Shown here: positions 1 through 55,864 of the stretch, one piece after another
Numbering within the stretch: position 1 is the first letter of the stretch
Layout of the letters: each line of letters opens with the position of its first letter
NCBI GenBank assembly: GCA_900321005.1
Contig: ONUF01000019.1
Coordinates: forward strand, 1-55,864
Reading direction: 5' to 3'
DNA from: an uncultured Bacteroidales bacterium
GTDB taxonomy: Bacteria > Bacteroidota > Bacteroidia > Bacteroidales > Paludibacteraceae
Length of the DNA stretch: 55,864 nucleotides
Made by a program: the position numbers and the translations under genes
The notes under the pieces: generated by a model
Databases searched by the model: none
The model's input: only the letters and a program-made list of their open reading frames with translations
What the model was told of the DNA's origin: nothing

Positions 1-342
1 GAGAACGCAGAGTATGACGCAGCGAAAGAGGAGCAGGGTATCCTCGAGAGCAAGATTGCGCATATCAAAGCCAAACTGATGGATGCACGCGTGCTCAAGA
101 CCGACGACGTAAAGACGGATGAGGTACAGATCCTGACGCGTGTGCGCGTTCGCGTACGCCAAACAGGTAAGGAGAAGACCTATCAGTTGGTAACCGAAGG
201 CGAGGCGAACTCGTTGGAAGGCAAGATCTCGGTGACGACCCCGATCGCTAAGGGTCTGATGGGTAAGCGCGTGGGCGACGTAGCTCAGGTGCAGGTTCCC
301 GCAGGATTGATGGAATATGAGATCTTGGAGATATCGTTATGA
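1..342 (+). CDS. greA: Transcription elongation factor GreA, C-terminal part (5' truncated by window edge)
   Basis: The frame is open from base 1 and ends in TGA at 340-342, giving 113 residues. GreA rescues backtracked RNA polymerase by stimulating transcript cleavage through the secondary channel. The first visible residues (ENAEYDAAKEEQG) are the characteristic start of the GreA coiled coil, and the segment after about residue 45 is the globular FKBP-like domain. The start and roughly the first 40 residues lie outside the window. The stop overlaps the next ATG in an ATGA, so the HIT gene is translationally coupled. Confidence 0.93.
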   Translation, partial: ENAEYDAAKEEQGILESKIAHIKAKLMDARVLKTDDVKTDEVQILTRVRVRVRQTGKEKTYQLVTEGEANSLEGKISVTTPIAKGLMGKRVGDVAQVQVPAGLMEYEILEISL

Positions 343-746
343 CAATCTTTACACGCATCATCAAAGGTGAGATCCCGAGTTACAAGGTAGCGGAGGACGA
401 TAAGAACTATGCGTTTCTGGATATCAATCCGCTGGTAAAGGGTCACACGCTGGTAGTTCCGAAGTTATCGGAACCGGAGAGCGATTACCTCTTTGACCTC
501 GAGGATGCCCAGTATGCGAGTCTGATGCGCTTTGCCAAGAAAGTGGCAAAGGGTCTGAAGGCCGCCACGGGTTGCAAACGCGTAGGTGTAGCGGTATTGG
601 GTATGGAGGTGAACCATGTGCATATCCACCTTATCCCGCTGAACTCGGAGAAAGATATGCTCTTCTCCAATCCCAAACTCAGCCTGCCGGCAGAGGAGAT
701 GGCCATAATAGCCAACTCTATCGCAGAGGCGATAGAGAAGGCTTAA
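339..746 (+). CDS. HIT family protein (Hint-like purine nucleoside phosphoramidase)
   Basis: 135 residues, the normal length for a Hint-type histidine-triad hydrolase acting on AMP-linked or phosphoramidate substrates in the cytoplasm. The active-site triad is at residues 93-97 (H93, H95, H97) followed by LIP. The N-terminal part (IFTRIIKGEIPSYKVAED) is typical of the family. It overlaps greA by 4 nt, an arrangement common in Bacteroidales. The gene ends next to a heptad repeat (748-775) separating it from convergent psuG. Confidence 0.93.
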   Translation: MTIFTRIIKGEIPSYKVAEDDKNYAFLDINPLVKGHTLVVPKLSEPESDYLFDLEDAQYASLMRFAKKVAKGLKAATGCKRVGVAVLGMEVNHVHIHLIPLNSEKDMLFSNPKLSLPAEEMAIIANSIAEAIEKA

Positions 747-747
747 A

Positions 748-775
748 GTTTAGCGTTTAGCGTTTAGTGTTTAGA
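748..775. repeat. Heptad repeat, GTTTAGN x4, between HIT gene and psuG
   Basis: Units GTTTAGC, GTTTAGC, GTTTAGT, GTTTAGA run without interruption. The psuG stop codon (TAA, complement of 764-766) lies in the third unit, so the last residues of PsuG are encoded by the repeat. No conventional terminator hairpin is visible between these convergent genes. Confidence 0.85.
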
Positions 776-1681
776 GGCTAACGCTGCAGCGGTCAATGCA
801 GCCAGGCGGGCGTTATTGAGCACGAGTTGGATATTGGCATCCAAGCTGTCACCACCGGTCAATTCTTTGACCTTAGCAAGCAAGAACGGCGTACATTGTT
901 TACCATGTACGCCTTTTTTGTCGGCTTCGCTCAGTGCTTGCTCGATAGCGGCATTGATGACGTCAGCCGGCATGGAGTACTGCTCGGGAATAGGATTGGT
1001 AACGAGCATGCCGCCCTTGAGTCCGCAGTCGAGTTTTGCTTGGAAGGCAGCTGCCAACTCTTCCGGCGTGTCGATACGATAGTCCACTCCGAAACCGCTG
1101 TGACGGGTATAGAAAGCCGGTAACTCATCCGTTCCGAAACCGATGACGGGTACGCCCTTGGTCTCCAAGTACTCGAGCGTGAGGCCTAAGTCCAGAATGG
1201 ATTTGGCACCCGCACAGATAACCATGACCGGCGTCTGCGCCAGTTCCTCCAGATCGGCGGAGATGTCGAAGGTCTGCTGTGCCCCGCGGTGCACGCCTCC
1301 GATACCGCCTGTCGCGAAGACCTTGATGCCCGCCATGGCGGCAATCATCATGGTGGTGGTGACGGTGGTAGCGCCATCTTCTTTGCGCGCCAGGAGCACA
1401 GGCAGGTCGCGGCGCGAAGCCTTGATAACCGCTTGGCCTTTCTTGCCTAAGTACTCGATTTCCTCACGCGTACAGCCGGCTTTGAGTTTTCCACCGAGGA
1501 TGGCGATGGTAGCCGGTACGGCACCGTTGTCGCGGATGACTTGCTCTACGCGCAATGCCGTCTCTACGTTCTGCGGGTACGGCATGCCGTGGCTGATGAT
1601 GGTCGATTCGAGGGCTACTACGGGTTTGCCCTCTTCCAATGCTTTCGCCACTTCCGGCGAAACAGATAAGAATTGATTCAT
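764..1681 (-). CDS. psuG: Pseudouridine-5'-phosphate glycosidase
   Basis: About 305 residues. The enzyme splits pseudouridine 5'-phosphate into uracil and ribose 5-phosphate. Family landmarks include ALESTIISHGMPYP with the catalytic Glu, AILGGKLKAGCT, and the G-V-H-R-G-A stretch before the metal-binding segment. I chose the ATG at 1681 (MNQFLSVSPEVA), one base after the psuK stop; an upstream in-frame ATG at 1702 would add seven residues and overlap psuK. It is co-transcribed with the kinase making its substrate. Its last few codons lie in a heptad repeat. Confidence 0.93.
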   Translation of the reverse strand: MNQFLSVSPEVAKALEEGKPVVALESTIISHGMPYPQNVETALRVEQVIRDNGAVPATIAILGGKLKAGCTREEIEYLGKKGQAVIKASRRDLPVLLARKEDGATTVTTTMMIAAMAGIKVFATGGIGGVHRGAQQTFDISADLEELAQTPVMVICAGAKSILDLGLTLEYLETKGVPVIGFGTDELPAFYTRHSGFGVDYRIDTPEELAAAFQAKLDCGLKGGMLVTNPIPEQYSMPADVINAAIEQALSEADKKGVHGKQCTPFLLAKVKELTGGDSLDANIQLVLNNARLAALTAAALASKH

Positions 1682-1682
1682 A

Positions 1683-2579
1683 TTATAATAAGATATTAGC
1701 AATATCGGGGTTGATGGCCTTGGGGCTCATGAGGGTTGCGCGCGCCGCCATGAGGCCGTATTGAGCAGTTTGCGGGAAGGGTATATTCTTGGCTAAGGCA
1801 AAGATAACACCTGCAAGGAAGGCATCGCCGGCACCGGTGGTGTTGACGATCTCACCCGGCAGGGCGGGGAAAAGCCATTCTTCGGCGGCATTGCGGCAAT
1901 AGACACCTTCGCTGCCCAGCGTGATATAGACATGCGCCACGCCCATATCCAGCATTCGCTGCGCCGCCTCGGCGTAGGTAGCCGTATTGGTGACGGCCAG
2001 CGCCTCTTTGAGGTTCAGTTTGAGGGTATGGAGATACGGGAGTTTGCATTTGGCGAGGGCATTGACGACGCGGTGGGCTTTGGTGGTGCTGACGCCGTCG
2101 ATGAAGAGCGGCGCGGTGCTGTTCTCCATGAGATAACGAATAGCGTCCTCGCTGATGTTGGTGTCCGCGACGATATAGTCGGAGTGGTTGATGTCTCCGA
2201 TGCGTTTGGCTAACCATTCGGGCGTGATTTCTCGGATGGCCTCGGTGTCCGCTACGGCGGCAATCATCTCACCGCCGCGGTTGTTGAGGCACAGATAGAT
2301 ACCGCTGCGCAGCGGCGTGACTTTCTCCGAGAGATGGATGTCGATACCTTGCTGCTTGCAATAGTCCTGCAACAAGCCGCCGAACAGGTCGCCGCCGAAG
2401 ATCGTGAGCAGTTGGGTTTGGGCACCCAGGAGCACCAAGTTATGCGCGATATTACGCGCCACACCGCCGTACCCCACCTCGATATGACCGGGATTGGAAT
2501 CCGCCGCGATAAAGGCATCGGACAACGTAGCCGATAGATCCACATTCGCCCCACCGATAACAGAAATACGTGTCTCCAT
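1683..2579 (-). CDS. psuK: Pseudouridine kinase, PfkB family
   Basis: 298 residues with both PfkB signatures: GYGGVARNIAHNLVLLGA near the N-terminus and NTTGAGDAFLAGV near residue 245, carrying the catalytic Asp. PfkB kinases act on many sugars, but the position directly upstream of psuG makes pseudouridine the likely substrate. The two genes would salvage pseudouridine from RNA turnover. A Bacteroidota promoter lies 24 nt upstream of the start (TACTTTTG at 2610-2603). Sugar specificity is inferred from context. Confidence 0.9.
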   Translation of the reverse strand: METRISVIGGANVDLSATLSDAFIAADSNPGHIEVGYGGVARNIAHNLVLLGAQTQLLTIFGGDLFGGLLQDYCKQQGIDIHLSEKVTPLRSGIYLCLNNRGGEMIAAVADTEAIREITPEWLAKRIGDINHSDYIVADTNISEDAIRYLMENSTAPLFIDGVSTTKAHRVVNALAKCKLPYLHTLKLNLKEALAVTNTATYAEAAQRMLDMGVAHVYITLGSEGVYCRNAAEEWLFPALPGEIVNTTGAGDAFLAGVIFALAKNIPFPQTAQYGLMAARATLMSPKAINPDIANILL

Positions 2580-2602
2580 GATTCGATAGATGATTTACGC
2601 TG

Positions 2603-2633
2603 CAAAAGTACAAAAAAAAAATGACATGCGCAA
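2603..2633 (-). promoter_or_regulatory. psuK promoter (TTG - 20 nt - TACTTTTG)
   Basis: The -33 TTG is the complement of 2631-2633 and the -7 TACTTTTG the complement of 2603-2610, separated by 20 nt. It lies just beyond the terminator of the upstream small RNA, so psuK appears to be transcribed independently. Confidence 0.75.
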
Positions 2634-2644
2634 GAGCTATGTCA

Positions 2645-2676
2645 TAAAAAACAAAGAAGGTTGTCTCACGACAACC
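2645..2676 (-). terminator. Rho-independent terminator of the small RNA
   Basis: A perfect 7-bp stem, 2659-2665 paired with 2670-2676, with a 4-nt loop. On the minus strand it is followed by a T-rich run (complement of 2645-2658). Confidence 0.75.
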
Positions 2677-2718
2677 CAATCTTTTTACTTAACCTTAAAT
2701 CTAATACCATGAAAAACA
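2645..2718 (-). ncRNA. Small RNA with own promoter and terminator
   Basis: On the minus strand a strong promoter (TACTTTTG, complement of 2724-2731) is followed by about 75 nt with no credible reading frame. The core contains CATGGTATTAGATTTAAGG. It ends in a perfect 7-bp hairpin (GGTTGTC-GTGA-GACAACC, allowing for strand) and a U-rich run. I recall this core plus hairpin recurring in intergenic regions of Bacteroidales genomes, which suggests a conserved small RNA family, but I cannot name it with certainty. The transcript start is estimated from the promoter. Confidence 0.6.
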
Positions 2719-2723
2719 CGGTG

Positions 2724-2754
2724 CAAAAGTACTGCTTTTTTTCAAACCCACCAA
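2724..2754 (-). promoter_or_regulatory. Small RNA promoter (TTG - 20 nt - TACTTTTG)
   Basis: -33 TTG is the complement of 2752-2754; -7 TACTTTTG is the complement of 2724-2731. The spacer contains an A-tract followed by GCAG, as in the rpsP, rplS and ychF promoters. Confidence 0.72.
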
Positions 2755-2838
2755 ATATTTTGCAAAAAATATGTTATAAAACATAAAATTGTAAAGCAGA
2801 ATTAGCAAAATCGGGTTTTTCGTGGTGAATTGAACAGT

Positions 2839-3519
2839 TTATTCGTCTCCTAATAAATCCGGCCGGCGCTCTTTGGTATGCGCCAGAGACTGCTCGTACA
2901 TCCACTCTTCAATCTTGGCCTGATGGCCGCTCAGCAGGATATCCGGTACTTTCCATCCCTTGTATTCTGCGGGTCGGGTATAGACGCCTGCTTCGAGCAA
3001 TCCGTCCTGGAAAGAGTCATTGAGTGCGCTCTCCACGTCTCCGAGTGCGCCGGGCAGGAGTCGCACGATGGCGTCGGTCATCATCGCTGCCGGCATCTCG
3101 CCGCCGGTAAGGACGAAGTCGCCGATGGAGTACTCCTTGGTGATCAGGTGCTCGCGCACGCGTTGGTCCACGCCTTTGTAGTGACCGCAGAGAATGATGA
3201 TGTTTTGCTTGAGCGAGAGGCTGTTGGCTGCCTTCTGGTCAAAGCGTTCTCCGTCGGGTGCGGTGAAGATGATCTCGTCGTAATGGCGCTCGGACTGCAG
3301 ATGGCTGATGAGTCGGTCGATGGGTTCGATCTGGAGCACCATGCCGGCACTGAAGCCGAAGGCGTAGTCATCAATCTTACGGTGTTTGTCGAGCGTCCAG
3401 TCGCGTAAGTTATGCACGTATATCTCACAAAGACCTTTGGTCTTCGCGCGTTGGATTATCGAGTGGTTGAGCGGGGACTCCAACAACTCCGGACAGGCGG
3501 AAATGATGTCGATGCGCAT
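2839..3519 (-). CDS. trmD: tRNA (guanine-N1-)-methyltransferase TrmD
   Basis: 226 residues from the ATG at 3519 ([13 protein letters not shown]); the frame is open further upstream, but that stretch is low-complexity repeat (3539-3565) and not family-like. TrmD methylates G37 of tRNAs using S-adenosylmethionine, preventing frameshifting. The SPOUT knot is visible as [15 protein letters not shown] and [22 protein letters not shown], and the C-terminal domain includes [24 protein letters not shown]. It is the last gene of the hemD-rnpA-yidD-trmD run. Confidence 0.95.
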
Positions 3520-3538
3520 AGTTGTTTTCTTCGAAAAC

Positions 3539-3565
3539 GTGTATAAAGTGTATAAAGTGTAAGGG
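3539..3565. repeat. Nonad repeat, GTGTATAAA x3, between yidD and trmD
   Basis: Two perfect GTGTATAAA units and a diverged third (GTGTAAGGG) fill the gap between the yidD stop at 3566-3568 and the trmD start at 3519. Confidence 0.8.
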
Positions 3566-3802
3566 TTAGGGGACGGGGTCGTAACCGGAACCACCCCAGG
3601 GATGGCAGCGCAGGATACGCTTGATGCCCAGCCAACCGCCTTTGAAGATGCCGTATTTGAGGACCGCCTCCACCATGTACTGACTGCAAGTCGGTGTGTA
3701 GCGGCAGGAGGGCGGGGTTAGCGGAGAGATAAAGATCCGGTAAAAGTAAACAGGGAGGAGGAAAAGCTTTCTGACGAAAGTTTTCCATTGCTCATTGCTC
3801 AT
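3566..3802 (-). CDS. yidD: Membrane protein insertion efficiency factor YidD
   Basis: 78 residues from the ATG at 3802 (MSNEQWKTF). The family signature is clear: [20 protein letters not shown], then a C-terminal [14 protein letters not shown]. YidD is a small amphipathic inner-membrane-associated protein that helps YidC-dependent insertion. It sits next to rnpA, as in most bacteria. The start codon lies inside a heptad repeat (3787-3821) whose other end contains the rnpA stop, so the repeat forms the whole junction. The frame stays open upstream to 3850, giving alternative starts. Confidence 0.92.
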
Positions 3803-3821
3803 TGGTGATTGGTGATTTATT
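3787..3821. repeat. Heptad repeat, ATTGSTN x5, at the rnpA/yidD junction
   Basis: ATTGCTC, ATTGCTC, ATTGGTG, ATTGGTG, ATTTATT. It contains both the rnpA stop (3817-3819) and the yidD start (3800-3802). Confidence 0.85.
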
Positions 3822-4200
3822 TCGCTGCTATTTTCTTCAGGGCTTTGCATACGGCTTTTTCTATGACGGCAAACGATTGTTCCTCTTTGTCGATATAATT
3901 GAAAGCTATGAAATATTGTTGATTGTTGATAGTTGATTGTTGATTGGTGAGGATATCTTGGTGGAGACGATAGGCTTCGCGCATCAGTCGGCGCAGGCGG
4001 TTACGCTGCACGGCGTGCTTGAAGAGCGATTTGGGAGCCCAAACCAATACCTTGGTATTGGTCATTGTTGATTGCTGATTGGTGATTGGTTGCCAGGTCA
4101 CGCGCAAAGGCCACGCCACAAAGCGCTTGCCTTCGCGGTAGAGTTGCTCGATACGCAACTTTCCGCATAACTTATTCTTTTTGGGAAAAGAATTCAGCAT
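3817..4200 (-). CDS. rnpA: Ribonuclease P protein component RnpA, with two repeat-encoded inserts
   Basis: 127 residues. RnpA binds the RNase P RNA and helps mature tRNA 5' ends. The RNR motif ([16 protein letters not shown]) and the N-terminal F-P-K-K-N-K-L-C-G are present. Two stretches, [11 protein letters not shown] and [12 protein letters not shown], are not family-like and are encoded exactly by two five-unit heptad repeats (4057-4091 and 3915-3949). They fall before and after the RNR helix, probably in loops. The start codon is inside another heptad repeat shared with the hemD stop. Confidence 0.93.
3915..3949. repeat. Heptad repeat, ATTGTTG x5, in frame inside rnpA (second insert)
   Basis: ATTGTTG, ATTGTTG, ATAGTTG, ATTGTTG, ATTGGTG. 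35 nt encoding the [11 protein letters not shown] segment. The length is not a multiple of 3, so the surrounding frame must have been adjusted. Confidence 0.88.
4057..4091. repeat. Heptad repeat, ATTGSTG x5, in frame inside rnpA (first insert)
   Basis: ATTGGTC, ATTGTTG, ATTGCTG, ATTGGTG, ATTGGTT. It encodes the [11 protein letters not shown] segment between the N-terminal strand and the RNR helix. Confidence 0.88.
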
Positions 4201-4219
4201 TCAGCATTCAGTTATCAGC
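4192..4219. repeat. Heptad repeat, ATTCAGC x4, at the hemD/rnpA junction
   Basis: ATTCAGC, ATTCAGC, ATTCAGT, TATCAGC. On the coding strand the unit reads GCTGAAT and supplies both the rnpA ATG (4198-4200) and the hemD TGA stop (4215-4217). Confidence 0.87.
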
Positions 4220-4961
4220 TATTTTTCTCTAAGTAGTCCGCGATAGCCATCGGGAGCGATGCAAACTCTTTGCCTTGTCCGGCTTCTATATCGACGCGGT
4301 AGCCTTCGTCCTGCAGTGCACGGATGGTTCCTTCGCCGAAAGCCGCGATGAGTGTGTTGCCTTGCTGCCAATCGGGGAAGTTCTCCTTGAGGGCTTTGGC
4401 ACCTGCCGGCGTGAAGAGGGCGATGAGGTCGTAGTCAAAGGGTTTGTCGGCAGGCCACGGTGTGGTGACGGTGCGGTACATGACGGCCGGCGTCACCACT
4501 ACGCCGTTCTCCGCGAACATATTGATCTGGTCATCGGTATGGATATCTGACACAACCATCAGGTATTTCTCGTTCGGGCGACGGTGCATTGCCGGGAGCA
4601 GGTCCTCGAACTTATTGCCGCTTTCGGGGAAGAAGACCTTGCGCTTGCGGTACTGAATGAATTTCTGCAGATACAGACCTACCTGCTCGGAATTACAGTA
4701 GTAATGCATCGAATCCGGTACATTCAGGCGCATCTCCTCGCACAAACGAAAATAATGCTCGATACCCAAGCGGGAATTGAGGATGACGGCGGTGTAGTCC
4801 AGCGGGTTGATGCGTTGCTGGCGAAACTCGCGGGCTTCAAGGCCTTCGATATGAATGAACTGATAGAAGTCGCATTGCACATCGAACTGGCTTTCCAAAC
4901 GGGAGTACGGATTATGCTCCGTAGCCGGGCGGGGTTGCGAAAAAAGAATCTTTTGTATCAT
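4215..4961 (-). CDS. hemD: Uroporphyrinogen-III synthase HemD
   Basis: 248 residues, cytoplasmic. It cyclises hydroxymethylbilane with D-ring inversion to uroporphyrinogen III for haem or corrinoid synthesis. The family is poorly conserved; recognition rests on overall length, the two-domain pattern with LIALFTPAGAKALKENFP and TLIAAFGEGTIRALQDEGY near the C-terminus, and the cluster with a DUF4271 gene and rnpA, usual in Bacteroidales. It overlaps the upstream gene by an ATGA. Its stop is in a heptad repeat. Confidence 0.87.
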   Translation of the reverse strand: MIQKILFSQPRPATEHNPYSRLESQFDVQCDFYQFIHIEGLEAREFRQQRINPLDYTAVILNSRLGIEHYFRLCEEMRLNVPDSMHYYCNSEQVGLYLQKFIQYRKRKVFFPESGNKFEDLLPAMHRRPNEKYLMVVSDIHTDDQINMFAENGVVVTPAVMYRTVTTPWPADKPFDYDLIALFTPAGAKALKENFPDWQQGNTLIAAFGEGTIRALQDEGYRVDIEAGQGKEFASLPMAIADYLEKNS

Positions 4962-5599
4962 AGATAAATAGTCGTTTGCGAAGTCAGGTAGAGTAACAAG
5001 CCCAAGGGCAGGAACTCCAAGGTACAGAGATAGAGTATGAAATAGAGTACGGCCCGCGGGGAGTCAATGAAATGCCGCGAGGCGCGATAGATCCACAGGC
5101 CGAAAAAGAGGAGGAGGATGCCACCTACGACCCACCGACTCGCTACGGCATTGCCATAACGCAGCAGCACCAGTACGCAAGGGTAGAGGAGGCAGGAAGT
5201 GATGGTGATGATGTTCGCGTAATGCTCATAGGCGGGCGCATAGCGACGGGAGAGCATGAAGGTGTGGTCCACCAATACATCCCCGAGCATCTTCAGCAGG
5301 GCGATGACAAAAATCACGCCGCATATCGCCGCAAAGGTAGAGAAACGGAATACTCCGCCGCTATAGAAACAGAGGTAGAGCGCCATCGCCAAAGTGCCGA
5401 TACGGAAGAGCGTGATCATGAACTGACTCAGGTAGTTGGTTGGCGCATCTTTATATACGCGCTCCGTACGCACACGCAGCGAAGCGCCGGTCTGACTGAT
5501 CACGCCCGGTTGCAGGAACTCGCTGAAGACGGCGCACAGCAGGAGGAACAACATCGTCCATCCGCACCATGCCGCATTCAAGGGAGTGAATATGTGCAT
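4958..5599 (-). CDS. DUF4271 integral membrane protein
   Basis: 213 residues from the ATG at 5599, or 217 from 5611. About six hydrophobic segments are separated by short charged loops, so it is an inner-membrane protein. The family is confined to Bacteroidota, commonly precedes hemD, and has no established function. I prefer the 5599 start because it overlaps the trhP stop as TAATG, a junction used repeatedly here. The persistent link to hemD hints at a role near haem metabolism or envelope assembly, but nothing in the sequence proves that. Confidence 0.85.
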   Translation of the reverse strand: MHIFTPLNAAWCGWTMLFLLLCAVFSEFLQPGVISQTGASLRVRTERVYKDAPTNYLSQFMITLFRIGTLAMALYLCFYSGGVFRFSTFAAICGVIFVIALLKMLGDVLVDHTFMLSRRYAPAYEHYANIITITSCLLYPCVLVLLRYGNAVASRWVVGGILLLFFGLWIYRASRHFIDSPRAVLYFILYLCTLEFLPLGLLLYLTSQTTIYL

Positions 5600-6864
5600 T
5601 ACGCCTTCCATAGATAGAGTTTGTCGCCTCGATGAATCAGTTTATCGGTTTTGAGGGAGAAATATTCTCCTTTCTTCACGCTTTTGGTAGGGTGGCCGTC
5701 GGCATCGCGCATGCCTTCTGCGCGGCACTCATAGACACCGGTGGTCTCGCCTGTGACGAGCAGGTCGGCGCCTTCGTCAATGGATTCAACAGCTTCCACG
5801 AGGAACTCCGCCACAGACAGTTGCTTGAAGAAATTGGTACATTTGGCCGCGTAGATCTTTGTGCGGGTGGCTTTGTTGCCATAAGTATGGGTCCATTCGC
5901 CCAGACGCTGGCCTTGGTAATAGCCGTCCCAGAAACCGCGGTTGAAGACCCGACTGAGGCGTTCGTCCCACTCGGCGATCTTGGGGTCGATGACGGCGTT
6001 ATTACTATACTCGTCGTTTTGCCATGCTTCCACCGCTTCGCGGTAGCAGCGCACGACGGTATCGACATATTCGGCACCGCGCGCACGGCCTTCGATCTTC
6101 AGCACCCGCACGCCTGCGTCAAGCATCTTGTTCAGGAAATGGATGGTCTTCAGGTCCTTGGGCGACATGACATATTGGTTGTCGATGTCCAGTTCGAGGT
6201 CCGAAGACTTATCTTTGACGGTATATCCGCGCCGGCAGACCTGTACGCACGCTCCGCGGTTTGCGCTGAGGCCGTAGTTATTAAGACTGAGGTAGCATTT
6301 GCCGCTGACGGCCATGCAGAGGGCGCCGTGGCAGAACATCTCGATACGGATGGGGTGACCGCTGCGGCCGCAGATATGTTGCGATTGGATATCGCGGTAG
6401 ATAGAGGCTACCTGCTCCATGTTCAACTCGCGCGCCAGTACGACCACGTCGGCAAACTGGGCATAGAACTTCAGCGCCTCGGTGTTGGCGATATTGAGTT
6501 GGGTGGACAGGTGCACTTCCTGACCGATGGAGTTAGCGTACTGCATGACGGCGATGTCGGAAGCGATGACGGCATCCACGCCTACGGCATGGGCATGATC
6601 GACGATCTGACGCATCAGCGGCAGGTCCTCGGGGTACATGACGGTGTTGACCGTCAAGTAGGTCTTCACACCCGCCTCGCGGCAACGCGCCACGATGGTG
6701 GACATGTCGTCCGTGGTGAAGTTGACCGAACTGCGGGCACGCATGTTGAGGTGCTCAATGCCGAAATAGACACTGGTGGCACCGGCTTCTATCGCCGCTG
6801 CCAAACTCTCCCAGCACCCAACGGGAGCCATGATCTCTATTTGTGAGTGTTCAGTATTCAGCAT
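5599..6864 (-). CDS. trhP: Peptidase U32 family protein, TrhP-type tRNA hydroxylation protein
   Basis: 421 residues. The N-terminal half is a U32 barrel ([24 protein letters not shown]). The Cys-rich region [16 protein letters not shown] plus CVQVCRR resembles the iron-sulfur site of the prephenate-dependent 5-hydroxyuridine tRNA-modifying proteins TrhP/Rlh[19 protein letters not shown] is typical of this branch. True protease activity is unlikely. The first residues (MLNTEHSQ) derive from a heptad repeat; the conserved domain starts at about residue 9. The choice between TrhP and a paralogue is inferred. Confidence 0.85.
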
Positions 6865-6876
6865 TCAGTTTTCAGT
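6849..6876. repeat. Heptad repeat, NTTCAGN x4, at the asd/trhP junction
   Basis: GTTCAGT, ATTCAGC, ATTCAGT, TTTCAGT. The trhP ATG (6862-6864) and the asd TGA (6858-6860) both lie in it, producing a 7-nt gene overlap. Confidence 0.86.
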
Positions 6877-7862
6877 AGGCACTCAGCAATCTGGACGGCG
6901 TTTAATGCGGCACCTTTGCGGATCTGGTCGCTCACGCACCAGAAACTCAGTCCGTGGTCATTGGTGAGGTCTTTGCGGATACGTCCCACAAACACCTCGT
7001 CTTTGCCGCTGAGGAACAGCGGCATGGGGTATATCTTCTTGTCCGGTTCGTCCATCAAGACGCATCCTTGGGCATTGGCGAAAGCCTCTCGGGCTTGGGC
7101 GACGCTGACGGGTTGCTCGGTCTCCACCCACACGCTCTCGCTGTGCGCGCGAAGCGAAGGCACGCGTACGCAAGTCGCGCTGACCTTCACATCCGAGTGC
7201 ATGATCTTGCGCGTCTCGTTATACATCTTCATCTCCTCTTTGGTGTAGCCGTTGTCGGTGAAGACATCGATATGGGGGATGAGGTTATATGCAAGTTGGT
7301 ACGCGAATTTCTCGACGGTGGGTTGTTCTCCGTTCAGCACCTGACGGTACTGGTTCTCGAGTTCCTTCATCGCCTGTGCGCCGGCGCCCGATGCAGCCTG
7401 GTAAGTCGATACATGCACGCGCGTGATATGACTCAGGCGCTCGATGGCTTGCAGCGCTACGACCATTTGGATGGTGGTGCAGTTGGGGTTGGCGATGATG
7501 TTGCGCGGACGGACGAAGGCATCGGCAGCATTCACTTCGGGCACAACCAAAGGTACGTCCTCGTCCATGCGAAAAGCCGAGGAGTTATCAATCATGATAG
7601 CGCCGAAGCGGGTGATATCCTCCGCGTATGCACGCGACACGCTCGCGCCCGCGGAAGTAAAAGCAATATCGACGCCCTTGAAAGCGTCGTCGTGTTGCAA
7701 AAGCCGAACCGTATGTTCTTTGCCTTTGAAAAGGTATGTCTTGCCGGCACTGCGTTCCGAACCGAAAAGGCGAAGTTCGGAGACGGGGAATTGCCGCTGT
7801 TCAAGAACAGCGAGCAACTCCTGTCCGACGGCGCCCGAAGCGCCTACGATAGCAATTACCAT
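6858..7862 (-). CDS. asd: Aspartate-semialdehyde dehydrogenase
   Basis: 334 residues, standard length. It reduces aspartyl phosphate to aspartate semialdehyde with NADPH, feeding lysine/diaminopimelate, threonine and methionine synthesis. Visible features: nucleotide-binding [11 protein letters not shown] at residues 7-17, catalytic Cys128 in NPNCTT, and the substrate-binding region around [10 protein letters not shown]. The last residues (LLKTEC) are repeat-encoded. A small winged-helix gene starts just upstream (end 7865). Confidence 0.95.
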
Positions 7863-7864
7863 AC

Positions 7865-8059
7865 TTAAGCCAGAGCTACGATAAGCTCACCTTCTTTCTC
7901 AGAGAAAGTCAGTTTGTTCTCGCGTGCGAGCCATCCGAGGGCGAATGCCAACTCGTCATTTTTCAGTTTGGTAGCTTTCTTCAGTGCCTTCAGATCGAGA
8001 GCACCGTTTTGCAACGCACCCCATACGAGGCCTGCGTTTGCACCAATTTTTGCGATCAT
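7865..8059 (-). CDS. Small winged helix-turn-helix protein (DUF2582-like)
   Basis: 64 residues: [15 protein letters not shown], a helix-turn-helix-like middle ([25 protein letters not shown]) and a C-terminal beta wing ([15 protein letters not shown]). This matches the small stand-alone winged-helix proteins common in Bacteroidota, presumed DNA-binding; targets are unknown. It lies 2 nt upstream of asd in the same direction, so it may share that transcript. No clear promoter of the local consensus is visible upstream. Confidence 0.8.
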
Positions 8060-8115
8060 AATACCTTAAATAATTAATTGTGACTAATAGGACACATAAA
8101 GGGGTGCCCGCCCTG

Positions 8116-9375
8116 TTATTCTTCCCATTTCTTAAAGATCAGGCACGCGTTGTGGCCTCCGAAACCGAAGGTGTTGCTCAACGCATACATGATATCGCGT
8201 TTCTGCGCCTTGTCGAAGGTGAAGTTAATGCGATAATCGATGTTCTCGTCTGCATCCTCCGGGTCATGATTGATGGTCGGCGGGATGATGCCGTCCTTGA
8301 GTGCCATCACGCACGCGATAGCTTCTACGGCACCCGTCGCACCGATCAGGTGACCGGTCATGGACTTGGTGGAGTCCAGGTTCATGTCGTAGACATGCTC
8401 ACCGAACACGCGCTTGATGGCGTTTATCTCCGTCACATCGCCGAGCGGGGTAGAGGTGCCGTGGGTGTTGATGAAATCAATCTGCTCCGGTTGCAGGCCT
8501 GCATCGCGCAGCGCCAGACGCATCACGCGCTCCGCACCTTTCCCTTCGGGATCAGGCGCTGTCATATGGTAGGCATCGGAGGTCATTCCTTCGCCGACGA
8601 TCTCTGCGTATATCTTCGCGCCGCGCGCTTTGGCATGCTCATAATCCTCGAGGATGAGGCACGCCGCTCCTTCGCCTAACACGAATCCGTCGCGCGATTT
8701 GGAGAAAGGACGACTGGCGGTCTCCGGACTCTCGTTGCGCGTCGAGAGGGCATGCAGCGAGTTGAAGCCACCGATACCGGTATAGGTCACGTCGGCATCC
8801 GCACCACCCGTCAGCAGCACATCGGCATGGCCCAGACGAATCTGGTCAAAAGCCGAAGCTACGGCGTGGGACGAAGAGGAGCAGGCGGTGGAAACCGAGA
8901 AACTCGGACCGCCCAGTCCGAAGCGGATGGAGATATGGCCGGCTGCGATGCTCGGGATAGCCTTCGGGATCATGAAGGGGTTGAAACGCGGCACACCGTC
9001 GCCTTTGGCGAAGTCGATGATCTCTTCTTCGGTGGACTGCAAACCGCCCATACCGCTTCCCCATATCACTCCTACGCGGCTGCGGTCCTCTTGCTCAAGG
9101 TCCAGACCGCTGTCTTTGAGCGCCTCGTCGGCTACGCAAACGGAGAACTGGGCATAGCGATCCATCTTTCGTGCCTCCTTGCGGTCGATGACCGTGGTGG
9201 GGTCAAAGTCCTTGACTTCTCCCGCAAAATGCGTCTTGAAGAGACTCGCATCGAAGGAGGTGATCAAGGCGATACCGTTCTTACCGGCCACTAAGGCTTT
9301 CCACGTCTCCGGAGCGGAATTGCCTACAGGCGTCAACGCCCCAAGACCCGTTATAACTACGCGTCGTAATTGCAT
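8116..9375 (-). CDS. fabF: Beta-ketoacyl-ACP synthase II FabF
   Basis: 419 residues. It condenses acyl-ACP with malonyl-ACP in fatty-acid elongation. The Cys-His-His triad is complete: Cys165 in STACSSSSHAVASAF, His in NTHGTSTPLGD and His in MTGHLIGATGAVEA. The C-terminal SNTFGFGGHNACLIF is canonical. It follows acpP by 79 nt in the same direction, the standard acpP-fabF pair, and is probably driven by the acpP promoter. Confidence 0.97.
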   Translation of the reverse strand: MQLRRVVITGLGALTPVGNSAPETWKALVAGKNGIALITSFDASLFKTHFAGEVKDFDPTTVIDRKEARKMDRYAQFSVCVADEALKDSGLDLEQEDRSRVGVIWGSGMGGLQSTEEEIIDFAKGDGVPRFNPFMIPKAIPSIAAGHISIRFGLGGPSFSVSTACSSSSHAVASAFDQIRLGHADVLLTGGADADVTYTGIGGFNSLHALSTRNESPETASRPFSKSRDGFVLGEGAACLILEDYEHAKARGAKIYAEIVGEGMTSDAYHMTAPDPEGKGAERVMRLALRDAGLQPEQIDFINTHGTSTPLGDVTEINAIKRVFGEHVYDMNLDSTKSMTGHLIGATGAVEAIACVMALKDGIIPPTINHDPEDADENIDYRINFTFDKAQKRDIMYALSNTFGFGGHNACLIFKKWEE

Positions 9376-9454
9376 CTGAATAGGATTGGTTTATATAAAA
9401 GCATACGAGTTTACAGTATTAGCCGTAAACTCGCAAACTCAAGTGAAGGGGGAA

Positions 9455-9697
9455 TTATTTCCCGTTTACTTTCTCTTCTACATAAGCGATTGCGTCGCCT
9501 ACGGTACCGATCTTCTGAGTATCCTCATCCGGAATAGAGATACCGAACTCTTTCTCAAACTCCATGATCATCTCTACGGTATCCAGAGAATCTGCGCCCA
9601 GGTCAGTCTGGAAGTTAGCTTCGTTCGTAACCTGAGACTCTTCTACGCCAAGCTTATCAACGATAATAGCTTTAACTTTTGCGTCAATTTCTGCCAT
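9455..9697 (-). CDS. acpP: Acyl carrier protein
   Basis: 80 residues, acidic, all helical. The phosphopantetheine attachment site is Ser37 in [12 protein letters not shown]. It carries the growing chain in fatty-acid synthesis and is a donor for lipid A and phospholipid acylation. The start at 9697 is the only sensible one, and a promoter (-7 TAATTTTG) lies about 43 nt upstream. Confidence 0.97.
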
Positions 9698-9739
9698 AAT
9701 AGTATATTGATTAAGTTAATATTTTTTCAAATGCGGGTG

Positions 9740-9771
9740 CAAAATTACTACTTTTTTTTGAAATGTGCAAA
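9740..9771 (-). promoter_or_regulatory. acpP-fabF promoter (TTTG - 20 nt - TAATTTTG)
   Basis: -33 TTTG is the complement of 9768-9771 and -7 TAATTTTG the complement of 9740-9747. It sits immediately after the stop codon of the upstream metallophosphatase, with no terminator between. Confidence 0.78.
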
Positions 9772-9781
9772 TTTTTTTGCG

Positions 9782-10606
9782 TTATTTTATGATTTTGCTA
9801 TCTAAATGTAGCACAATCTTACCCAAATACTCTCCGCTCTTCGCCATTTGGCATACCGGAATGCTGTCTCCGTCCAAATTGGCAACACGTAAATTATTGT
9901 ATAATTTATGGGTATGTCCGCCGATGACCGCATCAATGCCACGGGTGTGCGAAACAAGGGCGGTATCGCATACATCTTCGGGTGCTTTGCCGAAGGTTCC
10001 CATATGACTGAGGCACACGACAATGTCGCATTTTTCCGCACGTAACAGATCGACTTGTTCCTGGGCTGCGGCATAGGGTTCAAGGTACATCGCCGGTAAG
10101 AAATTCTTGTCGGAGATGATCCCTTTCGGATCGCATCCGAGGCCGAAGATGCCGATTTTCAGTCCGCCTTTGCGCACGATGGTGTTGGCTTGTACGATGC
10201 CTTCGAGGGCAGTTCCCGTAAAGTCATAATTAGCGCATACGATGGGGAACTTGGCGGTTCGAAGAACCGCTGCGAGAGTGTCCAAGCCGTTGTCGAATTC
10301 ATGGTTGCCGAGGGTAGCGGCATCGTATCCCATCCGGTTGAGAGCAGCTATCTCGACACGACCGTGAAAGAAATTGAAGTAGGGTGTGCCCTGGCAGAAA
10401 TCGCCGGCATCGACCAAAAGCAGATGTTTATCCAAAGCCCTCTCCTGTCGTATCAAGCCCATGCGCCGGGCATAGCCGGCACGATTGTTAGCTTTGGGTT
10501 CTACCTGCGAATGCGTATCATTCGTGTGCAGAATCGTCAAATGATCTTGGGGCGTGCAAGCCAGGAGGAATGCCGCATATATGCAGCATAAGATTGCGTT
10601 TCTCAT
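9782..10606 (-). CDS. Lipoprotein metallophosphatase (UshA/5'-nucleotidase N-domain type)
   Basis: 274 residues with a lipoprotein signal peptide (cleavage before Cys17 in FLLACTP), so probably tethered in the periplasm or outer membrane. Calcineurin-like metal sites are visible: TNDTHSQ, DAGDFCQG, LGNHEFDNG, SHMG and GGHTHKLY. The C-terminal substrate-binding domain of full 5'-nucleotidases is absent. In Bacteroidales the two halves are often separate genes, but the partner is not adjacent here. The substrate is unknown, likely nucleotides or other phosphoesters. Confidence 0.85.
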   Translation of the reverse strand: MRNAILCCIYAAFLLACTPQDHLTILHTNDTHSQVEPKANNRAGYARRMGLIRQERALDKHLLLVDAGDFCQGTPYFNFFHGRVEIAALNRMGYDAATLGNHEFDNGLDTLAAVLRTAKFPIVCANYDFTGTALEGIVQANTIVRKGGLKIGIFGLGCDPKGIISDKNFLPAMYLEPYAAAQEQVDLLRAEKCDIVVCLSHMGTFGKAPEDVCDTALVSHTRGIDAVIGGHTHKLYNNLRVANLDGDSIPVCQMAKSGEYLGKIVLHLDSKIIK

Positions 10607-10609
10607 ATA

Positions 10610-12400
10610 TTAAAATCGTTTGCTTAGTTCTTCGTCCGTGACGAGCGAGACGATGGTCTTTCCGTCGGCAGTGCGGCGGTAGTTAGGAAGCGCCATGAGG
10701 CGCGTGACGATATCACGCATCTCGCTGTCAGTCAGGGACTTACCGGTCGGAATGGCGGCCTGTTCGGCCAAGGAAGCAGCGATCTGTTTGCGCCATTGCT
10801 CTTGGGTGCTTGCGCCGTAAGTGCGCACCTGATGCAGGATGTCTTGGAGTACCGGTATAGGCGATTGGTTAACGATCTGCGCCGGCACACCTTGGATGGA
10901 ATAACTGTCGGGACTGAGTTGCTCGAGTTCAAAACCGATGGTGCGCAAGTCCGACAGAATCTGCTCGATAAGAATCATTTCATCCGGTTGAAGGGACAGA
11001 ACCTCAGGGAAGAGCAGTTGCTGCATCGCACCTTGCGCGTGCGCGATTTGCTCCATAAACTGCGCGTATAACACGGCTGCGTGCGCGCGATGGGGATGAA
11101 TGAGCAGCAGTCCTTCTTCGGTGGACATAAACACATACTTGCCGTGTTGCCACAGCGGCGCTGAATCGACAATCGGAATACTCGGATTAATCGGAGTACT
11201 CGGTGTGTTCTGAGTATTCGAGAGTCCTTCGTAGAGGCTCTCCCAGCCTTTGACGGGCTGTTGGCGATCGGGATAGATGGCTCCGCGGGTATGGAATGGG
11301 TTATAATGCGGATCGACCGTCACTTGCGGTCGCTCTACGGGGCGGCCGGTAGGAAGGGGGATGTCGATAGATCCGGTGGTGTCAAAGTCGATTTGCGGCG
11401 CAAGGGAGAACTTACCCAGTGCTTCGCGTGCAGAGGCCATGAGGATTTGGAAGATCGCCTGTTCGTCGGCGAACTTGATCTCCGTCTTCGTCGGATGGAT
11501 ATTGACATCGATGGCCTCCGGGTTGATGTCGAAATAGATGAAGAAGGAGGGTTGGTAATCCGCCGTCAGCATACCCGAATAGGCGGTCTGCACGGCTTTG
11601 AGGAAATACGGATGGCGCATGTAGCGTCCGTTGACAAAGAAATACTGCTCTGCCTTGCGTGTGGCCGATTCGGGTTTGATGACGAACCCGCGGATGGACA
11701 CCAAGTCCGTCTCGGTGTTGACATCCACAAAATTGGAGGTATAGACATTCCGTTTGGGATTGCCAAAGACCGCTTCGATGCGTTGTTTCTCTGTGCCGAC
11801 GGGCAGTTCGAGTACGATCTCGTCATTATGCACGAAGGTAAACGCCACTTTGGGATAGACGAGCACGATATGGTAGAACTCCGTCAGCAGGTTGCGTAAC
11901 TCCGTCTGGTCGGATTTGAGGAACTTTCGCCGTACAGGTACATTAAAGAAAAGGTTGCTAACCTTGATGTTGGTACCTACGGGACAGGAGCACACCTCCT
12001 GGCGGATGACATCCGATCCGTGTATCTCGATGAGGGTGCCCGTTTCGTCTTCGGCGCGGCGGGTGGTCATCTCCACTTGTGCCACAGCGCAGATAGATGC
12101 CAAGGCTTCGCCGCGAAAACCCATCGTGCGCAGACTAAAAAGATCCTGCGCCTCGCGTATCTTACTCGTTGCGTGACGTTCGAACGCCAGGCGGGCATCC
12201 ATCTCACTCATGCCAACCCCATTGTCTATCACCTGCAGCAGCGTGCGGCCGGCGTCACGAACGATAACCTGCACACGGGTGGCACCCGCGTCGAGGCTGT
12301 TCTCAACCAACTCTTTCAGACACGAAGCAGGGCGTTGGATGACCTCTCCTGCTGCGATTTGGTTGGCGACACTGTCCGGTAACAGATGGATGATGTCCAT
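10610..12400 (-). CDS. mutL: DNA mismatch repair protein MutL
   Basis: 596 residues. The GHKL ATPase domain is intact: ELVENSLDAGA, DNGVGM, RHATSKI and GFRGEAL. The linker (about residues 340-420) holds a run of tripeptide-like units (SNT, QNT, PST, PIN, PSI, PIV) encoded by a nonad repeat at 11173-11226. In the C-terminal domain the position of the endonuclease motif DQHAxxERxxYE reads HPHRAHAAVLYA, so its metal-binding residues are largely missing and nicking activity is doubtful. The start follows an octad repeat. Confidence 0.94.
   Translation of the reverse strand: MDIIHLLPDSVANQIAAGEVIQRPASCLKELVENSLDAGATRVQVIVRDAGRTLLQVIDNGVGMSEMDARLAFERHATSKIREAQDLFSLRTMGFRGEALASICAVAQVEMTTRRAEDETGTLIEIHGSDVIRQEVCSCPVGTNIKVSNLFFNVPVRRKFLKSDQTELRNLLTEFYHIVLVYPKVAFTFVHNDEIVLELPVGTEKQRIEAVFGNPKRNVYTSNFVDVNTETDLVSIRGFVIKPESATRKAEQYFFVNGRYMRHPYFLKAVQTAYSGMLTADYQPSFFIYFDINPEAIDVNIHPTKTEIKFADEQAIFQILMASAREALGKFSLAPQIDFDTTGSIDIPLPTGRPVERPQVTVDPHYNPFHTRGAIYPDRQQPVKGWESLYEGLSNTQNTPSTPINPSIPIVDSAPLWQHGKYVFMSTEEGLLLIHPHRAHAAVLYAQFMEQIAHAQGAMQQLLFPEVLSLQPDEMILIEQILSDLRTIGFELEQLSPDSYSIQGVPAQIVNQSPIPVLQDILHQVRTYGASTQEQWRKQIAASLAEQAAIPTGKSLTDSEMRDIVTRLMALPNYRRTADGKTIVSLVTDEELSKRF
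11173..11226. repeat. Nonad repeat, TCGGANTAN x6, in the MutL linker
   Basis: Six consecutive 9-nt units (TCGGAATAC, TCGGATTAA, TCGGAGTAC, TCGGTGTGT, TCTGAGTAT, TCGAGAGTC). The 9-bp period keeps the frame and gives a degenerate tripeptide repeat in the linker between the ATPase and dimerisation domains. Confidence 0.85.
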
Positions 12401-12428
12401 GAGGGAGTGAATGAATGAGTGAATGAGG
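12398..12428. repeat. Octad repeat, GARTGART x3-4, upstream of mutL
   Basis: GAGTGAAT, GAATGAGT, GAATGAGG, with a partial unit running into the mutL start codon (12398-12400). It fills the gap between the small membrane protein gene and mutL. Confidence 0.8.
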
Positions 12429-12430
12429 GG

Positions 12431-12667
12431 TTAGAGGAAGATGTAGAATCCGATGATCAGCATGCCTAAGAGAACGAGCAGCCATACGAGGCGCGATTGT
12501 TTTTTCTTGCGCAACTCGGTCATATTCTTCTCGTGCTCTTCGCGAAAAGCCCCGCGATGAAGACGCGCAAGTCTTTTATCCTTGCGCGCCTCCTTTTCCT
12601 CGTCGTAGTAAATGGGGCGATAGTCCCACTCACGGGGTTTTTGTACTTTTGGGAAAAGTACCGACAT
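12431..12667 (-). CDS. Small single-span membrane protein, function unknown
   Basis: 78 residues: a charged, Lys/Arg/Glu-rich N-terminal two thirds with likely helical character, then one C-terminal transmembrane segment (VWLLVLLGMLIIGFYIFL), so it is tail-anchored with the bulk in the cytoplasm. It starts on the stop of the TPR lipoprotein gene (TAATG overlap), indicating a real coupled gene. Similar small proteins occur beside mutL in other Bacteroidales, as far as I recall. No function can be assigned. Confidence 0.75.
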   Translation of the reverse strand: MSVLFPKVQKPREWDYRPIYYDEEKEARKDKRLARLHRGAFREEHEKNMTELRKKKQSRLVWLLVLLGMLIIGFYIFL

Positions 12668-14352
12668 TACTTAACTATAGCTTGGAACTCAGCTTCCTCA
12701 GCGAACTTAGCGAACTCGATGTCCTGCGCTGCGCGGAGCTTGAGCGAAGCGTCCTGGTCGATAGCCGATTTGAGGTTCTCGAGCACAGCCGCTTTGTCGT
12801 TCGTACGAGCAGCAACTACAGCTTTGAGGTAAGCGGTCGTAGCATTCGGCTCTTTCACATTAGCCAAGGTCTTAGCTGCGGCTGCATAGTCCTCGCTGAG
12901 GATCTGCTGAACAGCTGCGTTATTGGTTGCGTTCTCGCCGTAAGCTTTCTTAGCAGCAGCGTAGTCACCCTTCTTGGTGTAGAGCGTACCGAGGGCAGCG
13001 TTGAGGTTACCCTTCGTGCCGGCAGCCTTGCCGAGGAACTCTTCTGCTTTCTCGAGATCGCCGTCAGCCATAGCTGCGAGACCTGCGTTGTAGTTCACAT
13101 CCGGGTCGTTCGGCTGGATCTCCAATGCCTTGCCGAAGCAACGGCGAGCCTCTGCGATGTTACCTGCCTCCAGATAAATCTGGCCAAGGCTGTTCCATGC
13201 GCGGAAGTCGTTGTATTGGTCAATAGCCTTCTGATAAATCAGGGCTTGCTCGGCTTTGTTGTCGGTCAGCGTAGCAGCGTAGAGCAACTCCTCAACACTC
13301 AGCTGAGCCGGGTCGTTCTGAGCCAACTCGCGGATCTCGTCATCACTCTTACCAATCAGGTCGGTGGTAAGGATAAGGCGGCTGCGACGGAGCGCCGGCA
13401 GGATCTCCTCTGCGATGGTGCCGTAAACGCTACTCAGGTTCTTGATCTGTGCCTCGCGCTCCTCAGGATCGCTGTACATGGACAGTACGCGGAGAACAAG
13501 GTCCTTGTCCTGCATATTGCTGTTCTCCATTGCTTTCTGGAAGCCTTCCCAGTCCTCAGCGGTGATGTTGGACTCGATAGCGTTCTCCACTTTATTCTTC
13601 TTGAGGTCTCTCTGGAGGAACTTAGCAGCCGCTTTCTGACGGTTCTGCGCCAGTTTCTCGTTCAGGTCCATACCACCATCCGGGGATGCATAACCGGAAA
13701 CTTCGATTTTGTTGATCTCTTTGCGCTCGGCCTCTTTAGCGTCCTTGATAGCAGCCTGCAGGGCTTTTACTTCGTCGCTCTTGGTCTCTTTCGAGCGGAG
13801 TTCTGCACTCTGGATGAGGAACTTAATGTCCGCCTCGGTGAGCTCCTGAATTACGCGTTGGAACTTGTCAGGCGTAGTAGCGCTCTTGTTGTCACGTGCG
13901 TCAGCCAACTCATCGGTAGCGATCACGCCGTCAGCAATCTTGAGGTCAGGGATCTCAATCACTTTCTTACCGATCTTTGCTTCGAAGCGCAGATAGAGCT
14001 CCGACTGGTGCATAGCGGGAACATAGTCGAACGAGCAGTTCTGACGATACTTGCCACCCTCTTTGTAGTTCACGGTCTTGCCGTTCTCTTTCGCCTTCTC
14101 ACCTACATAGGTAACAGGCTCACCTACTACCTCTTGACCCTCGAATTTGAGGACCGGAGTAACAGTGAGAACACCTTTCTTAGCGAATTTCTTCTCAGGG
14201 AAAGTACCGACGATCTCAGCGTCCACTTTGTTACCAACCTTTACCAGCGGACTCGGGTTAACACTAATCTGCTCGGGGTTCGGTAACGATTTGTTACACG
14301 ATGCCAACAATGCCACTGCAGCAATGAGGCTCAGGAATAAACCTTTCTTCAT
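12667..14352 (-). CDS. Tetratricopeptide-repeat lipoprotein with an OmpA-like domain
   Basis: 561 residues. A lipoprotein signal ends at Cys19 (AALLASCNK). Residues 20-150 are beta-rich, with VGNKVDAEIVGTFPEKKF. The middle part has an OmpA-like peptidoglycan-binding pattern (IEVSGYASPDGGMDLNEKLAQNRQ). The C-terminal half carries TPR units (AWNSLGQIYLEAGNIAEARRCFGKALEIQPNDPDVNYNAG and following). It is probably an abundant outer-membrane or periplasmic structural lipoprotein; codon use and a strong promoter fit high expression. Exact partners are unknown. Confidence 0.82.
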   Translation of the reverse strand: MKKGLFLSLIAAVALLASCNKSLPNPEQISVNPSPLVKVGNKVDAEIVGTFPEKKFAKKGVLTVTPVLKFEGQEVVGEPVTYVGEKAKENGKTVNYKEGGKYRQNCSFDYVPAMHQSELYLRFEAKIGKKVIEIPDLKIADGVIATDELADARDNKSATTPDKFQRVIQELTEADIKFLIQSAELRSKETKSDEVKALQAAIKDAKEAERKEINKIEVSGYASPDGGMDLNEKLAQNRQKAAAKFLQRDLKKNKVENAIESNITAEDWEGFQKAMENSNMQDKDLVLRVLSMYSDPEEREAQIKNLSSVYGTIAEEILPALRRSRLILTTDLIGKSDDEIRELAQNDPAQLSVEELLYAATLTDNKAEQALIYQKAIDQYNDFRAWNSLGQIYLEAGNIAEARRCFGKALEIQPNDPDVNYNAGLAAMADGDLEKAEEFLGKAAGTKGNLNAALGTLYTKKGDYAAAKKAYGENATNNAAVQQILSEDYAAAAKTLANVKEPNATTAYLKAVVAARTNDKAAVLENLKSAIDQDASLKLRAAQDIEFAKFAEEAEFQAIVK

Positions 14353-14421
14353 AATGTTATAAATTAGTTAATTGATGTTGTTTGTTCGTTTTTCAATGTG
14401 CCTCTATACACTTTGCGGCTG

Positions 14422-14453
14422 CAAAGATACAACAAATATTTGAAATGTGCAAA
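14422..14453 (-). promoter_or_regulatory. Promoter of TPR lipoprotein-mutL operon (TTTG - 20 nt - TATCTTTG)
   Basis: -33 TTTG is the complement of 14450-14453; -7 TATCTTTG is the complement of 14422-14429. About 70 nt of AT-rich leader precede the ATG at 14352. Confidence 0.77.
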
Positions 14454-14481
14454 CATTTCTCGATATTTTTGATAAAAAATC

Positions 14482-14510
14482 AAAAAAAGAGGCCCGAAAG
14501 GGACCTCTCT
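14482..14510 (-). terminator. Rho-independent terminator after the SDR gene
   Basis: On the minus strand GAGGTCCC-TTTC-GGGCCTC is followed by seven T (complement of 14482-14488). It lies about 10 nt past the SDR stop codon and ahead of the TPR lipoprotein promoter. Confidence 0.82.
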
Positions 14511-14520
14511 ATCCAAAATG

Positions 14521-15300
14521 TCAATAACATTGTGCGACAATCCAGTTGACCAGGCGCTTGGGAAGGAGACGCTCCAGGAAGCAGAGCAGGGCGTAGTGAA
14601 AACCGCCGATGTACTGTGGCGCCGGGCAACGCAGAGTGGCAATCCGATAGAGTTGTTTTGCCATCTTACGCGGACTCATGCCGCCCTGTTCGTCTTTTTC
14701 CATGATCGCCACCGCCTTATGAATCTGACCATACGCGTCCATGCCTTCTTCGGACTTCTTACGCGCCGCAGTGAAACCTGTGGACACATCGCCCGGCATG
14801 AGGACACTGACATGGATGCCGAACTCGCGCACCTCGTTCTGGAGCGCTAATGCTAAAGCATTGATAGCGGCTTTCGAGGCGCTGTAAAAGCTCTGGTACG
14901 GAATACTCAAGATGGCCGCTACGCTGCTGGTGAAAATGATGCGCCCGGCTTTGCGTTCCCGCATATGAGGAAGGACTGCTTGCACGCTGTTGAGTGCACC
15001 GAAGAAATTGACCTCCATCTGTCGATGGGCATCTTCCGGTGTAGTGAACTCGATAGCACCGCTGATGCCGAAACCCGCATTGGAGATAAACACATCAATC
15101 TGTTCCGTCTGCGCCAGCACTTGCGCTACGGCCGCTTTGGTGTCTTCAGGTTTGGTCACGTCGCACGATATATGCGTCACTTTATCCGTCGATTGGCCGC
15201 TTCGCGACCATTCAAAAACCCGCCACCCCTTCTCGGCGAAGGCCTCTGCCGTCGCTTTGCCTATACCCGACGATCCTCCTGTGATAACTACTGTTTTCAT
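14521..15300 (-). CDS. Short-chain dehydrogenase/reductase (SDR)
   Basis: 259 residues from the ATG at 15300 (MKTVVITGGSSGIG); the open frame continues upstream but lies over the promoter. NAD(P)-binding TGGSSGIGKATAEAF, NAG (SNAGFG), the active-site Ser region (IIFTSSVAAIL) and the catalytic Y-x-x-x-K (FYSASKAA) are all present. It is a classical SDR with a C-terminal extension of about 60 residues. The substrate cannot be deduced. It stands alone between its own promoter and terminator. Confidence 0.88.
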   Translation of the reverse strand: MKTVVITGGSSGIGKATAEAFAEKGWRVFEWSRSGQSTDKVTHISCDVTKPEDTKAAVAQVLAQTEQIDVFISNAGFGISGAIEFTTPEDAHRQMEVNFFGALNSVQAVLPHMRERKAGRIIFTSSVAAILSIPYQSFYSASKAAINALALALQNEVREFGIHVSVLMPGDVSTGFTAARKKSEEGMDAYGQIHKAVAIMEKDEQGGMSPRKMAKQLYRIATLRCPAPQYIGGFHYALLCFLERLLPKRLVNWIVAQCY

Positions 15301-15333
15301 ATCATTATATAGTGTTCTGCACATAAACCGAGT

Positions 15334-15366
15334 GCAAAGGTACAGCAAAAAAATGACATACGCAAA
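15334..15366 (-). promoter_or_regulatory. SDR promoter (TTTG - 21 nt - TACCTTTG)
   Basis: -33 TTTG is the complement of 15363-15366; -7 TACCTTTG is the complement of 15334-15341. Divergent from the ychF promoter, with 15-16 bp between the two -33 elements. Confidence 0.76.
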
Positions 15367-15381
15367 TAAAAACACAAAATA

Positions 15382-15413
15382 TTTGCATATGTCGCAAAAA
15401 AGCAGTACTTTTG
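15382..15413 (+). promoter_or_regulatory. ychF promoter (TTTG - 20 nt - TACTTTTG)
   Basis: TTTG at 15382-15385 and TACTTTTG at 15406-15413. The A-tract followed by GCAG just before the -7 element matches the rpsP and rplS promoters. Confidence 0.78.
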
Positions 15414-15440
15414 CAGCCGCAAAAGTGAAACGAACGAATT

Positions 15441-16547
15441 ATGAGTTTACAATGTGGAATAGTTGGGTTGCCGAATGTAGGCAAGAGTACCCTTTTCAAC
15501 TGTCTGAGTAATGCCAAAGCGCAGAGTGCGAATTTTCCTTTTTGCACGATCGAACCGAATGTAGGCGTGATCACCGTGCCCGATGAGCGCTTGATCAAGT
15601 TAGGCGAGATCTGCAAACCCGAGCGAGGCGTAATACCTACGACGGTGGAGATTGTCGATATCGCCGGCCTGGTGAAAGGTGCCAGCAAGGGTGAAGGATT
15701 AGGTAACAAGTTTCTCGCGAATATCCGCGAGACGGATGCTATCATCCATGTGCTCCGTTGCTTCGACGACGAGAATGTGGTGCATGTGGACGGTACGGTG
15801 GACCCCGTGCGCGACAAAGAGATCATTGATGCGGAGTTGCAGTTGAAAGACCTGGAGACCGTAGAGAGCCGTATCCAGAAATGCGAGAAAGCCGCTAAAG
15901 CGGGTGGGGACAAGAATGCGAAGTTGCAGTTGGAGGTGCTTGTCAAATACCGCGAGGCACTGTCGCAGGGCAAGAACGCCCGCACGGTGGAACTGGATAA
16001 CAAAGACCAGGAAGCTGCGGCGCGGGATCTGTTCCTGCTGACCAACAAACCCGTGATGTATGTATGTAATGTCGATGAGGCTTCTGCAGTGACGGGTAAT
16101 GCGTATGTAGAGAAAGTCAAAGAGGCGGTCAAAGATGAAGAAGCGCAAGTGTTGGTGCTGGCGGCGAAGATAGAGAGTGAGATTGCCGAGTTGGAGACCT
16201 ACGAAGAGCGCCAGATGTTCCTTGAAGAGATCGGCCTGCAGGAGTCCGGAGTGAACCGACTCATCAAAGCGGCGTATGCGTTACTCAACCTCCGTACCTT
16301 CCTTACGGCCGGTAGTGACGAAGTGCGCGCATGGACCTTCAAGGCAGGCGCGAAGGCACCGCAATGCGCGGGTGTGATACATACCGATTTCGAACGCGGT
16401 TTTATTCGCGCGGAAGTAATCAAATACGCCGATTTCATCGCCCTCGGCGGCGAAGCGCAATGCCGCGCAGCCGGTAAGTTGGCGACCGAAGGAAAAGACT
16501 ACCTTGTGCAAGACGGCGATATTATGCATTTCCTGTTTAATGTGTAA
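15441..16547 (+). CDS. ychF: Redox-regulated ATPase YchF (OLA1 family)
   Basis: 368 residues, typical length. The G domain begins at residue 4 with GIVGLPNVGKSTLFN (Walker A), then the DIAGLVKGASKGEGLGN region. The usual guanine-specifying motif is replaced (NVDEAS), consistent with the ATP preference of this family. A coiled-coil insert (about residues 140-200) and a C-terminal TGS-like domain (FEAGxx... DYLVQDGDIMHF) follow. It binds ribosomes and acts in translation and stress response. The stop and next start fall in a short heptad repeat. Confidence 0.96.
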   Translation: MSLQCGIVGLPNVGKSTLFNCLSNAKAQSANFPFCTIEPNVGVITVPDERLIKLGEICKPERGVIPTTVEIVDIAGLVKGASKGEGLGNKFLANIRETDAIIHVLRCFDDENVVHVDGTVDPVRDKEIIDAELQLKDLETVESRIQKCEKAAKAGGDKNAKLQLEVLVKYREALSQGKNARTVELDNKDQEAAARDLFLLTNKPVMYVCNVDEASAVTGNAYVEKVKEAVKDEEAQVLVLAAKIESEIAELETYEERQMFLEEIGLQESGVNRLIKAAYALLNLRTFLTAGSDEVRAWTFKAGAKAPQCAGVIHTDFERGFIRAEVIKYADFIALGGEAQCRAAGKLATEGKDYLVQDGDIMHFLFNV

Positions 16548-16555
16548 GGTGTATG
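16542..16555. repeat. Heptad pair GTGTAAG/GTGTATG at the ychF-antiporter junction
   Basis: Two successive 7-nt units. The first carries the ychF TAA, the second the downstream ATG. Only two units, so weak alone, but the unit resembles the four-copy repeat at 41982-42009. Confidence 0.5.
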
Positions 16556-17548
16556 ATTGAGCAATTGTTGGCATACGGCTGGTGGGTAGCGGCGGTGTTC
16601 ATCGTCTTCGGTTTTGTGGCCTTAGTGAAGGGCGCAGACTGGTTGGTGGACGGTGCGTCGGCTATCGCCAAGCACTTCGGCATCACGGATCTCGTGATCG
16701 GTTTGACCGTGGTCGCTTTCGGCACCTCGATGCCGGAATTCGTGGTGAACATGGTGTCGGTAGCGGAGGGCTCGACTGACCTCGCTATCACCAATGTGTT
16801 AGGGTCGAACATCATCAATACCTTTGTCATCCTCGGTTTGACGGCCGTGGTTTATCCTATTGCCTCGCGAAAGCGCAGTCGCGATTTCGATATCCCGATG
16901 TCCATCATCGCGGGTGTGCTGGTGCTGATCTTTGTGACCATTCAGCTTCCGTTTGGCGAATGCGGCAAAGGTGTAGGACGTGCAGGCGGTATTGTGCTTC
17001 TTGCGATGTTCGGTTATTTCCTCTATAACACCTTCCGTCACACCAAAGACCATCCGAAGGAGAGTGAAGATTTAGTAGTGGAGAGCAAAGAGATCCCGAC
17101 TCGGCGCGCGATAGCATTGATTCTCGGCGGATTCATCGGACTGTGCGTAGGCGGCGAACTGATTGTGAAGAGTGCCGTCGATATCGCCACACGCATGGGC
17201 GTGAGTGAGGCCATCATCGGTCTAACGATTGTGGCGCTTGGTACTTCTTTGCCGGAATTGGCCACATCTGTCATTGCGGCGGCGAAGCATAACTCGGATA
17301 TCGCCTTGGGAAATGTGGTGGGGTCGAATATTTTCAATGTATTCTTCGTGTTGGCTACCAGTGCGACGATACGTCCTCTGCCGGCATACGACGGTATAGA
17401 ACTGGACGCGGGCATGGTGGCCCTCGGAAGCATCATCGTGTGGATGGCGGTGAAGACCGATAAGAAACGAAAAGTGCAGCGATGGGCAGGAGCACTGCTA
17501 CTGCTCGTCTATGCAGGCTATCTGACTTACAGATTATTGAATGTTTGA
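16553..17548 (+). CDS. Calcium/sodium antiporter, CaCA superfamily (YrbG-like)
   Basis: 331 residues with about ten hydrophobic spans in two inverted halves. The two alpha-repeat signatures are present: VVAFGTSMPEFVVNM near residue 60 and IVALGTSLPELATSVIAAAKHNSD near 225, each followed by GNVxGSNIxN. This identifies a K-independent Ca/Na (or cation/proton) exchanger of the inner membrane. It starts 5 nt after ychF. Its 3' end overlaps the convergent GT2 gene by 22 nt. Confidence 0.92.
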   Translation: MIEQLLAYGWWVAAVFIVFGFVALVKGADWLVDGASAIAKHFGITDLVIGLTVVAFGTSMPEFVVNMVSVAEGSTDLAITNVLGSNIINTFVILGLTAVVYPIASRKRSRDFDIPMSIIAGVLVLIFVTIQLPFGECGKGVGRAGGIVLLAMFGYFLYNTFRHTKDHPKESEDLVVESKEIPTRRAIALILGGFIGLCVGGELIVKSAVDIATRMGVSEAIIGLTIVALGTSLPELATSVIAAAKHNSDIALGNVVGSNIFNVFFVLATSATIRPLPAYDGIELDAGMVALGSIIVWMAVKTDKKRKVQRWAGALLLLVYAGYLTYRLLNV

Positions 17549-18342
17549 CGCTCTTTGTCGAAGAGCCAACCCCATTTGTTGAAATAACGGCACATGTTTC
17601 GGATATGAATCCGGAGCATGTGTCTATTCTTATAGGATTCACGTGCATGCGCATGCGTGATGGTCCATTCGGGGTAATAAAGTGTCAGATAATGGCGGTG
17701 AATCGTACGCGTGAGGTCGATATCTTCGGGGTACATGAAATAGCGCTCGTCGAAGAGTCCCGCTTCAACGGCCGCTTTGGTGCGCAGAAACATGAAGCAT
17801 CCGCTCAGGTACGGCGCATTGACGGGACGCGTGAGGTCCAAGTCGCGCAATTCGTACCGTTTGTTACGACGCGCCATCAGTGCGGCGGGTAAGAAACGGC
17901 GACCGAACACATCAAGGGGAGAAGGAAGACGTTTGGCTAAGAACTGCTGCGTGCCGTCGGGATTCACGACTCTCGGCATGAGTAGCCCGACCTGCGGATT
18001 GGCAATCATCCAATCATGCATCGCATCGATATCTTCCGCTTGCACACGGATATCACTGTTCATCACCAGATGAAACGCCGTCTTATAGTAGGCACTCTCG
18101 CGCAAAGCGATGTTATGCGCCTTTCCATAGCCGAGGTTTTCCAGCATCGCCATGTAACGCACTTTTCCCGATGAGAACGGGGATTTCTGCGCATCGACAT
18201 GCTCCTTAAGCCAGTCTTTCTCGCTGTTATCCAACAGGTATATCTTGCGCAGGCTTTTGATGCGCAGCAGTTCTTGAACCAGCGGAAGCACTTCTTGTTC
18301 CCAATTCGGATGATAAAGGACAATCGAGATATTAAGCATCAC
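17527..18342 (-). CDS. Glycosyltransferase family 2
   Basis: 271 residues. GT-A fold features: N-terminal NISIVLYHPNWEQE, a DxD-like NSDIRV in the nucleotide-sugar site (residues 95-100), and the acceptor-side FDERYFMYPEDIDLTRTIH motif typical of rhamnosyltransferase-like GT2 enzymes (FDExFFMYxEDxDL). It is the last gene of a six-gene operon for a surface polysaccharide. The donor sugar cannot be read from sequence. It overlaps the preceding GT4 gene by 11 nt. Confidence 0.9.
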   Translation of the reverse strand: MMLNISIVLYHPNWEQEVLPLVQELLRIKSLRKIYLLDNSEKDWLKEHVDAQKSPFSSGKVRYMAMLENLGYGKAHNIALRESAYYKTAFHLVMNSDIRVQAEDIDAMHDWMIANPQVGLLMPRVVNPDGTQQFLAKRLPSPLDVFGRRFLPAALMARRNKRYELRDLDLTRPVNAPYLSGCFMFLRTKAAVEAGLFDERYFMYPEDIDLTRTIHRHYLTLYYPEWTITHAHARESYKNRHMLRIHIRNMCRYFNKWGWLFDKERQTFNNL

Positions 18343-19456
18343 CGTAGATAGTTAATAATGAGTATAGTTGGTCTTTGAGAAAATGCGTCTGAATCCACTG
18401 TTGCGCTGCTTTACCGTATTGCGCCCGCAGTGCATCGTCTTGCAAGAGGGAGTTGATAGCCTCTGCGTATGCGCGTGGTTCGATTGTATCTACGACGATA
18501 CCTGTCTTGCCATTCTGATTGACCCACATACTACCGGAACCCTCGACGCGGAAGGAGACGGCCGGTACACCGCAGTAAAGCGCTTCGGCCAACGCCACGC
18601 CGAAAGCTTCGCGACGGTCAATGGAGGGAAAGGCAAACACATCGGCAGCATGCAGATAACATCGTTTCTCCGCATCATGCAGTTCGCCGACAAACTGCAC
18701 CTTGTTGCCATACGGCGCAGCCATGTGTTGCAAGAACGTAGTCTGCTCTCCTGTGCCGCCAATTACTACCACGCATTCATCGGAGAGGTATGGCACGGAT
18801 TGGAGGAGGATATCAATCCCTTTGTACGGTACATGCCGTCCCAGGAAGAAAACGATCTTCTTTTTGGAGAAGCGTTGCTTGATATGCGCGATCGCCTCTT
18901 GGTCCTCCGGTTGTACGATCAGTTTGGGTTCGTGAATAGTATTGGGTAGTACCTGAATTTTTCCGATGAAATCGCGTAAAGGTGCAGATTGTTCCATGTA
19001 CTGCGGACTGGTGACAAGGATGGCATGTGCGCGTTGTAAGATTCTCCGCTCCCACGGCCGGTATAAGGTATATAATCCCCGTTTGCCCAAGATGTCCGAA
19101 TGCCAATGAATGATCAATCGGATGCTATCCAGTGGTAAGAGCAACAGGTACATACCTATGAGAGGGTTCGGGAAATGCACGTGGATGATATCCGGTTGGA
19201 AAGCACGAATCTCGTTGCGCAAGATGCGCAGGAATGAAAGGGATAGCGGTTGGGAAGCGCATATCACCGGTGCGTTGACGCGAACCACCTCTACACCATC
19301 TTCCATGGAACGGGTAGTGCCTGTCTGCGTATGATTGAAGCAGACGACGCGCTGCGTAAATCGCTCCTGCATCTCCACGACGATGGAGCGTGCCACATCT
19401 TCCAATCCTCCGTGGAAGGGGTAGTAGTATTTCGATATGTGCAGTATCTTTTTCAT
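18332..19456 (-). CDS. Glycosyltransferase family 4
   Basis: 374 residues from the ATG at 19456 (MKKILHISKYYYPFHGGLEDVARS); the frame is open further upstream inside the neighbour. The GT-B pattern is clear: a glycine-rich N-terminal loop (PFHGGLE) and the C-terminal donor-binding region FAFPSIDRREAFGVALAEALYCGVPAV with the E-x7-E motif. It transfers a nucleotide-activated sugar in polysaccharide assembly. It overlaps the upstream GT4 by 4 nt (19453-19456). Confidence 0.92.
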   Translation of the reverse strand: MKKILHISKYYYPFHGGLEDVARSIVVEMQERFTQRVVCFNHTQTGTTRSMEDGVEVVRVNAPVICASQPLSLSFLRILRNEIRAFQPDIIHVHFPNPLIGMYLLLLPLDSIRLIIHWHSDILGKRGLYTLYRPWERRILQRAHAILVTSPQYMEQSAPLRDFIGKIQVLPNTIHEPKLIVQPEDQEAIAHIKQRFSKKKIVFFLGRHVPYKGIDILLQSVPYLSDECVVVIGGTGEQTTFLQHMAAPYGNKVQFVGELHDAEKRCYLHAADVFAFPSIDRREAFGVALAEALYCGVPAVSFRVEGSGSMWVNQNGKTGIVVDTIEPRAYAEAINSLLQDDALRAQYGKAAQQWIQTHFLKDQLYSLLTIYGDA

Positions 19457-20490
19457 GCGTTTAAGAGTTGTTGAATGGTGCGCGCCGATGCTTCCCATGA
19501 GAAAAGAAGGCATCGTTGTTGTCCTGCCTGAATCAGCTGTCTCCGAAGAGTTTCATCATGCATGATGGTGCGCATAACAGATTGTATTTCTTCCGATTTC
19601 ATCGGGTTAAAATAGTTTGCGGCTGTATCGCAAACCTCATGAAAAATCGGTATGTCGGAGGCCAGTACCGGACAGCCCTGCACCATCGCTTCCAAAAGGG
19701 GGATGCCAAAGCCTTCATACAAGGAAGGATTGATATAAGCTACGGCATTACGATAGAGGGTGTTCAGCTCCTGGGGTGATACATGCCCTAACCATCGTAC
19801 CCCCTTGGTATGCGCATAGGTTTCCAGTTCGGCATCGGCAAAAGCGGTTTCGGCGGAACCGGCGATATACAGATCAAAATCCGCATCAGGCATCGTGCTA
19901 TACGCCTCCAATAAGCGCCGAATATTCTTCCTCGGCATCAGGCTGCCGACCGCTAAGAGGTAGGGTTGTGTCTTTTTGCGCGGCGCAGGAACGGGTTTTC
20001 TTGCCGCATTATAAACCACGGTGATCTTATTGTCGGCAATGCCGTAATAGCGCATTATTTCGTGTTTGGAGAACTGACTGACGGTTATGATCTTCTTGGC
20101 CCGTCGGGCAGCCCACGGGGTCATGATGCGGTAAAAGAGCGTATAAATCCATGCATATGCACGAGGGCGTAAGAGATAGGATACATCATGAATCGTCATC
20201 ACGGTATTGCTATAGCAGATCGGACTGAGACCGGTGAGGTTTAGCAACGGAAGGCCTTTGTGGTGACGCTGCATGTAGCAAGGTAAGGTCACTTGTTCCC
20301 AGAAATGCGAACCCCTTCCGCCGATTTTTTCTACGGGCCAATCGTCTATCGCATAGTCCGGTGCGATATCGGAAGGTGCCACAATCACATAGTTCACCCC
20401 TATCTGCCGTAAAGCCCGACAGATCTCGTACGCGAACCGCTGCACTCCGGTCATGCGTTGCGTTAAGAATCGACCGCTGATGATAATCAT
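19453..20490 (-). CDS. Glycosyltransferase family 4
   Basis: 345 residues from the ATG at 20490 (MIIISGRFLTQRMTGVQRFA). The TGVQRFAYEI N-terminus and LYEGFGIPLLEAMVQGCPVLASDIPIFHEV resemble the mannosyltransferase-like GT4 subgroup (WbaZ/MtfA type). Position and 4-nt overlaps on both sides place it in the same polysaccharide operon. The donor is unknown. Confidence 0.91.
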   Translation of the reverse strand: MIIISGRFLTQRMTGVQRFAYEICRALRQIGVNYVIVAPSDIAPDYAIDDWPVEKIGGRGSHFWEQVTLPCYMQRHHKGLPLLNLTGLSPICYSNTVMTIHDVSYLLRPRAYAWIYTLFYRIMTPWAARRAKKIITVSQFSKHEIMRYYGIADNKITVVYNAARKPVPAPRKKTQPYLLAVGSLMPRKNIRRLLEAYSTMPDADFDLYIAGSAETAFADAELETYAHTKGVRWLGHVSPQELNTLYRNAVAYINPSLYEGFGIPLLEAMVQGCPVLASDIPIFHEVCDTAANYFNPMKSEEIQSVMRTIMHDETLRRQLIQAGQQRCLLFSWEASARTIQQLLNA

Positions 20491-21554
20491 GCTATGTGTG
20501 TGACTTGGGATAAAATGTCTATATATTGTTTTCCCCAACGTTCGTCGGGTTCCATGTAATTGCCTTCGCTCCATTCGTTCCAGGACTTGAGCATCACGAG
20601 TTTGTTTTTCTTTCCTTCCGTGATACGCCGAATCGTCTCAGCGTGCTTCTTAAACGGTTCCGGCGAAGCATGATCCAGGATGAATGCGCGTGTACCGCTC
20701 CGCGGGGAATGATCCCAATTGGGCAAGATGGTCGGCACCACCTCTTCGCGTTGCATCACCGGAGCCTCAAAAGCACGCATGGCTTCTGCGTAGTCATAGA
20801 CGAGCGGGGCTTTGCCGCGTACATATCGAAGGAGGTTTGGCAGATGTCTGATGGCGGATAGGATATCCCGTTTGGCATCTCCTAACGGTACACTGTTTAC
20901 CGCATCAAACCCTAAGTGCAATACGGCATCCACTTGTTCGCTGTACGCTACATGACCCATCAGAAAAAGTCCGTTGAAACCGACGTTTCTTGCCATTTCT
21001 TGCCATTTGGTGACCCAAGCTTTACCGTCAGGGAGTTGCAAGGGCCGATAGATGACTAAGAGCGGTTTGCCGTCTACGCGTATATAACGCTTGTCGAGCA
21101 GCATGGGCAGTATGGTCTCAAAATGCCGTTCGTCATCGCCTTCGGGATAGGTCTGCTCGATAAGCAGTTTGTCCGGCTGGTTCGGATGATCCATCCATGT
21201 CTTGGCGTACCAACTCTCATTTGCCCATGCGATGCAGAAGGGGAAGTCCGGTTTTCCGCTTGCGAGCACCTGTTGCAGCGGTTGCTCCAATAGTTGCTTT
21301 CCGCCAAACCAGTAGTGCCAATAGCAGAAACCTTCGATACCTGCCTCGCGTGCGAGTTGTGCCTGTCGCTCTCGGATCGCAGGATTGAGCAGGTTGTAAT
21401 AGCCTAATTCTCCGGGCACAACAGGCTGGTGATGTCCCGGAAATAGCGGTTTGGCTGCACGCACACGGTCCCACTCGGTGAAGTCTTTTCCCCACCAAGC
21501 GTCATTCTCCGGAATGGAGTGGTATTGCGGCAGATAATAGGCTATTACTCGCAT
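20487..21554 (-). CDS. WbsX-like glycosyltransferase/GH99-like protein
   Basis: 355 residues. The N-terminus (VIAYYLPQYHSIPENDAWWGKDFTEW) followed by FCYWHYWFGGKQLLEQP and ANESW is diagnostic of the WbsX family, annotated as glycosyltransferase WbsX or GH99-like and found in O-antigen and capsule loci. The C-terminal SWNEWSEGNYMEPDERWG is equally typical. The barrel fold resembles glycoside hydrolases, so the chemistry is uncertain. It overlaps neighbours by 4 and 10 nt. Confidence 0.88.
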   Translation of the reverse strand: MRVIAYYLPQYHSIPENDAWWGKDFTEWDRVRAAKPLFPGHHQPVVPGELGYYNLLNPAIRERQAQLAREAGIEGFCYWHYWFGGKQLLEQPLQQVLASGKPDFPFCIAWANESWYAKTWMDHPNQPDKLLIEQTYPEGDDERHFETILPMLLDKRYIRVDGKPLLVIYRPLQLPDGKAWVTKWQEMARNVGFNGLFLMGHVAYSEQVDAVLHLGFDAVNSVPLGDAKRDILSAIRHLPNLLRYVRGKAPLVYDYAEAMRAFEAPVMQREEVVPTILPNWDHSPRSGTRAFILDHASPEPFKKHAETIRRITEGKKNKLVMLKSWNEWSEGNYMEPDERWGKQYIDILSQVTHIA

Positions 21555-22639
21555 AGCAATAGGGTTATTTGTGCGTCAAAAGACGAATGGTTTATGAGTT
21601 GCAACGTTTTCTTTTGGCCGGCCAGCGCGATGTTTTTTCGTTCGTGCTCATCGGTGCAGCGCACAAGCGCCTCTATCCATGCCTGTTCATCTGCCGGAGG
21701 CAGGAACAAACAGTCAACACCATCGGTATAATACTCCTTCAATCCTGATTGATCGGTGCATAGTACGGCCACTCCTGCTTGCATGGCTTCTACTGCTACC
21801 AGTCCCCAACTCTCACTGATAGAAGGCATCGCGAGGAGATCTAATCGGCTGTAGAAAGCAGCTACATCGTTCGTGTGCAGCATGAACGACACTCCTTCTT
21901 GCGGATAGGTTTGTTCCCATCGTTGTCTTTCTGCTTCGTCCTGAGCCCCGCATATCCATAACCCACTCTGCGGATTTATCCGATGAAATCGAGCAAAAAT
22001 ATGTAGAAGCATCGGTATATTCTTCCGCTTCTCCCATCGTCCTATGAAACCGATACGCAGCCCTTTGTGTGCCTCTTTTTCCTGTACCGCAAAGGAGCGT
22101 ATAGGATTATACACCAGGGTTCCGGTGATAGCTAATCCCAAGGCTTTTGTCCATTCTTCTTGTTGGAGGCGGGAGATAAACAGTACCTGTGCTTGTTGTA
22201 CCGCCCTCCGGTACAACGGTCGCAAAGAAGGATGCCATCCGTACAACGAACTGACGGACTCATGCCAGTGCCATACATGGCGTACGCGCGCGCGGCGGGC
22301 AAGATCTGCTCCAAGGATGGTGATTGATGTGCTGGAATAGATAGTGTCCACCGCTTCTTGCCGAACATACGCGATGAGTCGCCGCAGGGCGGGGCTGTTG
22401 AATGCACGCACCCATGGTGTACGCAGCGCGTGCCCGCCTATTGCGCGATACGGCAAGCAAAGAACGGAGAGATTGGGTATGTCAGCAAGCATCGCTTCCA
22501 GTCCTTCATCCGGAACGAGAGACGGAACGACCATTGTCACGCGTGCGCCACGCGCAGTGCAAGCGCGGATAGCTTGCACCATCACTGTCTCGGCGCCGTG
22601 TGCACCGCGTGCGTGCGATATAAAAAGGATATGACTCAT
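21545..22639 (-). CDS. Glycosyltransferase family 4
   Basis: 364 residues. The N-terminal ILFISHARGAHGAETVMVQ binds the acceptor side; the C-terminal LAMPSISESWGLVAVEAMQAGVAVLCTDQSG is the GT4 donor site with the paired Glu motif. The middle GFIGRWEKRKNIPMLLHIFA is the domain-linking segment. It is the second gene of the operon, overlapping the EpsG-like gene by 4 nt. Confidence 0.9.
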   Translation of the reverse strand: MSHILFISHARGAHGAETVMVQAIRACTARGARVTMVVPSLVPDEGLEAMLADIPNLSVLCLPYRAIGGHALRTPWVRAFNSPALRRLIAYVRQEAVDTIYSSTSITILGADLARRARVRHVWHWHESVSSLYGWHPSLRPLYRRAVQQAQVLFISRLQQEEWTKALGLAITGTLVYNPIRSFAVQEKEAHKGLRIGFIGRWEKRKNIPMLLHIFARFHRINPQSGLWICGAQDEAERQRWEQTYPQEGVSFMLHTNDVAAFYSRLDLLAMPSISESWGLVAVEAMQAGVAVLCTDQSGLKEYYTDGVDCLFLPPADEQAWIEALVRCTDEHERKNIALAGQKKTLQLINHSSFDAQITLLLCE

Positions 22640-23817
22640 TGGCGTTCGTCTCTAAAGAAATGTTTACTTTGTTCCAAGCGCTGCTGACTGGAACTCGGTC
22701 GCGGATGGATGGTGTAGTCAATCACGTTTTGGTACGGGTTGTACGCTGCGGCTTGGGGTTTCTCCAAGAAGATAGCACGGGAGAAAGCGAAACAATATAA
22801 TCCGATAATGATTAGTCCGGTCAGTCGTTCCAAGAAAAGCGGCAGTACTTCGAGAACCATCGGCAGCAAGGCGATGATGCCGATAAAGAAGAACAAACGC
22901 ACACGGTTGCTGACTTCAATCAGTTCATAGCAGTAATAGTACAGCGCCAAACTCAACGCAAACATATTGAGCATGATGGTACCAAAGGGCAGTGCGTCAA
23001 TCTTTTTCTTAAAGCACAATACCGCGATGAGAATCAAAAGATTTAATACATATCCGAGGGTGATTCCGCGCGCGGTAGCATACATGGCTTCTTCGGTATA
23101 TACTTCGGCTTTTTGTGCGTAGTTATCGCCTAACCATCCCGCAACCGTAAGGAAGATCGTTTTGATCCATGGTATTCCGGCGGCCATCAAGACAGCACCT
23201 ACAGCGATAACGGCAATATAGACCCATGTGGGGATTTTTGCTTGCAGCACAAAATAGAGCGGAAGCATCAGTACCGCCACGCGGTGGAAAGTGCAGGCTA
23301 GCAGGATAATCAGGAGGAAGGGAAGGAATTTCTTTGGTGGAATATATTGCAATGCAAAGAAACACAGCGCCACTGCTGTCGCCTGACGGATATAAATCAT
23401 CTCGAGGTTGAAGTATAGCAGTCCGAAATAGCAGAGCAGACCCACCACCGGATACTTGGTATATTTCGGTAAAGCGCAGGCAATAAGGATGATGTTGATG
23501 AAGGTTACGATGAAGAAGAGGTGTTGCACCGTTCCGCCGAGCGATTTGATGAAGGCGCAGAGCAGCACGAATCCTTCTTCTACCGGTTGTTTTAGTAATT
23601 CGGACGGGTTGCCGATGAGTCGGGAGAACGAAGGAAATTCCGCGAAGAGTTGCGTATAGACATCCCAGTCGCCGCCTGTCTCGAAGCGTAAACCGGCTAC
23701 GGCAATCAGTAGGAGCGCAGCGATAGCGCTCAGGATTTGGGAACTGAGTTTATCGTGCATCTGTACATTCAGTACGGCGAGCACGAACAGGATGAGAAAG
23801 ACTATCAAATAAAACAT
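22636..23817 (-). CDS. EpsG family polysaccharide polymerase-like membrane protein
   Basis: 393 residues from the ATG at 23817 (MFYLIVFLILFVL); the frame is open upstream but crosses the promoter. About 10-12 hydrophobic spans, an early FETGGDWDVYTQLF segment and a central YIRQATAVALCFFALQYI are characteristic of EpsG/Wzy-like proteins, which polymerise or export lipid-linked repeat units. It is first in the six-gene operon, so the locus probably makes an O-antigen or exopolysaccharide. Polymerase function is inferred. Confidence 0.85.
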   Translation of the reverse strand: MFYLIVFLILFVLAVLNVQMHDKLSSQILSAIAALLLIAVAGLRFETGGDWDVYTQLFAEFPSFSRLIGNPSELLKQPVEEGFVLLCAFIKSLGGTVQHLFFIVTFINIILIACALPKYTKYPVVGLLCYFGLLYFNLEMIYIRQATAVALCFFALQYIPPKKFLPFLLIILLACTFHRVAVLMLPLYFVLQAKIPTWVYIAVIAVGAVLMAAGIPWIKTIFLTVAGWLGDNYAQKAEVYTEEAMYATARGITLGYVLNLLILIAVLCFKKKIDALPFGTIMLNMFALSLALYYYCYELIEVSNRVRLFFFIGIIALLPMVLEVLPLFLERLTGLIIIGLYCFAFSRAIFLEKPQAAAYNPYQNVIDYTIHPRPSSSQQRLEQSKHFFRDERQ

Positions 23818-23845
23818 CTCTCTATGATTGCACGCGTTCTGCGTG

Positions 23846-23877
23846 CAAAGGTAGTGTTTTTTTTCGACATACACAAA
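23846..23877 (-). promoter_or_regulatory. Polysaccharide operon promoter (TTTG - 20 nt - TACCTTTG)
   Basis: -33 TTTG is the complement of 23874-23877; -7 TACCTTTG is the complement of 23846-23853. An inverted repeat (TGCACGC / GCGTGCA around 23829-23848) overlaps the start-site side and could be an operator. Confidence 0.75.
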
Positions 23878-23902
23878 AAAAAAGCCCAAAACTTGCGTTT
23901 TG
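23874..23902 (-). terminator. Rho-independent terminator after rpsP
   Basis: On the minus strand CAAAAC-GCAA-GTTTTG is followed by a GGGC spacer and about ten T (complement of 23874-23883). The T run is shared with the -33 element of the polysaccharide promoter. Confidence 0.65.
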
Positions 23903-23931
23903 AACTTCTTTTTTTTGCTAAACCAAGTGGC

Positions 23932-24513
23932 TTAAGCCTCTGCCTCTTCTGCAGCGGGCTCCTCAGCAGGAGCTTCTTCGCCCTTAGCTTCTGCTTCTGC
24001 AGCAGCAGCTTCTTGTGCAGCCTCTTGAGCGGCAGCAGCCAACTCAGCAGCAGCTTCAGCGCGTTTCTGAGCGATAGCAGCAGCTTTAGCTTTGTTGGTC
24101 TCTACCTCTTGAGCGAGGAGAGCCTTTGCAGCAGCAGCTTTCTTGTCTGCCTCAGCAGCACTGATCTTGCCATTCTTAGCATCTTTTTGAGCCTTCCAAG
24201 CGTCGAAACGCTTCTGAGCCTCTTCTTGGCTAAATGCGCCTTTTGCGACACCACCGTTGAGGTGCTTCATCAGCAGTACGCCCTCGTTGGAGAGGATGGT
24301 GCGTACGGTGTCAGTCGGTTGTGCTCCTACGCCTACCCAGTACAGAGCGCGATCGAAGTTGAGGATCACAGCTGCGGGGTTGGTGTTCGGGTTGAACGAA
24401 CCGATACGTTCGATAATTTTGCCGTCACGCGGCGAGCGGCTGTCTGCTACTACGATGTGGTAGAAAGCGTAGTCTTTGTGACCATGACGAGCCAAACGAA
24501 TCTTTGTTGCCAT
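23932..24513 (-). CDS. rpsP: 30S ribosomal protein S16 with long Ala/Glu-rich tail
   Basis: 193 residues. The S16 core is residues 1-85 ([39 protein letters not shown]). After about residue 110 comes a low-complexity helical extension rich in Ala, Glu, Lys and Gln and ending in EEAEA. Such extensions are common in Bacteroidota S16; this one more than doubles the core. S16 stabilises the 5' domain of 16S rRNA. It is monocistronic, with a promoter whose 32-nt core is identical to that of rplS. Confidence 0.95.
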
Positions 24514-24537
24514 TTAGACTTTTCACGAAAAAGCGTG

Positions 24538-24569
24538 CAAAAGTACTGCTTTTTTTTGAATTGACCAAA
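24538..24569 (-). promoter_or_regulatory. rpsP promoter (TTTG - 20 nt - TACTTTTG)
   Basis: -33 TTTG is the complement of 24566-24569; -7 TACTTTTG is the complement of 24538-24545. All 32 positions from -33 to -7 are identical to the rplS promoter at 41055-41086. Confidence 0.8.
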
Positions 24570-24598
24570 TAATTTAGGTAAAAAATGCAATTTTTACC

Positions 24599-25318
24599 TC
24601 ATTTAATGGAAAATGCCAAGTGGAGTGAGCGAGCGAATTCGGCATATTGAGCCATTTGTTCTTCGGTCGGCATGGGATGGTTTGCCAGTTCGCCTATCAC
24701 GCCGTGCGGCCGAAAACGAAGCAATCGAACAGGTGCCTTTTTCCCGATGAAATCGAATGTTTCTGCGAGGTGGTGTAGGATTTCTTCTACGTCTACATAG
24801 TTTGGCAGGCACACGATGCGCACTTCTGTTAGTAGGTTATGTTGCAGCAGCCAAGCGAGATTTTTCTTCACGACCGTATTGTCTTTCGTTTGCGTAAGAT
24901 GATGATACACCTCCGCATCCCATGCTTTGACATCCAGCATCACGCCGTCGCAGACCTCCATCAGTTCGGGGAAATGCTCAAAAGGAACAGTACCGTTGCT
25001 GTCGATCAGACACGTCAGCGGGTGGTTCGTTTCGCGCGCAAGTTCTTTGACGGCTTGGAAAAGCGATGTCAGAAAATCCGTCTGCAGCATACACTCTCCT
25101 CCGGAGACGGTGATGCCGCGAATAAAAGGAAGGCCTTTGCGGATTTCTGCCAGTACCTCGGCGATGCTCATTTCGGTAGCCTCGGCATCGTGCATGGCTT
25201 GCGTCTCGGGGTTATGGCAATAGGCGCAGCGGATGTTACATCCCTGCAGGAAGACGGCGATTCGGTTTCCCGGACCGTCCACGGTGGATTGCAGTATGAT
25301 CTTACGAACAAGCGCCAT
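24599..25318 (-). CDS. Glycyl-radical enzyme activase, radical SAM (YjjW/NrdG-like)
   Basis: 239 residues. The radical SAM cluster motif is CNIRCAYC (Cys27, Cys31, Cys34), followed by GGECMLQ. It cleaves S-adenosylmethionine to install a glycyl radical in its partner enzyme. It starts on the stop codon of the adjacent YjjI-like gene (TGATG overlap), so that protein is the obvious partner. Length suggests no extra ferredoxin-like cluster domain between the two motifs. YjjW assignment follows from the partner. Confidence 0.86.
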   Translation of the reverse strand: MALVRKIILQSTVDGPGNRIAVFLQGCNIRCAYCHNPETQAMHDAEATEMSIAEVLAEIRKGLPFIRGITVSGGECMLQTDFLTSLFQAVKELARETNHPLTCLIDSNGTVPFEHFPELMEVCDGVMLDVKAWDAEVYHHLTQTKDNTVVKKNLAWLLQHNLLTEVRIVCLPNYVDVEEILHHLAETFDFIGKKAPVRLLRFRPHGVIGELANHPMPTEEQMAQYAEFARSLHLAFSIK

Positions 25319-26808
25319 CAGACTCCACGCACTTTACGGTTTGCTAGGTGTGCCGAGGCATAGGTCGGCGCACCGAGTTGGGTGGTGTTCTGCAACACCG
25401 CCTGACCCTTGTTCCATTTCTCTATCTCCGAGCGCTTGACCAGATAACCGGTGATGCGCACGAGATCGGAGTCGGAGGCATAGAAGGCGATATATTTCTG
25501 CCCGAGAGAGAAAGCTCCTTTGACGATATCGAGGATGGCTGCAGGGTTCTGTTTGCCGGTAATATCGAAGGGTAAGATATCCGAGCAACCCGTCGGAATA
25601 TACCGATGAAATCGAGAAGAATGGCGCAGATGGTCGTATATCGATTCGGGTTCATCGCCCACCGGAATACGAATGCCGGAAGTGATGCCGTGGTCGCTGT
25701 CGATACCCACTTGCGCATGCAGAAGCAGGCGATGGTTGGCTATCTCGCAGTAAGGACATTCGTATGCATTGACAAACGCCGTGATGGCATCCATGATCTG
25801 CTCGGCCACTTCATTGGCTTCGGCGTCCGAACCGTATTTCTTACCCTCGGGAGCGAACTTATTGGCGGCTTCGGCGAGACCTACCAAACCGAACATGGCT
25901 ACGAACCTATCGCGATCCACGAAACCTTCTTTAGCTAGGAAGTGGCTCTCGAAGAATCCGGAATGCTCGACGATGAAGCGGATGCGGGCAGACATGTAAT
26001 CCGCCATACATTGCATCGCTTCGGGCAGTAATTTCGTTAAAAACTCCTCTTTGCTCTCCGTCAGCGCTGCCAAGCGGGGCAGAACCAAGCGCGTGAGGGT
26101 ATAACTACCGCCGGCAATAGGCAATATGTTATAGCACGAAGAGATACCGTAGCGGTCGTAGGTCTTGGCGTTCAGCACATCGTTGCATATCGCGGGATTG
26201 GCGACGCATAGCGAGGTATAGATAGCCTGCTCGGCGAAGTCATCGGGCGTGATAGCCGGGTCGTACTTCAGCGTGAGGTTGGGAACGGCTTGTTCCAGTT
26301 CGCGGTCCACCTCGAGGATCAGATGCCCCGCGCGGGTAACTTCCGGACCTAAGTTGGCATGGCAGAAAGAGTCTGTGATCGTACGGTCAAGGTAGATGAA
26401 GAAATTGCGCAACTTACGTTTCACTACCTCGTCGCTCAGGTCGGTGATGAATGGTTCGATGAGTTTGTCGAGGTCGCCGAGAAACACCGGATAGGTGGTG
26501 ATGGACGGCACATGCCGATAGAGCACCTGCAGGAAGGTGAGTAACTCATCGAAGTCCTGCGGCGGGTCGAGTTCGAGGAATTTCACGCCGTTGCGCACCG
26601 CCTTCTCGTAGTCAGGCATGATATAGCGCGGACGATACGGTGCATTGCCTTCGTTGAGGTTGCATATAGCGCCTTTCTCGAAAAAGAAACGGGTGCGCTC
26701 GGGCATAGGAATCACCGAGAGCGTGTCTTCCGCCGCGTGCGCGAGAGCCACTACTTTCTGCTCATAACTCAGTTGCTGCGAGGTAATGATAGAATAGATA
26801 TCTGTCAT
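25318..26808 (-). CDS. YjjI family glycyl-radical enzyme
   Basis: 496 residues from the ATG at 26808 (MTDIYSIITSQQ); an ATG at 26832 lies inside the -7 promoter element and is rejected. The glycyl-radical loop is R-I-T-G-Y near the C-terminus (Gly454), and the putative active-site Cys is in SSCYNILP (Cys225). Overall it matches YjjI (DUF3029), an anaerobic glycyl-radical enzyme of unsettled substrate. With its activase it forms a two-gene operon for an oxygen-sensitive reaction, fitting an obligate anaerobe. Confidence 0.86.
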   Translation of the reverse strand: MTDIYSIITSQQLSYEQKVVALAHAAEDTLSVIPMPERTRFFFEKGAICNLNEGNAPYRPRYIMPDYEKAVRNGVKFLELDPPQDFDELLTFLQVLYRHVPSITTYPVFLGDLDKLIEPFITDLSDEVVKRKLRNFFIYLDRTITDSFCHANLGPEVTRAGHLILEVDRELEQAVPNLTLKYDPAITPDDFAEQAIYTSLCVANPAICNDVLNAKTYDRYGISSCYNILPIAGGSYTLTRLVLPRLAALTESKEEFLTKLLPEAMQCMADYMSARIRFIVEHSGFFESHFLAKEGFVDRDRFVAMFGLVGLAEAANKFAPEGKKYGSDAEANEVAEQIMDAITAFVNAYECPYCEIANHRLLLHAQVGIDSDHGITSGIRIPVGDEPESIYDHLRHSSRFHRYIPTGCSDILPFDITGKQNPAAILDIVKGAFSLGQKYIAFYASDSDLVRITGYLVKRSEIEKWNKGQAVLQNTTQLGAPTYASAHLANRKVRGV

Positions 26809-26829
26809 GATAAGGTTGTTTTGCGGGTG

Positions 26830-26861
26830 CAAAGGTAGTGAAAATTTTGCATGTATGCAAA
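26830..26861 (-). promoter_or_regulatory. YjjI operon promoter (TTTG - 20 nt - TACCTTTG)
   Basis: -33 TTTG is the complement of 26858-26861; -7 TACCTTTG is the complement of 26830-26837. Only 4 bp separate its -33 element from that of the divergent cca promoter, so the two probably compete for polymerase. Confidence 0.78.
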
Positions 26862-26865
26862 TTTA

Positions 26866-26897
26866 TTTGCGTAATTCAAAAAAAAGTAGTACTTTTG
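26866..26897 (+). promoter_or_regulatory. cca-parE promoter (TTTG - 20 nt - TACTTTTG)
   Basis: TTTG at 26866-26869 and TACTTTTG at 26890-26897. The spacer (AATTC, A8, GTAG) is nearly the same as in the rpsP and rplS promoters. Confidence 0.79.
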
Positions 26898-26916
26898 CAC
26901 TCGCAAAAGTCAAACG

Positions 26917-28353
26917 ATGGTAATTAACGACCCGAAAATAGAGAATGAGGTGCTACATCTGATAGGCGAGACAGCCGATCGGATGGGGTTGGAGTGCTAT
27001 GTGATAGGAGGTTGGGTACGAGATCTGTTTTTACACCGAGAGAGCACCGATATCGATGTAGTATGCGTGGGTTCGGGAATTGCGTTGGCAGAAGAGGTGG
27101 CGAAGCGTTTGGGCAAAGGTGCGCACTTGTCGGTCTTTAAGACCTACGGCACGGCGCAGGTGAAGGTTAATAGCGGGAAGTGGAAAACGGAAAGTGGAGA
27201 GCCGCTGGAATTGGAGTTTGTCGGGGCACGCAAAGAGAGTTATACACGTGACAGTCGCAACCCGATTGTAGAAGACGGGACGCTGCAAGAGGACCAGAAT
27301 AGACGAGATTTTACCATCAATGCGATGGCGATTTGTCTTAATAAAGACCGCTATGGAGAGTTATTAGACCCGTTTGACGGCATGGGCGATTTGGAAGATT
27401 GTATCATCCGCACGCCCTTGAATCCGGATATCACGTTCAGCGACGACCCGCTGCGTATGATGCGGGCGATCCGTTTTGCCACGCAGTTAGGGTTTAACAT
27501 CGATGGCGAGACTTTTGATGCAATCGTGCGGAATAAAGAACGCATCGGCATCATCACCAAAGAGCGCATCGCGGAGGAGTTGCATAAGATCATGCTGAGT
27601 CGCCGTCCTTCGGAAGGATGGATCTTACTCGACAAGACGGGTCTGTTGCCGCTTATCTTCCCGGAACTGACGGCACTCAAGGGTATCGAGGTGAAGGAAG
27701 GTCGCGGGCATAAGGACGTGTTCTATCACACCTTAAAGGTATTAGATAATATCTCGGAGAATACCGATAAACTCTGGTTGCGCTGGGCAGCCTTGCTGCA
27801 CGATATAGGCAAACCGAAGAGCAAGGCATGGGATCCGCAAGCAGGATGGACGTTCAGGAATCACAACTATATCGGCGCAAAGATGGTGCCGAAGATCTTT
27901 GCGAAGATGAAGTTGCCGCTGAACGAGAAGATGGAGTATGTGAAGAAGATGGTGGACCTCCATATGCGGCCGATCAACCTGATAGAAGACACGGTGACAG
28001 ACAGCGCCGTACGGCGTTTGCTCTTTGAGGCGGGCGATGATATCGACGACCTGATGTTGCTCTGCGACGCAGACATCACGAGTCGCAACGAAGAGAAGAA
28101 AGCGCGGTTCCATCAGAACTACCAGTTGGTACGGCAGAAGATGGTGGAGTTGGAAGAACGCGATCGCATTCGTAATTTCCAACCGCCCGTGGACGGTATG
28201 GAGATCATGGAGCTATTCCATCTCGAACCCTGTTCGCTGGTTGGCGAACTGAAGAGCGCAATCAAAGATGCGATCCTCGATGGCGTGATACCAAACGACC
28301 ACGAGGCCGCAAAGCAATTTGTAATAGAATTATGGCAGAAGAAACAGAAATAA
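26917..28353 (+). CDS. cca: CCA-adding tRNA nucleotidyltransferase with HD domain
   Basis: 478 residues. The polymerase-beta head contains [22 protein letters not shown] (catalytic DxD), [10 protein letters not shown] and the tRNA-binding [11 protein letters not shown]. The C-terminal HD phosphohydrolase domain shows [11 protein letters not shown]. It adds or repairs the 3' CCA of tRNAs. A heptad repeat at 27175-27202 encodes the unusual [12 protein letters not shown] between two strands of the head domain. It overlaps parE by 22 nt. Confidence 0.93.
27175..27202. repeat. Heptad repeat, GGAAAGT-like x4, in frame inside cca
   Basis: GGGAAGT, GGAAAAC, GGAAAGT, GGAGAGC. It encodes the [10 protein letters not shown] segment, which is absent from related enzymes as far as I recall. 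Confidence 0.75.
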
Positions 28354-30251
28354 CGAAAGTAGCCGTATCGTATGGCGAAGAGAACATTATTCACCTCGAC
28401 GACATGGAGCATATCCGGCGCCGCCCGGGTATGTACATCGGTAAGTTAGGTGACGGCAGTCATTCCGACGACGGAATCTATGTGCTCATCAAAGAGAGTA
28501 TCGATAACTCCATCGATGAGTACCGCATGGGTGAAGGAAAAGTGATTGAAGTCGACGTGGCGGACGGTCGGGTGCGCGTGCGTGACTACGGCCGCGGAAT
28601 ACCTCTGGGTAAGTTGGTCGAAGTGGTGAGTGTGCTCAATACCGGCGGTAAATACGACAGCAAGGCCTTTAAGAAATCGGTGGGTCTGAACGGTGTCGGT
28701 ACAAAAGCCGTGAATGCGTTGAGTTCGTTCTTTGCCGTGGAGTCTTTCCGCGAAGGCAAGACCCGCCGGGCGGAGTTCAGCGAAGGTAAGTTGATCAAAG
28801 ACAGCGGCATCCTGGATTATAACGGTCCGGAGAAACGCGGTACGATCATCGAGTTTGTGCCCGACGACAGCAAAGGGCTGTTCGAGAACTACCATTTCCG
28901 CGATGACTATATCGAGGAATTGCTGCGTAACTACGCGTACCTCAACACAGGTCTGACGCTTGTCTATAACGGCAAGAAATTCGTGTCGAAGAACGGTCTG
29001 TTGGACTTGCTGACGGAGAACATGACCGTCAGTCCGTTGTATCCAATCATTCATATCGTAGGCGAGGATATTGAGATCGCGCTGACGCATACCGATCAGA
29101 ACGGCGATGAGTATTTCTCGTTCGTCAACGGCCAGCACACCATCCAGGGCGGTACACACCAAGCCGCTTATCGCGAAGCGATAGGACGAACGATCAAGGA
29201 GTTCTTTAACAAGAACCAGGAACTCGCCGATATCCGCAACGGCGTCGTAGGCGCGATTGCAATCAATGTCGAAGAACCGGTCTTCGAATCTCAGACGAAG
29301 GTGAAGTTGGGTTCGAAGGACATGAGTCCGACAGGCGGCGTAGGTATTAATAAGTTCGTCAACGATTTCGTGAAGCAGCATCTGGATAACTACCTGCATA
29401 AGAATCCGCAGACGGTGGAGATCATGCTGCAGAAGATTCAGGATTCCGAGAAAGAGCGCAAGGCGATAGCCGGCGTGACGAAGGCGGCGCGTGAGCGGGC
29501 GAAGAAGAATCTGGTGAACAACCCCAAGTTACGCGACTGCCAGATCCACCTCAACGATACCAAGCCCGTGAAGAGTTCCAAGGACTCCGACGACGATCTG
29601 CGTCTGGAGAGTTGTATCTTCATTACCGAGGGTCTTTCGGCTTCGGGGTCGATCACCAAGAGTCGTGACGTGCGCACGCAAGCCGTGTTCTCGCTGCGCG
29701 GAAAACCACTCAACTGCTACGGACTGAGTAAGTCGGTGGTGTATGAGAATGAAGAGTTTAACTGCCTGCAGTCGGCGCTGAATATAGAAGACGGTTTGGA
29801 TGAGTTGCGGTACAACAAAGTGATTATCGCTACCGATGCCGATGTGGACGGAATGCACATTCGTCTGCTGATGCTGACTTTCTTCCTTCAGTTTTTCCCG
29901 GATCTCGTGAAGAAGGGGCATGTGTATATTCTGCAGACCCCGCTCTTCCGCGTGAAGGACAAGAACCAGACGCTGTACTGCTATTCCGAAGAGGAACGCC
30001 AGAAGGCGATTCGTAAGATCAAGAACCCGGAGATAACCCGATTCAAAGGTCTCGGAGAGATCTCGCCGGACGAGTTCAAGGGCTTCATCGGCAACGGCAT
30101 CCGTCTCGACCAAGTGAACTTGCGCAAGGACGATAATGTCAAAGAGTTGCTGGCATACTACATGGGCAAGAACACCACCGAGCGTCAGCAGTTCATCATC
30201 GACAATCTGGTGATCGAAGAAGACCGAGTCGAAGATTTTGAGGAAGCATGA
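28332..30251 (+). CDS. parE: DNA topoisomerase IV subunit B (type IIA, ParE)
   Basis: 639 residues. GHKL ATPase motifs: [31 protein letters not shown] and [14 protein letters not shown] motifs: [11 protein letters not shown] and [12 protein letters not shown]. It supplies the ATPase half of the decatenase. The ATG at 28332 lies inside cca, with a 22-nt overlap. The partner parC is not in the window. GyrB is the alternative; the short C-terminus and local context favour ParE. Confidence 0.9.
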
Positions 30252-30448
30252 AAGCACTCTTTGCCTTCATAGGAATGGCGGTGGTGATTCTCGCGCTTAT
30301 TGAGATCAACGAACGCCGCAAGGCCAAGAAAAAGCGGGATACCGATATACCGGTATCTTGTGATTCCGAGGACTGCAAAGAAAACGAAGACTGCTCGGGC
30401 TGCGGCTTGGTAGAAGTCTGCGAGAAAGAAAAGAAAACGGGCCGCTAA
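30248..30448 (+). CDS. Small membrane-anchored Cys-rich protein
   Basis: 66 residues: one N-terminal transmembrane helix ([17 protein letters not shown]), a basic stop-transfer stretch (ERRKAKKKR), then a soluble tail with five Cys (38, 43, 49, 52, 58). The anchor-plus-Cys pattern recalls FeoB-associated Cys-rich proteins, but no feo genes are near and the match is only architectural. It overlaps parE by an ATGA. Its stop codon lies in the loop of the transcription terminator. Confidence 0.7.
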
Positions 30449-30460
30449 AGCCCGTTTTTT
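30434..30460 (+). terminator. Rho-independent terminator after cca-parE operon
   Basis: Stem AACGGGC (30436-30442) pairs with GCCCGTT (30450-30456), followed by a T run. The 7-nt loop contains the TAA stop (30446-30448) of the small Cys-rich gene. Confidence 0.88.
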
Positions 30461-31151
30461 ATTGCCGCACCGTGACATGGAAGCAGGACTGCTTTGCTTC
30501 GTATTTCACGTATATCTTTCCGGCTCGCTGGTGATTGAGAAGTACTTGTCCCAGCACCAGTTTGAGGTTATCCTCGTGCATGTAATCGCGCGTGCGCGCT
30601 ACCTTATTATATCGCATGTACGCGAGGTCAAAGGTGGTGCCGTAGCAATGACAGCTCTGCGTGACGGAATTGATGTTTCCGCTACGCTGCAGGTATTTGA
30701 TATCTTCCTGCGTACGCAGCACGGAGGTGACATAGAACCGATAGTGGGGCAGGTTGTTTCGTCGTAGGATATCCGCCCATTCTGCACCGATGGAGTCCAG
30801 TTCGCGTTTGGCGGAAGGAATCAGGTACGGTACGGAATGCGTCAGACTGTCGACGATATAATTGTCATTCGTCTTGATCTCCACAAGACTTTTACGCATC
30901 GACGCGGCATCGTTTCGGTCTTTCGGAGGACGCGACAAACCGATCGTAGAGGCTACGGCATGTTGCTTGACCTGCAGGTCGTTGAATTTGAGTTTGTAAT
31001 TGAAGGTCCGCCCCGGATACCAGACGAGGTTGTCCTCAACGATCTCCGGTTCGGAAATGCTTTTACTGCAACCGGCGCAGCCCGTTAACAGAGCCGCGCC
31101 GATGAGTAAAACGATGAATATGCCGTATTTAGATAGACCACTCAAAGCCAT
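30459..31151 (-). CDS. DUF5715 family lipoprotein, M15-like peptidase fold
   Basis: 230 residues, with a lipoprotein signal ending near Cys25 ([10 protein letters not shown]). The C-terminal half resembles D-Ala-D-Ala carboxypeptidases of the VanY/M15 fold: [17 protein letters not shown] supplies His and Asp ligands, and SCFHVTV a second His. It is probably a periplasmic peptidoglycan or peptide amidase-like protein; catalysis is unproven. It begins 23 nt inside the cysS 3' end and is last in the yhcH-glgB operon. Confidence 0.8.
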
Positions 31152-32592
31152 CTTTCGTGTCCTTGATTTGGAATCCGAGCGCGGTCAGTTCGTTGCGGAT
31201 CTTATCGGATGTAGGCCAGTCTTTGTTCTGCTTGGCCTGCAGGCGGATATTGAGCAGCAGGTCGATCGCGCCACTGAAGGCTTTCTGCTTGCCGCCATCC
31301 GCACCTTGTTCTTCGAGACGCAAACCGAGGATGTCGATAGCGAAGGTCTGCCACACATCCTTTAGTTCTTTGAGATCCGCTTCGCTGATGGTGCCCTTGC
31401 CGTCGTGGACGGTGTTGATGGCGCGCGTGGAATCGAAGAGCGCAGCGATCACAAACGGCGTGTTGAGATCGTCGTCCATCGCTTCGGTGCAGCGCTCGCG
31501 CAGACCAGCTACTTCGACCGTCGTCTCTTTACCTGCTTGCAGTTTCTGCAGACGGGCATATGCTTCCTGCATACGCTGCAGTCCTTTCTCTGCCGCCTCG
31601 AGAGCTTCGGAAGAGAAGTCCACGGTGGAGCGGTAATGGGCTTGCAGGATGAAGAAACGGATGACCATCGGTCCGAAAGGCTTGCCCAGCAAGGGGTGGT
31701 CGCCCGAGAAGAACTGCTCGAGGGTGATGAAGTTATTGTAACTCTTACCCATCTTCTTTCCCGCGATGGTGATCATGTTGTTGTGCATCCAGTAATGCAC
31801 GGTCTCATGACCGAGGGCTGCGCAACTCTGCGCAATCTCTGCCTCATGGTGCGGGAAGATGAGGTCCAGTCCGCCTCCGTGGATGTCGAACTGCTCGCCC
31901 AGGTATTTGGTTCCCATCGTCGAGCACTCCATATGCCAGCCGGGAAATCCTTCGCTCCAGGGCGAAGGCCAGTGCATGATATGTTCCGGCGCGGCTTTCT
32001 TCCACAGCGCGAAATCGTAACTGTGCTTCTTCTCATCCTGTCCGTCCAACTCGCGGGTCTCGGTGACGATATCGTTCAGGTTACGTCCGCTGAGTTTGCC
32101 ATACGGATAGTCCTTGGCATATTTCTCCACATCCATATAGACCGAGCCGTTCGACACATACGCGTAGCCTTTGTCAAGAATCTTCTGCACAAACGCGATC
32201 TGCTCGATGATGTGACCGGAAGCGTGCGGTTCGATAGACGGCGGCAGCACGTTCAGCGCCGCCATATCGCGATGGTAGCGGTTGGTATAAAACTGCACAA
32301 CTTCCATCGGTTCTAGTTGCTCGAGCCGCGCTTTCTTGGCTATCTTGTCTTCACCCTCATCCGCATCGTGCTCGAGGTGTCCCACATCGGTGATGTTACG
32401 CACATAGCGCACCTTATAGCCGAGGTGTTGCAGGTAGCGGTAGAGCAGGTCAAAGGTGATGGCAGGACGGGCATGTCCCAGGTGGGCATCACCGTACACG
32501 GTAGGACCGCAGACATACATGCCTACGTGTCCTTCGTGCAACGGTTTGAAGGTCTCTTTGAATCGAGTAAGTGAATTATATATTTCAAGCAT
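31129..32592 (-). CDS. cysS: Cysteinyl-tRNA synthetase
   Basis: 487 residues, class I synthetase. HIGH appears as HLGHA in [15 protein letters not shown], and KMSKS as KKMGKSYNN. Zinc ligands are in [17 protein letters not shown] and PHHEAE. It charges tRNA-Cys. Start and upstream nagB stop overlap as TAATG. Confidence 0.97.
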
Positions 32593-33401
32593 TACAACAG
32601 GGTCTTCGGATCGAGATTGTTACGCTCGATATCTTTGAAATAGTTGAATGTAGCTACTTTCAGTTCATCGCAAGCGGCCTCGTCGCACACGATGATACCG
32701 TGCTGGTGCATCTGGAGCATCGAGACGGTCCACATATGGCTGACGGGTTCTTCGATAGCGTGTTGCAGCGCGCGAGCCTTACCGTGACCGTTCACCATGA
32801 TCAGCACTTCTTTAGCATCCATGACGGTACCTACACCTACGGTGAGGGCAGTCTTGGGCACTTTGTTGACATCGTTGTCGAAGAAACGGCTGTTGGCGAT
32901 GATCGTGTCGGTCGTGAGCTCTTTCTTACGCGTACGGCTGGTGAGCGACGAACCCGGTTCGTTGAACGCGATATGTCCGTCCGGACCGATGCCGCCGAGG
33001 AACAGGTGGATACCGCCGATATTACGGATCTTCTCCTCGTAACGCGCGCATTCCGCTGCGAGGTCAGGAGCGTTACCGTTCAGGATATTGACATTCTCCT
33101 TGCGGATGTCGATATGCGAGAAGAAGTTATTCCACATGAAGCTGTGATAACTCTCCGGGTGCTCTTCCGGCAGATTGACATACTCGTCCATGTTAAAGGT
33201 TACCACATTGCGGAACGACACTTTGCCCGCTTTGTTGAGTTTGATGAGCTCGCGGTACATACCGAGCGGCGAACTACCGGTCGGCAGACCCAATACGAAA
33301 GGTTTGCTCTCTTTCGGATCAAACTCATTGATACGCTTTGCTACATAATTCGCAGCCCACTGGCTCAGCAGGTCATACGAAGGTTCAATAATTACTCTCA
33401 T
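32592..33401 (-). CDS. nagB: Glucosamine-6-phosphate deaminase
   Basis: 269 residues. It converts glucosamine 6-phosphate to fructose 6-phosphate and ammonia. Motifs: [26 protein letters not shown] with the catalytic Asp, [19 protein letters not shown], and [23 protein letters not shown]. It is placed between a thioredoxin lipoprotein and cysS in one operon with glgB, and so would return amino-sugar carbon to central metabolism. Confidence 0.97.
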
Positions 33402-33403
33402 TG

Positions 33404-33940
33404 TTATTCACTAAATAATATGTTTTCTATTTCGGGTTCCTCGAGGTTGATTCCCAGAATCTTTCCCTCGCGGTCGATGAGGACGGTATGTGGAATAAAC
33501 TGCACGCCGTACTTGTCGGAGCACACATGTGCTTCGTCTTCGCGCGCCTGTGCCCACGGCATCTGTTCTTCGGCCAGCGCAGCACGCCAAGCGGCTTCCT
33601 CGCGATCCACGGAGCAAGAGAAAATTTGCAGACGACCGGCAGGTTGGCTATGATAGATCTCTTTGAGAACAGGAATCAGACGACGGCAGGGACCGCACCA
33701 ACTTGCCCAGAAATCTACGAGTACAAAGTCCGTTTGGCCTACGAGATCGCTAAGCGACAATTCGGTGCCTTCGGGCGTAACGGCGGTGAAGTCAATATAC
33801 TGTCCGCCTACTTCGGGAACGGCTGCAACGATTTCTTCGGCAGCTACGGTGTCCGTCTCAGGGGTCTGTTCTTCTGCTGCAGGTTTATGGCAGGCTACCA
33901 ACGTCAGGGCAGCGGCCATGAGGATAAAAAGTTTTTTCAT
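33404..33940 (-). CDS. TlpA/ResA-like thioredoxin lipoprotein
   Basis: 178 residues. The lipoprotein signal ends at Cys17 (LTLVACHKP), followed by an acidic Glu/Thr/Ala linker to residue 45. The thioredoxin domain has the redox motif W-C-G-P-C and a cis-Pro segment [12 protein letters not shown]. It probably reduces or isomerises extracytoplasmic disulfides. It lies 1 nt after glgB and 2 nt before nagB. A link to carbohydrate genes is only positional. Confidence 0.88.
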
Positions 33941-33941
33941 A

Positions 33942-36011
33942 TCAGTCGATTTTTTGTAATACTACTGCGCTGCGGGCGGGGATGTACATCTTGAGCCAAC
34001 CTTTTCCGTCTTTTGCATAGAGTCCGTCATGCTTGGTGAAATGCTCTACCGAGTCGTCGCTCAGACCGAAACCTGCGAACTCTTTCGCATCGGTGTTGAG
34101 CACCACTTTGTATTTGCCTTCCGGAACGAGCATGCCGTAGTCGGTGAAGGACTTCTGACCGTTCCAGTTGAAGATAAACAGCAAGTCGCCGCGCGAGTAT
34201 GCCGCTACCTGGTCACCTTCGTTGTCCCACCATTTCATGACCCACGGCAGGTGTTTGCCCACATTGTATTTCTTCTCCTGCGCCGTCGGGTTCTGAATCA
34301 GGATATGCTCTTTGAGCAGATGAATCATCGCCTCGTCGAAGCGGTTGAGGTCCGCGAAGAAATAGTTGGGGTTGTCAACGAGACTCCATTGACGGCGGGC
34401 GTATTTATAACTCCAACCGTTGCCTTCGCGCGGGAAATCAATCCATTCGGGGTGTCCGAACTCATTACCCATGAAGGTGAGGTAGCCGCCGTTGATGGTC
34501 GAGGCGGTGATGAGACGAATCATCTTATGGAGCGCTATACCGCGGTCGGCCATGTAGGTCGAATGACCGTGCTCGAAGTGCCAGTACATATCTGCGTCCA
34601 CGAGACGGAAGATGATGGTCTTGTCGCCCACGAGCGCCTGGTCATGACTCTCCGCGTACGAGATGGTCTTCTCGTCCTCGCGGCGGTTGGTCATCTCATA
34701 CAGGATATGACCGGCCTTCCAATCTTCGTCTTTCACCTCTTTGATATACTTGATCCAGAAATCCGGAATACCCATCGCCAGGCGATAGTCGAAACCTACA
34801 CCGCCGTCTTCGATCGCTGCAGCGAGACCCGGCATACCGCTCATCTCTTCGGCAATCGTGATCGCCTCGGGTTTGACCTCATGGATAACCTTATTGGCGA
34901 GCGTGAGGTACATCAGCGCATCTCCGTCTTCGTTGCCGTTGAAGTACGAGGGATAGCCGTTGAAGTCTTCGCCCAGACCGTGGCTGCGGTATATCATCGA
35001 AGTCACGCCGTCAAAACGGAATCCGTCAAAGTCGTATTCGTCCAGCCAGAACTTACAGTTACTCAGCAGGAAATGCAGCACTTCGTTCTTGCCGTAGTTA
35101 AAGCAGAGACTGTCCCATGCGGGGTGTTCGCGGCGACCGCCGTCATGGAAATACTGATAACCCGTTCCGTCGAAGTTTCCGAGTCCTTCGAGTTCGTTCT
35201 TTACCGCATGGCTGTGCACGAGGTCCATGATGACGTGAATACCTCTTCCGTGTGCATCGTCGATGAGGGCTTTCAACTCGTTCGGTGTGCCGAAACGACT
35301 GGAGGCCGCAAAGAAATTCGATACATGGTATCCGAAACTGCCGTAGTACGGGTGCTCCTGGATAGCCATGATCTGGATGCAGTTATAACCTAATTTCGCG
35401 ATACGCGGCAACACGTCGCGGCGGAACTCTTCGTAACTGTTCACTTTCTCCTGCTCCGAACTCATGCCTATATGGCATTCGTAGATGTACAACCCGCCTT
35501 TCTCTTTGAATTTCTTACCTTTATTCTTCCATTGATACTCGGGTTCATTCCACACCTGCGCAGAGAAGATCTTGGTCTGCTCGTCTTGCACTACGCGGCG
35601 TACATACGACGGGATACGCTCGCCGTATCCACCGTTCCATTCCACGAGCAGTTTGTACATCTGTCCGTGCTGCATCGCGCTTTCCGGCAGTTTGGCTTCC
35701 CATACGCCGTTACCGATGGGTTGCAGACGATAGGCTTCATCTTTCTGCCAGTTGTTCATATCGCCCTTGATATAGATGGCGGTGGCGTTCGGTGCCCATT
35801 CGCGCAGCACCCATCCTTCGTTGGTATGATGCAGACCGAAGAATAGATAACCCGAAGCCCATTCGGCCAACGGTTGCCCACCGGTCAGTTCAGTCTCTTT
35901 GTTCTTCGCATAATCCGCACGCGCCTGCAATGCACCTTCGTAGGGTTGCAGGTACGGATCACGCTCCACGATCTTCAGATGTTTCGGAGCAATTACTTTT
36001 TTTGTTGCCAT
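33942..36011 (-). CDS. glgB: 1,4-alpha-glucan branching enzyme (GH13)
   Basis: 689 residues: N-terminal CBM48 (WVLREWAPNATAIYIKGDMNNW), a GH13 barrel with the catalytic Asp in DGFRFDGVTSMIY, the Glu in ITIAEEMSGMP and the transition-state Asp in YAESHDQAL, then a C-terminal beta domain. It introduces alpha-1,6 branches in glycogen. Divergent from pulA, so branch making and branch cutting face each other across one intergenic region. The stop of the upstream yhcH lies close by, joined by a heptad repeat. Confidence 0.93.
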   Translation of the reverse strand: MATKKVIAPKHLKIVERDPYLQPYEGALQARADYAKNKETELTGGQPLAEWASGYLFFGLHHTNEGWVLREWAPNATAIYIKGDMNNWQKDEAYRLQPIGNGVWEAKLPESAMQHGQMYKLLVEWNGGYGERIPSYVRRVVQDEQTKIFSAQVWNEPEYQWKNKGKKFKEKGGLYIYECHIGMSSEQEKVNSYEEFRRDVLPRIAKLGYNCIQIMAIQEHPYYGSFGYHVSNFFAASSRFGTPNELKALIDDAHGRGIHVIMDLVHSHAVKNELEGLGNFDGTGYQYFHDGGRREHPAWDSLCFNYGKNEVLHFLLSNCKFWLDEYDFDGFRFDGVTSMIYRSHGLGEDFNGYPSYFNGNEDGDALMYLTLANKVIHEVKPEAITIAEEMSGMPGLAAAIEDGGVGFDYRLAMGIPDFWIKYIKEVKDEDWKAGHILYEMTNRREDEKTISYAESHDQALVGDKTIIFRLVDADMYWHFEHGHSTYMADRGIALHKMIRLITASTINGGYLTFMGNEFGHPEWIDFPREGNGWSYKYARRQWSLVDNPNYFFADLNRFDEAMIHLLKEHILIQNPTAQEKKYNVGKHLPWVMKWWDNEGDQVAAYSRGDLLFIFNWNGQKSFTDYGMLVPEGKYKVVLNTDAKEFAGFGLSDDSVEHFTKHDGLYAKDGKGWLKMYIPARSAVVLQKID

Positions 36012-36020
36012 GGTATTTTT

Positions 36021-36041
36021 AGTTTTCAGTGTTCAGATTAC
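36021..36041. repeat. Heptad repeat, AGNNTTC x3, at the yhcH/glgB junction
   Basis: AGTTTTC, AGTGTTC, AGATTAC. It fills the 26-nt gap between the yhcH stop and the glgB ATG at 36011. Confidence 0.65.
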
Positions 36042-36493
36042 GAGTTCACTCTCGCTTTGACGATTAACTTCCGGTATTCCTTGCCCGGCGCGATACCCGG
36101 CTGGTGGGCATCCGAGGGGAAGAAGACCGCGAAATGGCCGGCCGGTACGGTGAACTTCGTAGTGGCTGCGTCGCCGTAGAACTCTACATCTTTGCCCTCG
36201 TCGTACTCTTGGGTCACATCTTGGCAATCCACTTGGGCTTTCCAACCCATGATCTCATCATCGCCCAGCGGAATCTGGATGTCCAGATAATCCTTATGCG
36301 CCTCCATACGACATTTGGATTCCTCCTTGCCTTTGAAGTCCACAATGTTCACAAACAGGTCCTTGCCATCCAAGAAAATCTTGCATGCAGGCAATTCTTC
36401 GAGATCATTCTCGTTGTAAAACTTCATGAATTCTTTCAATCCGGGTACACTGTCGAAGTACCAATCAGCGTTTTCTAATTTGTCGAGTATCAT
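36038..36493 (-). CDS. YhcH/YjgK/YiaL family protein
   Basis: 151 residues from the ATG at 36493 (MILDKLENADWYF); a start at 36505 would add four residues. This is a small cupin-like beta-barrel family. Putative metal ligands include the H in MEAHKDYLDIQIPLGDDE and HQPGIAPG near the C-terminus. Relatives are linked to sialic acid or other sugar handling, but chemistry is not established. It is first in the six-gene operon with glgB, tlpA-like, nagB, cysS and DUF5715. Confidence 0.9.
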   Translation of the reverse strand: MILDKLENADWYFDSVPGLKEFMKFYNENDLEELPACKIFLDGKDLFVNIVDFKGKEESKCRMEAHKDYLDIQIPLGDDEIMGWKAQVDCQDVTQEYDEGKDVEFYGDAATTKFTVPAGHFAVFFPSDAHQPGIAPGKEYRKLIVKARVNS

Positions 36494-36515
36494 AATTTTA
36501 AGCAATTTTGCGGTG

Positions 36516-36547
36516 CAAAATTACAGAAAAAATCTGATATACGCAAA
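36516..36547 (-). promoter_or_regulatory. yhcH-glgB operon promoter (TTTG - 20 nt - TAATTTTG)
   Basis: -33 TTTG is the complement of 36544-36547; -7 TAATTTTG is the complement of 36516-36523. Divergent from the pulA promoter, with 16 bp between the -33 elements. Confidence 0.78.
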
Positions 36548-36563
36548 TAAATTCACGCAAAAA

Positions 36564-36595
36564 TTTGCACATGTGCAATATTTGTAGTAATTTTG
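36564..36595 (+). promoter_or_regulatory. pulA promoter (TTTG - 20 nt - TAATTTTG)
   Basis: TTTG at 36564-36567 and TAATTTTG at 36588-36595, 21 nt upstream of the ATG at 36617. Same -7 variant as the divergent glgB operon. Confidence 0.78.
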
Positions 36596-36616
36596 TACCC
36601 GAAAAATTTAACTACC

Positions 36617-38494
36617 ATGCGTAAAACAATCATCTTTATGCTTTCTGTAGCATTAGTAGCTTGTACTGCCAAGCAACCGAAACTGGAGGACGAGTGCCTC
36701 TATAGTAGTTCCAAAACCCAATTCTCTTTCTGGTCAGACCAGGCCGAACAGATGGAGGTGCTCATCTACGATGAAGCCGTCAGTGATCAGTTCTCAGCAG
36801 TCAGTTTGAAGAAAGACGAGAATAACTTCTGGAAGGCGAAAGTGAAGGGTGACCTCGCCGGCAAGTTCTATACCGTGCGTTCGTTCCAGAACGGCGAGTG
36901 GGGACAGGAGTCTCCGGGTATTTTTGCGAAGGCATTGAGTGTGAACGGTCAACGCGCCGCGATCATTGACTTCCAACAAACCAACCCGGAAGGGTGGGCG
37001 AAAGACCAGCGTCCTGCCATGCCCGATCCTACGGATATCGTGGTGTATGAGACCCACCTGCGCGACTTCACGATGTCGCCCAATTCCGGCGTCGAGCATA
37101 AAGGCAAGTTCCTGGCGCTGACCGAAGAAGCCCCTCTCAGCTATCTGAAGGAACTCGGCATCTCGCATATTCAGTTATTGCCGATTTTCGACTACGGAAG
37201 CATCGACGAGACCGCACTTGACCAAAACCGCTATAACTGGGGCTACGATCCGGTGAACTACAATGTGCCTGACGGCGGTTATGCCACCGATCCGTACGAT
37301 CCCGCCTGCCGCATACGCGAAGCGAAACAGATGATTCAGGCACTCCATAAAGCCGGTATCCGCGTGGTGATGGATGTGGTATATAACCATACCTACGATG
37401 CCAACGGCTGTGCGCTCGGTCGCGTGGTGCCGAAGTATTTCTATCGCATAAACGAAGACGGTTCGTTCGCCAACGGTTCGGGTTGCGGTAATGAGACGGC
37501 GTCAGACCACGAGATGTATCGCCGCTTCATGATAGAGTCTGTTTGTTACTGGGCACGCGAATACCATATTGACGGTTTCCGTTTTGACCTCATGGGTATC
37601 CATGACCAAGAGACCATGCGTCAGATTCGTGCGGCACTGGATGAGATAGATCCGTCTATTCTCACCTACGGTGAAGGATGGGCCGCGATGGCGCCCGCGT
37701 ATCCGTACGAAGAACTGGCGATGAAGCAATGGACCTATAAGATGCCGCGCGTGGGTGCGTTCAGCGATGATATCCGCAACGCGTTGATCGGTAGCCCCTT
37801 TGATCACGATCCCGGTTTTGCCTCCGGCAACGCAGCTTGCAAAGAGAATGTGATGCGCGGTCTGATCGCTTGCCCAGAGTGGAGCGGCGAGCCCATGCAA
37901 CATGTCAGTTATATCACTTGCCACGACAACTACTGTCTGCGCGACCGTATTGAAGTCAGCACGCAGAACAGTACGGAAGGCGACCGTATCCGCATGAACA
38001 AACTCGCGCAGACGGCCGTGCTCGTGTCGCAAGGAATGTCCTTCCTCTACGGCGGCGAAGAACTCTATCGTACCAAACAGGGTATCGACAACAGTTATCA
38101 GAGTCCCGACTCGATCAACATCATCCCGTGGGAGAATAAAGTAAAACAACAGAACCTCTTTAACTACTACCGCGAGATGATTGCTATCCGCCGTGCGCAT
38201 AAGGGTTTCCGTCTCGGTTGCGCGGAGGCAGTGAAAGAACACGTGGACTTCCTGCCCGTGGAGAACGAGCACCTGATAGCGTACCGCATCAAAGACCTGG
38301 AGGGTATTGACAGCGCGAAGACGCTTATCGTCTTACTCAACGGCGGCGAAGAGACTTTGGATGTGGAGATCCCGGAAGGTGCTTATACGATTTTGGCTTT
38401 CGACGGCGAAGCGAAAGCGGATGGTAGTCTGGGAGACTACGCGGGCACGCACATCTCCGTCGAACCTTATTCGGCAACCATACTTATGGAATAA
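36617..38494 (+). CDS. pulA: Type I pullulanase lipoprotein (GH13)
   Basis: 625 residues from the ATG at 36617 (MRKTIIFML); the lipoprotein signal ends at the Cys in ALVACTAK, so it acts at the cell surface or in the periplasm. An N-terminal CBM48-like domain precedes the GH13 barrel with YNWGYDPVNYN (type I pullulanase signature), VVMDVVYNHTY, DGFRFDLMGIHD, YGEGWAA and TCHDNYCLRD. It cleaves alpha-1,6 bonds in pullulan or glycogen-type branches. A four-unit heptad repeat encodes the VSDQFSAVS loop early in the CBM. Confidence 0.92.
   Translation: MRKTIIFMLSVALVACTAKQPKLEDECLYSSSKTQFSFWSDQAEQMEVLIYDEAVSDQFSAVSLKKDENNFWKAKVKGDLAGKFYTVRSFQNGEWGQESPGIFAKALSVNGQRAAIIDFQQTNPEGWAKDQRPAMPDPTDIVVYETHLRDFTMSPNSGVEHKGKFLALTEEAPLSYLKELGISHIQLLPIFDYGSIDETALDQNRYNWGYDPVNYNVPDGGYATDPYDPACRIREAKQMIQALHKAGIRVVMDVVYNHTYDANGCALGRVVPKYFYRINEDGSFANGSGCGNETASDHEMYRRFMIESVCYWAREYHIDGFRFDLMGIHDQETMRQIRAALDEIDPSILTYGEGWAAMAPAYPYEELAMKQWTYKMPRVGAFSDDIRNALIGSPFDHDPGFASGNAACKENVMRGLIACPEWSGEPMQHVSYITCHDNYCLRDRIEVSTQNSTEGDRIRMNKLAQTAVLVSQGMSFLYGGEELYRTKQGIDNSYQSPDSINIIPWENKVKQQNLFNYYREMIAIRRAHKGFRLGCAEAVKEHVDFLPVENEHLIAYRIKDLEGIDSAKTLIVLLNGGEETLDVEIPEGAYTILAFDGEAKADGSLGDYAGTHISVEPYSATILME
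36780..36807. repeat. Heptad repeat, TCAGNNN x4, in frame inside pulA
   Basis: TCAGTGA, TCAGTTC, TCAGCAG, TCAGTTT. It encodes V-S-D-Q-F-S-A-V-S-L. A pure TCAGTGA array would create stops; the copies are diverged so that none is in frame. Confidence 0.8.
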
Positions 38495-38495
38495 G

Positions 38496-38522
38496 AAAAA
38501 GAGCCTCTCGGGGCTCTTTTTT
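38496..38522 (+). terminator. Terminator between convergent pulA and uvrB
   Basis: AAAAAGAGCC pairs with GGCTCTTTTTT around a short loop. It has an A run before and a T run after, so it can serve both strands. Confidence 0.85.
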
Positions 38523-40539
38523 ATTGACTGATTGCTTGCAGGCGATCTTGCATCTCGATCATCTCGTCGCGTAGGCGGGCGGCCATTTCGAAGTCGGTGG
38601 CTTTCGCTGCGGCGAGCATCTGTTTGCGTTTGTTGTCGATGGCTTTAGTGAGCGTCTGGACATTCATCTTTTGCCACTCGGCGGTCTTCCAACTCTCGCG
38701 GATGGCCTCTTCTACACGGCGTTTCTCTTCTTCGGGATCTTTGTACAGCGAGGCGAGGGCCGAAGTGTTGATATCTTTCTTGATGGCGGTCGGCACAATC
38801 CCGTGTTCTTCGTTATACCTCATCTGGATGGCGCGGCGGCGGTTTGTTTCGTTGATCGTCGCCTGCATGGCGGGTGTGATCTTGTCGCCGTAGAGAAGGG
38901 CTTTGCCGTGTACATGCCGCGCCGCACGACCTACGGTCTGGGTGAGGCTCCGCTGGTCGCGGAGGAATCCTGTCTTATCGGCATCGAGGATGGCAACAAG
39001 GCTTACTTCCGGAAGGTCGAGTCCTTCGCGCAGCAGGTTGACGCCTACGAGCACATCGTATTCGCCGCGACGCAGGTCTTCCATGATTTTCACGCGCTCA
39101 ATCGTATCAATGTCCGAGTGAATATAAGCGGACTTGACGCGGTACTTGCGTAGGTACTCGTCGAGTTCTTCCGCCATGCGTTTGGTGAGGGTGGTGACGA
39201 GGGTTCGTTCGCCGCGATGGATACGCGTCTTGATTTCGTCCATCAGGTCATCCACCTGGTTCTCCGTCGGGCGCACTTCAATCTCCGGATCGAGTAGGCC
39301 GGTAGGGCGGATGAGTTGGTCGATGACGATACCTTCGGAACGGTTGAGTTCGTACTCGTCGGGGGTAGCCGATACATAGATGGTCTGACCGGTCTTCTGC
39401 TCAAACTCCTCGAATTTCAACGGTCGGTTGTCGCGGGCTGCGGGCAGACGGAAACCGTAGGTGACGAGGTTGTCTTTACGCGCCTTATCGCCGCCGTACA
39501 TGCCGCGTATCTGCGGCACGGTCACATGACTCTCGTCGATGACGAGCAGCATATCTTTTGGGAAATAATCGAGCAGACAGTATGGCGGTGTACCTTCTTC
39601 GCGCCCATCGAAATAGCGGCTGTAGTTTTCCACGCCCGTGCAATAACCCAGTTCGTCGAGCATCTCGAGGTCGTACTTCACGCGCTCCTCGATACGCTTT
39701 GCGTAGACTTCTTCGCCGATGGAGATGAAATAGTCAATCTGTTTGGCGAGATCGATCTTGATCTGTTCCTTCGCTGCCGCAATGCGTTCGGCGGAGGTGA
39801 GGAAAATCGTCGCGGGGCTTAGATTATATTGGTCGAACTCTTCCAATACCTGTCCGCTGATGGGATCAACGGTGAGGATTGCGTCTATTTCATTGCCGAA
39901 GAACTCGATGCGCACGAGGTAGTCGGCGTAGGCAAGGGCAATGTCGATCGTGTCACCTTTCACGCGGAATCGTCCGCGCGCTAACTCTATATCGTTTCGC
40001 ACGTACTGCGCCCCCACGAGTTGCTTGAGCAGCGTGTCCATCGGGATGTTCTGTCCGCGTTTGAGTTCGATGACATTCGCCGTGAAGTCCTGGGGAGACC
40101 CCAAACCGTAGATACAACTGACGGAGCTGACGATGATGACATCTTTGCGCCCGCTGAGTAAGGCCGCTACGGCTGAGAGACGAAGGCGGTCGATCTCCTC
40201 GTTGATACTGAGGTCTTTGTCAATGTAAGTGTCAGTGGAAGGAATATAGGCCTCGGGTTGGTAGTAGTCGTAGTAGGAAACGAAATACTCCACGGCGTTG
40301 TGCGGAAAGAAGGCCTTCATCTCTGAGTATAACTGCGCGGCGAGCGTCTTGTTATGACTCATGATGAGGGTGGGGCGATTGACTTCTTTGATGACATTCG
40401 CCACGGTAAAGGTCTTACCGCTTCCGGTCACACCGAGCAACACCTGCGCATCTGCGCCTGCGTTCAGACCATCCACCAGTGCCTTGATTGCTTCCGGTTG
40501 GTCGCCTGTGGGCTTATATGGACTCTCTAACTGGAACAT
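38521..40539 (-). CDS. uvrB: UvrABC system protein B
   Basis: 672 residues from the ATG at 40539 (MFQLESPYKPTGDQPEAI). Walker A is GVTGSGKT; the beta-hairpin VSYYDYYQPEAYIPSTDTYIDKD inserts into damaged DNA; helicase motifs include DESHVT, QTVGRAARH and GVNLLREGLDLPEVSLVAILD. The C-terminal UvrC-interacting motif (MRLRDEMIEMQ-like) is present. It carries out nucleotide-excision damage verification. The rplS terminator lies directly in front of the start. Confidence 0.97.
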   Translation of the reverse strand: MFQLESPYKPTGDQPEAIKALVDGLNAGADAQVLLGVTGSGKTFTVANVIKEVNRPTLIMSHNKTLAAQLYSEMKAFFPHNAVEYFVSYYDYYQPEAYIPSTDTYIDKDLSINEEIDRLRLSAVAALLSGRKDVIIVSSVSCIYGLGSPQDFTANVIELKRGQNIPMDTLLKQLVGAQYVRNDIELARGRFRVKGDTIDIALAYADYLVRIEFFGNEIDAILTVDPISGQVLEEFDQYNLSPATIFLTSAERIAAAKEQIKIDLAKQIDYFISIGEEVYAKRIEERVKYDLEMLDELGYCTGVENYSRYFDGREEGTPPYCLLDYFPKDMLLVIDESHVTVPQIRGMYGGDKARKDNLVTYGFRLPAARDNRPLKFEEFEQKTGQTIYVSATPDEYELNRSEGIVIDQLIRPTGLLDPEIEVRPTENQVDDLMDEIKTRIHRGERTLVTTLTKRMAEELDEYLRKYRVKSAYIHSDIDTIERVKIMEDLRRGEYDVLVGVNLLREGLDLPEVSLVAILDADKTGFLRDQRSLTQTVGRAARHVHGKALLYGDKITPAMQATINETNRRRAIQMRYNEEHGIVPTAIKKDINTSALASLYKDPEEEKRRVEEAIRESWKTAEWQKMNVQTLTKAIDNKRKQMLAAAKATDFEMAARLRDEMIEMQDRLQAISQ

Positions 40540-40540
40540 G

Positions 40541-40570
40541 AAAAACAAAAGGGGAACCTTTCGGACCCCC
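40541..40570 (-). terminator. Rho-independent terminator of rplS, immediately before uvrB
   Basis: On the minus strand GGGGTCC-GAAA-GGTTCCCC is followed by TTTTGTTTTT, and the uvrB ATG comes only 1-2 nt later. Incomplete termination could supply uvrB transcription, since no separate uvrB promoter is visible. Confidence 0.82.
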
Positions 40571-40584
40571 TAATTGTTTGAGCT

Positions 40585-40938
40585 TTACTTTACGCGGCGC
40601 TCCTGGATGCGGGCTTTCTTTCCCGTACGCTCGCGGAGGTAATACAGTTTAGCACGACGTACTTTACCGTACTTGTTCACCGTGATGCTCTCGATGAAGG
40701 GGCTGTCCATCGGGAAGATACGCTCTACACCAACGTTGCCGCTCATCTTGCGAACTGTGAAGCGCTTCTTGTCGCCGCTTCCGTGAATTGCAATCACGTC
40801 ACCGCGGAACTCCTGAACACGCTCTTTGTTACCTTCTTTAATACGGTAACCGATGGTTACCTGGTCACCTGCTTTGAATGCAGGAAATTCTTTCTTCTCA
40901 CCGGCAAAAGCTTGCTCGGCTACTTTAATCAAATCCAT
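40585..40938 (-). CDS. rplS: 50S ribosomal protein L19
   Basis: 117 residues. Core motifs: FKAGDQVTIGYRIKEGNKERVQEFRGDVIAIHG and VGVERIFPMDSPFIESITV, then YYLRERTGKKARI. L19 contributes to the 30S-50S interface. It is monocistronic, with its own promoter, a leader of roughly 110 nt and a terminator. In many bacteria rplS lies with rpsP and trmD; here the three are separate, but rpsP and rplS share an identical promoter core. Confidence 0.97.
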   Translation of the reverse strand: MDLIKVAEQAFAGEKKEFPAFKAGDQVTIGYRIKEGNKERVQEFRGDVIAIHGSGDKKRFTVRKMSGNVGVERIFPMDSPFIESITVNKYGKVRRAKLYYLRERTGKKARIQERRVK

Positions 40939-41050
40939 TCTTTCAATCTTTTTATGGATCAGTACTTACACATCGGGCATTTACTACTATTCGGTCGAAC
41001 CTAATGCAATCGCCAGAGGCACGATATGTTCCGCTTCTTTTTTGAAACGG
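40939..41050 (-). promoter_or_regulatory. rplS 5' leader, possible structured or autoregulated region
   Basis: About 110 nt between the predicted transcript start and the ATG at 40938, longer than most leaders in this window. It is moderately GC-rich in its first half. No known r-protein leader motif was recognised; a regulatory role is only a possibility. Confidence 0.3.
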
Positions 41051-41054
41051 GCTG

Positions 41055-41086
41055 CAAAAGTACTGCTTTTTTTTGAATTGACCAAA
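41055..41086 (-). promoter_or_regulatory. rplS promoter (TTTG - 20 nt - TACTTTTG)
   Basis: -33 TTTG is the complement of 41083-41086; -7 TACTTTTG is the complement of 41055-41062. Identical over 32 positions to the rpsP promoter. Confidence 0.8.
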
Positions 41087-41118
41087 AAAATCGCAGTTTT
41101 TTTTCTAAAAAAATGCAT

Positions 41119-41982
41119 TTAGAGCCATCCAAGGCCTGCCACAACCAGGGTGGAGAGCATCAAAACGGGCATTTGTTTGTCTAACTCACTGCTCTCGTGC
41201 GTCCAGATAAAGTATAGGTGCCAAGCCCAAATTGGAGCCACACAGAGTACCCACCACTGACCGAACATCACGAAGATCGTCAGGCAGATGGTTAGCAGGC
41301 AGGTATGGTAGATTTTTCCTCCGCGTACGCCGAGCATACTCGCGAATGTGCGCTTGCCGTGTGCGCGGTCATTGCTCATGTCGCGTATGTTATTGAGGTT
41401 CAGCACCCCGACGCAGGGCAGACCAATCGCGATGCCGCATCCTATGACTTCGGCCGTCAGTGTCTGCGTCTGCAAGTAATATCCGCCGAGCGTGCTGAGT
41501 AGTCCGAAAAACAGAAAGACCCCTAAGTCGCCGAGACCCATATAACCGTAACTGTGCTTTCCGAGGGTGTAGGTGACCGCACCGATCATCGCCAACAGGC
41601 CCAAAGCAAAGAAAATGAGGATATTGATGATGGATGATGGATCATTGATGGTTGGTATCCCGAAGGCCGCGAAGATAAGGGCCGTGCCGAAGACGACGCA
41701 TAATCCCGCGAAGATCCAAATCATGGTCTTGATCTCATTCTGCGTGATGGTACCGGCTTGCAAGCCATATGCCTCGCGGCCATGCTGGTCCGTGTCCGTG
41801 CCCTTTAGTGCGTCACCGAGTTCGTTGCTTAAGTTGCTGAGTATCTGTAAACTCAAAGTCGTGAGGATAGCTAGCACGAAGACCGACCAGTTGGACCAAC
41901 CCGCCAAACCGGTGCCCAGCACGATACCCGACATTGAGAGGGGTAAGGTGCGAAGACGAAGGGATTGAATATAAGGGGACAT
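41119..41982 (-). CDS. menA: 1,4-dihydroxy-2-naphthoate polyprenyltransferase MenA
   Basis: 287 residues with about eight transmembrane helices. The first prenyl-diphosphate motif reads NLSNELGDALKGTDTDQHG. A second Asp-rich segment is NNIRDMSNDRAHGKRT. It attaches the isoprenoid tail in menaquinone synthesis in the inner membrane. An extra loop (IPTINDPSSIINIL) is encoded by a five-unit heptad repeat (41623-41657). It is last in the GH53-ttcA-DUF486-menA run. Confidence 0.92.
   Translation of the reverse strand: MSPYIQSLRLRTLPLSMSGIVLGTGLAGWSNWSVFVLAILTTLSLQILSNLSNELGDALKGTDTDQHGREAYGLQAGTITQNEIKTMIWIFAGLCVVFGTALIFAAFGIPTINDPSSIINILIFFALGLLAMIGAVTYTLGKHSYGYMGLGDLGVFLFFGLLSTLGGYYLQTQTLTAEVIGCGIAIGLPCVGVLNLNNIRDMSNDRAHGKRTFASMLGVRGGKIYHTCLLTICLTIFVMFGQWWVLCVAPIWAWHLYFIWTHESSELDKQMPVLMLSTLVVAGLGWL
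41623..41657. repeat. Heptad repeat, ATKGATG x5, in frame inside menA
   Basis: ATTGATG, ATGGATG, ATGGATC, ATTGATG, GTTGGTA. It encodes the T-I-N-D-P-S-S-I-I-N loop between two membrane helices. Confidence 0.83.
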
Positions 41983-42009
41983 GTGTAATGTGTAATGTGT
42001 AATGTGTAA
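41982..42009. repeat. Heptad repeat, TGTGTAA x4 (perfect), between DUF486 gene and menA
   Basis: Four identical copies, then a diverged fragment. It starts on the last base of the menA start codon (41980-41982). It is the most perfect array in the window and therefore possibly the youngest. Confidence 0.88.
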
Positions 42010-42012
42010 TGT

Positions 42013-42384
42013 TTATTTAAATCCAAAGACAAAATAGACGGCGCCGATCAGCAGGAGGCAGGCTACGAAATGGTTCCAGCGCAGCGGCATCTGGAAAGCG
42101 ATAGCCGAAAAAGCGACAAAGACCACCATCGTGATCACTTCCTGAATGACCTTCAGTTGCATCAGCGTGAAAGGTCCGCCGTTGCCTGCAAAACCGATTC
42201 TGTTCGCCGGCACTTGCAGACAGTACTCGAAGAAAGCGATGCCCCAGGACAGGAGAATCACAAAAATCAGAGGGGTGGCATTGGTGAAGAAACCGGTCTG
42301 CTGCAGTTTCAGGTGACCGTACCACGCGAGCGTCATGAAGATGTTCGACGCCAAGAGTAATAAGATAGTATATAATCCGTTCAT
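42013..42384 (-). CDS. DMT-superfamily membrane protein, DUF486
   Basis: 123 residues, four transmembrane helices. NRIGFAGNGGPFTLMQLKVIQEVITMVVFVAFS is typical of DUF486, a half-size relative of drug/metabolite transporters that would work as a dimer. The substrate is unknown. It overlaps ttcA by an ATGA. Confidence 0.9.
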   Translation of the reverse strand: MNGLYTILLLLASNIFMTLAWYGHLKLQQTGFFTNATPLIFVILLSWGIAFFEYCLQVPANRIGFAGNGGPFTLMQLKVIQEVITMVVFVAFSAIAFQMPLRWNHFVACLLLIGAVYFVFGFK

Positions 42385-43145
42385 TGTTTTGGTAAATATT
42401 CCTTTTTTATATTCGTCATCGCTCCGTACATCGAGTCGATAGTTTCGGGGTTGAGGGTTTTGATGTGCTCGAGCAGTTCTTTCACTTTCTCGCGTGAACT
42501 CACATGCTCGAACGGACAGAGTTTGGTTTGTTTCTCATACCCGCGCATGGCGGCATATTCGACGATGTCCGCTTCGTCAATCAGGCATAGCGGGCGAATG
42601 AGTTGCAGCGGCATCTTGTCCATCTGCAGGATGGGCGGCATGGTGGCGAAAGCACCTTGGAAGAACAGGTTCATCAGCAGCGTCTGCGCTACGTCGTCGC
42701 GGTGGTGACCGAAAGCAATCTTGTTGCACCCTAACTCCTGCGCGACGTTAAAGAGCGTCTTGCGGCGGTACCACGAGCAAAGAAAGCAGGGGTTGGAAGA
42801 TTGATGATTGGTAATTGGTGATTGGTGATTTTCGCCGATCTCCACGTCCCGTACGATGAGCGGCACCTTTGCCTCTTGGCAGAAGGTTTCCAGATAACTC
42901 AAATCCGTATGATAGTCGCGCTCTTTGACGCGCACGTGGAGGGCGGTGACGGTAAAGCGGGGTTTGTATATCTGCGCGCGACGACCGAGCAACTCCGTCA
43001 GCAACAGACTGTCTTTGCCTCCGCTGAGGCCGATAAGGATATGGTCGCCGTCGGCAATCAGACCGTAGTCTGCACACGCTTTGTGGAAACGCTTTGTAAT
43101 CCGTTCCCGTTGCTTCTCCAATGCTATTTGTTCCGGGGTCTTCAT
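42381..43145 (-). CDS. ttcA: tRNA 2-thiocytidine biosynthesis protein TtcA (ATP pyrophosphatase)
   Basis: 254 residues. The PP-loop is GLSGGKDSLLL (residues 40-50). A CxxC (PCFLCSWYRR) and a downstream Cys (KLCPFEH) are the usual iron-sulfur ligands. It thiolates C32 of some tRNAs. Just before the CxxC a non-family segment (ENHQSPITNHQSSN) is encoded by a heptad repeat at 42802-42829, giving the same peptide words as in RnpA and the YidD upstream region. It overlaps DUF486. Confidence 0.9.
   Translation of the reverse strand: MKTPEQIALEKQRERITKRFHKACADYGLIADGDHILIGLSGGKDSLLLTELLGRRAQIYKPRFTVTALHVRVKERDYHTDLSYLETFCQEAKVPLIVRDVEIGENHQSPITNHQSSNPCFLCSWYRRKTLFNVAQELGCNKIAFGHHRDDVAQTLLMNLFFQGAFATMPPILQMDKMPLQLIRPLCLIDEADIVEYAAMRGYEKQTKLCPFEHVSSREKVKELLEHIKTLNPETIDSMYGAMTNIKKEYLPKQ
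42802..42829. repeat. Heptad repeat, ATTGGTG x4, in frame inside ttcA
   Basis: ATTGATG, ATTGGTA, ATTGGTG, ATTGGTG. It encodes HQSPITNHQS next to the CxxC. Same unit and orientation as in rnpA, some 39 kb away. Confidence 0.88.
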
Positions 43146-43146
43146 C

Positions 43147-43178
43147 CACTAATTCACTAACTCACTCATTCCCTCACT
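43147..43178. repeat. Octad repeat, CACTMAYT x4, at the GH53/ttcA junction
   Basis: CACTAATT, CACTAACT, CACTCATT, CCCTCACT. It contains the galactanase stop (43149-43151), so the last residues MSELVN are repeat-encoded. It ends two bases before the ttcA start codon. Confidence 0.83.
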
Positions 43179-44273
43179 CCTTAACAGCGTCTTCAATGCC
43201 GGCGAGGGTTGACCATCTGGTGTGAAGGATCCCATGTCATAACCGCCCCAGCCCAGCGGGATATACTCCGCGGGTCGCCAACCTCCATATACTTCGGGTT
43301 CCCAATAGAAGATGCCCATGCAGGAGTCGATACGCTCCATGCGCGTCACGAAATCGGTCATCACTTCGTTAGAGAGGGCAGCCACAGAGTCATAGACCGC
43401 TCCTTCGCCGAAATTAAGCATGCCCACTTCGCAAATCATCACGGGGCAGTGGTATGTTCGGATGAGTTGGCGCACGTTCGTCTCTGCGAGTTCATTCATC
43501 TCCTGCCATGTATGATGGCACCAGTCGAACATCATCGGGTAGTGGCTCAGACCGATCATGTCCCATTTGCCGCCATAGGCCGCCAGCGCGTTCCAGAACC
43601 AGTCGCGGTACATATAGGCATTGTCCACATGCACGATCACGTTGATATCCGGGAAGGCTTCTTTGGCGGCTTCATAACCCATCGCAGTGAAACCTGCGTA
43701 ATGCGTCCATCCCTGCTGAATGCTGATATCTGACAACTGATCACTCACTTTTCCCATCGGCCATAACATGCCGTTGGGGGTCTCGTTGCCAATCTGCACC
43801 CACTCGGGTTTGACTCCTTCTTCTTTGAGTGCATAGAGGACATCGAGGGTATGCTCGCGCACCGCCTCCAGCATCGTCTCATAGTCGTAACTCTGCCATG
43901 CGGCAGGGATAGTTTGGTGACTCGGGTCGGCAAAGAAATCCGAGTAATGGATATCAAGCATGATACGTTGGCCTTGTTGGGCAGCCCGCTTGGCGAGCGC
44001 CACCATGTCGGCTTTGTTGCTCCAGCCCGTAGCATGGTTGACCCACACGCGCAGACGCACGGCGTTCATGCCGTTAGCACGCAACAAAGCGATACAATCG
44101 GATGACTGATCACTGACCGCTGACTGCTCATAGAATTTCACCCCGTCGTGCTCCATCTCGCTGAGCCAACTGAGGTCGCATCCGCGCGCCCATGAGCCGC
44201 GGGGACTGTCGGTGCGGTGGTAACAAGCCGTCAGAAGCAATGCCGCTGCGGCAAAGAGAAAGAATCGTTTCAT
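43149..44273 (-). CDS. Arabinogalactan endo-beta-1,4-galactanase lipoprotein (GH53)
   Basis: 374 residues. The lipoprotein signal ends at the Cys in LLLTACYHR. GH53 features: GCDLSWLSEMEHDGVKFY, NAVRLRVWVNHATGW, acid/base Glu in VQIGNETPNGMLWP, IGLSHYPMMFDW, and nucleophile Glu in MICEVGM. It degrades galactan side chains of pectin, pointing to plant glycans in the diet of the host or habitat. Two heptad repeats encode YEQSAVSDQSSD (44098-44132) and SDQLSDISIQQ (43715-43749). Confidence 0.9.
   Translation of the reverse strand: MKRFFLFAAAALLLTACYHRTDSPRGSWARGCDLSWLSEMEHDGVKFYEQSAVSDQSSDCIALLRANGMNAVRLRVWVNHATGWSNKADMVALAKRAAQQGQRIMLDIHYSDFFADPSHQTIPAAWQSYDYETMLEAVREHTLDVLYALKEEGVKPEWVQIGNETPNGMLWPMGKVSDQLSDISIQQGWTHYAGFTAMGYEAAKEAFPDINVIVHVDNAYMYRDWFWNALAAYGGKWDMIGLSHYPMMFDWCHHTWQEMNELAETNVRQLIRTYHCPVMICEVGMLNFGEGAVYDSVAALSNEVMTDFVTRMERIDSCMGIFYWEPEVYGGWRPAEYIPLGWGGYDMGSFTPDGQPSPALKTLLRSEGMSELVN
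43715..43749. repeat. Heptad repeat, NCTGANN x5, in frame inside the GH53 gene
   Basis: GCTGAAT, GCTGATA, TCTGACA, ACTGATC, ACTCACT. It encodes V-S-D-Q-L-S-D-I-S-I-Q just after the NETPNGMLWP catalytic loop. Confidence 0.82.
44098..44132. repeat. Heptad repeat, NCTGANN x4-5, in frame near the GH53 N-terminus
   Basis: ACTGATC, ACTGACC, GCTGACT, GCTCATA, preceded by a weak copy. It encodes E-Q-S-A-V-S-D-Q-S-S-D. Confidence 0.78.
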
Positions 44274-44293
44274 CGGCTATCAATTTTGCGGTA

Positions 44294-44324
44294 CAAAATT
44301 ACTACAAATATTTGAGATGTGCAA
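44294..44324 (-). promoter_or_regulatory. GH53-ttcA-menA promoter (TTG - 20 nt - TAATTTTG)
   Basis: -33 TTG is the complement of 44322-44324; -7 TAATTTTG is the complement of 44294-44301, about 20 nt from the GH53 start codon. Divergent from the promoter of the secreted protein gene. Confidence 0.75.
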
Positions 44325-44359
44325 GTTTTTGACTTTTTTTGTAGATATTTTGTGTAATC

Positions 44360-44391
44360 TTTGTTTGGTTCGAAGAAAAATAGTAATTTTG
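44360..44391 (+). promoter_or_regulatory. Promoter of secreted propeller protein (TTTG - 20 nt - TAATTTTG)
   Basis: TTTG at 44360-44363 and TAATTTTG at 44384-44391, 29 nt before the ATG at 44421. Confidence 0.75.
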
Positions 44392-44420
44392 CGTCACTTT
44401 TTTTATAACGCACACGTATC

Positions 44421-46112
44421 ATGAAGACGAAAGTTTGTTTAGTTGCCTTAGGTCTGTTCATGGCCTGCGCAGCATGGTCGGCAAGCGGCATCAATTATGA
44501 TGGCACGAACCTGGAACTCAACAATGATTTCACGCGCACCGAATGCGGCACGCAGAAAAAAGATGTGATGAAAGAGATAAGCGGTATGGCATGCTCTCGC
44601 GTGACGCCCGGCTATATCTGGGAGCACGGCGATGAGAATCTCGGTAGCAACCGCCGCATATTGGCCATCAAACCCGACGGTACCCAACAGATGGAGGTGA
44701 AAGTCAGTACTTCTTCCGACCGCGATGACTGGGAGGATATCTGTACCGGTACATATGGCGGCAAGAGCTATATCTTCATCGGCGCTATCGGCGACAACAA
44801 CCTGGCGTACAAAGACAAGTATTACATCTATTATTTCGAAGAACCGGCGATTACCAGCGGTTCGAAGACCATCACGGCAAGCGAGATCGTGTTCGGTTAT
44901 CCGGACAATCAAGCGCACAATACCGAGACGCTGATGTACGACAACGTAGAGCAGATCTTCTATATCGCCACGAAGGCGGACGGCGTTTGTTCGCTTTACT
45001 CGTTGCCCTTCAAGACCGATTATTCGGGCAAGCAGACGCTGACGAAGGTGTGTGACTTAGGTAACGGATCGAAGTTCAATCTGTGTACCGGCGGCGATAT
45101 CACGCCTGACGGCAGTTGGATGGCTATCAAGAATAAAAAGTACATCCTTCTTTGGGAGCGCCAGGGCAGCGAGAGCCTTTCTGCAACGGCTACCCGCCGT
45201 CCGACCCAGATTGCGGCTTACCAAGAGGAAGCACAAGGCGAGTCATTGGCATGGGAGGATAATTCCACTTTCTACACCACTTCTGACCAGAAGAAAGATG
45301 TGCCTATCTATAAGTACACCCGTGGAGGTTCGCAAGGTGGTGGAGATGATCCGGAACCGCCTGTTGTACCGGTGGATTCGAGTGCGAAAGCCATCAAAGA
45401 AGTGGTTCTCACTAATAGCTACTACGCTTATATCAACGAAGGCGAGAGTGTTATTCATGGCTGGTATTTGGAAGGCGAAGCAATGCCGAGCGTGAAGAGT
45501 TATCTGGTATCTGATAGTGCTAAATGGTCGCAAGAGGGTAATACTATTACTGTTACTGCTCTCGATAAATCGACGGCAACATATACATTAGATATACAGG
45601 CGGTTAGCCCGGTGGCTTTTACCGATCAGGAGATTGTGTTCGATGGCTCAGCCGATGAGGCGGAATGGCTAAAAGCGGCGTACGGATGGGATGATACCAA
45701 GAAATGGCGTTTCTCCAAGACGGACGACGATTATAGCCGAGAAATAGCCGGCAAGACGCATATAGAGCTTTTCCTGCCGGCTTGTGACACGGTGGTGCTC
45801 ACATCGATGAAGACTGAGCGCGACGTGCGTATTTATGTCAATGGTGCGCAACTCGGCGATAAGGTGAAACTGGTCAAGACCGGTCTCGCGCTGGCCGTAG
45901 AGCAATCCGCGCCGTTTATGTTCTCTGTCGTTTCTGCCCAGTCGAGCGGTGACGGAGGTATCGCTGCTATCCGCATGGCTCGCAAAGCGACACCAACGGG
46001 AATAGACGAGACTGCGTCCGAGAAAGCAAGCACGAAGGTACTCTATAACGGCCGACTCTTCATCCTCCGCGGAACGAAGATCTACACCCCTGCCGGACAG
46101 CAGGTGAGATAG
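44421..46112 (+). CDS. Secreted propeller-like protein with a putative T9SS C-terminal signal
   Basis: 563 residues with a Sec signal peptide (cleavage near AAWSA). Residues 25-300 have the repetitive beta pattern of a propeller, with GxIxPDG-type turns (LAIKPDGTQQ, GGDITPDGSWMAIKNKKYILLWE). A Gly/Pro/Asp linker (GGSQGGGDDPEPPVVPVD) leads to Ig-like segments. The last residues (KVLYNGRLFILRGTKIYTPAG) look like a short type A sorting domain of type IX secretion, so the protein is likely exported and surface-anchored. Ligand or enzymatic role unknown. Confidence 0.78.
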   Translation: MKTKVCLVALGLFMACAAWSASGINYDGTNLELNNDFTRTECGTQKKDVMKEISGMACSRVTPGYIWEHGDENLGSNRRILAIKPDGTQQMEVKVSTSSDRDDWEDICTGTYGGKSYIFIGAIGDNNLAYKDKYYIYYFEEPAITSGSKTITASEIVFGYPDNQAHNTETLMYDNVEQIFYIATKADGVCSLYSLPFKTDYSGKQTLTKVCDLGNGSKFNLCTGGDITPDGSWMAIKNKKYILLWERQGSESLSATATRRPTQIAAYQEEAQGESLAWEDNSTFYTTSDQKKDVPIYKYTRGGSQGGGDDPEPPVVPVDSSAKAIKEVVLTNSYYAYINEGESVIHGWYLEGEAMPSVKSYLVSDSAKWSQEGNTITVTALDKSTATYTLDIQAVSPVAFTDQEIVFDGSADEAEWLKAAYGWDDTKKWRFSKTDDDYSREIAGKTHIELFLPACDTVVLTSMKTERDVRIYVNGAQLGDKVKLVKTGLALAVEQSAPFMFSVVSAQSSGDGGIAAIRMARKATPTGIDETASEKASTKVLYNGRLFILRGTKIYTPAGQQVR

Positions 46113-46141
46113 ACCCTGAGATAATCCCCGGTCCTACAAGA

Positions 46142-46173
46142 AAACGCGCCCCATCGAGTGAGGCGTGTTTTTC
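46142..46173 (+). terminator. Rho-independent terminator after the secreted protein gene
   Basis: AAACGCGCC (46142-46150) pairs with GGCGTGTTT (46162-46170) with one G-U pair and an 11-nt loop, followed by a T run. Confidence 0.82.
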
Positions 46174-46290
46174 GTTTTGGCGCGGTTCTTGCGGACAGGG
46201 TAGTGAACCCTGTTAAATAATGGAGGTACAAAATGAAAAAGTTATTGATTTGAACAAGCCGCTAAGTTCGCTGTCCGAAGAAGGATTAAC
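46174..46290 (+). other. Unexplained intergenic segment with SD-preceded mini reading frame
   Basis: Between two terminators lies a segment with a small hairpin (CAGGG-TAGTGAA-CCCTG near 46196-46212) and then GGAGG six bases before ATG AAA AAG TTA TTG ATT TGA, a six-codon frame (MKKLLI). Strong Shine-Dalgarno sequences are unusual in Bacteroidota. No promoter of the local consensus is visible. It could be a remnant of a gene, a leader peptide or an RNA. Confidence 0.3.
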
Positions 46291-46317
46291 AAAAAAGAGG
46301 CGCGCGCCTCTTTTTTT
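46291..46317 (-). terminator. Terminator after the 134-residue gene (bidirectional hairpin)
   Basis: A perfect GC palindrome at 46297-46310 flanked by A6 on one side and T7 on the other, able to stop both strands. It abuts the stop codon of the minus-strand gene. Confidence 0.85.
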
Positions 46318-46720
46318 ATGCTTCCTCGTCGTCCGTGATGGCGATCAACTTGCAACCGATATGGTCATAGTCTTGGCCATATAGGATGTTTGCGCCGACT
46401 TGCGGGAAGAGTTCCTGCAGGGTATGTTCGTCCTCCGCGAAATAGGAGTCCTCGCGGTACATCGGACCCTTCTTCTCCGGATCGTCCGGGTCTTCTCCGC
46501 CTCCCCAAAGCATCTCGACGTGGTTCTCGATAACCTCTGCATCCTGCATGAACATGCGGTTTTGGTTGTCGATGATGATGTGATCGCGCGATCCGAGGGT
46601 ATAGGGCAGACCCATCTCGCCGCGTAACTCGCGACAGAAATCCTCAATGGTTATCTCCTCCGGAATGGCCATTTCGCGCGTTTCTCCGGTGCGTGTGTTT
46701 ACTAATTCAAAGTGGTACAT
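46316..46720 (-). CDS. Conserved-looking acidic protein of unknown function
   Basis: 134 residues, acidic, no signal or membrane segment. The N-terminal part is a ubiquitin-like alternation (YHFELVNTRTGETREMAIPEEITIEDFCRELRGEM). The C-terminal TLQELFPQVGANILYGQDYDHIGCKLIAI loosely resembles the core of plasmid pRiA4b ORF-3-like proteins, but the match is weak. It follows the HAD phosphatase gene by 24 nt and ends the operon. Function unknown. Confidence 0.7.
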   Translation of the reverse strand: MYHFELVNTRTGETREMAIPEEITIEDFCRELRGEMGLPYTLGSRDHIIIDNQNRMFMQDAEVIENHVEMLWGGGEDPDDPEKKGPMYREDSYFAEDEHTLQELFPQVGANILYGQDYDHIGCKLIAITDDEEA

Positions 46721-46744
46721 ATCAGTTATATTTATCGTTTTTTT

Positions 46745-47383
46745 TTATTGGTTAGGCAGCTCGTCAAGGCTGCTAAGGGTGGTCCAGGAAACGGCCTGTT
46801 CGGCGGCGAGGCGGTTGACGGCGATATCGTCGATGAAGATAATCCGGCTGTCGGGTTGGCGGACGGCTTCGTCCACGGCACGGAAGATCTCGGGCTCGGG
46901 TTTGGCCATGTGCATCTCCTGTGAGAGGAAGAGCCGGTCAAAATGGCGGTCGAGACCGTAGGTGAGGTTAATGAAGTTAAAATGAAGGTCATTGCCGTTG
47001 CTCAGCAGATAGACCTTGTGCCCCGCTGCGCGCAGTCGGTCCACGACCTCGAGTCGTTCCTGAGGCAGGTCGTCCAGCATTGCCATCCATGCGTCCACGA
47101 TCTGTTGCCTGGTCGTGCCGGGACGGCAGAAAGGAAGTATCTGCGTGATAAATTCCTCAGGACTGATCAACCCGCGCTCGAAGTCCGCCATGAGTTGTTT
47201 GCTAGCTACGCTGACGGCTTTGACGCCCTCTCCGTGGCGGTCCATGCCCAGCACCGCGCGCATGTTCTCTTCGCCCATCAGCGCCTCAAACGCCCGCATA
47301 CACCGCCCTACGTCGAGGCGGATGAGCACTCCGCCGAGGTCAAAGACATAGATAGGTTGCTCTATGTGCTGCTCCAAGGTCAT
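46745..47383 (-). CDS. HAD superfamily hydrolase (subfamily IA)
   Basis: 212 residues. Motif I is FDLGGVLIRLD; the first catalytic Asp is present, the second position is replaced by Gly, as in some HAD-IA proteins annotated as YihX-like. Motif II is LLSNGND, motif III Lys is in MAKPEPEIF, and motif IV is IIFIDDIAVN. Probably a sugar-phosphate or nucleotide phosphatase in the cytoplasm. It overlaps the upstream 404-residue membrane-protein gene by an ATGA, so an AT-rich newcomer and a normal-composition gene are translationally coupled. Confidence 0.87.
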   Translation of the reverse strand: MTLEQHIEQPIYVFDLGGVLIRLDVGRCMRAFEALMGEENMRAVLGMDRHGEGVKAVSVASKQLMADFERGLISPEEFITQILPFCRPGTTRQQIVDAWMAMLDDLPQERLEVVDRLRAAGHKVYLLSNGNDLHFNFINLTYGLDRHFDRLFLSQEMHMAKPEPEIFRAVDEAVRQPDSRIIFIDDIAVNRLAAEQAVSWTTLSSLDELPNQ

Positions 47384-48594
47384 TCGGTAATTAAAACGTC
47401 TCCAATTTTTTCAATATCGTAGCCATAACTATCAACTTTGAGCATCATTAAGATAAGCCTAACTAGTAAGTTTGCTGGCAAGAGACCGTCATAAGTATAC
47501 ATTTGATTCCACCATAAATTGACAGGATTTTTCATGTATTGCTGCAACTGCTTGTACATCTCCATGCAGTCAGGATGTGTAGATATGGTCTCTATTTTTT
47601 TCTTAAGGACATCCATGTGGTTTTCATTTTTTTCATTAACGCGAGCAATGTACATTAAATAACTGACTTCCCAATAATGATCACATGTTTTAGTGTGGAT
47701 GAAAGAAAAACATTGATCAAAGCAGGAACCCAAAGCCCCATAATAATCCTGATTATAATATTGCACAACAGGTAAATAATCAATAATACCTCGAGGTAAT
47801 TTGTCAAATTTTTTCATGTCAGTCAGGTTTATAATTAACTCGCGTTTTTCTTTGTCGCTTAATTGTCTTTCTTTCCAGTCTTCGGTTGCCCTTAAGAACC
47901 AATGGTATGCACGAGCCATGGCTTCTATTGCAAGCCGGATTATTCGTTTTTCTTCAAAATTCTCTTCCCATTTATCAAACAAGATAATATCATTGGCATA
48001 ATTATTCTTGTATTTACTCCAATCATATTTTTTGTTTGCAGCTTGTGCCGTGCGGATGTCAATCATAGCATTATATCGGCTTAGGTATAAACTAATATCG
48101 TATAATTCTTTTTGTGCATATCCGCAAATACCATATTGTTCGTTCAGGTGTAAATCATCAAGATTGATTTTCATGTTGGCAAAACAAGTAGGAGCAGGCC
48201 GTTTCCCCTCTGCGATCATTTTTTCAATAGCGAGGATTTTTCTATAATTACAGAAAAGATTATACATGATGATTCTGAGATTTCGTCTTTCTTGATATGG
48301 AGACCATCGTCTTGTGTTCTGTTCGGTCTTTTTCTGTGATCTATATGTCCGAATCGAGTAATGAAGAGTTAATATCGCGATAACAAATGCGCATATAGAA
48401 ATACCAAAAGCAGTATAATCTACTTTGTCCTTCTCCGTGTGTCGAGCAGTTTGAAATGTGTTCTCTCGGATTAATTCCATAGTGCTATTCTCATTATTGT
48501 TTAGGGGCTCATCTTGCCTCGTTTCTTGAGATAGCATGCTAATAGCAATTAGTGTGGCGAAAGCTACGCATAGGGCCTTTCTTATATGTTTCAT
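47380..48594 (-). CDS. AT-rich membrane-anchored protein of unknown function
   Basis: 404 residues from the ATG at 48594 (MKHIRKALCV). The N-terminal hydrophobic segment may be a signal; a second span (AFGISICAFVIAILTLHYSI, about residues 62-81) follows, then a long Tyr/Lys-rich, probably helical cytoplasmic domain (YQERRNLRIIMYNLFCNYRKIL, DLHLNEQYGICGYAQKELYDISLYLSRYNAMIDIR). I recognise no domain. Base composition is clearly richer in A+T than the flanking HAD and kinase genes. It sits downstream of a collapsed PPP-phosphatase copy and a duplicated promoter. Confidence 0.72.
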   Translation of the reverse strand: MKHIRKALCVAFATLIAISMLSQETRQDEPLNNNENSTMELIRENTFQTARHTEKDKVDYTAFGISICAFVIAILTLHYSIRTYRSQKKTEQNTRRWSPYQERRNLRIIMYNLFCNYRKILAIEKMIAEGKRPAPTCFANMKINLDDLHLNEQYGICGYAQKELYDISLYLSRYNAMIDIRTAQAANKKYDWSKYKNNYANDIILFDKWEENFEEKRIIRLAIEAMARAYHWFLRATEDWKERQLSDKEKRELIINLTDMKKFDKLPRGIIDYLPVVQYYNQDYYGALGSCFDQCFSFIHTKTCDHYWEVSYLMYIARVNEKNENHMDVLKKKIETISTHPDCMEMYKQLQQYMKNPVNLWWNQMYTYDGLLPANLLVRLILMMLKVDSYGYDIEKIGDVLITE

Positions 48595-48624
48595 ATCGTG
48601 CTTTATTATGATAAACAACGTAGT

Positions 48625-48656
48625 ATAAAGTATTGTTTTTTTGTGATATATGCAAA
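48625..48656 (-). promoter_or_regulatory. Degenerate promoter copy before the 404-residue gene (TTTG - 20 nt - TACTTTAT)
   Basis: TTTG is the complement of 48653-48656, and the -7 position, exactly 20 nt on, reads TACTTTAT instead of TACTTTTG. The segment is similar to the promoter at 51840-51871, which also follows a PPP-phosphatase end. Probably a weakened duplicate. Confidence 0.55.
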
Positions 48657-48678
48657 TTTTGCGAAAAAAATCAGTCCA

Positions 48679-48774
48679 TTATCCATGATTTTGGGTTGTG
48701 GAGGAGGCCTCCTCGCGCACCAGTGTTTTCCACCGGTCTAAGCCATGTATGTCGCCTATGATGTTATAGTACAT
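48679..48774 (-). pseudogene. Collapsed copy of the PPP-family phosphatase gene (internal deletion)
   Basis: The first 60 or so bases (ATG, then the N-I-I-G-D-I-H-G-L-D-R-W-K codons to L-V-R-E-E) are nearly identical to the start of the intact phosphatase at 52572. The sequence then jumps to its 3' end: CCAAAATCAT followed by a diverged match to the stop codon and to the downstream promoter. The middle, about 620 bp, is missing, leaving a 31-codon frame. The relation to the 51891-52572 gene is visible directly. Confidence 0.8.
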
Positions 48775-48796
48775 ATTAGGAGGTATAATCCTAGTT

Positions 48797-49321
48797 TTAT
48801 AACAGATTGTAGACTATATTCTTGCCGCGAAGAGGGCTAATAATCAACTGTTTCCCATCTGGACTAAACTTCACAGAATTAGCGTATATATCTATTTTCT
48901 GAAGTTCTTTACCACTTTCTGCATCCCACAACCGGACAGTTTCATCTGCTGAAGTAGAGGCGATGAGTTTTCCATCTGGGCTGAAGATGGCAGAGGTAAC
49001 AAAATACGAATGTGCTCTTATTTGTTTGCGTTGTTTTCCCGTCTCGGCATCCCATATTATTATAAAATATGCAGTGCTCAGTTTGAAGATATCATCTGCA
49101 TCATCCTCACCTGTTGATGCGATGACATGTTTGCCATCTGGACTGAATGCAATAAAATTGATATAGTAAGTTGGGGATTCTAGTGTTAATAGTTTCTCTC
49201 CTGTTTAGGCATCATAAATCCTAACATAATAGTCTATAGACGCTACAACTAAACGCTTTCCATCAGGGCTTAATGCTTGGCTCCTTACGTTCTCAATATT
49301 GGATGTTAAAATTTGTGGCAT
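48797..49321 (-). pseudogene. WD40-repeat protein gene interrupted by one in-frame TAA
   Basis: From ATG at 49321 the frame encodes WD40 blades with SPDG turns and a terminal WD or YD dipeptide: RLVVASIDYYVRIYDA, then TAA at 49207-49205 (codon 39), then in the same frame TGEKLLTLE, AFSPDGKHVIAS, IIIWDAETGK, IFSPDGKLIASTSADETVRLWDAESGKEL, and KFSPDGKQLIIS to a final stop at 48797. Without the TAA it would have 174 residues, three to four blades, too few for a closed propeller. It starts 10 nt after the Nudix-like gene. Confidence 0.82.
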
Positions 49322-49331
49322 ACTAATTTGT

Positions 49332-50582
49332 TTAAACTAATGGGAATAATTCATGGAAGCCTTCATCGTCTGTTGGCAATATCTTCAAATCGGCTAAGCA
49401 TTTGATTTTCATTGCGAGTGCTTTTGATTCAGGAGAGATTCTTCCTTTGTCCTCTTCTTCCTTGATAAAAGTTTCCACCTCGGCAATCTTAACTAATTTC
49501 AAACAACGGGTTTCAAGTTCAGCATCTTTTGCAAAACGGTAGTTATGAATAAAATCGTTGAAAGTATATTCCTCCGAAAAACAAACTCGGACGAAAGAAC
49601 ATAACTCAAACTCAAACCGATTGTCATTACCATCCGTATGAATAATACCGCCGTCAATAATCGTTATTTGAGATTCAGGAAGGCATTTTTTGTCTTCGTT
49701 TCTATTTATACCCAATTCCTCGTCCAAAGCACGTTTAATACATGCAGTGAGTGTTGCTGCTTGATCCTGATTTTCGGCATCATCGTGTGTGTAGGTTTCA
49801 TCATATGAGAAATGCCAATAACCTCCGCTCTGGCAGTTAGAACCGCGATATCCCCATATCAATTCATCTCCATCTCCTCGATTGACAATAACAAAACCTC
49901 CGACCCCTATAGAGTTTAAGAACGGTGAATAGTTGTTTAACTTTACATAACCATTTTTTTGTGCTTTTAATTTGTTGTAAATATTCGTTGTAGTTTTAAA
50001 GGTAAAGTAGTCTGATTCATATACATTAATGGTGCATTCAGTTTCAGTTTGTTCTGGTTTTTCATATACACCATACAAGTACTTGTTAAAGCGCACATTT
50101 CCTGCCTTTATGTCTGTAATAAATTTTTTAGAGGTCTCTACTGCTGTTTTTGCAATAAACTCCTCTACTTCCTCCTTAGGGAGCCCATTAAGCATTAACA
50201 ACTCCTTTAATTGGGTATATAATGTATCGCCAATGCCCTCACTTTTCATTTCTTCATCATTGAGTTTAACAGGAAGAAAACCATGTTTTACCAACTCATC
50301 TTTTTTGTTCTCAGGAAAAGGAATAACAAATTGCCCATTCTGCACTTTGTGCTGAAAATAATTTTTTCGTAAATCCTTATTGCTGCAAAGGACATCATAG
50401 TTTAGATTTTCCTTATCAAATTTATCAAGATTCGCTTGGAAATCAGCGATGCCATTTTTTATAGTTCTCTCACGGTGGTTCTTTCTCCATTTTTGAATAA
50501 TAGCATTTATACACCAAGGAATGATGAAGCCACAGCTTACCACTTCAATGAGTAACCATATTGTAAAATTAGAGTATTCCAT
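49332..50582 (-). CDS. Membrane-anchored Nudix-fold protein
   Basis: 416 residues. One N-terminal transmembrane helix (about residues 7-29), a basic stretch, a middle alpha/beta region, then a Nudix-like domain: FLNSIGVGGFVIVNRGDGDELIWGYRG, and a Nudix box ending RALDEELGI at residues 284-292, where consensus is REUxEExGU; the key paired acids E288 and E289 are present but the first Glu is Ala. It probably hydrolyses a nucleoside diphosphate-linked ligand at the inner face of the membrane. AT-rich, in an accessory block. Confidence 0.78.
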   Translation of the reverse strand: MEYSNFTIWLLIEVVSCGFIIPWCINAIIQKWRKNHRERTIKNGIADFQANLDKFDKENLNYDVLCSNKDLRKNYFQHKVQNGQFVIPFPENKKDELVKHGFLPVKLNDEEMKSEGIGDTLYTQLKELLMLNGLPKEEVEEFIAKTAVETSKKFITDIKAGNVRFNKYLYGVYEKPEQTETECTINVYESDYFTFKTTTNIYNKLKAQKNGYVKLNNYSPFLNSIGVGGFVIVNRGDGDELIWGYRGSNCQSGGYWHFSYDETYTHDDAENQDQAATLTACIKRALDEELGINRNEDKKCLPESQITIIDGGIIHTDGNDNRFEFELCSFVRVCFSEEYTFNDFIHNYRFAKDAELETRCLKLVKIAEVETFIKEEEDKGRISPESKALAMKIKCLADLKILPTDDEGFHELFPLV

Positions 50583-50595
50583 AGTTGAAGATTAT

Positions 50596-51807
50596 TTATT
50601 GTTTAAAACGTTTGTTAATATATTTGCGAACGATAGATTGCGCATAACATAAATAGAATTGTAATTTTGCATTCTCTGAATGTGATACTTCGGATATAAG
50701 ATCCGGACTAAACTGCTTATTAGTGTAGATAACTCTGAAATCTGATCGTTCTTTTACTGATTCTTTCGGCTGAGCAGAATATAGAAGATAGCATTTCATT
50801 TCTTCTTCATCAAATTCAAACATAACGTCTGTAAAATGCGTTTCTCCATCTGTGGGGATACCAACGGACTGTTTTAGTTGATTATCAATTAATTTCGATA
50901 AAGTGGCACAGTGTATTTTACTATTGTTATGGAAAACATTTTCTAAGTTTAAATTTAAGCGAATACCATAAGGCTCTGTATTTTGATGCATGTAGTATTC
51001 TCCCTGTTCCGCGACGCCTCCTACATTCTTAATAAGACATCCATAAAGTCCTATCGAAGAAGAAAGGCATACAAAATCATCAATGTAATTCTTTTTATTC
51101 TCTGGTTTGGAATTTGTTTTGTAGGAAGCCTCAATGATGTCTGGGTAGACGCTTTTCACATACATGTAAATTGCATCTATGAGCCTTTTTGTACTCATGT
51201 CGGATTTTATTATCTCTATTTCAAGATTAGACGCTTCTAACCGTGCTCCAACATCCTTTCGACTTTTAGCAAGTGTGTTCAGTATAAGGGTAGGCGGATT
51301 GTCTCCCTTACTTATTTCATCCAAATGAAATTCTTTTATTTTTCGCATGAATATGTGTTCGACATCTTCCCTTTGACGGCCGGATGTTTTGATAATCTCA
51401 TCGAATAGTTCTTTGATCTTTTGTAGCTTGGGAAAAGCCTGAACGTTTTCTGAGAAAGATCTGTTGAAATCATAAACATATGTTTTTTCCAGCAATCGTA
51501 GAGTGATTAAATTTTTCATGTAACCACAATCCTCATGGTCATAAAAAGCAAAACCGTTGATTCCAAAGTTGATTTCTTCTGCTTTCGAAGGTGCTAAAAA
51601 TTCTTTTCGCAGATGTTTCCTACGATTCTCCATTCCGATACTCAACACAATGGACACTATAGTGGAGGCTACAGCAACTATTATTGGCGTCCAATACGAG
51701 TGTAAATCAAATGCTTCTTTGGCTGTCCAAAGAGCAAGTAGGGCAATGGCAATTATTATTATTACCTGCATTACGTAAGAAAGATACTTTTTGAGTTTAT
51801 TTTTCAT
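50596..51807 (-). CDS. Membrane-anchored Nudix-like protein lacking catalytic residues
   Basis: 403 residues with two N-terminal membrane helices (residues 10-28 and 38-58). It has the same layout as the downstream Nudix gene: an I-x-x-S-D-x-x-T stretch near residue 200, SSSIGLYGCLIKN (compare NSIGVGGFVIVN) and, 50 residues on, ATLSKLIDNQLKQSVGI where its partner has ATLTACIKRALDEELGI. The Arg and the acidic residues of the Nudix box are gone (N, K, Q, S), so it should be inactive and may act as a sensor or regulator. The homology call is mine, by eye. Confidence 0.7.
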   Translation of the reverse strand: MKNKLKKYLSYVMQVIIIIAIALLALWTAKEAFDLHSYWTPIIVAVASTIVSIVLSIGMENRRKHLRKEFLAPSKAEEINFGINGFAFYDHEDCGYMKNLITLRLLEKTYVYDFNRSFSENVQAFPKLQKIKELFDEIIKTSGRQREDVEHIFMRKIKEFHLDEISKGDNPPTLILNTLAKSRKDVGARLEASNLEIEIIKSDMSTKRLIDAIYMYVKSVYPDIIEASYKTNSKPENKKNYIDDFVCLSSSIGLYGCLIKNVGGVAEQGEYYMHQNTEPYGIRLNLNLENVFHNNSKIHCATLSKLIDNQLKQSVGIPTDGETHFTDVMFEFDEEEMKCYLLYSAQPKESVKERSDFRVIYTNKQFSPDLISEVSHSENAKLQFYLCYAQSIVRKYINKRFKQ

Positions 51808-51839
51808 GATTTATAATTGTTTAAGTTTTTTTCTCGTTG

Positions 51840-51871
51840 CAAAAGTATCACTTTTTTTTGATATACGCAAA
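51840..51871 (-). promoter_or_regulatory. Promoter of the Nudix-like pair (TTTG - 20 nt - TACTTTTG)
   Basis: -33 TTTG is the complement of 51868-51871; -7 TACTTTTG is the complement of 51840-51847. It lies just past the PPP phosphatase stop, so the AT-rich genes can be transcribed separately from the kinase operon. Confidence 0.77.
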
Positions 51872-51885
51872 TTTTTATGAAAATA

Positions 51886-52572
51886 TCATTGAATATTCAA
51901 TGATTTTGGATTGTCAAGCAGGCAATCGACGCAGAGGATACGGGCGGAGACAAGGGTAATGTCTTCTTTGGGAGTATGCCCGATGATCTGCGTGACGGGT
52001 GTGTTGGCAAACAGGTTGTGCTCGGGCAGTATCCACGACCGAATCCATACCGGCGAATGGGTAGGGGACACACCGTACACATCCGGGTCAACAGTCACAT
52101 TGCTGCTGAAGGTAAACGCCTCTTTGTTGGTCCGCCACAACTCATTGATTTGCTGCGCAATCACTTGCGGACTCTCGCCGTGATACATGCCGATATATTT
52201 CTCGTACCACTCCTTCGTCACGCCGGCATGCGACACCAACGTCTTCTCGTCTATTGCATAGGCTACACCATAGAAAAACGGCTCCTTTTCTGCGAATAGT
52301 TGCCGGTATGTTTCGCGGTATTCGGGGTGACTGAAACGGCTCTTGTAATCCTTGTCCAGAAGGTAGTTCAAGTCATGGTTGCCGTACAATAGGATAGTCC
52401 CCGGATGCGCTTGGGCGAAGGCGACAATATCCTTGAAGTTAGCGATGATTTCCTCTTGGGATTTGCCGTCTTTGGAATCAAAATAGTCGCCTACAAAGAT
52501 GTTCGTCGCATCCTCGCGCACCAGTGATTTCCACCGGTCTAAACCATGTATGTCGCCTATGATATTATACAT
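51886..52572 (-). CDS. PPP-family (calcineurin-like) phosphoprotein phosphatase
   Basis: 228 residues from the ATG at 52572 (MYNIIGDIHGLDRW); an alternative ATG at 52602 overlaps the kinase stop as TAATG and would add ten residues. Metal and phosphate ligands of Ser/Thr phosphatases are in order: GDIHG (6-10), GDYFD (28-32), GNHD (64-67), SHAG and GHTP. With the upstream kinase fusion it makes a likely kinase/phosphatase pair. Other calcineurin-like phosphoesterase substrates (for example dinucleoside polyphosphates) remain possible. Confidence 0.85.
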   Translation of the reverse strand: MYNIIGDIHGLDRWKSLVREDATNIFVGDYFDSKDGKSQEEIIANFKDIVAFAQAHPGTILLYGNHDLNYLLDKDYKSRFSHPEYRETYRQLFAEKEPFFYGVAYAIDEKTLVSHAGVTKEWYEKYIGMYHGESPQVIAQQINELWRTNKEAFTFSSNVTVDPDVYGVSPTHSPVWIRSWILPEHNLFANTPVTQIIGHTPKEDITLVSARILCVDCLLDNPKSLNIQ

Positions 52573-52601
52573 TACTATGTTTCGTGTTTGTGACATAGGC
52601 A

Positions 52602-54329
52602 TTATGCATTAAAGCCGATGCGGGGGCGGGAATCGGTATGGAGGGAGGATTGGTGGTGGTTGATGCTATTGGTGAGATGGCGTTGGGCGATGGGGACATC
52701 TTCGATGGCGGCCATGAGGGCGGCTTCGTTGACGACGAAGGGGACATCGGCGCTGGCATAGTGCACTGTCATCTTTGCTAAGGCAGGGATGTCGATATCT
52801 TCGGCCAAAGGTCTATTGCGGAGATACATCTCGAAGAGACGCTGGCGCATTTTTTCGTCTGGAGCGGGTATCTCAATCTGGATGTCGAATCGTCCTGCGC
52901 GGAGGGCGGCCGGATCGATGATATCTTTTCTATTGGTAGTACCTACGACCAAAATGCCGCGTTTATGGCATTCATTGAATTCCGCAAGGAACTGGTTCAC
53001 CTCATCGTTTCGGGCACGCTCTGTTTCTTCGGTAGAACGCTTACTAAGGAGGGCATCTACCTCATCGATGCAGATGATACAATGTTCGCAAGTCGCTGCG
53101 GCTTGGAACATTTCTTTGATATTCTGCGAGGTCTCATGAATATACGCGCTACCAAGGCTGGCGGAGGTGATGAACTTCATGGGCCAATGCATTTCTTCGG
53201 CTATCTTGCTTGCGAAATAGGTCTTACCGCATCCCGGAGGGCCATATAAGAGGACCCCATTGGGCAGTTGCAGTCTGTACTGCTCCGCTTTCTCCGGATG
53301 CTGGAGTGGCCATAGAACATGTTGGGACATTTTTTGCTTCAAATCATCCATGCCGGCAATAGAAGCAAAGCCCTTGATTTCGTCCACATTGCGTGCATTC
53401 CACAGCGAGACATCTTCGGCAATTTGATCCAGTTCCTTATTTTTCGTATGCAAGACATGCAGGAGGGTCTTAATGTTCGCTTCGCCTTTGAGCGCCATAT
53501 CCATGGCTACGAAGAGGTTTGCGGCGGCCTGGGAGGACCCGATTTTGGAAGGACGCAGCGGTTCTACGATGTCGGTAGAAGGATGCGCCTTTCGCCATTC
53601 ATTCATCTTCAGATGTCGCGCCACAGCCGGCATCTCGGGCGTAAGCGGGCAGTCGCTCCATGGTTTTTTGCCGGAGAGCATGGTGAAGATTACCGCGCCG
53701 ATAGAGAAGATATCGTCGATACCGCTCACTTCCTGTCTGCTTAACAGGTCGGAATGGGTGTAGTAGGGGCTGAGTTTCTCGAACTGCTTGGCCGAAGAGA
53801 GGCGGCGCGTACCATTCTCGTTATACTCAACGGCATGCTCCAAGTCGAACAGTTTGGCTGTGAGTTTGCCGTCCTGATCGGATTCGAGGAGGATATTCTG
53901 CGGCACGATATCCAGATGGCATAACTGATGCGCATTCAGATGCCGCACGGCTTGGAGAAGTCCAAGGGTGATATCCATGATCTCTCGCAGAGTAAGCGTT
54001 CTTTTCTCATCGATATATTGGGAGAGCAGTTTGCCGCGAGAGAGCGGAAAGACCATATACGTGATGTCGTAATAGAACTTTCTGATACGACTGAAGGTCG
54101 TCATATGCATCAGGTTTTCACATGTGCCCAGTTTGCGATACGCCCATACTTCTTTCGGTTCCTGCCCATGCAGCAGTTCGGTCGGAGTAGCCTGCATGTC
54201 ATAGAGTTTCATGAAGAACTGGTTATTCTTCTCGTCCGCTACGCAGTAAGTCTGCGTATAAGCTTTTTTTGTAATGGGGTACAAAATGGTATAATCCCCA
54301 ATGGTATGACCTTGTGCAAATTCTATCAT
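52602..54329 (-). CDS. Ser/Thr protein kinase fused to an AAA+ ATPase
   Basis: 575 residues from the ATG at 54329, which overlaps the tyrosine-phosphatase stop as ATGA; 54353 is an alternative. Kinase domain, residues 10-270: Lys41 in FFMKLYD, catalytic loop HLDIVPQN (Asp140, Asn145; HLD instead of HRD), metal motif DLE at 162-164 instead of DFG, and GIDDIFSIGAVIFTMLSG. AAA+ domain, 320-550: Walker A GPPGCGKT (363-370), Walker B IICIDEVD (417-424), GTTNRKD, and Arg fingers in AALRAGRFD, of the Cdc48/katanin-like classic clade. The C-terminal tail (NSINHHQSSLHTDS) is low complexity. Confidence 0.88.
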   Translation of the reverse strand: MIEFAQGHTIGDYTILYPITKKAYTQTYCVADEKNNQFFMKLYDMQATPTELLHGQEPKEVWAYRKLGTCENLMHMTTFSRIRKFYYDITYMVFPLSRGKLLSQYIDEKRTLTLREIMDITLGLLQAVRHLNAHQLCHLDIVPQNILLESDQDGKLTAKLFDLEHAVEYNENGTRRLSSAKQFEKLSPYYTHSDLLSRQEVSGIDDIFSIGAVIFTMLSGKKPWSDCPLTPEMPAVARHLKMNEWRKAHPSTDIVEPLRPSKIGSSQAAANLFVAMDMALKGEANIKTLLHVLHTKNKELDQIAEDVSLWNARNVDEIKGFASIAGMDDLKQKMSQHVLWPLQHPEKAEQYRLQLPNGVLLYGPPGCGKTYFASKIAEEMHWPMKFITSASLGSAYIHETSQNIKEMFQAAATCEHCIICIDEVDALLSKRSTEETERARNDEVNQFLAEFNECHKRGILVVGTTNRKDIIDPAALRAGRFDIQIEIPAPDEKMRQRLFEMYLRNRPLAEDIDIPALAKMTVHYASADVPFVVNEAALMAAIEDVPIAQRHLTNSINHHQSSLHTDSRPRIGFNA

Positions 54330-54847
54330 AAGGTTTTGTTTATTTTGCGCCATTCAAATTCGCGGATATAACTGTCGAGGATGGCTTGGCAGGCGCGGTG
54401 GATGTCGCGGTAGGCGGCATCGAAATTACGGGTGTACCAAGGGTCTGAGACATCGCGTTCCTCGCCCGCCCACTGCATCATGAGCGACTCTTTCTCGCCC
54501 GGGTCGTAGAACTCCATCACATCGTCATAATCGACGTGCCCGATGCTCGGGATATAGGACAGGTTCGCGCGGTCGGCGCAGATGATCTTATCGAAATGCT
54601 CATATTCCTCGCGCGTCATCTCGTGGGCTTTATGCGGTCCGTAAGGGATGCCGTGTTCGCGCAGTTGGAGTTTGGCGGGCAGGTAGATGTCGTTACCGTC
54701 TTCTTCGTCCGAGACACCGGCTGAGGCTATCTCGAAGCGGTCTTCCAGCCCTGCTTGCCGCACGAGGTGCTTGAAGATATACTCCGCCATCGGCGAACGG
54801 CATATGTTGCCGTGGCAGACAAATAATATACGTACGACTCGTTTCAT
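54326..54847 (-). CDS. Low-molecular-weight protein tyrosine phosphatase
   Basis: 173 residues from the ATG at 54847 (MKRVVRILFVCHGNICRS); an ATG at 54871 lies in the promoter and is rejected. The P-loop C-x5-R-S is at residues 11-18, and the general acid Asp is in DPWYTRNFD. It dephosphorylates phosphotyrosine or related phosphoesters in the cytoplasm. In Bacteroidales such genes are often alone or beside polysaccharide kinases; here it is first in a coupled operon with a kinase-AAA fusion and a PPP phosphatase. Confidence 0.93.
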   Translation of the reverse strand: MKRVVRILFVCHGNICRSPMAEYIFKHLVRQAGLEDRFEIASAGVSDEEDGNDIYLPAKLQLREHGIPYGPHKAHEMTREEYEHFDKIICADRANLSYIPSIGHVDYDDVMEFYDPGEKESLMMQWAGEERDVSDPWYTRNFDAAYRDIHRACQAILDSYIREFEWRKINKTL

Positions 54848-54869
54848 CTCTGTGCCAATTTTGCGCTGC

Positions 54870-54901
54870 AAAATTACAACAAAAATTGCATATATGCAAA
54901 T
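54870..54901 (-). promoter_or_regulatory. Phospho-signalling operon promoter (TTTG - 20 nt - TAATTTTG)
   Basis: -33 TTTG is the complement of 54898-54901; -7 TAATTTTG is the complement of 54870-54877, just upstream of the tyrosine-phosphatase start. Confidence 0.78.
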
Positions 54902-54908
54902 TTTTTAC

Positions 54909-54940
54909 AAAAAAAGAGACCTCCGAAGAGATCTCTTTCC
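54909..54940 (-). terminator. Terminator after the small basic protein genes
   Basis: On the minus strand GAGATCTC-TTCG-GAGGTCTC (one mismatch) is followed by seven T. The UUCG-type tetraloop is stabilising. It separates the 55-kb genes from the phospho-signalling promoter. Confidence 0.8.
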
Positions 54941-55045
54941 TCAATGGGGTCCCCGATGTAACTCGCAGAGTTGCAGTGGGGAGAGCGTAGATCAAAACGT
55001 AGGCGTAATCGAGCGGCTGTGCTGCGAGTCACGCGAAGTTTTAGA

Positions 55046-55432
55046 TCAAGCGTTGCCGTGCTGCTGGTCGTACTCCTCGCCGCAGATGTGCCAGTAGTAC
55101 GCCTTCATGGTCTTGATGCCGCCGGCAGTGTCCTTCTGCGCGAGGAAGGCTGCCTGGTCGGCTGCGATCTGCATCAGGTCTTTGCTGCGCGTACGAACCA
55201 TTGCGCTCACCTCCGTGAAGCGCGAGCGAGCGGCGAGCTCTTTCGCCTTCGGCTTGGTCGAGCGTTCTACTTTGCGGCGGATATACACGCGGTTGCAGGT
55301 GTCGCTCGTGGTGGCCGCTACGCGGTGGGTGCCCAGGAGCATTTTCTCACAGTTGTGATGACCGGATTTGGTCGGTTTGGCGAGTGCTCCGGATACACTG
55401 TCGATACCGGCACTCCAATTAACTTTTGCCAT
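55046..55432 (-). CDS. Small basic protein of unknown function (MAKVNWSAGI type)
   Basis: 128 residues, basic, no signal or membrane span. Distinct segments are WSAGIDSVSGAL at the N-terminus, LLGTHRVAATTSDTCNRVYIRRK, and TMKAYYWHICGEEYDQQ at the C-terminus. I have a recollection of similar proteins, paired with a second small MAK-starting protein, in Bacteroidales genomes, without known function. The pairing with the gene at 55513-55770 supports a joint role. About 100 nt of non-coding sequence follow before the terminator. Confidence 0.65.
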   Translation of the reverse strand: MAKVNWSAGIDSVSGALAKPTKSGHHNCEKMLLGTHRVAATTSDTCNRVYIRRKVERSTKPKAKELAARSRFTEVSAMVRTRSKDLMQIAADQAAFLAQKDTAGGIKTMKAYYWHICGEEYDQQHGNA

Positions 55433-55512
55433 TTCGCTGCTGGCTATGTTTTACCTCCAGCCAGCGTAGAGGGGTTAAGGGTTAGGTTTAATACTTTTTT
55501 TCTGACTACGCC

Positions 55513-55770
55513 TTACTCGAAGGGGTTAACGTACTTCTGCGCAACGGTGTAGGCGAAGAGAGCCGCGAGAGCGGTCTTGGCTGCTTGCGCAGCGGCTTTC
55601 AGCGCGTTCTGCGCCTGGATGTTCTTGGCGTGTTTCGCCTTGGAGGGGTTCAGCAGGTCAACGCCCAACTGCTCTTTCTTGCACGGACAGCGCTTGAAAT
55701 AGAGCGATTCCGACTTGTTGAACTTACCCATCACGCGGGCAAACATGCCATGCAATGTGATTTTAGCCAT
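55513..55770 (-). CDS. Small basic protein of unknown function, partner of the 128-residue gene
   Basis: 85 residues: N-terminal MAKITLHGMFARVMGKFNKSE, a Cys pair (RCPCKKEQ), then an Ala-rich helix (ALKAAAQAAKTALAALFAYTVAQKYV). It is upstream of the 128-residue gene with an 80-nt gap and the same direction. No recognised domain. The N-terminal pattern M-A-K-I/V is shared with its neighbour. No clear promoter of the usual type was found between 55771 and the window end. Confidence 0.62.
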   Translation of the reverse strand: MAKITLHGMFARVMGKFNKSESLYFKRCPCKKEQLGVDLLNPSKAKHAKNIQAQNALKAAAQAAKTALAALFAYTVAQKYVNPFE

Positions 55771-55864
55771 AAGTTAGTAGTTAATAGGTTAAACGATAGT
55801 TGTTTTAAGAATAAAACAAAAATGCACAATAATTTTACTCGAAAGGCAGCTCTAATTGTCCTTT

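Follow-up and report, generated by a model that had tools for sequence, protein, structure and literature searches.

The window, by which we mean the whole stretch of 55,864 nucleotides analysed here, carries on its minus strand a compact head-to-tail series of three genes. The first (54,326-54,847) encodes an LMW protein-tyrosine phosphatase (PTP; Pfam LMWPc, 9.9e-27). The second (52,602-54,353) is a 583-aa ORF in which a kinase domain (Pfam Pkinase, 2.4e-20) and an AAA+ domain (Pfam AAA, 9.5e-34) are fused in one reading frame, and we refer to this kinase-AAA+ fusion as KAAA. The third (51,886-52,602) encodes a PPP-like, calcineurin-type phosphoesterase (Pfam Metallophos, 7.9e-10). A sequence-only reading of this DNA had placed all three genes in the range 52,602-54,847, which takes in PTP and KAAA only, without the PPP-like gene. 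The likely start of KAAA is Met9 of the long ORF (ATG at 54,329), since the corresponding ATG is where the proteins of its nearest orthologs, L176 and L178, begin. With this start, the ATGA overlap that had been claimed between PTP and KAAA is real in the window, but it is not conserved, because L176 and L178 have about 16-17 bases between the PTP stop and the KAAA start. The claimed TAATG overlap between KAAA and the PPP-like gene is also real and is kept in L176 and L178, both orthologs with a PPP gene; there, the PPP-like gene starts about 10 codons further in.

A pattern scan with a consensus that we take to be that of Bacteroidota-type promoters gave 16 matches in the whole window, both strands included. 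One of them, TTTG-N20-TAATTTTG (54,869-54,900, minus strand), lies upstream of PTP, and a second, TTTG-N20-TACTTTTG (51,840-51,871, minus strand), lies upstream of the gene M4. Since this second promoter-like site is located downstream of the PPP-like gene, the operon proper probably consists of PTP, KAAA and PPP, and the site suggests that M4 onward forms a separate transcript. The GC content is 35-36% for M4 and M5 and 49-55% for the operon. A perfect 14-bp palindrome, TTGCATATATGCAA (54,886-54,899), overlaps the promoter-like site upstream of PTP and is perhaps an operator; it was not seen upstream of PTP in L176, L178 or L197, whose PTP comes immediately after the stop codon of c10.

In the KAAA protein, alignments of 12, 40 and 51 homologs delimit a kinase region at about residues 16-300 (53,454-54,308, minus strand), and alignments together with Foldseek matches to p97, PAN and FtsH delimit a classic-clade AAA+ region at about residues 328-567 (52,653-53,372, minus strand). 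The AlphaFold2 model of the fusion has a mean pLDDT of 84.6 and a pTM of 0.54, the linker (305-324) being of low confidence. The AAA+ part carries GPPGCGKT, D430-E431, N474, R485, R488 and a Tyr in pore loop 1, and thus the marks of a classic-clade unfoldase: Walker A and B, sensor 1, two Arg fingers and an aromatic pore loop. In sequence searches of the PDB it matches p97/CDC48 best, and the first 50 matches that Foldseek lists comprise p97/CDC48, PAN, FtsH and motors related to these.

Searching for the same architecture across genomes revealed a real family. Full-length KAAA was found in 30 of the 178 genomes of the genus, at 31 places and with the window's genome included, and in 5 of 394 other genomes of a phylum sample. 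The fusion had been called rare, which does not apply to its home genus. No description of the architecture was found in the open-access papers searched, and the family is apparently undescribed, as had been suggested from the sequence. The genus copy nearest to the window's is that of relative G206, and a contig of an uncultured Bacteroidales bacterium holds a copy whose best segment is 81% identical. A search that detects close relatives only confirmed none in viruses. Matches in phage records were partial (at least 80% of the protein covered in 0 of 176), and 1 of 1,995 matching plasmid records covered at least 80% of KAAA.

A tree of the 51 full-length proteins plus the internally deleted L041 (quick search, no bootstrap) groups largely by genomic partner: PTP (12 loci), a YbjN-like chaperone with ClpP (12) and Hsp70, mostly with TerB (11), the ClpP, YbjN, Hsp70 and TerB partners being named by Pfam. 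A branch with an SH-aLRT of 100 separates the PTP clade from the rest, although, according to a warning of the tool, the clade's long branch meets L067. The Hsp70 rows have an SH-aLRT of 99 and the YbjN-ClpP rows require two changes on the tree; the label Hsp70-TerB also covers L043, which is without TerB, and L018, in which the contig includes only part of the Hsp70 gene. The partner labels can be placed on the tree with 9 changes; the mean after shuffling is 32.4, and none of 200 shuffles gave a value as low. All five KAAA copies of the phylum sample, held out from this analysis, adjoin Hsp70, four of them with TerB. Because the partners differ by clade, the constant part is the motor and not the phosphatases.

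Two sets of neighbours were discarded as partners. The loci labelled Type IV (L049, L166-L168) share S-adenosylmethionine synthetase, an aquaporin-type channel, a BACON-domain protein, the ribosomal proteins L13, S9 and S2, and EF-Ts (L168 scanned), and given these genes they probably share an insertion site only. The M24 peptidase and Hsp90 genes that flank most ClpP-clade loci may likewise be site neighbours; L042 is without them. In L042, the YbjN-KAAA-ClpP trio occupies the recJ site that carries PTP-type KAAA modules in other genomes.

The kinase part of the window's KAAA keeps, in long-ORF numbering, K49, E68, H146-x-D148, N153 and D170, which are the VAIK Lys, helix C Glu, HxD Asp, Asn and Mg-binding Asp of a Hanks-type kinase. 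The Lys41, Asp140 and Asn145 named in the sequence-only reading are the correct residues when counted from Met9 (Lys49, Asp148 and Asn153 of the long ORF), and HLD and DLE are indeed present, with the Arg of HRD and the Gly of DFG replaced. There is no APE motif; YTHSDL is found instead. HLD and DLE occur in all 12 kinase rows of the PTP clade. The HLD, the DLE and the missing APE raise the possibility that the domain is a pseudokinase-like N-domain that binds clients or adaptors, the motor alone being enzymatically active. Kinase residues do decay in several members of the family, whereas AAA+ residues do not. The catalytic Asp is replaced by Glu in 7 of the 11 Hsp70-TerB rows and by Asn or Gly in L075 and L066, and the DFG Asp is lost in L066, L068, L057 and L182; Walker A GPPGCGK, Walker B DE, N474 of sensor 1 and R485 are identical in 51/51 full-length proteins, and R488 is kept in 49 of them. 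Catalysis may hence not be the conserved role of the domain, which is degenerate in these other members. In the window's own clade, however, these five residues (Lys, Glu, Asp, Asn and Asp) are intact in 12/12 kinases, that of L041 included, and we consider the pseudokinase explanation unlikely.

The PTP clade is present in 12 genomes, counting G018, which holds L041. PTP lies directly upstream of KAAA in 9 of the 12 loci, in three flanking contexts: HAD-flanked (the window, L176, L178), recJ (L040, L172, L173, L175) and ftsW-murG-like (L180, L041). In L177, L179 and L181, KAAA follows c10 without PTP in between, and PTP is elsewhere in the genome. In 8/12 loci the gene immediately preceding PTP or KAAA encodes c10, a tandem-AAA protein, and a ninth, L176, retains a C-terminal fragment of it; the c10 of the window's genome is outside the window, on contig C8. 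After KAAA comes PPP in three loci (the window, L176, L178), the receiver-like c11 in seven, and neither in two (L172, where c11 is reduced to fragments, and L181). We call c11 receiver-like from motifs read by eye: Pfam assigned it to no family even at E values up to 10, the PDB search gave one chance-level match (E=0.13), and its AlphaFold2 model has a pLDDT of 42.

Co-occurrence in the 178 genomes was assessed with Fisher tests, which count related species as independent. The KAAA of this clade (12 carriers) is found together with c10 (20 carriers) in 10 genomes (p=1.6e-9), with c11 (12 carriers) in 7 (p=5.5e-7) and with close PPP (5 carriers) in 3 (p=0.002), so that c10 is the strongest co-occurring gene of the three tested. 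Here c11 was counted at 55% identity or more, which dropped three genomes at 34-36% and the fragments of G200, and close PPP denotes at least 80% identity, weaker matches being present in 16 more genomes. In the control, ClpP-clade KAAA (12 carriers) and c10 (20 carriers) are together in 2 genomes (p=0.40). ClpP-clade KAAA also occurs with c11 in 5 of its 12 genomes (p=3.5e-4), and the control is therefore not clean for every gene.

PTP has the P-loop CHGNICRS and a later SDPW, matching the CX5R(S/T) and DP acid motifs of LMW-PTPs, and its relatives in the PDB are LMW-PTPs (best E=9.6e-24). The PPP-like protein has GDIHG, GDYFDS, GNHD, SHAG and GHT; set by eye against the PPP signature (GDxHG, GDxVDRG, GNH(D/E), HGG), it shows the metal-ligand positions, and the Arg of the second motif is absent. 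It gave no match to PDB sequences at E<=0.01. The distributions of the two phosphatases bear on the claim that kinase and phosphatases make a closed phospho-switch. PTP homologs are present in 124 of the 178 genus genomes, usually as a single copy, against 12 for the window's KAAA clade. PPP adjoins c11, or is one gene away from it, without neighbouring KAAA in G132, G050 and G015, and in G132 and G050 c10, PTP, c11 and PPP are together without an adjoining KAAA; in G050 and G015, a KAAA of the ClpP clade is present at another place in the genome. With PTP adjacent to KAAA in 9/12 loci of the clade but this widespread without it, and PPP in only 3/12 loci, the closed phospho-switch is only partly supported and weaker than had been claimed.

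PTP could then simply be a core gene, with a mobile KAAA cassette having settled next to it, and the kinase and the phosphatases would not form one switch. Besides the abundance of PTP, this is consistent with recJ-PTP arrangements lacking both c10 and KAAA (L203, L206), with a KAAA remnant beside PTP in L199, and with the three loci in which PTP is missing between c10 and KAAA and present elsewhere in the genome. A cassette settling beside a fixed gene fits less well with PTP being directly upstream of KAAA in three different flanking contexts, and we hold this explanation as possible but doubtful. Given how common PTP is in the genus without KAAA, its adjacency may still partly reflect a shared insertion site.

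Downstream of the operon are variable tail genes: in the window M4 (50,596-51,807, minus strand, 35% GC), with a hydrophobic N-terminal segment, and M5 (49,332-50,582, minus strand), which has such a segment too and, in addition, a Nudix-like box, all read by eye. M5 has no Pfam match, and the Pfam scan assigned no family to M4-M6. Homologs of M4 are found in L040 and L200, and the M4-M5 pair stands with KAAA in L040 and without it in L200. A small acidic protein of 134 aa (46,316-46,720, minus strand), whose link to the operon is uncertain, has no Pfam match either. Its relatives lie between PPP and c11 (L231), between c10 and PTP (L196) and after c10 (G000, contig C8), and it is present in 13/178 genus genomes, including 6 of the 7 whose PPP is at least 57% identical. 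In L199, a tail gene beside PTP (6573-7454) begins with KAAA residues 9-46 (68% identical), the scar of a module deletion.

Several tail genes of relatives resemble effectors, namely a SMODS-associated 4TM-LicD in L178 (Pfam 1.1e-24; PADLOC 4TM effector, 1.7e-20), CHAT-TPR in L041 (1.5e-53) and, by similarity, in L180, and, as weaker matches below the Pfam cut-offs, a protein of TIR-like type in L179 and an NTPase of STAND-like type in L176. Together with the patchy distribution of KAAA, the BREX genes that adjoin the module on plasmid pHALHY02 and the pair L178/L197, in which three adjoining genes are 98-99% identical while KAAA and PPP are present in L178 and both absent in L197, they could indicate a system for defence against phages or for cell suicide, in which the tail effectors are exchangeable. 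We find this improbable. Such tails also stand where KAAA is missing (4TM-LicD in L197, and L200), others are ordinary (an ABC transporter in L175), and the window's M4-M5 have their own promoter-like site and low GC. Among the PADLOC matches of KAAA listed (25 of 43), each spans one domain, and PADLOC gave no match for M4-M6, PPP or PTP. WD40 (L173) and pentapeptide proteins (L040, L180) are also among the tail genes. As some of these genes are found where KAAA is missing, they may mark an insertion hotspot rather than being effectors of KAAA itself.

KAAA of the window ends in RIGFNA (52,605-52,622, minus strand), a version of the [IV]G[FY] tail common to c10 and most KAAA proteins. This motif plus 0-6 residues ends 38 of the 39 full-length KAAA proteins outside the ClpP clade and none of the 12 inside it, compared with 1 of 805 background genes, the background being our own ORF calls of at least 70 aa and not a whole proteome. 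Duplicate loci (L054, L064), genes cut at locus ends and, on both sides, kinase-less AAA homologs were left out. This pattern (38/51 KAAA against 1/805) was settled on after seeing the data; an alternative, [IVL]GF plus at most 4 residues, gives 32/51 and 5/805. Since the pattern was chosen post hoc, p-values for it are descriptive and the held-out proteins from outside the genus are a fairer test, and the tail as defined ends two of these five, with KFGF in one and none in two. The c10-like proteins have 20 distinct C-termini, and IGF or VGF followed by 0-2 residues closes 18 of them, the exceptions being L236, cut by the contig end, and the remote L067, whose KAAA is also without the tail and has no ClpP neighbour. 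In the ClpP clade, motifs such as VVQGL take the place of this tail, and the clade's own ClpP is 46-49% identical to the housekeeping ClpP, next to which the window's genome encodes a ClpX-like protein (named by eye) with VGF. Joint changes of ClpP and the tail are limited to two independent pairs on the tree, a number too small to be significant.

Some other proteins at these loci have similar ends. The single background match (L097, 14107-14859, at a KAAA locus labelled as a Clostridiales MAG) is a non-AAA protein that ends in PVGFTQSYE; its N-terminal part contains hydrophobic segments, and a YbjN-like domain can be made out by eye. VSVGY is the C-terminus of c8, a protein of the Hsp70-TerB module, in L252 (3885-4805) and likewise in L253 (11800-12702).

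Proteasomal ATPases carry C-terminal tails; those of KAAA and c10 are placed likewise and are chemically like the ClpX loop. According to PMC8745299, (L/I/V)-G-(F/L) is the ClpP-docking motif, in a loop, of Clp ATPases, and a linear IGF peptide has very little activity on ClpP. KAAA and c10, which belong to different AAA+ clades, might be unfoldases sharing a C-terminal Ile-Gly-Phe docking tail, with the housekeeping ClpP serving several accessory motors as their hub, a kinase-gated one among them, and with the clade that has its own ClpP having replaced the tail; we think this quite unlikely as a whole. If true, it would mean a kinase-controlled Clp protease in Bacteroidota.

The gene order, the domains, the intact ATPase residues, the clade-specific neighbours, the co-occurrence with c10 and the shared tail are directly observed. 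The motor and its proteostasis partners being constant and the phosphatases not, we read KAAA as a kinase-gated unfoldase, possibly one feeding a protease, and the neighbours of the other clades (ClpP, YbjN, Hsp70) argue for it. So do the fixed AAA residues, the intact kinase residues of the PTP clade, the grouping of the tree by partner, PTP upstream in three contexts, KAAA and PPP being gained or lost together between L178 and L197, the association with c10, and the tail. KAAA would form a hexameric ring of the p97/PAN type, with the Hanks-type kinase domain as an N-terminal module reading clients or signals, and client proteins would be threaded through the aromatic pore loop. Its own kinase would set the phosphorylation state of KAAA or of its clients, and the co-encoded tyrosine phosphatase, in the window also the PPP-like phosphatase, would reset it. 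KAAA may also share a pathway with c10, encoded elsewhere in the genome. More speculatively, and as the boldest idea here, the Ile-Gly-Phe tail might dock on ClpP and clients would then be degraded. That the operon makes such a kinase-gated, phosphatase-reset machine, in one pathway with c10, is a tentative proposal whose chances we put somewhat below even. Bacterial AAA+ unfoldases are mostly regulated by adaptors or expression; a kinase built into the motor next to phosphatases would, if true, place protein unfolding under direct control by phosphorylation. Natural experiments on this point exist within the family, in clades that swap partners, in the loss of kinase residues and in the tail, absent from 12/12 copies beside their own ClpP.

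Several known systems share parts of this organization. According to PMC7159879, the MoxR-vWA and GTPase conflict systems combine a chaperone-like ATPase with variable effectors, some variants having Hsp70 or a kinase. The locus resembles them in its chaperone-like ATPase and variable tail genes; no MoxR or vWA gene was found in the scanned neighbours. The TerY-P triad, as presented in PMC11090510, consists of a TerY vWA protein, a PP2C phosphatase and a Ser/Thr kinase. It too has a kinase and a phosphatase in one module, and TerB adjoins one KAAA clade, but the TerY-P kinase is fused to a zinc ribbon or OB fold and that of KAAA to AAA+; none of the scanned window neighbours or scanned genes of relatives is a vWA, PP2C or STK-ZnR gene. 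From IetAS, IetA is the best PADLOC match of KAAA (1.7e-35), for the AAA part only, with an NCBIfam score of 109.3 against a cut-off of 510. IetS is a protease, and no protease was found among the neighbours scanned, which were the PTP, PPP, M4-M6, HAD and 134-aa genes, M4-M6 having no family. With the Clp ATPases (ClpX, ClpC), KAAA shares the [IV]-G-F tripeptide and, in another clade, an adjoining ClpP-like protease gene; the tripeptide is at the extreme C-terminus in KAAA and not in an internal loop, and the AAA module is nearest another AAA+ clade. The AAA+ module itself matches p97/CDC48, PAN and FtsH, with the same Walker A and B, sensor 1 and both Arg fingers. By Pfam, KAAA has no p97 N-domain and no membrane or M41 protease part, and it differs from these motors in combining a single AAA ring with a kinase as its N-domain.
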